From Chitinophagales bacterium (lineage in GTDB: Bacteria > Bacteroidota > Bacteroidia > Chitinophagales > Chitinophagaceae), in contig JANXQO010000169.1 of the NCBI GenBank assembly GCA_025353485.1, forward strand, positions 1-36,131: a stretch of DNA of 36,131 nt, written 5' to 3'. Shown here piece by piece: positions 1-36,131 of the stretch; position 1 is the first letter of the stretch, and each line of letters opens with the position of its first letter. The position numbers and the translations under genes were made by a program. A model generated the notes under the pieces. That model had not been told where the DNA came from. It made no database searches and saw nothing but the letters and a program-made list of their open reading frames with translations.

Positions 1-87
1 TGCTTTTTTAGGAGCAGCTTTCTTAGTTGCTTTCTTAGTTGCTTTTTTAGGAGCAGCTTTCTTCGTTGCTTTTTTCTTTGTTGCCAT
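1..87 (-). CDS. Lys/Ala-rich histone H1-like protein (N-terminal part, cut by window edge)
   Basis: The minus strand opens with an ATG at 87 and reads 29 codons to the window edge without a stop. The peptide starts MATKKKATKKAAPKKA and is built from repeated ATKKA and AAPKKA units, so it is almost entirely Lys, Ala, Thr and Pro. Such tails are typical of bacterial histone H1/Hc1-like DNA-binding proteins, which bind DNA non-specifically and help compact the nucleoid. Low-complexity Lys/Ala tails also occur on other proteins, and the rest of this one is not visible. It lies 81 bp downstream of L27 on the same strand, so it could be cotranscribed or have its own promoter in that gap. Confidence 0.6.
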   Translation of the reverse strand, partial: MATKKKATKKAAPKKATKKATKKAAPKKA

Positions 88-168
88 TTTTTTAAATTTA
101 ATTGGTTAGTAAATAATACTTAAAATTAAAAATATTTTTTAAACTACCAAAAAAAATTATTAAATAAT

Positions 169-435
169 TCAGGCCGAAGCCTCAACTGCACTCACTGATA
201 CAACAGTTTTATCTCCTTTTGTTTTTTTGAATTCAACCAGGCCATCTGTTAAAGCAAAGATGGTAAAATCTTTTCCGAGTCCAACATTTTTACCTGGATG
301 ATACACTGTTCCCCTTTGACGAATGATGATATTTCCTGCAAGTGCAGGTTGTCCACCGTAAATTTTTACACCTAGTCTTTTGCTTTGTGAATCACGACCG
401 TTTTTTACAGAGCCTTCGCCTTTTTTGTGAGCCAT
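169..435 (-). CDS. rpmA: 50S ribosomal protein L27
   Basis: An 88-residue protein with the L27 signature: N-terminal [16 protein letters not shown], followed by [10 protein letters not shown] and [14 protein letters not shown]27 sits at the peptidyl transferase centre of the large subunit, with its N-terminal tail reaching the P-site tRNA. The protein starts directly with MAHKKG and has no N-terminal extension of the kind that is cleaved in Firmicutes. It lies 69 bp downstream of L21 on the same strand, the standard rplU-rpmA operon. The C-terminal residues after KGDKTVVSV are slightly longer and Ala-rich compared with E. coli. Confidence 0.97.
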
Positions 436-504
436 ATCTTTTTAATTAAAAAATTAATAATTTAAAATTGAGCGTTTGTGTACTGTCAAATTCTTTTTAT
501 GCAA

Positions 505-810
505 CTAAATAATCTCTGTCACTTTTATTTGAGTATAGTGAGTACGGTGACCATGTTTTTTTCTAAACCCTTTTCTTCTTTTCATTTTAAAAGCGATCAC
601 TTTGTCACCTTTAACTGTATCTTCAATTATTTCTGCTTTTACGGTAGCTTTAGCATCACCGCCTATCGTAAGCTTACCTTCATTTTCAAACATTAATATA
701 TCAGAAAATTCCACTTTATCACCGGTTTTTCCGGTAATATGCGGTACAAATAAATTTTGACCTGTTTGAACTTTAAATTGTTGACCTGCTATTTTTATAA
801 CTGCAAACAT
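505..810 (-). CDS. rplU: 50S ribosomal protein L21
   Basis: A 101-residue protein, the usual L21 length, starting MFAVIKIAGQQFKVQ and containing the conserved KMKRRKGFRKKHGHRTHYT segment near the C-terminus that contacts 23S rRNA. It is the first gene of the rplU-rpmA operon on the minus strand. The 3-bp-consensus TAnnTTTG box lies about 22 bp upstream of the start codon, so this is likely where the operon's transcript begins. L21 binds domain regions of 23S rRNA during large-subunit assembly; its function here follows from the family, not from anything special in this sequence. Confidence 0.97.
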   Translation of the reverse strand: MFAVIKIAGQQFKVQTGQNLFVPHITGKTGDKVEFSDILMFENEGKLTIGGDAKATVKAEIIEDTVKGDKVIAFKMKRRKGFRKKHGHRTHYTQIKVTEII

Positions 811-831
811 AACTACCCAAATTTAGGAGTG

Positions 832-864
832 CAAAGGTAAGGGAATTCAATTAAAATTTACAAA
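832..864 (-). promoter_or_regulatory. Bacteroidota-type promoter of rplU-rpmA
   Basis: Read on the minus strand, TTTG (861-864) is followed 21 bases later by TACCTTTG (832-839), matching the Bacteroidota sigma-ABfr consensus TTTG / TAnnTTTG. The -7 box lies 21 bp before the rplU start codon, with no other gene between. The spacer is at the long end of the usual range. Confidence 0.55.
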
Positions 865-929
865 TTCAATACAAAAAATTACCAATATGGGTGGCTCTAT
901 TATCTTATTTTGTGACTTAAACCACTATT

Positions 930-1691
930 TTGAAATATTTGTTACAAATAATTAGAATAATCTATTGTGTGTATGGCTTAATCAGTTTTTTATTGCTAAT
1001 GCTTTTGCTTCTACCAATATTCCTGCTTGCTTCTTTTTTTGGTAAAGTAAAAGGAGGTAATATAATATATGATGCATGCAGAATATGGGCAGACATATGG
1101 ATGTTTATGATTGGTATCTCTCACAAAAATATATATGAGAAGCCGCATGATACTTCACGCCAATATATCTTTTTGAGTAATCATATTTCTTACCTGGATA
1201 TACCAGTAATGATGAAGGCTATTCGCAGGCAAAATTTTCGCATCCTTGGCAAGGCTGAACTTGGTGCAATCCCTGTGTTTGGTTTTATTTTTAAACATGC
1301 AGCAGTGTCAGTAGATAGAAAAAATACAGTTAACAGGGCAAAAAGTGTAATGATACTAAAATCGGTTATAAAAAAAAAGATTTCTGTTTTTATTTGTCCT
1401 GAAGGCACCTTTAATGAAACACATGATCCTCTTAAAGAATTTTATGATGGAGCTTTTAAAATTTCTATTGAAACACAAACTCCTCTTAAACCTATATTAA
1501 TTTTAGATACCTACGACAGATTAAATTATAAAAATATTTTTTCACTTTCTCCCGGAAGATCCCGGGCAGTTTTTTTAGAAGAAACCAATACTGCAGCACT
1601 TTCAATAAATGATGTTGCTATGCTGAAAGAAAAAATCTATAAGCAAATGGAAGAAGGCTTGATAAGGTATAAAGCGAATTGGATAGAATAG
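930..1691 (+). CDS. 1-acyl-sn-glycerol-3-phosphate acyltransferase family protein (PlsC-like)
   Basis: A 253-residue membrane-bound acyltransferase. Residues 10-37 form a hydrophobic membrane segment. The catalytic HX4D block is N84-HISYLD90, and the substrate-binding PEGT block is at 157-160 (ICPEGTFN). These define the PlsC family, which transfers an acyl chain to lysophosphatidic acid or similar lysolipids in phospholipid synthesis at the inner membrane. The start chosen is a TTG at 930; no in-frame ATG precedes the membrane segment, so an alternative TTG at 939 cannot be excluded. It is followed 44 bp later by priA on the same strand. Exact acceptor lipid is not visible from sequence; it may be an acyltransferase of another lipid. 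Confidence 0.88.
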   Translation: MKYLLQIIRIIYCVYGLISFLLLMLLLLPIFLLASFFGKVKGGNIIYDACRIWADIWMFMIGISHKNIYEKPHDTSRQYIFLSNHISYLDIPVMMKAIRRQNFRILGKAELGAIPVFGFIFKHAAVSVDRKNTVNRAKSVMILKSVIKKKISVFICPEGTFNETHDPLKEFYDGAFKISIETQTPLKPILILDTYDRLNYKNIFSLSPGRSRAVFLEETNTAALSINDVAMLKEKIYKQMEEGLIRYKANWIE

Positions 1692-1719
1692 AGTTATATC
1701 CTAAAATTTATTAAGCGAG

Positions 1720-1727
1720 TATATTTG
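1720..1727 (+). promoter_or_regulatory. TAnnTTTG (-7) promoter box before priA
   Basis: TATATTTG matches the Bacteroidota -7 element and lies 8 bp before the priA ATG, predicting an almost leaderless mRNA. I do not see a clear -33 TTTG at the expected distance. Confidence 0.35.
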
Positions 1728-1735
1728 CTAAACCA

Positions 1736-4228
1736 ATGGCAGACAATAATACCGGGAACAATTTATTTTCTAACAAAGATACAGGATCCGCATGGGCAGA
1801 GGTGATATTGCCCTTAGCAATTCCTAAAACATATACGTATAGCATTCCTCACCATCTTGAAATAAAAACACAGCCGGGCTGCCGGGCGGAAGTTGTGTTT
1901 GGAAAAAATAAAAAATACGCCGGGATAGTAAAGTCAGTCTCCAATAACAAACCTGAGTACGAAACAAAAGAAATTTTAAACATACTTGATGAGGAACCAA
2001 TAATTTACCCACAGCAATTATACCTATGGCAATGGATAAGCGAATATTATATGTGCAGCGAAGGAGAGGTAATGGCTGCTGCACTGCCAACATATCTTAA
2101 ATTAAGCAGTGAAGCTATTATAGTTTTAAATGAAGAGTATGGAGAAGATTTTTCTAACCTTGATAACGAAGAATACCTGGTAGCAGAAGCGTTATTAATA
2201 AAAAAAGAATTGAGATTGCCTGAGGTGCAACAGATACTTGATATTAACCATGTTTATCCGCTGATAAAAAAGCTGATTGAAAAAAAAGTTTGTTATGTGT
2301 GGGAAGCATTCAATGAAAAATATAAACAGAAGAAAGAGAACTACGTTATTCTTAATCCTGAATTTAATAATGAAGAAAAATTAAATGATCTGCTGAATAA
2401 CTGGAGCAAAGCACCTAAGCAACTTGAATTATTGCTAAGCTATTTACATCTTTCAAAAACTGAAGGCGAAGTAATACAAACAGCATTATTAAAAAAATCC
2501 GGAGCTTCTACTGCACAATTAAAGGGATTAACAGAAAAAAATATTTTATTTATAGAGAAGAGAAATATTGACCGTGTTAAAAATTTACCACAAAAAATTT
2601 CTATTGATTTTGAATTGAGTGGCGCACAAAAAAAAGCATTGGATGATATCCATTCGGTATTTGCAGCAAAGAATGTTTGCCTGTTGCATGGAGTTACAAG
2701 CAGCGGCAAAACGCAATTGTATATTAAACAAATTGAAGAATATATAAAAAAAGGGAAGCAGGTTTTATACCTCCTGCCGGAGATAACTCTAACGGCACAA
2801 ATCATCCGCAGACTACAAAAAAATTTTGGCGGTAATGTTGCTATTTATCATTCTAAGTTTAATAATAACGAAAGAGTAGAACTATGGAATAAAATTAAGA
2901 ACGGAGAAGTGAAAATAGTTCTTGGTGCAAGAAGCGCTTTGTTTCTTCCCTTTAAAAATATTGGTTTAATAATAGTAGATGAAGAACACGATAGCTCTTA
3001 CAAGCAGCAGGACCCTGCGCCACGCTATAATGCAAGAGATGCTGCAATTTTTTACGCTTCTCTTTTTAATGCAAGAGTTTTGCTTGGCAGTGCAACACCT
3101 TCTGTAGAGAGTTATTATAATGTTGAAAAGAATAAATATGGTTTGGTAGAACTGAATGAAAGATTTGGAGGAGTTCTACTTCCGGAAATAGAGATAATTA
3201 ATACAAGGCAGGTGGCTACAGGTAAAAAAGATAAAGTGATATTATCTCCCCAACTTAAAGCAGCTATAGAAGATGCTGTAACACATAACAAACAGGTTAT
3301 TTTATTTCAGAACCGAAGAGGCTATTCTCCTTTTTTAATTTGTGCAACATGCGGATTTATTCCTCATTGCAATAATTGTGATGTCACACTAACACTACAT
3401 AAATTCTCAAATAAACTGCATTGTCATTATTGCGGCAGCAGCTATCCAAAACTAACTACATGCCCTGCATGCGGAACTGTAAACTGGATAGAGAAAAATT
3501 TTGGAACAGAAAAAATTGAAGAGGAATTGGATAATGAATTTCCTTCTTATAAGGTTGCAAGGATGGATATGGATTCAGTGCGTGGCAAAACCGCACATGA
3601 TAGTTTGATAAAATTATTTGAACAGCATAGGATAGATATTCTTGCAGGAACCCAAATGGTAGTAAAAGGACTTGATTTTGAAAACGTAAGCCTGGTAGGA
3701 GTTTTAGATGCTGATGGTTTATTAAGCTTTGCAGATTTCAGGGTTAACGAAAGAGCTTTTCAATTAATGGAGCAGGTAAGCGGGCGGGCAGGAAGAAAGG
3801 CTGAACAGGGAAAGGTATTGATACAGGCTTCAAAAATTAATCATCCTGTTTTGTTGTTTGTACAACAGCATGATTTTAAAAGATTTTATGATTTTGAAAT
3901 TGAAAACCGTAAAAGTTTTTTTTATCCTCCGTTTAGCCGGTTGATAAAAATTATTGTAAAACATAAAATGAAAGAGGTGGTAAATGAGGCGGCTGAGCGG
4001 TTAGGAAATGCATTAAAAAAAGATATGAATGATTTTGTGGTTGGGCCTGCCGCACCTGTCATTAACAGGATACGAAGTTTATATCTGATGGACATACTGT
4101 TAAAATTGCCAAAGGATGCAAATATGCTTCAGCAGTACAAAAAAGTTATCATCAATCATTTTAATTTATTACATGCAGAAAAGAAATTCAGGAGTGTAAC
4201 ACTCATCGCCGATGTTGACCCCATGTAA
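1736..4228 (+). CDS. priA: Replication restart helicase PriA (primosomal protein N')
   Basis: An 830-residue superfamily 2 helicase that reloads the replisome at stalled forks. Order of parts: N-terminal DNA-binding region, Walker A GVTSSGKT (319-326), Walker B DEEH (415-418) followed by the typical DSSYKQQ, then a cysteine-rich zinc-binding insert from C536 to C579 with four CxxC-type pairs, and helicase motif regions including GTQMVVKGLDFENV and EQVSGRAGRKAEQG (motifs V and VI). The aromatic-rich loop RYNARDAA is also present. Length is somewhat above the E. coli protein (about 730). Its stop codon abuts the stop of the convergent Rossmann gene with no spacer. Start ATG at 1736 follows a TAnnTTTG box. 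Confidence 0.97.
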   Translation: MADNNTGNNLFSNKDTGSAWAEVILPLAIPKTYTYSIPHHLEIKTQPGCRAEVVFGKNKKYAGIVKSVSNNKPEYETKEILNILDEEPIIYPQQLYLWQWISEYYMCSEGEVMAAALPTYLKLSSEAIIVLNEEYGEDFSNLDNEEYLVAEALLIKKELRLPEVQQILDINHVYPLIKKLIEKKVCYVWEAFNEKYKQKKENYVILNPEFNNEEKLNDLLNNWSKAPKQLELLLSYLHLSKTEGEVIQTALLKKSGASTAQLKGLTEKNILFIEKRNIDRVKNLPQKISIDFELSGAQKKALDDIHSVFAAKNVCLLHGVTSSGKTQLYIKQIEEYIKKGKQVLYLLPEITLTAQIIRRLQKNFGGNVAIYHSKFNNNERVELWNKIKNGEVKIVLGARSALFLPFKNIGLIIVDEEHDSSYKQQDPAPRYNARDAAIFYASLFNARVLLGSATPSVESYYNVEKNKYGLVELNERFGGVLLPEIEIINTRQVATGKKDKVILSPQLKAAIEDAVTHNKQVILFQNRRGYSPFLICATCGFIPHCNNCDVTLTLHKFSNKLHCHYCGSSYPKLTTCPACGTVNWIEKNFGTEKIEEELDNEFPSYKVARMDMDSVRGKTAHDSLIKLFEQHRIDILAGTQMVVKGLDFENVSLVGVLDADGLLSFADFRVNERAFQLMEQVSGRAGRKAEQGKVLIQASKINHPVLLFVQQHDFKRFYDFEIENRKSFFYPPFSRLIKIIVKHKMKEVVNEAAERLGNALKKDMNDFVVGPAAPVINRIRSLYLMDILLKLPKDANMLQQYKKVIINHFNLLHAEKKFRSVTLIADVDPM

Positions 4229-4897
4229 TTACCGGGTAATTTCCATCATTTCTTTGTATTCAAGAATGGTTACACCTCGCCTGGAAAGCTTGCTTTCAGC
4301 AATCATTGCATTAGCTACATTACTTGCTTTTATAGGGTGGTATTTTTTAAAAGAGCCTGCAAATAAAAAAGACAGAGCCTTCATAAATACCTGCCCTGTT
4401 TTTTCGGCAGGCCTTGCTTCTATGCGTTTACCTAATAACATGGATGGCCTGAAAATACTGATTGATTTAAAAGGGAATTGTTTAACAGCATGTTCTGTTT
4501 TGCCTTTTAAACGGAGATAAAAATTATTTGATAAAGCGTTAGCGCCAATGGATGAAACAATTAAAAATTTTTTGAATCCGTGGTCAATACCTATTTGTGC
4601 TGCATTTACCGGGATATCATGATCTATTTTTTCATAAGCTGTTTTATCTCCATTTACTTTTTTTTGTGTTGTACCTATACAGCAAAAAATAATGTCTCCC
4701 TTCCCAAATTTATTTTTAAAATCGTTGAAGTCATTAAAGTTTGCAATTACCTGCTGTATTTTTGGATGGTTGAATGCAAGGCTTCTTCTAACTAAAACTC
4801 TTACAGTACCAAAATATTCATCATCAAGCATTTGTTCAACAAGGTGATTGCCTATTAATCCCGATGCGCCGATTATTACAGCTGTCTGTTCATTCAT
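4229..4897 (-). CDS. NAD(P)-binding Rossmann-fold protein (NmrA/TIP30-like atypical SDR)
   Basis: A 222-residue protein starting MNEQTAVIIGASGLIG, with the GxxGxxG dinucleotide-binding loop GASGLIG at residues 10-16, a following VRVLVRR strand whose Arg residues suggest NADPH preference, and the block FLIVSSIGANALSNNFYLRLKGKTE containing the S...YxxxK-like arrangement. It resembles the HTATIP2/TIP30 and YfcH-type atypical short-chain dehydrogenases. The reaction is unknown. It converges on priA with stop codons directly abutting and diverges from murB, with only 22 bp between the two start codons, so both promoters must overlap. Confidence 0.85.
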   Translation of the reverse strand: MNEQTAVIIGASGLIGNHLVEQMLDDEYFGTVRVLVRRSLAFNHPKIQQVIANFNDFNDFKNKFGKGDIIFCCIGTTQKKVNGDKTAYEKIDHDIPVNAAQIGIDHGFKKFLIVSSIGANALSNNFYLRLKGKTEHAVKQFPFKSISIFRPSMLLGKRIEARPAEKTGQVFMKALSFLFAGSFKKYHPIKASNVANAMIAESKLSRRGVTILEYKEMMEITR

Positions 4898-4902
4898 ATT
4901 TG

Positions 4903-4910
4903 TAATTTTG
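4903..4910 (+). promoter_or_regulatory. TAnnTTTG (-7) promoter box before murB
   Basis: TAATTTTG matches the Bacteroidota -7 element and ends 9 bp before the ATG at 4920. It supports 4920 as the murB start and predicts a near-leaderless mRNA. Confidence 0.45.
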
Positions 4911-4919
4911 CTGTTGATT

Positions 4920-5930
4920 ATGCAAGTTCAACAAAATTATCCGCTGAAAAAATATAATACATTTGGTATTGATGCTTATGCAAAATACTTTAGCGCATTT
5001 ACTACTGTTGATGAGCTTACATCGCTCATCACTTATCACTCACCACTTATTACTCTTATCATAGGCGGTGGCAGTAATCTCTTATTTACAAAAAATTATG
5101 ACGGGCTTGTTTTAAAAAATGAAATAAAAGGAATTCACACAATTCATGAAGATGAAGATCATATTTATGTAAAAGTGGGTGCAGGAGAAAACTGGCATCA
5201 GTTTGTAATGCATTGTATTAAAAATAATTTTTCAGGAGTAGAAAATCTTTCATTGATCCCCGGTAATATCGGGGCTTCACCAATGCAGAATATTGGCGCT
5301 TACGGCGTAGAGGTGAAAGAGGTTTTTTATTCAATGGAAGCATTTCATTTAAAAGAAAAGCGAATTATAAATTTTTCTGTAAACGATTGCGAATTTGGAT
5401 ATCGTGAAAGTGTTTTCAAAAAAAAATATAAAGATCAATTTGTTATTCTAACAGTTACTTACAGGCTTAACAAAAAGCCTCAATACAATATTTCGTATAT
5501 AGCAATAAAAGAAGAGTTAGAAAAAATAAATGCGAAAGAACTAAGTATTCAGTCTATTTCACAGGCTGTGATTAATATCCGCAGCAGCAAATTACCTGAT
5601 CCAAATGTGACAGGAAATGCAGGAAGTTCTTTTAAAAACCCTGAAATATCTGAAGATAATTTTAAAATTCTAAAAACTAAATTCGAAAACATTGTAGGGT
5701 TTCCCTTAGATAATGGAAATGTAAAAGTTGCAGCAGCATGGCTTATTGAGCAATGTGGCTGGAAGGGTTATAGAAGGGGAGATGCAGGCTGTTATGAAAA
5801 GCAGGCGTTAGTATTAGTAAATTATGGTAATGCCTCAGGTAAAGAGATATATGACCTTAGTGAAGAAATAAAACAAAGTGTAAAAGAAAAGTTTACTGTT
5901 GACCTGGAAAGAGAAGTAAATATTATTTAA
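4920..5930 (+). CDS. murB: UDP-N-acetylenolpyruvoylglucosamine reductase
   Basis: A 336-residue FAD enzyme that reduces UDP-GlcNAc-enolpyruvate to UDP-MurNAc in peptidoglycan synthesis. The FAD-binding part holds LIIGGGSNLLFT and SLIPGNIGASPMQNIGAYGVEV. The catalytic serine is in GNAGSSFKNP (S236 or neighbouring S237). FGYRESVFK and VTYRL are typical of E. coli-type (type I) MurB. The open frame extends upstream to 4848, but that stretch would encode a hydrophobic peptide overlapping the divergent Rossmann gene. The ATG at 4920, giving MQVQQNYPLKKYNTFGI, matches normal MurB N-termini and follows a promoter box. The last 8 bp overlap the convergent AAA+ gene. Confidence 0.96.
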   Translation: MQVQQNYPLKKYNTFGIDAYAKYFSAFTTVDELTSLITYHSPLITLIIGGGSNLLFTKNYDGLVLKNEIKGIHTIHEDEDHIYVKVGAGENWHQFVMHCIKNNFSGVENLSLIPGNIGASPMQNIGAYGVEVKEVFYSMEAFHLKEKRIINFSVNDCEFGYRESVFKKKYKDQFVILTVTYRLNKKPQYNISYIAIKEELEKINAKELSIQSISQAVINIRSSKLPDPNVTGNAGSSFKNPEISEDNFKILKTKFENIVGFPLDNGNVKVAAAWLIEQCGWKGYRRGDAGCYEKQALVLVNYGNASGKEIYDLSEEIKQSVKEKFTVDLEREVNII

Positions 5931-7443
5931 AATCTTCATCATCCAACTCTTCTTCACTAAATGACCGGGCACCAAGATTTAGCATGCTTCCCATCAGATC
6001 TTTAAATTCAATTTTACCTTCTACTACTTTTTTGCTTATCATAGAATGTGTTGCCAGTCCGTGCAAAACAAATTCCATCAGCAACGCATTTTCTTTTGCA
6101 TTGGCATTAGGAAAATATTTTTTTACAAGCCCATACAAGCCATCTACTTTGTAAAGCAATTGCACTTTATCATCATCCTTACTTTCAAAAAAAACATTCA
6201 AATGATTACCTGCATCAAACCATCGGGTAATTCCCCGGTAAGGGTTTTCATCTGCCACACCCGCAGTTGTTTTTTTCTTTTTAAATGTATCAGGGTTGGG
6301 AAAATATTTTGCAAACTGTGTACGTATCGCTTTCTCCATTAAATTATAGGCAACCTGGTATGGGCCTTCCTGTTCACCTTCGTACACCAATTCAATTTTA
6401 CCTGTAATGGAAGGAATGATGCCTGTGAGATCGCTAATCCAAACCTGCGTTTCTTTTTCTTTATTGATGATCGCTCTTCTCTCCGCAGCGCTCACAGCAT
6501 TCTCATACGCAGCAATGGTAAGCCTTGCAGACACACCACTTTTTTTATCAACGTATTCACTGCCTCTTGCCTCAAATGCAACCTGCTCAATTAAACGCTT
6601 AACAAGATCGCTCACCTTTACTCTTTTAGATTGGTCATCATGTACTGATGCTTCCTGCTCAGTTATTAAAAGCGATGTTTCAATTGATGAAGGATAGTGG
6701 GTTAATATCTGGCTCTCAATCCTGTCTTTTAACGGAGTAACAATTGCGCCCCTGTTAGTATAATCTTCAGGGTTGGCAGTAAATACAAATAAAATATCAA
6801 GCGGTAATCTTAATTTAAAACCTCTTATCTGCAGATCACCTTCTTCCAAAATATTAAAAAGGGAAACCTGTATCCTCGCCTGCAGATCGGGCAATTCATT
6901 TATTACAAAAATGCTGCGGTTGCACCTGGGAATAATTCCATAATGTATCACTCTTTCATCTGCATAATTTAATTTTAGGTTGGCTGCTTTTATAGGATCT
7001 ATATCGCCAATAAGATCTGCTACACTTACATCAGGAGTAGCTAATTTTTCTCCAAAGCGTTCGCTGCGATGCAGCCATTCTATTGGAGTTTCATCGCCTT
7101 TTTCTTCCAATAGGTTTTTTGCATAACGGCTAAGCGGTGCAAATGGGTCATCATTTACTTCACTGCCTGCAACAATGGGAATATATTCATCCAGCAACTC
7201 TGTCATCTGCCTTGCCATTCTTGTTTTTGCCTGTCCACGCAAGCCCAAAAACAAAATATTATGGCGTGATAACAATGCCCTTTCTGTATCAGGAATTACT
7301 GAATCTTCGTATCCAAGAATGCCGGGAAAAGTAACTTCTTTTTTACTAATCTTCTTTATCAGGTTGGTACGAATTTCTTCTTTAATACTTTTAGAAACGT
7401 ATCCGCTCTTTTTTAATTCGCCTAATGTTTTAATGTCTTTCAT
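5923..7443 (-). CDS. Magnesium-chelatase-like AAA+ ATPase (MoxR/ChlI type)
   Basis: A 506-residue AAA+ ATPase. Walker A is the variant GLRGQAKTR, preceded by HNILFL; Walker B is FVINELPDL; a sensor region is FVFTANPEDYTNRG. The order and the long insert (WLHRSERFGEKLATPDVSVADLIGDIDPIKA) resemble ChlI/BchI and MoxR proteins. The partner is the VWA protein encoded 49 bp upstream on the same strand, giving a chelatase/MoxR-VWA pair that usually acts as a remodelling or metal-insertion machine. No protoporphyrin genes are nearby, so chlorophyll synthesis is unlikely; substrate unknown. The start codon CAT (7441-7443) lies at the edge of a degenerate copy of the 116-bp repeat seen around 8690. The C-terminus ends in an acidic EEELDDEDF tail. 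Confidence 0.88.
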   Translation of the reverse strand: MKDIKTLGELKKSGYVSKSIKEEIRTNLIKKISKKEVTFPGILGYEDSVIPDTERALLSRHNILFLGLRGQAKTRMARQMTELLDEYIPIVAGSEVNDDPFAPLSRYAKNLLEEKGDETPIEWLHRSERFGEKLATPDVSVADLIGDIDPIKAANLKLNYADERVIHYGIIPRCNRSIFVINELPDLQARIQVSLFNILEEGDLQIRGFKLRLPLDILFVFTANPEDYTNRGAIVTPLKDRIESQILTHYPSSIETSLLITEQEASVHDDQSKRVKVSDLVKRLIEQVAFEARGSEYVDKKSGVSARLTIAAYENAVSAAERRAIINKEKETQVWISDLTGIIPSITGKIELVYEGEQEGPYQVAYNLMEKAIRTQFAKYFPNPDTFKKKKTTAGVADENPYRGITRWFDAGNHLNVFFESKDDDKVQLLYKVDGLYGLVKKYFPNANAKENALLMEFVLHGLATHSMISKKVVEGKIEFKDLMGSMLNLGARSFSEEELDDEDFK

Positions 7444-7489
7444 TTGTTTTTTTTCTTATTAATCTTTTTAATCTCCCAAGTCATGGTTC
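7441..7489. repeat. Degenerate partial copy of the 116-bp GAACCATGA repeat
   Basis: This 49-bp stretch matches the right-hand third of the 116-bp element (8690-8805, 9202-9317), with a few substitutions and small indels: it keeps AATCTTTTTAATCTCCC and TCATGGTTC. It fills the gap between the VWA stop codon and the AAA+ start codon, and ends 3 bp from the VWA stop. No partner half with the left end is visible here. Confidence 0.75.
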
Positions 7490-7492
7490 AGA

Positions 7493-8590
7493 TCAATAAA
7501 CCGTCTTTCTCTTTCCGCTTTCAAAATCTTTAAAAATAAATGCACCTAACCTGTCAAGAGATGCAAAAAATGCCTTGCCATTATTTGTTTCAGTAAATTC
7601 TGTTACAAACCGCTGCAGGTAAGGGTCGCTGGCTATCATAAATGTTGTGATCGGAATTTTTAATTTCTTACACTGCGCTGCGAGATTCATACACCTGCTT
7701 AAAATTCTTCTGTCTACACCGAAACTGTTTTTGTAATAACGCTTGCCAACTTTTAAGCAAGTTGGTTTGCCATCGGTTATCATAAAAATTTGTTTGTTAG
7801 GGTTTTTTCTTCTGCGTAAAATATCCATTGCAAGTTCCAATCCTGCAACAGTATTTGTGTGATAGGGACCAACCTGCAAATAAGGAAGATCTTTTATTTC
7901 TATTGACCATGCATCATTGCCGAACACTACAATATCCAAAGTATCTTTGGGATATTTTGTAGTAATAAGTTCGCTTAATGCCATCGCTACTTTTTTGGCC
8001 GGCGTTATCCTGTCTTCTCCATACAGGATCATGGAGTGAGAAATATCAATCATCAAAACTGTAGAGGTTTGTGCTTTAAAATCTGTCTCTCTTATTTCAA
8101 GATCATCTTCCTGCATTTTAAAACTATCAATGCCATGATTGATCTGTGCATTGCGAATGGATGCTGTGAAATCTATCTGCTCTACTGAATCACCAAATTG
8201 AAATGATCTAGTTTCAGGGTTTATTTCATCGCCGCCACCAGGCTTAAATGTATTGTGATTGCCCTGCTTTGTTTTTTTAAGTTTGCCAAAAATTTCTTCA
8301 AGACTTTTTTTCCTGATCCCCTGTTCTGTTTTTGGAGTGATCTTAATTTCGCCGGTTTGTTTATTGTCGTCAATGTATCCTTTGTCTTTAAGGTCTTCAA
8401 TAAAATCGCCAATACCATATTCTTCATTAGTAAGATCATATTCTTTATCCAACTCTGTAAGCCAGCTCAATGCTTCTGCAACATCGCCGCTTGTATAAGT
8501 AAGTAATTGCATAAATGCATCAAGCAATTTCTCAAACGAAGTTTTGCCATTTTGTTTGGGATCGTATTTTGAAAAATTGTGGCCGTGCAT
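7493..8590 (-). CDS. VWA domain protein, partner of the AAA+ ATPase
   Basis: A 365-residue protein with a von Willebrand A domain in its second half. The metal-ion-dependent adhesion site is visible: DISHS (182-186), a Thr in TNT (245-247) and D273 in MITDGKPT. The N-terminal 130 residues are helical and charged, with no signal peptide, so it is likely cytoplasmic. VWA proteins of this kind bind AAA+ ATPases such as ChlI/MoxR and present the substrate, as ChlD and CoxE do. It is encoded directly upstream of such an ATPase, with a repeat remnant in the 49-bp gap. Start ATG at 8590 is preceded by a low-complexity tract. Function of the pair is unknown. Confidence 0.87.
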   Translation of the reverse strand: MHGHNFSKYDPKQNGKTSFEKLLDAFMQLLTYTSGDVAEALSWLTELDKEYDLTNEEYGIGDFIEDLKDKGYIDDNKQTGEIKITPKTEQGIRKKSLEEIFGKLKKTKQGNHNTFKPGGGDEINPETRSFQFGDSVEQIDFTASIRNAQINHGIDSFKMQEDDLEIRETDFKAQTSTVLMIDISHSMILYGEDRITPAKKVAMALSELITTKYPKDTLDIVVFGNDAWSIEIKDLPYLQVGPYHTNTVAGLELAMDILRRRKNPNKQIFMITDGKPTCLKVGKRYYKNSFGVDRRILSRCMNLAAQCKKLKIPITTFMIASDPYLQRFVTEFTETNNGKAFFASLDRLGAFIFKDFESGKRKTVY

Positions 8591-8594
8591 AAAT

Positions 8595-8630
8595 AGATGT
8601 ACGAAAGTATGATGTAAGAAGTACGATGTA
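8595..8630. repeat. GATGTACGAAGTACGATGTA-type low-complexity repeat
   Basis: An iterated tract of GATGTA, GTACGA and AGAAGTA units just upstream of the VWA start codon. A closely similar tract occurs at 31504-31533 between pruA and pyrR, so this is a dispersed repeat family and not chance. Confidence 0.6.
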
Positions 8631-8689
8631 TAATCAGTGCAATTTACGAATAAACTTTGTGCGCACAGAAGCGGGGCTTTGTTAAATTG

Positions 8690-8805
8690 TCTGAACCATG
8701 ATTTGGGTAGATTATGGGATTAAAGAGATTTAAGATTATTGTTTCGAAGTTTTTATATTTCATTTTTTTCTTCTTAATCTTTTTAATCTCCCCAAATCAT
8801 GGTTC
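8690..8805. repeat. 116-bp repeat, copy 1 (flanks the GxxExxY gene)
   Basis: Identical base for base to 9202-9317. Its ends form a perfect 15-bp inverted repeat (GAACCATGATTTGGG and its complement), and the inverted similarity continues imperfectly inward through AGATTA/TAATCT. It contains the last three codons' worth of the GxxExxY gene, including that gene's TGA stop (8797-8799, minus strand). Confidence 0.95.
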
Positions 8806-9198
8806 TAATACTTTATACTTTTGATTTTCTAATCTTTTAAATTGTAGGCTGATAGAACCAAAATTAAGGAGTAATCCTACTTGCATATTGTATGCTTCTA
8901 AATAATTTTTGCCTTGTGCAAGATGAACATTTTCTAATTGGATAATGGCTTTTATTTCTACCATTATTTTCTCCTCTACAAAAAAATCTACTCTTCTTTC
9001 ACCAATCTGCCTGCTTTTGTAATAAACCGGCATACTTAATTCTCTTGCAAACTTTAGCCCTGATTCTTCCATTTCAATTTCTAAAGCTCTTTGATAAATC
9101 ACTTCCTGAAACCCATTACCAAGAGCAGCATGCACCTTCATTGCAGCACCAATTATTTTTTCTGTTATCTCTTTGTATTTATATTCTTTCTGTTCCAT
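8797..9198 (-). CDS. GxxExxY protein (PD-(D/E)XK nuclease superfamily)
   Basis: A 133-residue protein with the family's name-giving motif G29-FQE32-VIY35 in ALGNGFQEVIYQRALE. A PD-(D/E)XK-like catalytic core is visible: D71 in RVDFFV and E81-I-K83 in MVEIKAI, followed by the conserved GLLLNFGS and FKRL segments. GxxExxY proteins are widespread, multi-copy and of unproven function in Bacteroidota. The gene begins 3 bp from one copy of a 116-bp repeat and its final codons, Glu-Pro-stop, lie inside the other copy. The two copies are identical, so the arrangement is probably recent. It sits between a VWA gene and a DUF2723 gene, all on the minus strand. Nuclease activity is inferred from the motif only. 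Confidence 0.92.
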   Translation of the reverse strand: MEQKEYKYKEITEKIIGAAMKVHAALGNGFQEVIYQRALEIEMEESGLKFARELSMPVYYKSRQIGERRVDFFVEEKIMVEIKAIIQLENVHLAQGKNYLEAYNMQVGLLLNFGSISLQFKRLENQKYKVLEP

Positions 9199-9201
9199 TA
9201 T

Positions 9202-9317
9202 TCTGAACCATGATTTGGGTAGATTATGGGATTAAAGAGATTTAAGATTATTGTTTCGAAGTTTTTATATTTCATTTTTTTCTTCTTAATCTTTTTAATC
9301 TCCCCAAATCATGGTTC
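9202..9317. repeat. 116-bp repeat, copy 2 (flanks the GxxExxY gene)
   Basis: Exact direct repeat of 8690-8805, 512 bp away. It starts 3 bp upstream of the GxxExxY start codon and ends 7 bp before the complement of the DUF2723 stop codon, so it also forms the 3' flank of that gene. Confidence 0.95.
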
Positions 9318-9324
9318 GGAAATG

Positions 9325-12300
9325 TTATTTCTTTTTTGGATTTACTGCATCGGTCTTGTTCTTATTGCTATCTTTTGGCGCTGGCAGGTTATTAATTACA
9401 GGTTTTTGCGTTTCAGTATTAAGAACCGGTTTTGGTGTTGTAAAATATTGCTGCATTTGCTGTATCTGTTGCAATATCTGTATGGTTCTTTGATTATCGT
9501 TAACAAGGGCGCCCTGTTTATCTTCATCAAGGGCATTAAAATAAACTATTTCCTGTTCCAGATCTTTACGAAGGCTTGCATAAACTTTATTAGCCAAAAG
9601 GGTATCACCTGCTTTGTAGGCTGCTAAAAGAAATTGTCCTGATATCTGGTTATGCCTTTCATCACGGGAAACCATTCCATAAGGAAAATTTTCCTGCAAC
9701 ATCATCTTATCGCATCGCTCCAACAATTTTTTCGCATCTCCTTTCCTTTCGTTATCTGCTAAATTAAGCGCTGCCAATGCATACTGCATCCTGATTGTAT
9801 TAAGATGTCTGCGGTTTTCCTCATCATAATAAACGCCATGCTTATCAGCATTACCAAATACAAATTTGTTCAGCATTTTATCTACTACCCAATTGCGGTT
9901 AACTTCACTGTTTTTTAAAGGAACGAGACGATAGGTTAAGCCATCGGTTCTTAAATATGTTCCAAACCCCAGTTCATCATACGGCGAAGTAAAATATATC
10001 GGACGCTTCCATTTATTAGCTGCAATAATATTAAGTATAGCTGCATCATTTTTACCAATAACATTTTTTGGAAGGGTGAAGTCAAGCTCACTAACAACAC
10101 TGTCATCAATATTGACAGTTCCGTTTTTACGGACAAGATCAAGATCAACAGGAACCTTTATATTTTTTGATGGATAGATATTTAAATATTCCTCCTGCCC
10201 CTGTGGTAAATACATTTTATTGGGATCATCACTTCCTGCATAATCTCTAAGTAATGTATCCAGTGCTAAAGGTTTAGTTTGATCAACAGTTGATCCCGGT
10301 AAATCAGGAAAGAAATAAACAGCATCTCTTTTGCTTCCTAATATCTGGTCCGCTGTCCAGATCAGGTCAATAGGATCGCTTTGATTTACTTTATATCTTA
10401 ATTCATTAATGTACCAATCTGTACCTAATAAACTTGAGTTTATTACACGTATATCTCTTCTAACACCTTCCACTTCCTGAGCATACCATAAAGGATATGT
10501 ATCATTATCACCAAAGGTTATAAGAATTGCATTAGGAGCACAACTTTCTAAATAATCAATGGCAAGGTCTCTTGCTAAAACTTTTTTACTACGGTCATGA
10601 TCATCCCATTCCTGAAACCCCATTATTACAGGTACTGCTAATGTACATACGGCTGCAGCAACATAACCTGCCATTCTGTTCTCCATTATTTTGTTGAGCA
10701 GTTCTTTTACATACAACACACCAATGCCAATCCAAAATGCAAATGCATAGAACGAACCTACGTACGCATAATCCCTTTCACGTGGCTGGTTGCCTGCCTG
10801 GTTCAAATAAAATACAACAGCAAAGCCGGTAAAGAAAAAGAGAAGACCAATTACTAATGTATCTCTTTTATCTTTTTTATATTGATAAATAAAACCAAGT
10901 ATTCCTAAAATTAAAGGCAGTGCAAAAAGATTATTATTTGCCTTGTTGTGTTTTAAACTATCCGGCATTTTACTTTGATCGCCGAGCCGAAAACTATCCC
11001 AAAAAGGTATTCCTGTTTTCCAGTTTCCATCTCTTCGGTTGCCTACATCAATTCCCTGTACATCATTTTGCTTACCTGCAAAATTCCACATAAAATACCG
11101 CAGATACATCCAGTTAGTTTGATAACCAATAGCAAACTTTATGTTATCACCCATCGTCGGCTTTCCTGAATAGGCCCCTGTTTTAGGATCTTTCGTAACA
11201 TTATCAGTAAATCCCAGATAATAATCTGCATGCCCCTGTTCATTACTTGCATCCCACATGCGTGGAAAGAAATGAAGGTCGTCCTCTGCATAAATGGTTT
11301 CATACCTTCTACCTTTTTTCTCATATTTATCTTTTCCCTTTACATAGGTATCAATGGGTTTTTGTTCTAATACCTCAGCAGTAAAATCCTGTCCTTTTAT
11401 AATAGGCCAATCACCATATTGTTCACGGCTTAAATATCCAACAAGACTTACCGGATTATCAACATTAAACATATCAACAGATGGATCAGCATTGGAGCGG
11501 ATAAGCGTTGTATAATAAGTAGAGAAGCCAAGAAGAATGAATGCGAAACTCCACATGGCTAACTTTAAAAAATTCCAGTTTCTTTTGTTGGCAAGTCTTA
11601 TCGTAAAAAAAATAAGAACACCCATTAAAATAAAGAAGAATCCAAAGCCAAAGAAAAATGGCATTCCCAAAGAATTTTTAAAAAAAATATCAAACTGGCC
11701 AGCTAATTTAATTGTCCACTGTATCACCGGTATTTGCACAATGCCTGTTACAAGACAACCAATTAAGAAAGCGTAAAAAGTTCCTTTACGGGTAACCTTA
11801 TATCTTTTAAAATAATAGATCATTACAATGGCAGGGATGGTAAGGAGATTTAGTAAATGCACGCCCACTGCTAAACCAATCAAATAAAATATTAAAATAA
11901 GCCAACGGTCTGCTCTTGTAAAATTTCCTTTAATTCCTACTTTTTGTTCCTGTGTTACCTCATGCTCCCATTTTAAAATTGCCCAAAATACAATAGCCGT
12001 AAAAAAAGAAGACAATGCATACACCTCGCCTTCTACAGCGCTGTACCAAAATGAATCAGAAAAAGTATAGGCAAGTGCACCTACAATGCCCGCTGCCATT
12101 ATGCTGAAGAGTTGATTGGTGGTTATTACGTCAGCATCTTTTTGAACTATTTTTCTTGCAAAGTGCGTAATGCTCCAGAATAAAAACAATATCGTAAATC
12201 CACTGGATAATGCACTCATTGTATTTACACCAAGCGCTGCATGATGTGCATCCAGCGGGATAGTGAATAACCTTGCAATCAACACAAATAATGGAGCGCC

Positions 12301-12453
12301 GGGTGGATGTGGAATTTGAAGTTTATAGGCGCTGGAAACAAATTCTCCGCAATCCCAAAAACTGCCTGTTGCTTCCATCGTCATCAAATACACGGTGGAT
12401 GCAATAAGAAATACCGCCCAGCCCGTTAAGTTATTTATCTTTTTAAAGCTCAT
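9325..12453 (-). CDS. DUF2723 family polytopic membrane protein (GT-C glycosyltransferase-like)
   Basis: A 1042-residue protein with a hydrophobic N-terminal half of roughly a dozen membrane segments and a soluble C-terminal half. The N-terminus GWAVFLIASTVYLMTMEATGS followed by FWDCGEF (residues 32-38) and IPHPPGAPLFVL is the hallmark of DUF2723. Acidic residues D34 and E37 fall in the first loop after a membrane helix, the position of the catalytic acid in GT-C glycosyltransferases, so a role in transferring sugars from a lipid carrier at the outer face of the inner membrane is plausible. This is inference. The C-terminus ends in a Lys-rich tail. It is single-gene, with a TAnnTTTG box (12477-12484) upstream and a 116-bp repeat right after its stop. 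Confidence 0.9.
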   Translation of the reverse strand: MSFKKINNLTGWAVFLIASTVYLMTMEATGSFWDCGEFVSSAYKLQIPHPPGAPLFVLIARLFTIPLDAHHAALGVNTMSALSSGFTILFLFWSITHFARKIVQKDADVITTNQLFSIMAAGIVGALAYTFSDSFWYSAVEGEVYALSSFFTAIVFWAILKWEHEVTQEQKVGIKGNFTRADRWLILIFYLIGLAVGVHLLNLLTIPAIVMIYYFKRYKVTRKGTFYAFLIGCLVTGIVQIPVIQWTIKLAGQFDIFFKNSLGMPFFFGFGFFFILMGVLIFFTIRLANKRNWNFLKLAMWSFAFILLGFSTYYTTLIRSNADPSVDMFNVDNPVSLVGYLSREQYGDWPIIKGQDFTAEVLEQKPIDTYVKGKDKYEKKGRRYETIYAEDDLHFFPRMWDASNEQGHADYYLGFTDNVTKDPKTGAYSGKPTMGDNIKFAIGYQTNWMYLRYFMWNFAGKQNDVQGIDVGNRRDGNWKTGIPFWDSFRLGDQSKMPDSLKHNKANNNLFALPLILGILGFIYQYKKDKRDTLVIGLLFFFTGFAVVFYLNQAGNQPRERDYAYVGSFYAFAFWIGIGVLYVKELLNKIMENRMAGYVAAAVCTLAVPVIMGFQEWDDHDRSKKVLARDLAIDYLESCAPNAILITFGDNDTYPLWYAQEVEGVRRDIRVINSSLLGTDWYINELRYKVNQSDPIDLIWTADQILGSKRDAVYFFPDLPGSTVDQTKPLALDTLLRDYAGSDDPNKMYLPQGQEEYLNIYPSKNIKVPVDLDLVRKNGTVNIDDSVVSELDFTLPKNVIGKNDAAILNIIAANKWKRPIYFTSPYDELGFGTYLRTDGLTYRLVPLKNSEVNRNWVVDKMLNKFVFGNADKHGVYYDEENRRHLNTIRMQYALAALNLADNERKGDAKKLLERCDKMMLQENFPYGMVSRDERHNQISGQFLLAAYKAGDTLLANKVYASLRKDLEQEIVYFNALDEDKQGALVNDNQRTIQILQQIQQMQQYFTTPKPVLNTETQKPVINNLPAPKDSNKNKTDAVNPKKK

Positions 12454-12476
12454 AGTTTGGTTTTATAAAAGAGCAG

Positions 12477-12484
12477 CAAATATA
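12477..12484 (-). promoter_or_regulatory. TAnnTTTG (-7) box before the DUF2723 gene
   Basis: On the minus strand this reads TATATTTG and lies 23 bp upstream of the DUF2723 ATG. It matches the Bacteroidota -7 element; a convincing -33 box is not visible. Confidence 0.35.
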
Positions 12485-12544
12485 AAACTATGATGCGTAG
12501 AAATACACCAGCCCAATTATTTTGTTGAAAAAGGATTGTTAATA

Positions 12545-12567
12545 GTCAATGGTCAATCGTCAATGGG
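12545..12567. repeat. GTCAATGGTCAAT-type repeat
   Basis: Three tandem variants of GTCAAT separated by 1-2 bases, located in the gap before the EamA gene. The same unit recurs as an inverted pair at 33191-33244 after pyrB. Confidence 0.55.
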
Positions 12568-12618
12568 CAGTTACAGTGATTGTTGTTTATAAACTACTAT
12601 CTATTATTTTTACGCCAG

Positions 12619-13530
12619 ATGAAAAAAGCATTTATCCAATTACATATTGCCGTTTTTTTAGCAGGCTTTACAGCGATATTAGGTAAACTGATAACCCTTC
12701 ATGAAGGTATGTTGGTTTGGTATAGAATGCTGATAACAGCAGTTACCCTGATGGTAATTTTATACTTTAGAAAGGAATTGCAAAGATTATCATTAAAAAA
12801 TATGTTTAAACTTTTTGGGGTAGGCGCAATTGTAGCATTGCATTGGGTAACATTTTATGGGAGTATAAAATATTCCAACGTATCAGTTTCACTTACGTGC
12901 CTTTCTGCCATCGGGTTTTTTACATCTTTTTTAGATCCTATAATTATGAGAAGAAGGATTGATATTGTTGAAATTTTTTTGGGAGCACTTGCCATCGCCG
13001 GTATTTATTTAATTTTTGATTTTTATCCTGAATATAAACTTGGGATTTTATTTGGTATTATTTCAGCGTTGCTGGCAAGCCTGTTTCCCATTTTTAATAA
13101 AAATCTTTTAAAACAATTTTCTGCAAGAACGGTTACGTTGTATGAAATGTGCGGCGGGTTTATTGCGCTTACTTTTATACTGCCTTTATATTTAAAAATG
13201 TTTCCTGCAAAATATTATTTGCCAACTACCAGCGACTGGCTTTGGTTGCTGGTGCTTGCATGGGTATGTACTGTATTCACTTTTATTCTTGCCTTAAATG
13301 CGCTGAAAAAAATATCTCCTTTTACTGCAAACCTTGCCTACAATCTGGAACCGGTGTATGGGATAATTCTCGCTTTCATCATCTTTCATGAGAATAAATA
13401 TTTAAGCGCCGGTTTTTATTATGGGTTGGGTTTAATATTGCTTGCAGTGATATTACAAATGGCAAGGGTTATGATAATAGCAAGAAAAGATAGCAAAATA
13501 GATATGGAAAATAAATTTCTTAATACATAA
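12619..13530 (+). CDS. EamA/DMT family transporter
   Basis: A 303-residue integral membrane protein with about ten hydrophobic segments arranged as two EamA halves, the drug/metabolite transporter layout. The second-half motif NLEPVYGIILAFIIFHE is the typical conserved EamA block (LEPVxAxxxxxxxxxE). The substrate of such exporters or importers cannot be read from sequence. An upstream in-frame TTG at 12580 would add 13 residues; the ATG at 12619, giving MKKAFIQLHIAVFLAGF, is the better start because it places the first membrane helix right at the N-terminus. The gene stands alone, 165 bp from the divergent DUF2723 gene. Confidence 0.9.
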   Translation: MKKAFIQLHIAVFLAGFTAILGKLITLHEGMLVWYRMLITAVTLMVILYFRKELQRLSLKNMFKLFGVGAIVALHWVTFYGSIKYSNVSVSLTCLSAIGFFTSFLDPIIMRRRIDIVEIFLGALAIAGIYLIFDFYPEYKLGILFGIISALLASLFPIFNKNLLKQFSARTVTLYEMCGGFIALTFILPLYLKMFPAKYYLPTTSDWLWLLVLAWVCTVFTFILALNALKKISPFTANLAYNLEPVYGIILAFIIFHENKYLSAGFYYGLGLILLAVILQMARVMIIARKDSKIDMENKFLNT

Positions 13531-13642
13531 TTTATTTTCGCCGGAAAGATAAAATAAAACTTACTCACTGCAATATTTACAATAACCCCACGTTAACTTA
13601 AAGGTTAGTGGCTATACTGTAGAAAATAACTTAAATCCATAT

Positions 13643-13840
13643 ATGCTAAGAAACCTTATACTCCCATTAGGCATTTACAGGTTAAAATCAAAAATGCATA
13701 CTTTAGAATTTCGCATTCAAAAAATGGAATCCCGTAACTATCTTGATCTTCAGGGAAGAATAGATGTTGCCGAAATGAAAAAGATGCTGGCTCATTTACA
13801 TGACCAGGAAGCCGCTCTTCATTTTTCTTTTAGTATGTAA
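13643..13840 (+). CDS. Small hypothetical protein
   Basis: A 65-codon frame that I do not recognise. The second half (RNYLDLQGRIDVAEMKKMLAH) is polar, helical and has codon use like the neighbours. An internal ATG at 13694 (MHTLEFRIQK) gives a more convincing 48-residue product, since the first 17 residues are rich in basic and hydrophobic residues without a clear role. There is no signal peptide or known motif. It lies between the EamA gene and a small membrane protein gene on the same strand. It may not be translated. Confidence 0.4.
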   Translation: MLRNLILPLGIYRLKSKMHTLEFRIQKMESRNYLDLQGRIDVAEMKKMLAHLHDQEAALHFSFSM

Positions 13841-13931
13841 TATTTTTAGTTCTGCCGAAAGCTTAATGGCATATACTATTTTTTAAATGCAGTGTTACAG
13901 AAGTTGATTACATTTAGAGAGAAAAATTCTC

Positions 13932-14264
13932 ATGTCATCCCCGCACAAAGTTCCTAAAAAGATAACCGCAATTTTAGCAATCGTTTTTCTGCTCCCTGCA
14001 GTATACATTTTTGGATTGTGGATAAATGTATTTAGCAAGGATACAACTCCGCTACAAAAAATTGGAGAATTCACTGATCATTTTCCTGCCCTTCTTAGCG
14101 ATTATAAAGTGATAATGTATATCTCAATTGCCTGCTGCCTGACAGCTATGATATTGGCGGCTAAAAGTTTTAAGCAACGTTTACTGTCTTTACGAATTGC
14201 CATGTGGCTAACCGTTATGATTTCTTCCCTTATTTTTTTCATGGATATATTTCAGCTGCTGTAA
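13932..14264 (+). CDS. Small membrane protein, unknown function
   Basis: A 110-residue protein with three predicted membrane segments: residues about 12-32, 60-77 and 88-108. The first follows a short basic tail (MSSPHKVPKKI), suggesting the N-terminus stays in the cytoplasm. The loop between segments one and two is polar and acidic. I recognise no family. The start ATG at 13932 gives a sensible N-terminus. A stand-alone receiver protein is encoded about 100 bp downstream on the same strand, but no link between them can be shown. Confidence 0.65.
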   Translation: MSSPHKVPKKITAILAIVFLLPAVYIFGLWINVFSKDTTPLQKIGEFTDHFPALLSDYKVIMYISIACCLTAMILAAKSFKQRLLSLRIAMWLTVMISSLIFFMDIFQLL

Positions 14265-14362
14265 ATTATAAGTTCCCGGTTTATTGGCTTTTAATTTGTG
14301 TGCTTAAAAAGAAACAGATAAGTATGCCCGAAAATAAATATTTTTATTTTAAAAATAATTGT

Positions 14363-14713
14363 ATGAAAAAAATATTGATAGTTAATAATGATGTTGATAC
14401 ATTAAGCCTTTTAAAAAGCTGGCTCGAAAGAAAAGAATATGATGTAAAATTTACAGTACATGAAAAGGAAGTTCCGGATATTATTAATGAATTTGCACCT
14501 GATCTGTTATTAATAGATGTGCTTCATATTGAAGTTTTGAAAGAAATAAAATCTCTTGTAAAAGCCAAAGAGATACCTGTTATTTTAATGACGGGAAATA
14601 CCATCAATGACCAGCATAAATTTATAGATATAGCAGATGATGTAATAGAAAAACCTTTTCAAACTAAATTGCTGGAAAAAAAGATAGGTAAGTTTTTAAA
14701 GAATACGGGGTAG
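14363..14713 (+). CDS. Single-domain response regulator (receiver domain)
   Basis: A 116-residue receiver domain with nothing attached. The likely phospho-acceptor is D52 (LLLIDV), with T77 (LMTGN) and K97 (IEKPF) as the other conserved switch residues. The acidic pocket at residues 9-10 is Asn-Asp and not the usual Asp-Asp or Glu-Asp. An open frame extends upstream to 14204, but the hydrophobic leader there overlaps the preceding gene; ATG at 14363 (MKKILIVNNDVDTLSLL) gives the normal receiver start, with 14324 as an alternative. No histidine kinase is adjacent; the nearest is 3 kb downstream. Its stop is 1 bp from the stop of the convergent gene. Confidence 0.88.
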   Translation: MKKILIVNNDVDTLSLLKSWLERKEYDVKFTVHEKEVPDIINEFAPDLLLIDVLHIEVLKEIKSLVKAKEIPVILMTGNTINDQHKFIDIADDVIEKPFQTKLLEKKIGKFLKNTG

Positions 14714-14714
14714 T

Positions 14715-15575
14715 TTATTTGTATTCATACTTAACGGTTCCTAAAAGCCTTCTTTCTTTTGAATAGCATTTTTCACTTTCACGCAACCTCTTATCGTTAT
14801 AGGTATATTTCCATATAAAATAATTGCTGATGTTATCATCTGTTGATATCATCTGTTTTGTTTGCCCTGTTGGGTTGTATTCATACATATAATCAGGTAA
14901 TAACCGTTTCGCTCTTTCATTATAATGCACCACATCAGTAAGCCGGTTTTTTTCATCGTAATAAAATAAATACTTTCTGCCTTTTACTCTCCCGATAGCT
15001 ATCGGGATAATTTCTTCTTCGTCAATAACATTTCCTTTATCGTCTGTTGTAAAATTTATCGTAGAAATAGTTTCATTATTTTTTTTTCTAATCATCTTCT
15101 CAGGCTTTCCTGTTGAATTATAAATATATTGATGTGTTTCAGAAATGCCGCCGTTTTCATCATTGGCCTTTGCAAAATTGGTTACCATTATAATATGTCC
15201 TTTAGTATCATATTCATATTCAACTTTTGCTAAAGAAGTTTGTGTGCTGTCAACTGTTTTAGTTATCCAGCCGCGTTCGTTATAATAACTAACTAATAAA
15301 GATTGCTGGGTAATAACAGAACGTGTTACCGTTTCGGATTTGGTAAAATTTCTGTCAATTTTTCTTTCGCAAAAAAAATCTTCGCTCGGTTCGCCGTCAT
15401 CTTCAAAACTTTTTACTGCAATTGTTCTTATATTCTCATTTTTTAAAATGGAGAACTCCTTTGTAAGCTGTTGGTTTGTCCAGATATCTTTATAAAAATA
15501 TTGAGCATTTGCCGGCAAACAAAAAGTGATCAGCAATGTTATACCGGCAAAAAAATTAGCGTAAATGCGAAGCAT
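14715..15575 (-). CDS. Secreted YD-repeat-like protein, unknown function
   Basis: A 286-residue protein with a signal peptide (MLRIYANFFAGITLLITF, cleavage near ANA-QY). The mature part has repeated Y-x-Y-D/N-x-x-G units (YEYDTKGHI, YIYNSTGKPE, FYYDEKNRL, YEYNPTGQ, YTYNDKRL), the pattern of RHS/YD repeats, here probably forming a short beta structure. No toxin domain follows. Residues IPIAIG in the middle are encoded by an 18-bp perfect palindrome (14990-15007), which looks like an in-frame insertion. It is convergent with the receiver gene, with a 1-bp gap. Probably periplasmic or surface-exposed. Confidence 0.72.
   Translation of the reverse strand: MLRIYANFFAGITLLITFCLPANAQYFYKDIWTNQQLTKEFSILKNENIRTIAVKSFEDDGEPSEDFFCERKIDRNFTKSETVTRSVITQQSLLVSYYNERGWITKTVDSTQTSLAKVEYEYDTKGHIIMVTNFAKANDENGGISETHQYIYNSTGKPEKMIRKKNNETISTINFTTDDKGNVIDEEEIIPIAIGRVKGRKYLFYYDEKNRLTDVVHYNERAKRLLPDYMYEYNPTGQTKQMISTDDNISNYFIWKYTYNDKRLRESEKCYSKERRLLGTVKYEYK
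14990..15007. repeat. 18-bp perfect palindrome TCCCGATAGCTATCGGGA inside a coding sequence
   Basis: TCCCGATAGCTATCGGGA equals its own reverse complement. It lies inside the YD-repeat-like gene and, being a multiple of 3, keeps the frame open. From memory, this palindrome is a common dispersed repeat in Bacteroidota genomes, usually between genes; I cannot count copies outside this window. Confidence 0.85.
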
Positions 15576-15701
15576 TTTTAAATTGTATTTATGTAGAGAA
15601 ATATTGAATCTTTATTTTGATTGTAAAATATGCCAATAATGCGGGATGCAGATTTTCTTTATTATTTTTAACCAGATTTTACAAATCAAAAACCAGCGCC
15701 A

Positions 15702-16910
15702 TTGTCACATTTCCACCAGCGAAAAGAAAAAAATTGTTTGAACTGCGGCACTGAGGTTATAGGTAATTATTGCCATAATTGCGGCCAGGAAAATATTGAA
15801 CCAAAGGAAAGTGTATGGCACCTGGTATCCCATTTTTTTGAAGACATTACTCATTTTGACGGAAAGATTTTTACTTCCTTAAAAGATCTTATTCTTAAAC
15901 CCGGCTTCTTATCAAAGGAATATGTTATTGGACGAAGAGCCAGTTATCTTAACCCGATAAGAATGTATTTATTTACTTCTGCAATTTTTTTCCTTATATT
16001 TTTTTCGGTGTATAAAATTGATGCGAATGTAATTACGGTTAACAATGGTGCAGGCGGTAAAACATACGATCAGATATATAAAATGGATCCTGTTGCATTC
16101 CAAACATTTACAATGAAGCTAAATAAAGGAACTGCAATGAATAAAGATGAATTTAAGAGCAGTATTGATCAAATGGATTCACTAACTTTTACTGAATTAA
16201 TAAAAAAAACAGATACGCTTAAAATAGTAACCAAACAACAGTGGAAGGAAAAAGTGAGTATAATGGACTCTGTTGAAGTTAGAAAGTTTACAAAAAAAGC
16301 TACAGCAGGTTTACCTATGGGCAGGGACGCTTTTAAGCAAGAGTTTGATAATTTTAGCATAGCTCCCGGAAATTACCGCAGCAAAAAAGAATACGACTCA
16401 TTATTAAAAACCGGTGTTAAAAAGCATAACTGGTTTGAGAGGCAATTGGTATACACGAATATAGAATTAAAAGAAAAATATAATTCCAGTTCTAAACTAA
16501 TATTGATAGCTCTTTTAAACCGGTTTACACATTCGTTACCCCAGATGCTTTTTGTACTGTTGCCATTATTTGCGCTTATTTTAAAATTAGTTTATGTGCG
16601 GCGCAAACAATTTTATTATGTAGATCATGTGATCTTCACTATTCATCTTTACATATTTGTTTTTCTGGTTATGCTGGTAACATTTGGTATTGGAAAATTA
16701 AAAAGTTTGTTGCATTGGGATTGGCTAAGTTTTTTAACTGCGATATTTGTGCTTAGTATATTTTTTTATTTCTATAAAGCCCTGCGAAATTTTTATAAGC
16801 AGCGCAGGGCTAAAACAATTGTAAAGTATTTAATTCTGTTATTATTTTTTCTTATAATAACTGTACTCACGTTTATAGTATTTTTCTTTTTCTCATTGTT
16901 AGGTTTATAA
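15702..16910 (+). CDS. DUF3667 domain-containing membrane protein
   Basis: A 402-residue protein with an N-terminal zinc ribbon (CLNCG and CHNCGQ at about residues 12-29), then the conserved block HLVSHFFEDITHFDGK, LKPGFLSKEYVIGRRASYLNP, and a first membrane helix near 95-110. A polar central region of about 160 residues follows, then four membrane helices at the C-terminus. This matches DUF3667, of unknown function, common in Bacteroidota. The start is a TTG at 15702, giving MSHFHQRKEKNCLNCG, which matches the family N-terminus; no in-frame ATG is available upstream. It is the first gene of a tight run with mazG (7 bp) and the sensor kinase (4-bp overlap). Confidence 0.85.
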   Translation: MSHFHQRKEKNCLNCGTEVIGNYCHNCGQENIEPKESVWHLVSHFFEDITHFDGKIFTSLKDLILKPGFLSKEYVIGRRASYLNPIRMYLFTSAIFFLIFFSVYKIDANVITVNNGAGGKTYDQIYKMDPVAFQTFTMKLNKGTAMNKDEFKSSIDQMDSLTFTELIKKTDTLKIVTKQQWKEKVSIMDSVEVRKFTKKATAGLPMGRDAFKQEFDNFSIAPGNYRSKKEYDSLLKTGVKKHNWFERQLVYTNIELKEKYNSSSKLILIALLNRFTHSLPQMLFVLLPLFALILKLVYVRRKQFYYVDHVIFTIHLYIFVFLVMLVTFGIGKLKSLLHWDWLSFLTAIFVLSIFFYFYKALRNFYKQRRAKTIVKYLILLLFFLIITVLTFIVFFFFSLLGL

Positions 16911-16917
16911 AAATAGT

Positions 16918-17718
16918 ATGTCAACAAATATAAATGCTGATCTGCAACGCCTTGTTACCATCATGGTTGAGCTTAGGGAAAAGTGCCCCTGGGATAAAAA
17001 GCAAACCATACATACCCTTCGCCAGCAAACCATTGAAGAAACTTTTGAATTGGCAGATGCAATAACTGATAAAGACTGGCAGGGGATAAAAGAAGAATTG
17101 GGAGACCTTTTACTGCACATTGTTTTTTATTCTACAATAGGAGAGGAGCAGCAACAATTTACTTTGCAGGAAGTAATTGATGGGATTTGTAAAAAATTAA
17201 TTGTACGGCATCCGCATATTTATGGTGATCCCGAAAAACAGGGACAGGTTGTAAAAGTTAATGATGAGGAAGATGTAAAAAGAAACTGGGAGCAGATAAA
17301 ATTAAAAGAAGGTAAACGAACTCTTTTAAGCGGGGTTCCTAAATCTTTACCGGCAATGGTTAAAGCAATGCGGTTACAGGAAAAAGCAAAGCAGGTAGGA
17401 TTTGAATGGGATACAAAAGAACAGGTTTGGGAAAAAATTGAAGAGGAGGAAAAGGAACTGATGGAAGCCATACAATCAAAAAAGCAAATTGATATTGAAG
17501 AAGAAATGGGCGACTTGTTTTTTTCTATTATTAATTATGCAGGATTTTTAAATGTTGATGCAGAAAACGCTTTAGAACTTACAAACAAAAAATTTATTAA
17601 ACGGTTTACCGAAATGGAAGCCCGGGTTACAGCTGATGGAAAAAATCTTCACAATATGACACTTGAGGAAATGGATGCGATATGGAATACAATTAAGCAA
17701 CAAACCAAACAGGATTGA
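16918..17718 (+). CDS. mazG: Nucleoside triphosphate pyrophosphohydrolase MazG
   Basis: A 266-residue protein with two MazG domains in tandem, the normal arrangement of the full-length enzyme. The first carries EETFELADAI followed by EELGDLLLHIVFY (the EExx...ExxD metal site), the second EEEEKELMEAI and EEEMGDLFFSIINY. MazG hydrolyses NTPs and dNTPs to monophosphate and pyrophosphate, cleaning the nucleotide pool, and can influence ppGpp levels in E. coli. It starts 7 bp after the DUF3667 gene and its stop overlaps the TTG start of the sensor kinase by 4 bp, so the three are probably one transcript. Confidence 0.95.
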   Translation: MSTNINADLQRLVTIMVELREKCPWDKKQTIHTLRQQTIEETFELADAITDKDWQGIKEELGDLLLHIVFYSTIGEEQQQFTLQEVIDGICKKLIVRHPHIYGDPEKQGQVVKVNDEEDVKRNWEQIKLKEGKRTLLSGVPKSLPAMVKAMRLQEKAKQVGFEWDTKEQVWEKIEEEEKELMEAIQSKKQIDIEEEMGDLFFSIINYAGFLNVDAENALELTNKKFIKRFTEMEARVTADGKNLHNMTLEEMDAIWNTIKQQTKQD

Positions 17719-20700
17719 AATTTACAAAATATATAAATATTTTTTTGGGCAAAAACGGCTACCTCCCTGCACTTGCTGCAGTGCTAATTATTTTTTCAAT
17801 TGTTATAGGTAATTATTGGAGCGGAACTTCAGTACCGGGGATACAAAAAACAATACAAAAAGATATACAGCAAAAACAAAAAGATTTTATCAGTCTTTAT
17901 AAAGATACCGGCTTATTAACAAGGCTTATAAATAAAGAGTACACTGAGGATCTATTGCAAAAGTTCTCTAACAAAAACTATTTTTTTTTTGTTTACCGGC
18001 CTGATACAACAGCGGGAGATATACCTGTATTTTGGAGTACACAAATTATACAACCGGATGAAACCATACTTGCGTCCAATAACAATAGCTATGTTTCATT
18101 GCTCGCCAATGGATGGTATGTTATAAATAAAAAAACTGTTGCTGCCAATAACGGGATAGTGTATAAACTGATAGCTCTTATTCCTGTTAAATGGGATTAT
18201 TATATTCAGAATAAATATTTACAGAATGATTTTGTTGCCGCCCCTTCAATTGAGAACCAATATGAGATAAGTAAAATAGCAGATAAAACTATAATCAGGG
18301 ATATAGAGGGCCATGTCCTTTTTTATCTGCATCAAACAGGAGCCACTATACTGTTACATGATAATTTAGTTTCTCTGTGGCTGCGGATTATTGCAGCGTT
18401 ATTAGTGCTGTTATATATTTATGCAACAGTAAATTATTACGTTGAAAAAAAAGGATTATGGAAGGGCTTTGCTTTTTTATTTTTAAGCATTCTTACCTTC
18501 AGGATCATAAGTTATTATTTCCCAATACCTGTTAATTTCCGGCAGTTAGAAATGTTTGACCCGTCTATTTATGGTTCTAACATTGTATTACGTTCCCTTG
18601 GCGACCTCTTTATTAATTCTATTTTATTTGCGTTGCTTGTATTGTTTTTAAGACATCACTGGAATGACAGCGATTTTAAGATCACACCAAAAAACAACTC
18701 CGGTAACTATCGGGGTCAAAAAATTTTCTTTCTTGCCGCCATCCCGGTATTCATGATAATTATTACAATTGTCTGCGCTCATATAGTACGCAGCCTTGTA
18801 GCTGATTCGCAGATATCGTTTGATGTAATGAATTTTTTTACCCTGAACATTTATACCGTTGCCGGTTTTATTGTATTGTGTTGTATTGCTATTGGTTACT
18901 TTTTTTTAATACAGATATTATTATACCTGGTAAAAAGTTTCATTGATGAAAATCATTATATCTTATATATAGCAGTAGCAATAGCCGGGCTTATAACGCT
19001 CACGCTCAGGATAAACACCCCCGGCATTTCATTTGATCTTGCAGTTATAATATGGCTATTGCTCATTATATTATTAATGAATTTTAATTATCTCTCTTTA
19101 CCGGTAAATAAAATTGTTCCGTCACGGTTTGTTTTTTGGGTATTCTTTTTTTGTATTTCAATAACCGCTGTTATTGTATCTCAAAACCGTGTAAAGGAAC
19201 TTAATGAGCGAAAACATTTTGCTGAAAACCTTTCCAACAAATCTGATCCGGCAGGTGAGCGGATGATGAATATTATGCTTACAGATTTTAAGAATGATTT
19301 TTTGTCAGAGATATTTACGCGGTTTAAAAATGCAGCTGAAAATAAATATGTAAAGGATAGTCTTATCAATGAAAATTTTTCAGGCTATCTCAATAAGTAT
19401 GATACCAAAATTTACACTTTTGATGCTAAGCAACGCCCTTTACACAATGATGATTCATCAACTTACAATACATTAAATGCTGTTTTGGAAACACAGGCAA
19501 AGCCAACTGCCTACATAGATCTTTTTTATTATGATGTATCCTACGATCGCTTTAATTATATAAGTAAGAAAAAGGTTATTGATAAAGATGGCATGCTGCA
19601 GGGTTTTGCCTTTATTGTTTCAACACCTAAAAATTACAAAAGCGATGCGCTTTATCCTGAGTTATTTTCTAAAGGAACTGTAAATTCAATTGAAAATTCA
19701 TCAATGTATTCATTTGCGGTATACAACAAAAATCATTTAAGCAACAGCTACAATAATTATCCTTTTCCAACTGTAATTTCAAATGTACCGCTTGCCAACA
19801 ATGAATTTGTAACAAAGAGCAACGGTGGTAATGATGAGCTATGGTATAATGCAGGGGATAATAAAATAATTATTATAGCCAAAAGTGATAATTTTTTAAT
19901 GGAATCTATCACCCTGTTTGCTTACCTGTTCTTTTCTTTTTTAGTAATTACGGCACTTTTTAATTTATTAAGTGTGTTGATAAGGGCAAGATTTCAACCA
20001 AAAAAAATGAAATCGTTGTTGCAGTTTACCATACGCAACCAGGTGCATGGCACCATCATTCTTATTAGCTTATTTTCTTTTATAGTAATTGGTATTGCTA
20101 CTATTTTATTTTTTATAAACCGTTACCACAATAACAATCGTGAAAAACTAAGCCGCACAATTCATATAATGGAGAATGAAATTAAAAATCCTCTTGACAC
20201 ATTTTCTTTTTATAATGAAAAATTAAAATTATATGATCTATTGCCAAATAAAAAGCTGGAATACATGATAAACAAACTGGCTGAAATTCATGCAGTGGAT
20301 ATTAACCTGTACGATGTAAGCGGAAATCTTAAAGTATCTTCGTTGCCGCTTCCATACAACACAGGCATAGTAAGTACAAAGATGGATCCTGTTGCTTTTT
20401 ATCATCTTGGTAAACTAAAAGATGTACAATTTTTTCAGGAACAAAAAATCGGTAAATTAAAATATCTGAGCAATTATGTGCCGGTAAGGGATGAAACGGG
20501 TAAAGAATATGCGTACCTGAACATTCCCTATTTTGAATCGCAGAACAGGCTGGAAGATGAGATATCTAATTTCCTGGTTACCATTATTAATCTTAATGCA
20601 TTTATTTTTTTAATGGCAGGCATTATTGCTTTGTTTATTACAAACCGCATTACCCGTTCATTTTTTATTATCACTAATAAAATGAAAGAGATAAATATTG

Positions 20701-21491
20701 GTAAAGTAAATGAGCAAATAATCTGGACCCGTAAAGATGAAATAGGAGAGTTGGTGGATGAGTATAATAAAATGGTTAAAAAATTAGATGTTAGCGCTGC
20801 AATGCTTGCCAAGAGCGAAAGAGAAGGTGCCTGGAAGGAGATGGCCAGGCAGGTGGCGCATGAAATAAAAAACCCCTTAACGCCTATGAAACTTAATTTG
20901 CAGTACCTGCAAATGGCAATTGATACCAACTCGCCAAATGTAAAAGATATTTCAGTTTATGTTGCTAAGATATTGTTAGAACAAATAGATCACCTTTCAA
21001 AAATTGCAACAGACTTTGCGCAGTTTGCTAATATAGAAAGAACAAAGAACCAGCTTTTTAATTTAAATGATTCCATACAACACGTTTCATCATTATATTC
21101 TGTTGATGATAAATTACATATTGCGCTTTCTCTTCATAAAGAAAAAATAATAATAAGGGCAGACAAAACACAGATCAACCGGCTATTTACAAATCTTATA
21201 CAAAACGCAATCCAGTCTGTGCCGGAAAAGAGGATAGCAGAAATTGAAATAGAAACTGCGGATGCAAATGGTAAGGTTTTAATATCAGTTAAGGATAACG
21301 GAACAGGAATACCGGAACATATGTTAGACAAAATATTTACTCCAAATTTTACCACCAAAACTTCAGGCACAGGCCTTGGGCTTGCCATGTGTAAAGGAAT
21401 TGTAGAAAAATTAGATGGAAGGATATGGTTTGAAACAAAAGAAAATGAGTACACTATTTTCTTTGTTGAATTGCCTGTTGTTGAAAATTAA
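17715..21491 (+). CDS. Large NtrY-like sensor histidine kinase
   Basis: A 1258-residue membrane sensor kinase. The N-terminal half has several groups of membrane helices (around residues 17-35, 215-245, 250-270, 300-320, 340-365, 385-420, 425-480) with a periplasmic loop, then a second periplasmic region and helices near 735-755, 790-810 and 965-985. After a HAMP-like segment (ending KDEIGELVDEYNKMV) comes the H-box VAHEIKNPLTPMKLNL with H1049, then the N-box (NLIQNAIQSVP) and G boxes DNGTGIP and GTGLGLAM. The family is NtrY-like in layout. No response regulator is beside it, so it is orphaned; a stand-alone receiver lies 3 kb upstream. It starts at TTG 17715, overlapping mazG by 4 bp. Confidence 0.9.
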   Translation: MKFTKYINIFLGKNGYLPALAAVLIIFSIVIGNYWSGTSVPGIQKTIQKDIQQKQKDFISLYKDTGLLTRLINKEYTEDLLQKFSNKNYFFFVYRPDTTAGDIPVFWSTQIIQPDETILASNNNSYVSLLANGWYVINKKTVAANNGIVYKLIALIPVKWDYYIQNKYLQNDFVAAPSIENQYEISKIADKTIIRDIEGHVLFYLHQTGATILLHDNLVSLWLRIIAALLVLLYIYATVNYYVEKKGLWKGFAFLFLSILTFRIISYYFPIPVNFRQLEMFDPSIYGSNIVLRSLGDLFINSILFALLVLFLRHHWNDSDFKITPKNNSGNYRGQKIFFLAAIPVFMIIITIVCAHIVRSLVADSQISFDVMNFFTLNIYTVAGFIVLCCIAIGYFFLIQILLYLVKSFIDENHYILYIAVAIAGLITLTLRINTPGISFDLAVIIWLLLIILLMNFNYLSLPVNKIVPSRFVFWVFFFCISITAVIVSQNRVKELNERKHFAENLSNKSDPAGERMMNIMLTDFKNDFLSEIFTRFKNAAENKYVKDSLINENFSGYLNKYDTKIYTFDAKQRPLHNDDSSTYNTLNAVLETQAKPTAYIDLFYYDVSYDRFNYISKKKVIDKDGMLQGFAFIVSTPKNYKSDALYPELFSKGTVNSIENSSMYSFAVYNKNHLSNSYNNYPFPTVISNVPLANNEFVTKSNGGNDELWYNAGDNKIIIIAKSDNFLMESITLFAYLFFSFLVITALFNLLSVLIRARFQPKKMKSLLQFTIRNQVHGTIILISLFSFIVIGIATILFFINRYHNNNREKLSRTIHIMENEIKNPLDTFSFYNEKLKLYDLLPNKKLEYMINKLAEIHAVDINLYDVSGNLKVSSLPLPYNTGIVSTKMDPVAFYHLGKLKDVQFFQEQKIGKLKYLSNYVPVRDETGKEYAYLNIPYFESQNRLEDEISNFLVTIINLNAFIFLMAGIIALFITNRITRSFFIITNKMKEINIGKVNEQIIWTRKDEIGELVDEYNKMVKKLDVSAAMLAKSEREGAWKEMARQVAHEIKNPLTPMKLNLQYLQMAIDTNSPNVKDISVYVAKILLEQIDHLSKIATDFAQFANIERTKNQLFNLNDSIQHVSSLYSVDDKLHIALSLHKEKIIIRADKTQINRLFTNLIQNAIQSVPEKRIAEIEIETADANGKVLISVKDNGTGIPEHMLDKIFTPNFTTKTSGTGLGLAMCKGIVEKLDGRIWFETKENEYTIFFVELPVVEN

Positions 21492-21654
21492 TGCTACTAT
21501 TTTTTTAAATGCGAAAGCAAAAATTTTAAGGCAGACTAATGTTATTGTGTTGCAAAGCAATTGCAGACGATCATTATAACTGAATTATATTACTGGCATG
21601 ATGAGAATTAAGAAACGTTGTACAAATAGTGGGTTGGGTTAGTTCAAATAAAAA

Positions 21655-21673
21655 GTGCCCCGGAGTGGGACAC
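21655..21673. terminator. Possible hairpin terminator between convergent genes
   Basis: GTGCCCC and GGGACAC flank a short loop and can pair with one mismatch. It sits between the sensor kinase (plus) and the NTF2-like pseudogene (minus), with A/T-rich sequence on both sides. The stem is short, so this is tentative. Confidence 0.3.
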
Positions 21674-21701
21674 TAACAAATATAATATTTCCGTAACCGT
21701 A

Positions 21702-22184
21702 TTAGTTCTTCACCATTTTGGAAAAATCGCCATAAATACTTTCAAATTCAATTTTGCCGGCACTGTTAAAAAGATCGAATTGAACGAAATCTATTTTTAC
21801 AACCGCCCCTGTTTTCTTTGATTTGCCACTCCATTGCCACCATGATTGAACATATTTTTGATCTTTGTCTTTATATTGCAAATAATCAGGATAGCCAACC
21901 TTATTAACTTTCACATCGGTATAATAATCAAAATCAGTAACCCAATCTTTTAAGGCATTAGCTATTGGAACAGGCTTTTCCATATTTGACATCCAAAATT
22001 TTGCTGTGTCTGCAAAAATTTTAGAGTTGGTTGCAATGTCTTTGTCCCTATATGCCTGTACCGATTTATTTACAACATCTATGTAGGGATGCTTAATATA
22101 AATAATTCCATTTTCTTCAGGCGCCTGGCAAAAGGCGGTTATTTATGCAAGAAAAAAAAACGCAGATAAAATAATCTTTCTCAT
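21702..22184 (-). pseudogene. Secreted NTF2/SnoaL-like protein with a stop codon in its signal peptide
   Basis: Reading from ATG at 22184 gives a signal peptide start MRKIILSAFFFLA, then an in-frame TAA (22143-22145), then ITAFCQAPEENGIIYIKH and on, without a frame change, into a 145-residue body ending at 21702. The body (VQAYRDKDIATNSKIFADT, WWQWSGKSKKTGAVVKIDFV) looks like a nuclear-transport-factor-2/SnoaL fold. The signal peptide hydrophobic core continues straight across the TAA, so one base change at that codon broke the gene, or there is an assembly error. Translation could restart at the internal ATG at 21992, giving 96 residues without a signal peptide. Same strand as the downstream genes, but isolated. 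Confidence 0.75.
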
Positions 22185-22303
22185 AATTATAGTTTTTAGT
22201 TGTTACTGAAAATATGATATTTTTTTAATTGTTAAATATTTTTTTTTGGAAGTGAATGTTATTGGCAATGCACTATTGATTTTTTTAAATTACTAAAGGT
22301 TAC

Positions 22304-22327
22304 GCCGTCTGGTCTCCGGCCAACGGC
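22304..22327. repeat. GCCGT...ACGGC hairpin repeat, copy 1
   Basis: A 24-bp imperfect palindrome: GCCGT pairs with ACGGC, and an inner GGTC pairs with GGCC through a G-U. It lies in the 200-bp gap between the pseudogene and the UspA gene. Related copies are at 24861-24884 and, inverted, 24972-24998. Confidence 0.7.
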
Positions 22328-22400
22328 ATAGAATGAACATAAAGCGAAGTTTATTAAATCAATCAAGATTTTTGTATTTGATAAAAAGCAAAAATAATTT

Positions 22401-23183
22401 TTATTCGTGCACAATCAATACCGGTACACTGCTGTTGTTTTTAAGATTTTTAATGTGGCTGCTTCTAAATCTGCGGTATAATAAAGAATGTTGTCTTTGA
22501 ATAGTAATAATAAGATCAATATTTTTATCTGTGGCAAATTGGTTTAATGCGTCATTCACATCATACATGCGAACAAAATAAAATTCAGGATTAAATTCGG
22601 CAAACATGTTTTCAAGATCTTCTTTCTCCTTTGCAAATTCTTCTGTAAGGGCTACATAATGTTCGCTGTTTACATTTACAATATTCAGGTTTGCTTTAAT
22701 TGTATTTAAAAAATTTTTGATAGGCACCGATGGAGTTGTAGTTCTTGCATTTTTAAAATCGGAAGCAAGCATTACATTTTTCACTTCGTGGTATTGTGTA
22801 TTTACCGGAACAATAAGTATAGGGCAAGCCTTGGTTTCAGATACTTTTAAAGTATTACTGCCCATAAATACCTGCGCAATGGAAGAGTGGCCTGTGTTAC
22901 CCATAATAACCAGGTCTGCATGTTTATGCCTGATGATTTTTTCAAGCCCGTGAACAAAATCGTCTTTTTCGGCAGATGTGGTAATATTTAATTTATACTT
23001 TTTTTCAAATGCGGTTTTTAATTCTGTCAACTTTTCTACTGAAGAATCTGATTCCCAATCTTTGTCGTAAGCATGATACAGGATCATGTTTATATTTTCA
23101 TGATTGTTTAATAATTGTGCAGCATATTCCGCAGCGTTAAAAGATGCATCAGAAAAATCGAGGGGAACAATAACAGTATTCAT
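22401..23183 (-). CDS. Universal stress protein, two tandem UspA domains
   Basis: A 260-residue protein made of two Usp domains. The first has the ATP-binding signature MGNTGHSSIAQVFMGSNT followed by CPILIVPV. The second has the weaker SSHIKNLKNNSSVPVLIV. It starts MNTVIVPLDFSDASFNAAEYA, a normal Usp N-terminus. Usp proteins are cytoplasmic and bind ATP or a metal; the role here is not visible beyond general stress response. The TAnnTTTG-like box TACTTTTG (23214-23221) lies about 31 bp upstream of the ATG on the minus strand. Confidence 0.92.
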   Translation of the reverse strand: MNTVIVPLDFSDASFNAAEYAAQLLNNHENINMILYHAYDKDWESDSSVEKLTELKTAFEKKYKLNITTSAEKDDFVHGLEKIIRHKHADLVIMGNTGHSSIAQVFMGSNTLKVSETKACPILIVPVNTQYHEVKNVMLASDFKNARTTTPSVPIKNFLNTIKANLNIVNVNSEHYVALTEEFAKEKEDLENMFAEFNPEFYFVRMYDVNDALNQFATDKNIDLIITIQRQHSLLYRRFRSSHIKNLKNNSSVPVLIVHE

Positions 23184-23213
23184 ATTAGTGTGATTATAAT
23201 TAAAAAGTTAGCG

Positions 23214-23247
23214 CAAAAGTATAATTCCTTTTGTTGATGTCATCAAA
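23214..23247 (-). promoter_or_regulatory. Candidate promoter of the UspA gene
   Basis: On the minus strand TTTG (23244-23247) and TACTTTTG (23214-23221) are separated by 22 bp, resembling TTTG / TAnnTTTG. The spacer is slightly long. It lies about 30 bp before the UspA start. Confidence 0.4.
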
Positions 23248-23320
23248 AAACGGTGTATTTATTTTCATAACGGCTTTTGTATTCTTTGCTCCTGTGTGGG
23301 TTGCCAGGCAACAACTCAAT

Positions 23321-23608
23321 TCAATAAATACTTTCATCTTCTATTACTTCTAATATTCTCGATTGTGGATTGTTCATAACCGATCCTTCAACACGGCTCC
23401 ATAAATTGCGCAACTTTTCATGACAAGCCTTTGCTTCATTTAAGGTATCAAATTCAAGATCAACAATCACATAGTTTAGATCATCCGGTTTTCGGGATAT
23501 TCTGTAATGTTGAACCCCGGATACTTTACGATCTATAGGATCATTTTCAAAAGCTTTCTTCCAACCATCATAATTAGGTACCGGATGCTCGATCTGTAAA
23601 ATGTACAT
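23321..23608 (-). CDS. Small dimeric alpha/beta-barrel-like protein
   Basis: A 95-residue protein beginning MYILQIEHPVPNYDGWKKAFE, with HYRISRKPDD and YVIVDLEFDTLNEAKACHEKL. The alternation of strands and helices and the LEF...EAKACHEKL segment resemble the antibiotic-biosynthesis-monooxygenase or cyclase type of ferredoxin-like dimeric barrel. No enzymatic residues are obvious. There is no signal peptide. It lies about 140 bp upstream of the UspA gene on the same strand, and on the far side is a terminator for the DUF4382 gene. Function unknown. Confidence 0.65.
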   Translation of the reverse strand: MYILQIEHPVPNYDGWKKAFENDPIDRKVSGVQHYRISRKPDDLNYVIVDLEFDTLNEAKACHEKLRNLWSRVEGSVMNNPQSRILEVIEDESIY

Positions 23609-23740
23609 AGTTTTTATTGTAAGATATTAAATTGATTGCATTTAAAGTATGGATTTGAATAAAGACATGTAAATAGAAAATAGTATAAGCCTTCGTTTCA
23701 AACGACGGTTAGCGGGGCCATTCGGGATGTAACAGAAAAT

Positions 23741-23772
23741 AAAAATGGCTCGTGCGGACACGAACCATTTTT
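23741..23772 (-). terminator. Rho-independent terminator after the DUF4382 gene
   Basis: A 14-bp stem with one mismatch (AAAAATGG-TCGTG paired with CACGA-CCATTTTT) around a 4-base loop. On the minus strand it is followed by a T-rich run, 30 bp after the DUF4382 stop codon. The A/T-flanked stem could work in both directions. Confidence 0.75.
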
Positions 23773-23801
23773 ACAAAATTATTTTTAACCTTAACGGTTG
23801 A

Positions 23802-24668
23802 TCAATGCCTTAAAGTAATATTTGGCAACTCAACTTTTGAGCCACTATGCACCACAACATTATTAATTGTTGTATCACGATAACCATTAAAACTATGAAA
23901 CGTTACTGCATATGTTCCTTCACGTAAACCCTGGATTTCATATTCGCCGCTTTTTTCAGGGATTGCATTTCCCACATCCTGGCTATTAGATGCATTTACA
24001 ACAGCGTGAGCATCCTGTGGAAATACTTTTCCTTTAATAGAGCCAAAATGCTTTTTACTAAATGGTTTTAATATCGGTTTCAGGTAAAACTGTCCGTTTT
24101 GTTCTATCACAGAACGGCTCAGATCAAAATCAATCCAAATACTTTTGTTTACATTATTATTGTCATTGTCTTCATCTTCCTCATGAATCTTTACATATAA
24201 ATAATTATTGGTTCCGGGAAATAAGCTGAGAGGATATTTTACACCGGCTTTATAAACAGAATTATTGCTTCCCAATGTTATCCTTATTTTTCTAACCTTG
24301 CCTGAAATATTTGCGGTACCAAGGGTCATATTAACCCCGTTACGTAAAGCCGCAAGATTATATACTCCCGGCACAATTGAAAGCGTATCCCATTTGCCAA
24401 ATTGATCATGGTGAACATGATCATCATCATCATCTTTGTCGTTATCTCCAAAATGATCATCCGATTCATGGTCTTTGCTTGTATCAACTTTCACTTCTAC
24501 AAAACGGATGTCAACCAATACCGAATCATATTGAGAAGGATCATCAGTGAGAAAAACAGTAAGGTTTTTGTTGTTAGTGTTTGCGGGGCTGTCAGATTTT
24601 TTGCAACTGATAAAAAAAACTACACTGCAGATAAAAATGAGGCTGAGTAATTTAAAAGAGTTTTTCAT
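23802..24668 (-). CDS. DUF4382 lipoprotein with a carboxypeptidase-regulatory-like domain
   Basis: A 288-residue lipoprotein. The signal peptide ends in a lipobox (FFISC, Cys22) followed by KKSDS, so it is anchored to a membrane and probably faces the periplasm or outside. The DUF4382 part starts NLTVFLTDDPSQYDSVLVDI and includes NLAALRNGV. A loop (residues about 66-90) consists almost only of Asp and His (DKDDDDDHVHHD), suggesting divalent metal binding. The C-terminal 80 residues form a carboxypeptidase-regulatory-like beta sandwich (GSIKGKVFP, GEYEIQGLREGTYAVTF). Monocistronic, ended by a hairpin at 23741-23772. Confidence 0.85.
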   Translation of the reverse strand: MKNSFKLLSLIFICSVVFFISCKKSDSPANTNNKNLTVFLTDDPSQYDSVLVDIRFVEVKVDTSKDHESDDHFGDNDKDDDDDHVHHDQFGKWDTLSIVPGVYNLAALRNGVNMTLGTANISGKVRKIRITLGSNNSVYKAGVKYPLSLFPGTNNYLYVKIHEEDEDNDNNNVNKSIWIDFDLSRSVIEQNGQFYLKPILKPFSKKHFGSIKGKVFPQDAHAVVNASNSQDVGNAIPEKSGEYEIQGLREGTYAVTFHSFNGYRDTTINNVVVHSGSKVELPNITLRH

Positions 24669-24860
24669 TGTGGTGTTTTATTTGGTTAATAAAAGGAAAG
24701 AGTTGTAAAGATTGTAAAGGAAACTAATAATTACCTGCACTAAAAACTTTTTGCAGGAATTGTAACCAAACTTTATGTTAAGAATAAGCTCTACAGAGAG
24801 AAAGTTTTTTTATTTAGTCCTCGTTGCAAATGAGAGTATGATGAGAAGTGAAGTGGCACC

Positions 24861-24884
24861 GCCGTATGGTCTCTGACCAACGGC
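24861..24884. repeat. GCCGT...ACGGC hairpin repeat, copy 2
   Basis: Same structure as 22304-22327, differing at a few positions: GCCGT pairs with ACGGC and GGTC with GACC around a 3-base loop. Confidence 0.75.
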
Positions 24885-24971
24885 ATAACATTCACCAGGA
24901 AATTTTAAATCAGCGAATAGAAAGTTTTAAAATGTTGAGGAATTTTTTAGAAATAAATAATGACTTTAAAC

Positions 24972-24998
24972 GCCCGTTGGTCGGAGACCAGACGGGGC
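24972..24998. repeat. GCCGT...ACGGC hairpin repeat, copy 3 (inverted)
   Basis: Reverse-complement orientation relative to 24861-24884 (GTTGGTCGGAGACCAGACGG core). Together with copy 2 it bounds an AT-rich segment of about 90 bp, like a small paired element. Confidence 0.75.
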
Positions 24999-25072
24999 AT
25001 TCGGGATAGGAAATTTTTTTAGAGTGGAAGGGGAACACCTACACGGGCTAAAATTTTCTAATTAGTCTCACT

Positions 25073-25220
25073 GCTGTCCTGAGTTTGTAACTCAGGACTT
25101 ACAGACATCAATCATATTTATAAGACTAAAGTCACAGACAAGCTTCTACAACATTTTTTTATTTAGAATAAACAGCGCAAAGATTATGGAGAATGTCCTG
25201 AGTTACAAACTCAGGACAGC
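25073..25220. repeat. Element bounded by inverted GTCCTGAGTT hairpins
   Basis: The 26-bp end 25073-25098 is the exact reverse complement of 25195-25220. Each end is itself a hairpin: GTCCTGAGTT pairs with AACTCAGGAC around a 3-base loop. The 96-bp centre is AT-rich and non-coding. This is the layout of a small non-autonomous element; no transposase is in this window. Confidence 0.8.
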
Positions 25221-25235
25221 GATACTTTTATTATT

Positions 25236-25979
25236 TTAAGATACTAAGCATAGCGAGGGGTTGGCACCTTTATCAATTTCCGTTTCAAGCCTAATACCTG
25301 AACTTATAGACAATCTAGGTTTGTTCCTATCCCATTCATAAGGTTTATCATCATAATGATAAACTAATCCGTATTCCTTTTTTTCTCCCAGCTCCGTAGG
25401 ATATTTTATAAACGTTACATCAAAAAAATTTTTCCCTGTAAATTTTTTGCTTGAAAAATAGTTATGATAAGATTCAGAGTTGATTTTGCCATCATATCCT
25501 TTTTTCCAAGTGCTATCTTGTTCAGAATTAATATTTGCTACTTTTATAAAATCCCAATCTTCATTAAGCCACTGAAAAAGTGGACCAAATTTTCTTACAT
25601 TGGATGTGTAAAGGATACTATTAGCATAGTCAAGATCTTGAGAAATTGTTAATCTTTTATAATCATTATATTCATAAAAAATTATTTCTATTTTGTCATA
25701 TATATTATCTAATTCTGTACCTTTTGAATATTGATTATTTCTTTCTCCTAATTTTATTTTAGCTTGAATTTCTGCTAAAACGAAATAACTTCCGTGATCA
25801 TAATTTTCATTATCCTTATAAATATTATAACCATTATTTTTCAGAAAAATTTTGACAGCTTCGAAATCTTCTTTTTTACAAAGGGTATTTAAATCATCAA
25901 CTTCTGCATAGTTTAATTGTGCGATGGCTTTAACGCGTGAGATAGTCAATAATAACAAAATAAGGTATATGTGTTTCAT
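25236..25979 (-). CDS. Secreted protein of unknown function
   Basis: A 247-residue protein with a signal peptide (MKHIYLILLLLTISRVKA, cleavage near IAQ-LN). The mature part is polar, rich in Tyr, Asp, Asn and Lys, with no cysteine pairs except C33 (TLCKKEDF) and one near the C-terminus. I recognise no domain. It stands alone on the minus strand, just after the GTCCTGAGTT element. Likely periplasmic or exported. Confidence 0.65.
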   Translation of the reverse strand: MKHIYLILLLLTISRVKAIAQLNYAEVDDLNTLCKKEDFEAVKIFLKNNGYNIYKDNENYDHGSYFVLAEIQAKIKLGERNNQYSKGTELDNIYDKIEIIFYEYNDYKRLTISQDLDYANSILYTSNVRKFGPLFQWLNEDWDFIKVANINSEQDSTWKKGYDGKINSESYHNYFSSKKFTGKNFFDVTFIKYPTELGEKKEYGLVYHYDDKPYEWDRNKPRLSISSGIRLETEIDKGANPSLCLVS

Positions 25980-26096
25980 TTCAATAAATCACGAATTCAA
26001 ATTTACTAATGATTTAATGGAGTTGTAATTATATTTTGTTATAGCAGGAGGTATAAATTCAAAAAAGGATAAGTATTAGATGAGATATTTATAGCC

Positions 26097-26429
26097 TTAG
26101 TGAGGATAATTATTTCTTCCTTGCACACTCACAAATACCGAGAATTTTATTTTATTAATAGCACTTTGTTCTTGAATACTACTTTTCTTTCCTCCGATAT
26201 CCAAAACTTTTATTGAAACTCCGGCATTACCCGAAGTTTCTCCAGATTGAGAACTGGCAATTGAAATATCAAATTCTATTCTTTGATAGCCGCTGGTTGT
26301 TATTTCAATATTTGGACTATCAGTTTTATTATAAGTTTTAACAATATCTTCAGCTGCTGTAGCTATACCATCAATTATTTCTTTTATAGTTTCGGCAATA
26401 AAAGTTTTTAAAGTTACTTCCATGTTCAA
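26097..26429 (-). CDS. Small protein, possibly trypco2-like
   Basis: A 110-residue cytoplasmic protein. A helical N-terminus (TLKTFIAETIKEIIDGIATAA) is followed by strands: PNIEITTSG, RIEFDISIASSQ, GNAGVSIKVLDIGGK and INKIKFSVFVSVQG. This pattern, helix then FD-V-A strands with a Gly-rich turn and a final KIxFSVxV strand, is reminiscent of the trypsin-co-occurring (trypco2) domain found in bacterial conflict systems. No trypsin, NACHT or other effector lies nearby, and the match is by eye only. It may instead be an unrelated small protein. MNM start; an alternative at Met3 is equivalent. Confidence 0.5.
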   Translation of the reverse strand: MNMEVTLKTFIAETIKEIIDGIATAAEDIVKTYNKTDSPNIEITTSGYQRIEFDISIASSQSGETSGNAGVSIKVLDIGGKKSSIQEQSAINKIKFSVFVSVQGRNNYPH

Positions 26430-26596
26430 ATGTTTTTCTCTTGTAATACAAATAACTCATCATTTTATCAAGCAAAAAGCGAAGATGAACAAAGGTATGA
26501 CGTTCAAGTGAGTGACACAACGATGATGCTATGAAAACTATTGCTCACTACCAAATCCCTTTTATAACTCATTGCTTATAATTCGCAACTCATAAT

Positions 26597-26604
26597 TATA
26601 TTTG
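26597..26604 (+). promoter_or_regulatory. TAnnTTTG (-7) promoter box before prfB
   Basis: TATATTTG lies 6 bp before the prfB start, with TTG at 26572-26574 as a possible -33 element. It predicts a nearly leaderless prfB mRNA, so the internal AGGAGG serves frameshifting and not initiation. Confidence 0.4.
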
Positions 26605-26610
26605 CGCCCT

Positions 26611-27700
26611 ATGACAACAGAATATTTAAAATCTATGAGAGACCGTGTGCTGGTTTTGAGGAGGTTTCTTTGACGTTGAGAACCGTGAACAAAAAATAGA
26701 TAACGACAAACAGCTTTCGCTTGCACCCGGATTTTGGGATGATAACCAGCGGGCAACTTCCATTTTAAAAGAAACTAAGGTTAACGACTATTGGGTAAAC
26801 ATGTACCGTGATGTGGAATCGGCGGTAGATGATTTTGCTGTGCTGTTCGACTTTTGGAAAGAGGGTGAAGCCACTGAAGAGGAAGTGAAGGAAGCCTACA
26901 CCAAAGCGCTGCAGCAAATTGAAGATGCTGAGTTTAAAAGCACACTCAACAAACCGGAGGATGAATTGCCTGCGGTGTTACAAATAAACAGTGGTGCCGG
27001 CGGTACGGAAAGCCAGGATTGGGCGGAGATGCTGTTACGTATGTATCGGATGTATGGCGAAAAGCAGGGCTGGCAGGTTAGTGAGCTGGATTACCAGGCT
27101 GGTGATGGGGCAGGAATTAAAAGCGCTACGCTGCAGTTTGATGGCGCTTTTGCTTTTGGTTTTTTAAAAGCAGAGAGCGGTGTCCATCGTCTTGTTCGCA
27201 TTTCTCCGTTCGACAGTAATGCCCGGCGCCATACAAGTTTTGCCAGCGTGTATGTTTACCCGTTGATTGATGATAGTATTGATATTAAAGTAAATCCTGC
27301 GGATGTGGAATGGAGTTTCTTTAGAAGCGGCGGCAGTGGAGGACAAAATGTAAACAAGGTAGAAACCGCTGTACGACTGGTTCACAAGCCTTCAGGATTT
27401 ATTGTTGAATGTCAGCAGGCACGTACACAAGGCGAGAATCGTGAGAAAGCAATGACGATGCTTAAAAGCCGCCTGTATGAAGAGGAAATGCGCAAACGAC
27501 AGGAAGTGTTGGATGCTTCTAACGCAGGCAAGAAAAAAATAGAGTGGGGAAGCCAGATACGCAGCTATGTTTTTCATCCTTACAAAATGATAAAGGATCA
27601 CCGCACTGATTATGAAGTTGGCAATGTTGGTCCGGTGATGGATGGGGAACTGGCTGGATTTATAAAGGCGTATTTGATGATGGAGGCAACACCCTCCTAA
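26611..27700 (+). CDS. prfB: Peptide chain release factor 2, with programmed +1 frameshift
   Basis: RF2 releases the peptide at UGA and UAA stops. The gene starts at ATG 26611 and reads 20 codons ([20 protein letters not shown]) to an in-frame TGA at 26671. Just before it lies AGGAGG (26659-26664), then TTT CTT TGA C, the classic RF2 frameshift signal. Skipping one base continues in the +1 frame at 26672 ([10 protein letters not shown]...), so the coding join is 26611-26670 plus 26672-27700, giving 362 residues. The SPF anticodon-like motif is at 198-200 and the catalytic GGQ at 243-245. The known logic is autoregulation: low RF2 slows termination at the TGA and allows the shift. The last codons and the stop (27698-27700) fall in a repeat of the CTCCC family. 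Confidence 0.96.
26659..26674 (+). promoter_or_regulatory. prfB +1 programmed frameshift site
   Basis: AGGAGGTTTCTTTGAC: the internal Shine-Dalgarno AGGAGG is followed by TTT, the slippery codon CTT and the TGA stop, with C after the stop weakening termination. The spacing (3 bases between AGGAGG and CTT) is the classic one. Ribosomes shift by +1 at CTT and continue at GAC. Confidence 0.95.
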
Positions 27701-27739
27701 ATCTGACACCCTCCTAAATCCTCCCTAAAGGGAGGACTT
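27692..27739 (+). repeat. CTCCC palindromic repeat R1, with a partial copy at the prfB stop
   Basis: CCCTCCTAAATC occurs at 27692-27703 and is repeated at 27709-27720, where it continues into CTCCCTAAAGGGAG-type hairpin sequence. The first, partial copy contains the last two prfB codons and its TAA stop. The hairpin could also act as the prfB terminator. Confidence 0.85.
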
Positions 27740-27793
27740 GTGCAGACTCTAAAATCTTAAACCACTTTTCTTATTTTGGGCATACTGAAGTAA

Positions 27794-27821
27794 CCCTCTA
27801 AATCTCCCTAAAGGGAGACTT
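27794..27821 (+). repeat. CTCCC palindromic repeat R2
   Basis: CCCTCTAAATCTCCCTAAAG and the rest of the hairpin, followed by a less conserved tail ending in TTTCTTATTTTG that R1 and, in part, R3 share. Unit spacing is 85 bp from R1. Confidence 0.85.
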
Positions 27822-27913
27822 GTGAAGTCTGTAATGTTTTGAAAGAGTTTCTTATTTTGCTTTCAAATTTTCTGTATGGAATAGAATATGTTTTTTGGTG
27901 CTTGGAAATTAAA

Positions 27914-27941
27914 TCCTCTAAATCTCCCTAAAGGGAGACTT
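27914..27941 (+). repeat. CTCCC palindromic repeat R3
   Basis: Near-identical to R2 (first base T instead of C), 120 bp further on. Same orientation as R1 and R2. Confidence 0.85.
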
Positions 27942-28029
27942 TGCAGTTCTCTAAGATTTAAAATACTTTTCTTAGATTAGACTTCAAAAGCCACTCTCTA
28001 AATATATCTTCAATATTTATGTACTCCGT

Positions 28030-28057
28030 AAGTCTCCCTTTAGGGAGATTTAGAGGG
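28030..28057 (-). repeat. CTCCC palindromic repeat R4 (inverted)
   Basis: Reverse complement of R2, ending 16 bp before the DUF559 start codon. The unit therefore forms part of the gene's leader. Confidence 0.85.
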
Positions 28058-28073
28058 TTATAAACTTTTATCT

Positions 28074-28433
28074 ATGGAAGAAAATATGTTTTTGGGTGCA
28101 TCAAAAATAATATTTGAGAATGCGAAAGAGTTGCGCAAGAACATGACTGATGCTGAGAAAATTTTGTGGGGATATTTAAAGGTAAAACCAGATGGATATA
28201 AATTCCGAAGACAACATCCTTTAGGGATTTATATTGCAGATTTTTATTGTCATAAATTAAAATTAGTTATTGAACTTGATGGAAGTATTTATAATAATGA
28301 AGAAGTAAGATTAAACGATGAGGTAAGACAGAAATTAATTGAAGAAGATGGATTAACTGTAATGCGATTTAATAACACCGAGATATTTAATGATATTGCA
28401 AATGTTGTAAAAGTAATCCATGCAAAATTTTAG
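28074..28433 (+). CDS. DUF559 family endonuclease-like protein (PD-(D/E)XK)
   Basis: A 119-residue protein of the DUF559 family, related to very-short-patch-repair (Vsr) endonucleases. The N-terminal RKNMTDAEKILWGYLK and FRRQHPLG blocks are typical, followed by the core GIYIADFYCHKLKLVIELDG with candidate catalytic D56, E67 and D69, and DEVRQKLIEEDGLTVMRFNN. It is single-domain and has no signal peptide. A CTCCC repeat lies 16 bp upstream (R4) and another 9 bp downstream (R5), both in the same orientation. It lies between the convergent prfB and KTSC-protein genes. Codon use is AT-rich like its neighbours. Nuclease activity is inferred from the fold. Confidence 0.9.
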   Translation: MEENMFLGASKIIFENAKELRKNMTDAEKILWGYLKVKPDGYKFRRQHPLGIYIADFYCHKLKLVIELDGSIYNNEEVRLNDEVRQKLIEEDGLTVMRFNNTEIFNDIANVVKVIHAKF

Positions 28434-28442
28434 AAGTTTCGT

Positions 28443-28471
28443 AAGTCTTCCCTTTAGGGAGATTTAGAGGG
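28443..28471 (-). repeat. CTCCC palindromic repeat R5 (inverted)
   Basis: Nearly identical to R4 with one extra T in the loop-side stem, placed directly downstream of the DUF559 stop codon. R4 and R5 flank the gene as direct repeats. Confidence 0.85.
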
Positions 28472-28524
28472 TGACAGAACATTGATACAAAAATGTAAAA
28501 AACCTGGTTCAGCATATACTCCCA

Positions 28525-28552
28525 AAGTCTCCCTTTAGGGAGATTTAGAGGG
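28525..28552 (-). repeat. CTCCC palindromic repeat R6 (inverted), overlaps the KTSC gene end
   Basis: Same 28-bp unit as R4. Its outer CTCTAA supplies the TAA stop (28545-28547) and one upstream codon of the KTSC-protein gene on the minus strand. Confidence 0.9.
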
Positions 28553-29768
28553 TTAACTCCCTGTACTCATACTTTTCTTTTATCACCCTGTTATAATATT
28601 CCCCCAAAGATTTAGCTTCCATAAAATCCATGTATTCTTCCAAAGGCACATTGAAGTATTTATATACTCTTCCTGTCTCTAAAATTTCCACTTCCAGTAT
28701 TTGTTTATCCTCGTTGTAACCGATGGATTTTATCGCGGTTGACTTTACAGGTTCACGTTTCATGTTTGATTCATTTGGTAATACTTTACTTAACCACTTC
28801 ATATATCGTACCGTTTTTATGCGGTTCTTATTTTTTGCCATATCTGTCACCATATCCTTACGGGGCAGTGACTTCCAGGCAACAGGTGTACCATATTTAT
28901 TTTCTGTTTCCTGTAGATGATCCAATGCTGTAAGTGTAAATGCATGCAGTATACTCATGCGTTGAATTGTTCTTAATTTATTTTTTATGGGAGCATCACA
29001 GGCAGAAACTTTTTCATGAAGATTCATACATTCCTCAAGAAAAAATTTTCTTACATTTTTTATAAAGGGAGCTGTATTGAAATAAGTTTTTATTCCTTCC
29101 TGCGTATCAAAATAAATATCAAAACTGTCATTGGTTAATTGCCCCACTATTGCTGATTGATAAATGAATCGTAATTCTTCGCTGCTCCATTTTTCATCAA
29201 GGATTGAAGCAAACATTAAAGAAGTATGTCCATTTTTTTCCCTGCAGATATCTACAATTTCTTCTAATGAAATAGTCGGATCAGATTGTTTTACTGAAGC
29301 TGCCTGCCATTGTAAAGCCATTTTTAGTTGTGATAAATATTCGGGAGATAATGTGTAGAATTTTTGCAACTCTTTATTTAATGCAACCAACAGTTTGGCT
29401 TTTGTTTCCAGTTCTTCTTCATTTACATTATTGGAGAGTAAATTAAAAATTTGTTGTCTTGTAAAATTATTTTCATCAATCAGATCATCACATAAAGTAG
29501 CCATTGCGCCAACGAGCGTTAATCTTTTACGTTCATCATTTGTAAGCTTTCTTCTTTTTAATGTTAGATACATTTGTGCGCAGGCAAGAACTGTGTACAT
29601 AGGATAATAAAAAAGCACTTTCTTTTTTTCTGATGCAGATAATTCATATCCTAATCTTCTGCAATGCTTTTCTACCAACGGTTTTAAAAAAGACTTAATA
29701 AAAGCAAGTTGCTTATACCCAGACCAGCTAAGTCGTAAACCATATATCGTTAACTGTAAATAATTCAT
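28545..29768 (-). CDS. Isoprenoid-synthase-like helical domain fused to a KTSC domain
   Basis: A 407-residue protein. The N-terminal 300 residues are all-helical with two class I isoprenoid-synthase-like metal motifs: DDLID (94-98) and NDSFDIYFD (213-221), the position and spacing of the aspartate-rich and NSE/DTE motifs. The C-terminal 67 residues (VKSTAIKSIGYNED..., VYKYFNVPLEEYMDF) are a KTSC domain, which resembles an RNA/lysyl-tRNA-related small fold of unknown role. A TTG at 29777 would add 3 residues, but it lies within a TAnnTTTG promoter box (29775-29782), so ATG 29768 is preferred. The substrate is unknown and no terpene genes are nearby. The last codons lie in repeat R6. Confidence 0.7.
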   Translation of the reverse strand: MNYLQLTIYGLRLSWSGYKQLAFIKSFLKPLVEKHCRRLGYELSASEKKKVLFYYPMYTVLACAQMYLTLKRRKLTNDERKRLTLVGAMATLCDDLIDENNFTRQQIFNLLSNNVNEEELETKAKLLVALNKELQKFYTLSPEYLSQLKMALQWQAASVKQSDPTISLEEIVDICREKNGHTSLMFASILDEKWSSEELRFIYQSAIVGQLTNDSFDIYFDTQEGIKTYFNTAPFIKNVRKFFLEECMNLHEKVSACDAPIKNKLRTIQRMSILHAFTLTALDHLQETENKYGTPVAWKSLPRKDMVTDMAKNKNRIKTVRYMKWLSKVLPNESNMKREPVKSTAIKSIGYNEDKQILEVEILETGRVYKYFNVPLEEYMDFMEAKSLGEYYNRVIKEKYEYRELTL

Positions 29769-29774
29769 TGCTTT

Positions 29775-29782
29775 CAAATATA
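29775..29782 (-). promoter_or_regulatory. TAnnTTTG (-7) box before the isoprenoid-synthase-like/KTSC gene
   Basis: On the minus strand TATATTTG lies 6 bp before the ATG at 29768 and overlaps the alternative TTG start at 29777, which argues against that start. Confidence 0.4.
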
Positions 29783-29850
29783 GAAAGTTTTAGCAGTGTT
29801 CTTTCATATAAAAGCGAATGGTTAATTTTACCCGGCATTAAATAAATTAT

Positions 29851-31491
29851 ATGAACTACGGAGATTTTTATTACCCGATGCCGGTTAACGAAACGGTACT
29901 GAGTTATGCGCCGGGAACTGCTGAAAGAAAAATTTTGCAGGAAACTTTAAAGGAATTAAAAAGTAAGAAGATAGATATACCGATGTATATTGGGTCAGAG
30001 GAAGTAAGAACAGGAAATAAAGAAGAGATACGTGCGCCGCATGAAATAGAACATGTGTTGGGAACTTTTCACCGGGGAAATGCAGCTCATGTAAAAAAGG
30101 CAATTAATGCAGCAATGAAGGTGAGGGAGAAGTGGGCAAACGCAACATGGGAGAACCGTGCAAATATTTTTTTAAAAGCTGCAGAATTAATGGCAACAAA
30201 ATACCGCCCTTACATTGTTGGTACAACCATGCTTGGGCAAAGTAAAAACCCTTACCAGGCTGAGATAGATGCGGCATGTGAGCTGATAGATTTTCTTCGT
30301 TTTAATGTTCATTTTTTAAGTGAAATATATAGGCAGCAACCCATTAGTAGTCCGGGTATACACAACAGGATGGAGTATCGTCCGCTGGAAGGATTTGTTC
30401 TTGCAATTACTCCATTTAATTTTACAGCTATTGGTGGTAACCTACCAACAAGTGCAGCCATGTGCGGCAATGTTGTTGTATGGAAATGCGCCAACACACA
30501 GGTTTACAGCGCACAGATGTTCATGCGTATTTTAAAAGAAGCTGGTTTGCCTGATGGTGTAATCAATTTAATTTTTGTTGATGGTCCAACGATTGGCGAA
30601 GTATGTTTTAGCAGTCCTGATTTCGCAGGCGTGCATTTTACCGGAAGCACAGGAGTTTTTAATAGCATGTGGAAGACGATAGGAGAGAACACAAAAATTT
30701 ATAAATCATATCCACGCATTGTTGGTGAAACAGGCGGTAAAGATTTTGTTATCGCTCACAAAACTGCAGATGTTGATACAGTTGTTACAGCCTTATGTCG
30801 CGGCGCTTTTGAATACCAGGGACAAAAATGTTCTGCTGCTTCAAGGGCATACATTCCATCCAATCTTGCGCAGCAAATAAAAAAGAAAATGGTTGCAGCA
30901 ATAAAAACAATGAAGATGGGAAGCGTTGAAGATTTCTCCAATTTTATAAATGCTGTGATTGATGAAAAGAGTTTTGATAAGTTGCAGGGGTATTTAAAAC
31001 AGGTAAGAAAAGAGAAAAATGCAAAAATATTGGTAGGAGGTAAGTGTGATAAAACAAATGGATATTTTATTGAGCCAACTGTTATTGAAGTTACTGATCC
31101 AAATTATGTAACCATGTGTGAAGAGTTGTTTGGGCCGATACTTACGATCTATGTTTACAATGAAAATAAATTTGAAGATGCATTACGCCTTGTTGATTCA
31201 ACTTCGCCTTATGCATTAACAGGCGCAATTATTTCGCAGGACAGGTTTGCTATTGAACTGGCAACAAAAAAACTTCGCAATGCCGCAGGTAATTTTTACA
31301 TCAATGATAAACCAACAGGCGCAGTTGTAGGCCAGCAGCCATTTGGCGGTGCAAGAGGAAGCGGTACCAATGATAAAGCAGGAAGTATTTTAAATCTTTA
31401 CCGCTGGCTAAGTGCAAGAACGATAAAAGAAACTTTTGTTCCGGTTACAGATTACCGTTATCCGTTTATGCAACAGGAAGGAGGGATTTAA
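29851..31491 (+). CDS. pruA: L-glutamate gamma-semialdehyde (delta-1-pyrroline-5-carboxylate) dehydrogenase
   Basis: A 546-residue aldehyde dehydrogenase, the stand-alone P5CDH length. It oxidises glutamate semialdehyde to glutamate with NAD in proline breakdown. The catalytic Cys327 is in YQGQKCSAASR, the general base E293 in VGETGGKDF, and PFNFTAIGGNLP and FTGSTGVF form the NAD-binding parts. The C-terminal QQPFGGARGSGTNDKAG is typical of P5CDH. The N-terminal NYGDFYYPMPVNETVLSYAPGT is the usual bacteroidete start. It is the first gene of the plus-strand cluster and no proline dehydrogenase is adjacent. Confidence 0.95.
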   Translation: MNYGDFYYPMPVNETVLSYAPGTAERKILQETLKELKSKKIDIPMYIGSEEVRTGNKEEIRAPHEIEHVLGTFHRGNAAHVKKAINAAMKVREKWANATWENRANIFLKAAELMATKYRPYIVGTTMLGQSKNPYQAEIDAACELIDFLRFNVHFLSEIYRQQPISSPGIHNRMEYRPLEGFVLAITPFNFTAIGGNLPTSAAMCGNVVVWKCANTQVYSAQMFMRILKEAGLPDGVINLIFVDGPTIGEVCFSSPDFAGVHFTGSTGVFNSMWKTIGENTKIYKSYPRIVGETGGKDFVIAHKTADVDTVVTALCRGAFEYQGQKCSAASRAYIPSNLAQQIKKKMVAAIKTMKMGSVEDFSNFINAVIDEKSFDKLQGYLKQVRKEKNAKILVGGKCDKTNGYFIEPTVIEVTDPNYVTMCEELFGPILTIYVYNENKFEDALRLVDSTSPYALTGAIISQDRFAIELATKKLRNAAGNFYINDKPTGAVVGQQPFGGARGSGTNDKAGSILNLYRWLSARTIKETFVPVTDYRYPFMQQEGGI

Positions 31492-31503
31492 AGGTACGAT
31501 CTT

Positions 31504-31560
31504 AGATGTACGAAGTACGATGTAAGAAGTAAGAAAAAAGATGTAAGAGATAAGAAGTAA
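31504..31560. repeat. GATGTA/GTACGA low-complexity repeat after pruA
   Basis: Iterated AGATGTACGA, GATGTAAGA and AGAAGTAA units, related to the tract at 8595-8630. Located between pruA and pyrR. Confidence 0.6.
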
Positions 31561-31598
31561 ATTTATATTTAATTCATTTACCAATAAAATTAATTAAG

Positions 31599-31617
31599 CC
31601 CCTTTAGGGGTTGGGGT
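31599..31617 (+). repeat. CCCCTTTAGGGG hairpin in the pyrR leader
   Basis: CCCCTTTAGGGG (a 4-bp stem around TTTA) followed by TTGGGGT and immediately the pyrR ATG. This is a dispersed Bacteroidota-type hairpin and it forms the end of the pyrR 5' leader, where a ribosome binding site would be expected. Confidence 0.65.
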
Positions 31618-32127
31618 ATGCAAACCATTCTTGATAAAAATCAGTTACATCTTACCATTCAAAGGTTAGCGCATCAGTTGGTGGAGAATCATCCTGATAT
31701 TGAGAATGTAGCGTTGATAGGAATTCAAACGGGTGGAATTTATTTGGCTGATAAAATTGTTGAAGTATTAAAAGCGATCAATAAAGAAAAAAAAATCCAG
31801 TACGGAAAACTTGACATTACTTTTTACAGGGATGATATTCGGAAAGAGTTGCATGTTCCTAATCATACAGAAATTCCATTCTCAATCGATAATAAAAAAG
31901 TGGTGTTGATTGATGATGTTTTATTTACCGGAAGAACCATTCGTGCTGCATTGGATGCTTTACAGGATTTTGGCCGTCCGCAAAAAGTCGAACTTTGCGT
32001 TTTAATTGACAGAAAGTCGAGCCGCCAATTGCCCATCCAGCCTGATTATTGCGGCAAAGCGATCGATTCAATAATTACAGAAACCGTAAAAGTGAAATGG
32101 GATAGGGAGGAGGTTGTTTTATTTTAG
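31618..32127 (+). CDS. pyrR: PyrR-type uracil phosphoribosyltransferase/regulator
   Basis: A 169-residue phosphoribosyltransferase of the PyrR family. The PRPP-binding loop is VVLIDDVLFTGRT (residues 95-107), and GIQTGGIYLA is the uracil/PRPP-binding turn. The conserved TFYRDDI and DRKSSRQLPIQPDYCGKAID are PyrR hallmarks. In Gram-positive bacteria PyrR binds the pyr mRNA leader to cause attenuation, and it has uracil phosphoribosyltransferase activity. Here no PyrR-binding hairpin with terminator is visible ahead of pyrB, so the enzymatic role is the safer call. It heads the pyrR-pyrB pair, 144 bp apart. Confidence 0.93.
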   Translation: MQTILDKNQLHLTIQRLAHQLVENHPDIENVALIGIQTGGIYLADKIVEVLKAINKEKKIQYGKLDITFYRDDIRKELHVPNHTEIPFSIDNKKVVLIDDVLFTGRTIRAALDALQDFGRPQKVELCVLIDRKSSRQLPIQPDYCGKAIDSIITETVKVKWDREEVVLF

Positions 32128-32138
32128 ATTAAAAAATT

Positions 32139-32224
32139 AACCCGCAGGAGAACAAGAGTAAAAGGAGTTCACCAGAGTAATTTATAATCTCTGCGTGACT
32201 CTGCTTCTTCTTTCTCTGCGGTGG
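32139..32224. repeat. Imperfect inverted repeat between pyrR and pyrB
   Basis: The arm 32139-32177 is an imperfect reverse complement of 32189-32224 (CTCTGCG and CTGCGGT motifs on the right; CCGCAG and CCAGAG on the left), about 36-39 bp per arm with an 11-bp loop. A long hairpin of this sort can be a dispersed repeat or an mRNA structure. It fills most of the pyrR-pyrB gap. Confidence 0.6.
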
Positions 32225-32256
32225 AGCAAAATATTAATTTTATTAAACTTTTGCAT

Positions 32257-32264
32257 TAGCTTTG
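32257..32264 (+). promoter_or_regulatory. TAnnTTTG (-7) box before pyrB
   Basis: TAGCTTTG lies 7 bp before the pyrB ATG, matching the Bacteroidota -7 consensus and predicting a leaderless pyrB transcript independent of pyrR. Confidence 0.4.
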
Positions 32265-32271
32265 ATTTTTA

Positions 32272-33198
32272 ATGCAACTATCTACCAAACATCTCCTCGG
32301 CATTAAAGACTTACAGAGATCAGACATTGAATCAATTCTTACTACTGCTAAACAATTCAAAGAAGTTTTACAACGACCAATAAAAAAAGTTCCTTCTTTA
32401 AGAGATACAACAATCGTGAATCTTTTTTATGAGAGTTCTACCCGTACAAGAATTTCATTTGAGCTTGCTGAGAAAAGGTTAAGCGCTGATACAATTAATT
32501 TTTCTTCATCAGGTTCATCAATAGCTAAGGGTGAAACTTTGCTGGATACAGTTAATAATATTCTTTCGATGAAAGTGGATATGGTAGTAATGCGGCATAG
32601 CGCCAGTGGTGCTCCACATTTTTTAGCACAGCATATTCCTGCAGCAATAATAAATGCAGGTGATGGCATAAACGAACATCCAACACAGGCTTTGCTCGAT
32701 GGATTTTCAATCCGGGAAAAGTCAGGGACTTTAGAAGGAAAGAAAGTTGTTTTGATAGGAGACATAATGCATTCAAGAGTTGCGCTTAGTAATATTTATC
32801 TTTTGAAAAAAATGGGAGCAGAAGTTATGGTGGCCGGTCCCCCTACGTTAATTCCAAAATATATTACCGAAGCATTGGATGTTCATGTTGAATATAATTT
32901 AAAGAAGGCTTTGCAATGGTGCGATGTTGCAAATGTGTTACGCATTCAATTAGAAAGGCAAAACCAGGTTTTATTTTCTTCTCTGCGTGAATATAATCTT
33001 GCCTATGGTGTAAGTAAAAAATTGCTGGATAGTTTAAATAAAGAAATTATCATTATGCATCCGGGGCCTATTAACAGGGGAGTGGAAATTGACAGTGATG
33101 TTGCCGATTCAAATCAATCAATAATTTTGCAGCAGGTAGAAAACGGTGTTGCAATAAGAATGGCAGTGTTATATTTACTTTCAGAGAAAAGTCAATAG
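32272..33198 (+). CDS. pyrB: Aspartate carbamoyltransferase catalytic subunit
   Basis: A 308-residue enzyme that condenses carbamoyl phosphate and aspartate, the first committed step of pyrimidine synthesis. The carbamoyl-phosphate loop is S55-STRTR60, and HPTQALLDG (from H136) is the second signature; LRIQLERQ and MHPGPINRG are further ATCase blocks. The length is normal for the catalytic chain. No pyrI regulatory subunit follows. The stop codon TAG (33196-33198) lies in a GTCAATAG repeat. It follows pyrR by 144 bp, which contain an inverted repeat and a promoter box. Confidence 0.96.
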   Translation: MQLSTKHLLGIKDLQRSDIESILTTAKQFKEVLQRPIKKVPSLRDTTIVNLFYESSTRTRISFELAEKRLSADTINFSSSGSSIAKGETLLDTVNNILSMKVDMVVMRHSASGAPHFLAQHIPAAIINAGDGINEHPTQALLDGFSIREKSGTLEGKKVVLIGDIMHSRVALSNIYLLKKMGAEVMVAGPPTLIPKYITEALDVHVEYNLKKALQWCDVANVLRIQLERQNQVLFSSLREYNLAYGVSKKLLDSLNKEIIIMHPGPINRGVEIDSDVADSNQSIILQQVENGVAIRMAVLYLLSEKSQ

Positions 33199-33244
33199 TC
33201 ATTGGTTATTGGTCATTATGTCTCTAAAACTATTGACCATTGAC
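33191..33244. repeat. GTCAAT inverted repeat at the pyrB end
   Basis: Left arm starts GTCAATAGTCATTGG; the right arm (33230-33244) is the near reverse complement, CTATTGACCATTGAC. The left arm includes the TAG stop of pyrB. The family also occurs at 12545-12567. Confidence 0.65.
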
Positions 33245-33270
33245 TAAAAAATACTTCAACAAATTTATAT

Positions 33271-33741
33271 ATGCAACGCATCTGTTTATTTCCCGGCACA
33301 TTTGATCCCGTAACCCTCGGTCATATTGATATCATAGACCGTGCGTTACCGTTGTTTGATAAATTTATTATTGGTATAGGAAGAAACAGCAGTAAAGAGC
33401 CAATGTTTTCTGAAGAGAAACGGATACACTGGTTAAAAGAGATCTATAAAGACAATCCTAAAGTTGATGCGCTTGCTTATGATGGATTGACAGTTGATTG
33501 CTGTAAAACTGTGGGGGCTAATTTTATTTTACGCGGCATACGTTACGTAAATGATTTTGAATATGAAAAAGCTATTGCAGATATGAACCGCAGTTTAGAT
33601 CATAATATTGAAACAGTTTTTCTTACCTGTTTGCCGCAATTCACTTCAATTGCTTCTACACTAGTTCGTGATGTTATAAGAAATGGCGGCGATGTTTCTC
33701 AATTTCTGCCGAAGGAAGTAGCAACAACGCTTAAATCATAA
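33271..33741 (+). CDS. coaD: Phosphopantetheine adenylyltransferase
   Basis: A 156-residue nucleotidyltransferase that makes dephospho-CoA from phosphopantetheine and ATP. The N-terminal PGTFDPVTLGHID includes the T/HxGH site T15-LGH18. The ISSTxVR motif appears as IASTLVRD near residue 130. The block LRGIRYVNDFEYEKAIADMN is diagnostic of CoaD. The length is normal. It follows pyrB at 72 bp and is followed 5 bp later by the hotdog gene, so those two are probably cotranscribed. Confidence 0.96.
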   Translation: MQRICLFPGTFDPVTLGHIDIIDRALPLFDKFIIGIGRNSSKEPMFSEEKRIHWLKEIYKDNPKVDALAYDGLTVDCCKTVGANFILRGIRYVNDFEYEKAIADMNRSLDHNIETVFLTCLPQFTSIASTLVRDVIRNGGDVSQFLPKEVATTLKS

Positions 33742-33746
33742 CACTG

Positions 33747-34175
33747 ATGTCTATCTGGTTCAATAAATCACTTACCCTTGAGGGTATAAAATATTTTGGT
33801 AAAGAAACTATGGCCAACTATTTAGGTATAGAGCTGGTAGAAATAGGAGATGATTTTTTAAAACTTTCAATGCCTGTAAATGAAAAAACCAGACAGCCTC
33901 ATGGCATTTTACATGGAGGCGCATCCTGTACATTAGCTGAAACAGTTGGCAGCTTTGCTTCTGCGCTGGTAATAGATCTGGATAAAAATATTTGTGTTGG
34001 ATTAGAAATAAATGCAAATCATATACGAAGTGTAAAAGAAGGATTGGTTATTGCGCATTGTATTCCGCTGCATCTTGGTAAATCAACCCATGTATGGGAT
34101 ATAAAAATTTATGACGAAAGTGAGAAACTCATTTGCATAAGCAGGCTAACGGTTGCTATTCTTCCCAAAAGATAA
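33747..34175 (+). CDS. Hotdog-fold thioesterase (PaaI/MenI type)
   Basis: A 142-residue hotdog thioesterase of the PaaI/YbdB/MenI type. The characteristic HGGASCTLAETVGSFAS (from about residue 57) carries the HGG and E motifs (catalytic Glu in the helix). It also has KTRQPHGILHGGA and NICVGLEINANHIRSVKEG. Members hydrolyse acyl-CoA thioesters, such as phenylacetyl-CoA or DHNA-CoA; the substrate cannot be chosen here. It begins 5 bp after coaD. Its stop codon abuts the convergent NUDIX gene without a spacer. Confidence 0.9.
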   Translation: MSIWFNKSLTLEGIKYFGKETMANYLGIELVEIGDDFLKLSMPVNEKTRQPHGILHGGASCTLAETVGSFASALVIDLDKNICVGLEINANHIRSVKEGLVIAHCIPLHLGKSTHVWDIKIYDESEKLICISRLTVAILPKR

Positions 34176-34802
34176 TTATTTCTTTTCAAGGTGACTTAAT
34201 ACTTCCAGGATAGTTTGGTATGTATTGGAAGTATATTTTTTAAGATCAGATAGTTTAACCCATTTTATATCTGTAATATCCTCTTCTTTTTGGGGAACTA
34301 ATTTTTGCATAGTAATACATCGCATTTTATACCAATGAGATTCTTTTAAAATGTGTTTTCCAAATTCAGTATAAGTATGATAAGTTGTTGTAAGTTTCTC
34401 TTCTGATTTAATATCTTTTATTCCTGTTTCTTCTCCAACTTCTCTTAAAGCACATTGCTCTAACGTTTCACCTTTATCTAATTTTCCTTTAGGTAAATCC
34501 CATTTGCCTCTTCTAAATATCATAAGCACCTTTTCATTGTTATTTAACACAAGTCCACCCGCAGCGCTTATTGTACTAAAATGTTTAAAAAAAGCCTTCT
34601 TTAACTTTTCTAGATCTTTATCTAATAATATCCCCACATGAAATTCAGGTTTTGCAATCTCGTGCAATAAAGATTTAATAGCAGCAGTTGATATTTCATC
34701 AATAAATACAGCATCAGGATGATGCATATATTCATCTATAGTTTTATCTATTTTATCACAAAGAAAAACTGGTTTATCTTCAAAATAAATTTTTATAAAC
34801 AT
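34176..34802 (-). CDS. NUDIX hydrolase with an extra N-terminal region
   Basis: A 208-residue protein. The NUDIX box GKLDKGETLEQCALREVGEETGI (about residues 106-128) is complete: GX5EX7REUXEEXGU. The core domain (residues about 80-200) is preceded by an 80-residue N-terminal region of unrecognised fold (FIKIYFEDKPVFLCD, HPDAVFIDE). The WDLPKGKLDKGE context suggests a diphosphohydrolase of diadenosine-polyphosphate or phosphoinositol type, though the substrate is unproven. Convergent with the hotdog gene and divergent from pyrE with 16 bp between starts. Confidence 0.9.
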   Translation of the reverse strand: MFIKIYFEDKPVFLCDKIDKTIDEYMHHPDAVFIDEISTAAIKSLLHEIAKPEFHVGILLDKDLEKLKKAFFKHFSTISAAGGLVLNNNEKVLMIFRRGKWDLPKGKLDKGETLEQCALREVGEETGIKDIKSEEKLTTTYHTYTEFGKHILKESHWYKMRCITMQKLVPQKEEDITDIKWVKLSDLKKYTSNTYQTILEVLSHLEKK

Positions 34803-34818
34803 AGATTACCTTAGTGTG

Positions 34819-35448
34819 ATGAACAATAAAAAAGCAGTTGCTGAAAAACTTTTACAAATTAATGCAATAAAGCTAAGTCCTGACAAACCTTTTACATGGG
34901 CGAGTGGCTGGAAAAGCCCTATATATTGTGATAATCGAAAAATCCTTTCTTTTCCTTTTATAAGAGATTTTATTAAATCAGAAATGTGTAATGTAATCTC
35001 TGAATCTTTTGCAGAAGCTGATCTTTTGGCCGGAGTTGCAACGGCAGGAATACCTTGGGGAGCAATGGCCGCTGATCATTTAAAGCTTCCATTCATTTAT
35101 GTTCGCCCCAAACCTAAAGAACATGGATTAGGAAACCAGATAGAGGGCAATTATGAAAACGGAATGAAGGTAGTAGTAATAGAAGACCTCATTTCTACAG
35201 GTAAAAGCAGCCTAGATGTGGTAAAAGTTTTAAAAACAAGCGGCTTAGAAGTGGATGGATTGGTTTCTATCTTTAATTATGGCTTCAAAGAGGCTGATCA
35301 AGCCTTTAAACAAGCAAATATTCCCTATAAAACCCTGACAGACTATGAAACTTTAATAGTATTAGCTATTGAAAAAGGTATTGTATCAGCTAATGAAGAA
35401 AAGACACTCTTAGATTGGAAGGAAAATCCATCTAACTGGCACAGGTAA
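34819..35448 (+). CDS. pyrE: Orotate phosphoribosyltransferase
   Basis: A 209-residue enzyme that forms OMP from orotate and PRPP. The PRPP-binding loop is VVVIEDLISTGKSSLDVV, and the N-terminal FTWASGWKSPIYCDNR and GVATAGIPWGA motifs are diagnostic. RPKPKEHGLGNQIEG contains the flexible catalytic loop. The frame extends to a GTG at 34816, giving one extra Met; the ATG at 34819 is chosen. It is 4 kb from pyrR/pyrB but in the same strand direction, separated by coaD, a thioesterase and a NUDIX gene. The convergent LEA14-like gene ends 5 bp beyond. Confidence 0.96.
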   Translation: MNNKKAVAEKLLQINAIKLSPDKPFTWASGWKSPIYCDNRKILSFPFIRDFIKSEMCNVISESFAEADLLAGVATAGIPWGAMAADHLKLPFIYVRPKPKEHGLGNQIEGNYENGMKVVVIEDLISTGKSSLDVVKVLKTSGLEVDGLVSIFNYGFKEADQAFKQANIPYKTLTDYETLIVLAIEKGIVSANEEKTLLDWKENPSNWHR

Positions 35449-35453
35449 GAAAA

Positions 35454-35909
35454 TTAAAAGAAGGAAAACTTATGTTTTCCTTCATAATTTACAGGCATAC
35501 TCATAAATACATTTGCTTTACCCACCTTTATTTTACCGGTAATCCTTACAGTTACTTCAGTACCTATTATTGTATTCCATACATTTTTGAAAACATTCTT
35601 CATATCTGTATCAAATTTAATAGGGAGAAGGAAAGTGTCTCTGCGTGCAATATTTATCAAAGTATCGGAAGAACTATGACCCAGAAAATTATTGTTGATA
35701 AAGATGTCTAAATCGGTTCTCCTGAGTTGAAGTCCGAAATTATTAGGATTGTAATATTGGAGGTCTAAGTTTACCCTTGAAGCATTAAACCCTAATTTTT
35801 CTAAATGGAAATTTTTATAGCTCCGATATTCCAATTCCTTAGGGGCGGAGCAACCTAAAATAATCAGGGATAAAATAAAATTAAAAATTAAAATAGCAGA
35901 TTTTTTCAT
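35454..35909 (-). CDS. LEA14-like (WHy-domain) lipoprotein
   Basis: A 151-residue lipoprotein. The signal peptide MKKSAILIFNFILSLIILGC ends in lipobox LGC (Cys20) followed by SAPKELEYRSY. The mature part has the LEA type 2/WHy pattern: NLDLQYYNPNNFGLQLRR, a TDLDIFINNNFLGH strand pair, and VTVRITGKIKVG. LEA14-like domains are beta barrels of uncertain role, some protecting membranes or proteins under stress. A 10-bp perfect hairpin (35460-35483) lies within its last codons and may be its terminator. Confidence 0.82.
   Translation of the reverse strand: MKKSAILIFNFILSLIILGCSAPKELEYRSYKNFHLEKLGFNASRVNLDLQYYNPNNFGLQLRRTDLDIFINNNFLGHSSSDTLINIARRDTFLLPIKFDTDMKNVFKNVWNTIIGTEVTVRITGKIKVGKANVFMSMPVNYEGKHKFSFF
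35460..35483 (-). terminator. Hairpin terminator overlapping the end of the LEA14-like gene
   Basis: GAAGGAAAAC and GTTTTCCTTC form a perfect 10-bp stem around TTAT. On the minus strand it is followed by a T-rich stretch, so it probably ends the LEA14-like transcript. It overlaps the final codons of that gene and lies 12 bp after the pyrE stop. Confidence 0.5.
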
Positions 35910-36131
35910 GTATGTAATTTTAAAAAGAGCACTAATAACATTAGTATATAATGTTGCAAGTTAAATAAAATAGATGCTAAATTTTTTTATATAATAATGT
36001 TTATATAACTAATTAATAATCATGTAGTATTAGATATTTATTAGTTATTAAATTTAAATATTTTCAACGATTTAAAAGTCTTTTGAACAATATTGTGTTG
36101 TTCAGGCTGATTATAAATTAAATTATTAAAA
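35910..36131. other. AT-rich right end, no gene seen
   Basis: The last 222 bp are very AT-rich, without an open frame of substance, RNA gene or clear repeat. It may contain the promoter of the LEA14-like gene or the start of a neighbour outside the window. Confidence 0.7.

Follow-up and report, generated by a model that had tools for sequence, protein, structure and literature searches.

The window, by which we mean the whole stretch of 36,131 nucleotides that was analysed, contains at positions 8,690 to 9,317 a small gene enclosed by two copies of a palindromic repeat. The genes on either side, one TMEM260-like and one encoding a VWA domain, lie on the same strand as the enclosed gene. The features of the locus are:

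7423 to 7489, unstranded: half of a gene-less unit at the VWA/ATPase junction, where genomes G014 and G018 bear a gene-carrying element
7493 to 8590, minus strand: VWA-domain gene, the neighbour downstream of the element (ORF and domain call)
8690 to 8805, unstranded: downstream palindromic unit of 116 bp, identical to 9202 to 9317 and containing the stop codon of the nuclease gene
8797 to 9198, minus strand: GxxExxY gene for a predicted PD-(D/E)XK nuclease of 133 amino acids, with the motif at G29/E32/Y35 and D71, E81 and K83 as the likely active site
9202 to 9317, unstranded: upstream palindromic unit (in the sense of the gene) of 116 bp, two inverted arms around a middle
9325 to 12453, minus strand: TMEM260-like gene, the neighbour upstream of the element (ORF and domain call)

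The repeat–gene–repeat arrangement is confirmed. As the sequence-only reading had described, the 116-bp direct repeats are identical, with the identity stopping exactly at both borders, their starts are 512 bp apart, and the gene begins 3 bp from one copy and has its stop codon within the other. The perfect 15-bp inverted ends that it reported (GAACCATGATTTGGG / CCCAAATCATGGTTC) are real, although one of them is offset by three outer bases (TCT), and beyond them the arms run on as imperfect inverted repeats. The half repeat in the neighbouring junction was absent from that reading. The host genome gave 72 match rows to the 116-bp repeat, so the pair is not a chance occurrence; the actual units are fewer than the rows because either strand of a palindrome can give a match and partial stretches count separately. 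Folding 8687 to 8805 with RNA parameters gave z values of -7.6 and -9.1, and no Rfam match was found across positions 6500 to 11000 of the window.

The window protein belongs to the GxxExxY (PDDEXK_3) family, since it scores over the curated cut-off in profile searches (PF13366, E=6.7e-38; TIGR04256, E=9.7e-39) and contains the G-x-x-E-x-x-Y motif. Across 53 aligned sequences G29, E32, Y35, D71, K83, Q95, N112 and F113 are invariant and E81 is at least 90% conserved, in agreement with the nuclease-type residues picked out from the sequence earlier. An AlphaFold2 model (pLDDT 92.3, pTM 0.85) had as its top Foldseek match SSO0001 (4ic1, E=1.6e-4), which we take to be a Cas4 protein; all four matches at E≤0.001 are 4ic1 chains, and the next are tRNA-splicing endonucleases and lambda-type exonucleases. 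A sequence search against solved structures returned a single match with E=2. By its modelled fold and its D...ExK residues the protein is placed in the PD-(D/E)XK nuclease superfamily and is a predicted nuclease. Judged by substitution rates it is under purifying selection, with dN well below dS (0.08 against 1.2 for the window gene and L096). Within the genus 9 of 61 match rows contain in-frame stops, which together with the low dN suggests cycles of decay and renewed spread, the pattern that a selfish gene would show.

Relatives of the gene number at least 580, and the nearest named loci belong to Chitinophagaceae and other Bacteroidota MAGs, which places the host safely in Bacteroidota and probably in Chitinophagaceae. 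The best 80 are mostly from Bacteroidota, and beyond this phylum relatives occur in genomes labelled as Calditrichota, Ignavibacteria, Anaerolineales, Poribacteria, an Anabaena isolate and others. In a phylum-wide draw 59 of 118 genomes contained GxxExxY genes. A plasmid or phage origin was considered and rejected, with matches in only 8 of 72,556 plasmid records and in 0 of 50,697 phage records. We know of no assigned function for GxxExxY genes, and none turned up in the literature searched.

The usual unit around these genes is arm–gene–arm, with inverted arms of the form GTCTGAAC..GATT / AATC..GTTCAGAC. The left arm begins with GTCTGAAC and continues with GATT motifs every 8–11 bp or so, and the right arm is its mirror image, terminating in GTTCAGAC. 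At no more than one mismatch, both arm ends lie within 300 bp of the gene in 61 of the best 80 of the at least 580 relatives, compared with 8 of 993 random positions in the same loci, although the right ends of L114, L116 and L117 and the left ends of L101 and L145 resemble chance matches. Repeats flanking the gene, inverted or direct, were assessed with dinucleotide shuffles (p up to 0.01) and control genes, as a null made by pairing flanks across loci is inflated by the arms that the loci share. They were significant for 64 of 79 relatives (L120 was excluded for a short flank) and for 22 of 264 other ORFs in the same loci, the inverted repeats alone accounting for 56 of 79 and 10 of 264. Significant repeats also flanked 49 of the 55 distinct genes found in the genus and 41 of 51 genes in a phylum-wide set, the latter drawn from 50 loci that comprised the best-scoring matches returned and 20 picked by hand from other genomes. 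The remaining 15 of 79, 6 of 55 and 10 of 51 genes gave no significant flanking repeat. A general lack of flanking repeats at GxxExxY genes elsewhere, which the sequence-only reading had named as evidence against itself, is therefore not observed.

Of the 106 genes in this clade 88 have a GTC-type end, compared with 10 of 69 genes outside it, where the arms are built of other motifs such as CAGAG, CAAAG, CATAG and CGGAT. Among 99 clade loci the layout at no more than one mismatch was arm–gene–arm in 48. A full palindrome stood to the left of the gene in 18 loci and to the right in 19, counts that both include the 7 loci with one on each side, and in the remaining loci the ends were not found. 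A full palindrome on both sides, as in the window, is thus rare; the window itself falls outside this cut-off, as mismatches are more numerous at its outer end. Since arm–gene–arm is the usual layout and two full palindromes are a minority, the 116-bp repeat is the gene-less form of the unit, arm–middle–arm. The mobile unit is arm–gene–arm, and not repeat plus gene as had been proposed.

Of 20 regions of the window's genome (G000) that had been chosen for their repeat matches, 18 contain gene-less units with both ends, which measure mostly 91–125 bp and have conserved ends and a variable middle. The exact end-pair pattern occurs in 13 units of G000 and 12 of G001 and matches in 8 of 20 genomes, although the matches in G005 and G019 resemble chance; a reversed control pattern gave zero matches in the 20 genomes. 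In G000 the gene-less units of this arm type exceed the gene-bearing ones, and G017 keeps such units with no GxxExxY match found in it. Units can also be arrayed: seven exact end-pair units lie within about 13 kb at G001:C1:467085-480169, and L278 (960–1224) has four tandem left arms spaced 47–48 bp apart followed by one right arm.

Individual sites vary between genomes, most of which are drafts. At the VWA/ATPase junction, compared in 17 genomes, G014 and G018 have the gene-bearing element (broken in G014), G000 the half unit and 13 genomes no unit, while the G016 contig ends too early. The junction that holds the window element is without it in G007 and G017, where a terminator-like hairpin can be seen by eye. 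When eight gene-less sites of G000 were compared with three relatives by flanks-only queries, unit-free alleles were found at L279, L282, L285 and L286, with no target duplication at the three cleanest of these (L279, L282, L285), one of which has a short local difference. At the L285 site, where G000 has a gene-less unit and G007 none, G017 has about 1.9 kb of extra DNA with a 576-aa ORF (L406, G017:C91:3300-6300). The L281 site exists in three states, empty in G017, gene-less in G000 and gene-bearing in G007, and by eye the G000 unit (906–1017) is nested in outer arms of the G007 type. Such presence and absence at a single place is what a homing gene would leave. The sequence-only reading would have been refuted had solo and occupied forms never turned up at one locus, and here both are found.

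Units shared by species at one place were compared in 12 pairs, of which 9 were usable and three had no unit at the threshold. Their arms are 0.73–1.00 identical, and in 7 of the 9 the middle falls within the shuffled range. The arms at the L293 site are of the GGGATT type in G007 and G017 and of the CATGATT type in G000, and as the types differ on both sides this suggests that the whole unit was replaced.

The two arms of an element agree with each other. Over positions 9–12 their identity is 0.80 within and 0.47 between elements, a difference reached in 0 of 2000 permutations (79 elements; the G018 locus is counted twice, as L096 and L049, here and in the G–U, outside-consensus, stop and ATG tallies below). 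Read on the sense strand, arm mismatches show no excess of G–U (85) over A–C (99), and none was seen in 54 loci of other clades (105 and 148), the power of this comparison not having been estimated. On a protein tree of 175 sequences the GTC end requires 25 changes, compared with 48–63 in 60 shuffles, and the motif classes 17 compared with 32–37. For GAATT or GATT arms the numbers are 2 and 5–6, for lodging in the kinase gene described below 1 and 3–5, and for lodging at the VWA gene 2 and 6–7 (L097 and L099 were labelled by eye); AAG or GAG arms fit weakly, with 8 changes compared with 8–15. On this tree both the arm motif and the insertion target go with the nuclease lineage, and shared host ancestry can add to the linkage.

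Elements of one subclade share a single insertion point within histidine-kinase-like genes, one codon (LSL|SYDIV), in G000, G001, G011, G015 and G016 (loci L010, L080/L198, L086/L217, L183 and L190; the G000 kinase copy matches HATPase_c with E=3e-23). To the left of the element stands a copy of the kinase end, whose stop codon (GTC TGA or GTC TAA) lies in the left arm. The displaced kinase end comes after the right arm, and in G015 there are two such displaced ends in succession. A simple target duplication was considered and rejected, as the left and right copies are mutually closest at 0 of 5 loci.

One pair of these elements, L086 in G016 and L183 in G001, is much closer than the genes around it. 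The nuclease dS is 0.123 (124 codons), compared with 1.174 (387 codons) for the adjoining kinase and 1.916 (365 codons) for the VWA gene. The near-identical tract extends some 15 bp beyond the outer edge of each arm, and within the left arm a local insert or repeats set the two copies apart. In 60-bp windows identity is 0.90–1.00 from the gene start to +420, compared with 0.68–0.84 in the 600 bp to the left and 0.61–0.78 from +480 to +780. A stretch 600–900 bp upstream is likewise 0.85–0.98 identical, so that gene was touched by other recombination as well. The pair is the one clear case in which only the element passed to the corresponding site of another genome, as would be expected of a homing gene. 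Nine gene pairs share at least 84% DNA identity: L086/L183 and L190/L198 have diverged flanks, L078/L176 (90% identical) is a near-copy at an unrelated place, its flanks giving no meaningful alignment, in L161/L163 the left flanks are alike, and in five pairs the flanks on either side are, as vertical descent would give. Such descent is possible for the VWA-lodged and Mucilaginibacter groups. The interspecies transfer at the kinase site and the three states of L281 support the earlier proposal of a small nuclease cassette that moves.

Elements tend to sit between genes that read in the same direction. Both neighbours follow the direction of the nuclease gene at 57 of 71 loci, both oppose it at 2 and they are mixed at 12, as counted by simple ORF picking with three of the 80 loci excluded for want of a recognised ORF of their own; among other adjacent gene pairs 256 of 335 are on the same strand. 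Just beyond the arms the consensus reads AAAWT to the left and AAT to the right. The left arm makes the stop codon of the upstream gene in 22 of 79 loci and in 22 more the stop lies up to 20 bp before it, while the ATG of the next gene lies within the right arm in 9 of 79 and at -2 to +5 in 18. Neighbours were compared with Pfam, 60 of the 74 known upstream and 61 of the 74 known downstream; recurrent domains are HSDR_N (7 and 5) and Methylase_S (7 and 5), and other junctions involve genes for ThiC (3), aconitase-type proteins (3 and 4), KARI (2) and HisG (2). Type I restriction-modification genes are recurrent neighbours among L096–L175. The element at L119 has to its right a second copy of the 3′ end of an HsdR-type gene, with 45 of 46 bases identical, and at L177 (G001:C23) a stretch coding for the N-terminal part of HsdM (N6_Mtase, HsdM_N) lies on either side of the element.

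In sum, the predicted nuclease cassette looks, from sequence comparison, like a very small mobile element, because its arms match, one site exists in three states and the arms mark the limits of a recent transfer between species. The fuller account, in which an element of roughly 0.5 kb carries the GxxExxY nuclease as its single gene and is copied in a homing-like way by break repair, we consider evenly poised between right and wrong. The nuclease would recognise its own arms, or the junction that its lineage targets, and make a break or nick there, and repair from a gene-bearing copy would paste the element in, arm to arm, as a homing gene does. Loss of the gene would leave gene-less units that are open to re-colonisation. 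Cutting of plain gene-less duplexes by the predicted nuclease is doubtful, as both-ended gene-less units coexist with an intact gene in the same genome. A possible substrate is the palindrome extruded as a hairpin or cruciform, since the gene-less middles are mostly at random identity between species while the arms are kept. A structure-directed cut at extruded palindromes would hit gene-less copies and might spare gene-bearing ones, in which the gene, as a spacer of 0.4 kb, should hinder extrusion.

The encoded protein need not be the mover, because genes for four-helix-bundle proteins, which are not nucleases, sit in similarly built arms. The main rival, possible though not the likelier outcome in our view, is accordingly that the unit is mobile but is moved in trans, by a transposase or by host replication and repair acting on palindromes, with the nuclease as passenger, helper or stabiliser. 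In the genus the four-helix-bundle genes (TIGR02436; loci L346–L375, all 30 of 30 placed by match coordinates) have similar arms of other motifs at 24 of 30 loci, 23 of them inverted; a cruder pass that took the ORF nearest the locus centre gave 20 of 25. The surplus of gene-less over gene-bearing units in G000 and the retention of units in G017 fit this account as well. It explains less readily why arm motif and target track the nuclease tree and why the nuclease should be under purifying selection, and the Y1/RAYT-type genes that might supply a mover bear other hairpins, the GTCTGAAC/GTTCAGAC pair being present at 0 of 24. The arms of the four-helix-bundle (S23/IVS-type) genes consist of tandem short motifs such as GGTTCAA, TAGTTCG and GGTTTCG.

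The orientation of the neighbours, the stop and start codons lying in the arms and the strong hairpins at the window would also suit an element acting at the RNA level, like the 23S rRNA intervening sequences, with arms that pair in the transcript and an element that spreads through RNA; the Coxiella intervening sequence of 428 nt has terminal inverted repeats and one small ORF (PMC4990558). We consider this unlikely, given that G–U pairs are not in excess over A–C mismatches, that the region from 6500 to 11000 has no Rfam match and protein genes as neighbours, that the sense bias could equally reflect selection against blocking operons, and that strong folds are expected of any long palindrome. 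Even less probable is an ordinary DDE-type inverted-repeat transposon with MITE derivatives: inverted ends, gene-less derivatives and an outside preference (AAAWT|..|AAT) point that way, but the gene has a PD-(D/E)XK-type fold and the three cleanest empty sites lack a target duplication. We likewise give very little credence to a resident regulatory palindrome, a terminator or attenuator inherited vertically with a host nuclease gene. Some units are indeed common to relatives at one place, and the window element occupies the position of the terminator-like hairpin seen by eye in G007 and G017, but this account is largely contradicted by the L086/L183 transfer tract, the unrelated flanks of L078/L176 and the empty sites.

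Read as a nuclease-bearing mobile element, the unit shares features with several known systems. Free-standing homing endonuclease genes include PD-(D/E)XK ones such as I-Ssp6803I. The resemblance lies in a small predicted nuclease as the only gene, presence and absence at one site, a target whose 3′ end is restored by a copy beside the element and a target linked to lineage; the differences are the inverted motif-array borders of the window element, its many gene-less copies, its often intergenic position and a cleavage that is only predicted. Insertion sequences and MITEs have inverted ends and non-autonomous derivatives, and here too there are inverted ends and gene-less derivatives. Unlike them, the unit has neither a DDE nor a Y1 (HUH) transposase, its only gene being of the PD-(D/E)XK type, and no target-site duplication was found at the sites checked. 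REPINs are short units of two inverted arms dispersed in a genome, much as the two-armed units are scattered here, whereas the gene linked to our unit is a nuclease inside it and no RAYT gene is linked to the same repeat. A RAYT/REPIN link (RAYT transposases of REPINs are treated in the accessible part of PMC3116915) was tried and rejected: none of 24 Y1_Tnp loci had the GTCTGAAC/GTTCAGAC pair at no more than one mismatch (0 of 23 in a cruder pass; of L376–L405, 30 were fetched, 25 given and 24 analysed). The Y1/RAYT-type genes of the genus have their own hairpins, with significant inverted flanking repeats in 15 of 24.

For the Coxiella 23S rRNA intervening sequence, with its terminal inverted repeats and S23 ORF in 428 nt, mobile origins have been raised as hypotheses (PMC4990558). 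The element resembles it in size (about 0.4–0.5 kb), terminal inverted repeats and single small ORF, but lies outside rRNA genes, encodes a nuclease in place of a four-helix bundle and has an arm symmetry unlike that of a stem kept as RNA pairing. The Rpn/YhgA recombination-promoting nucleases link a nuclease family to DNA transfer; they are a different family, and the accessible part of PMC5350276 mentions no inverted-arm unit for them. GxxExxY is named in PMC8934634. In the literature searched, which did not extend to subscription papers, we found no description of GxxExxY genes with such repeats, so that the element is of a kind not described there and its novelty is provisional.

A wider suggestion, which we put forward tentatively and think more likely wrong than right, is that these units represent a new class of bacterial element in which inverted and roughly helically phased motif arrays bound one small gene, with the nuclease as a structure-directed homing enzyme acting on the extruded palindrome of gene-less copies and with the four-helix-bundle units as further members. 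The 23S rRNA intervening sequences would then be relatives that landed in rRNA, and the class would account for many of the short palindromic repeats of Bacteroidota genomes. If GxxExxY genes are the genes of tiny mobile elements, the family gains a role and intergenic palindromes are tied to a mobile system. The mobile-element reading also predicts matched pairs of nuclease and DNA arm, and it offers a lead on the origin of the rRNA intervening sequences.
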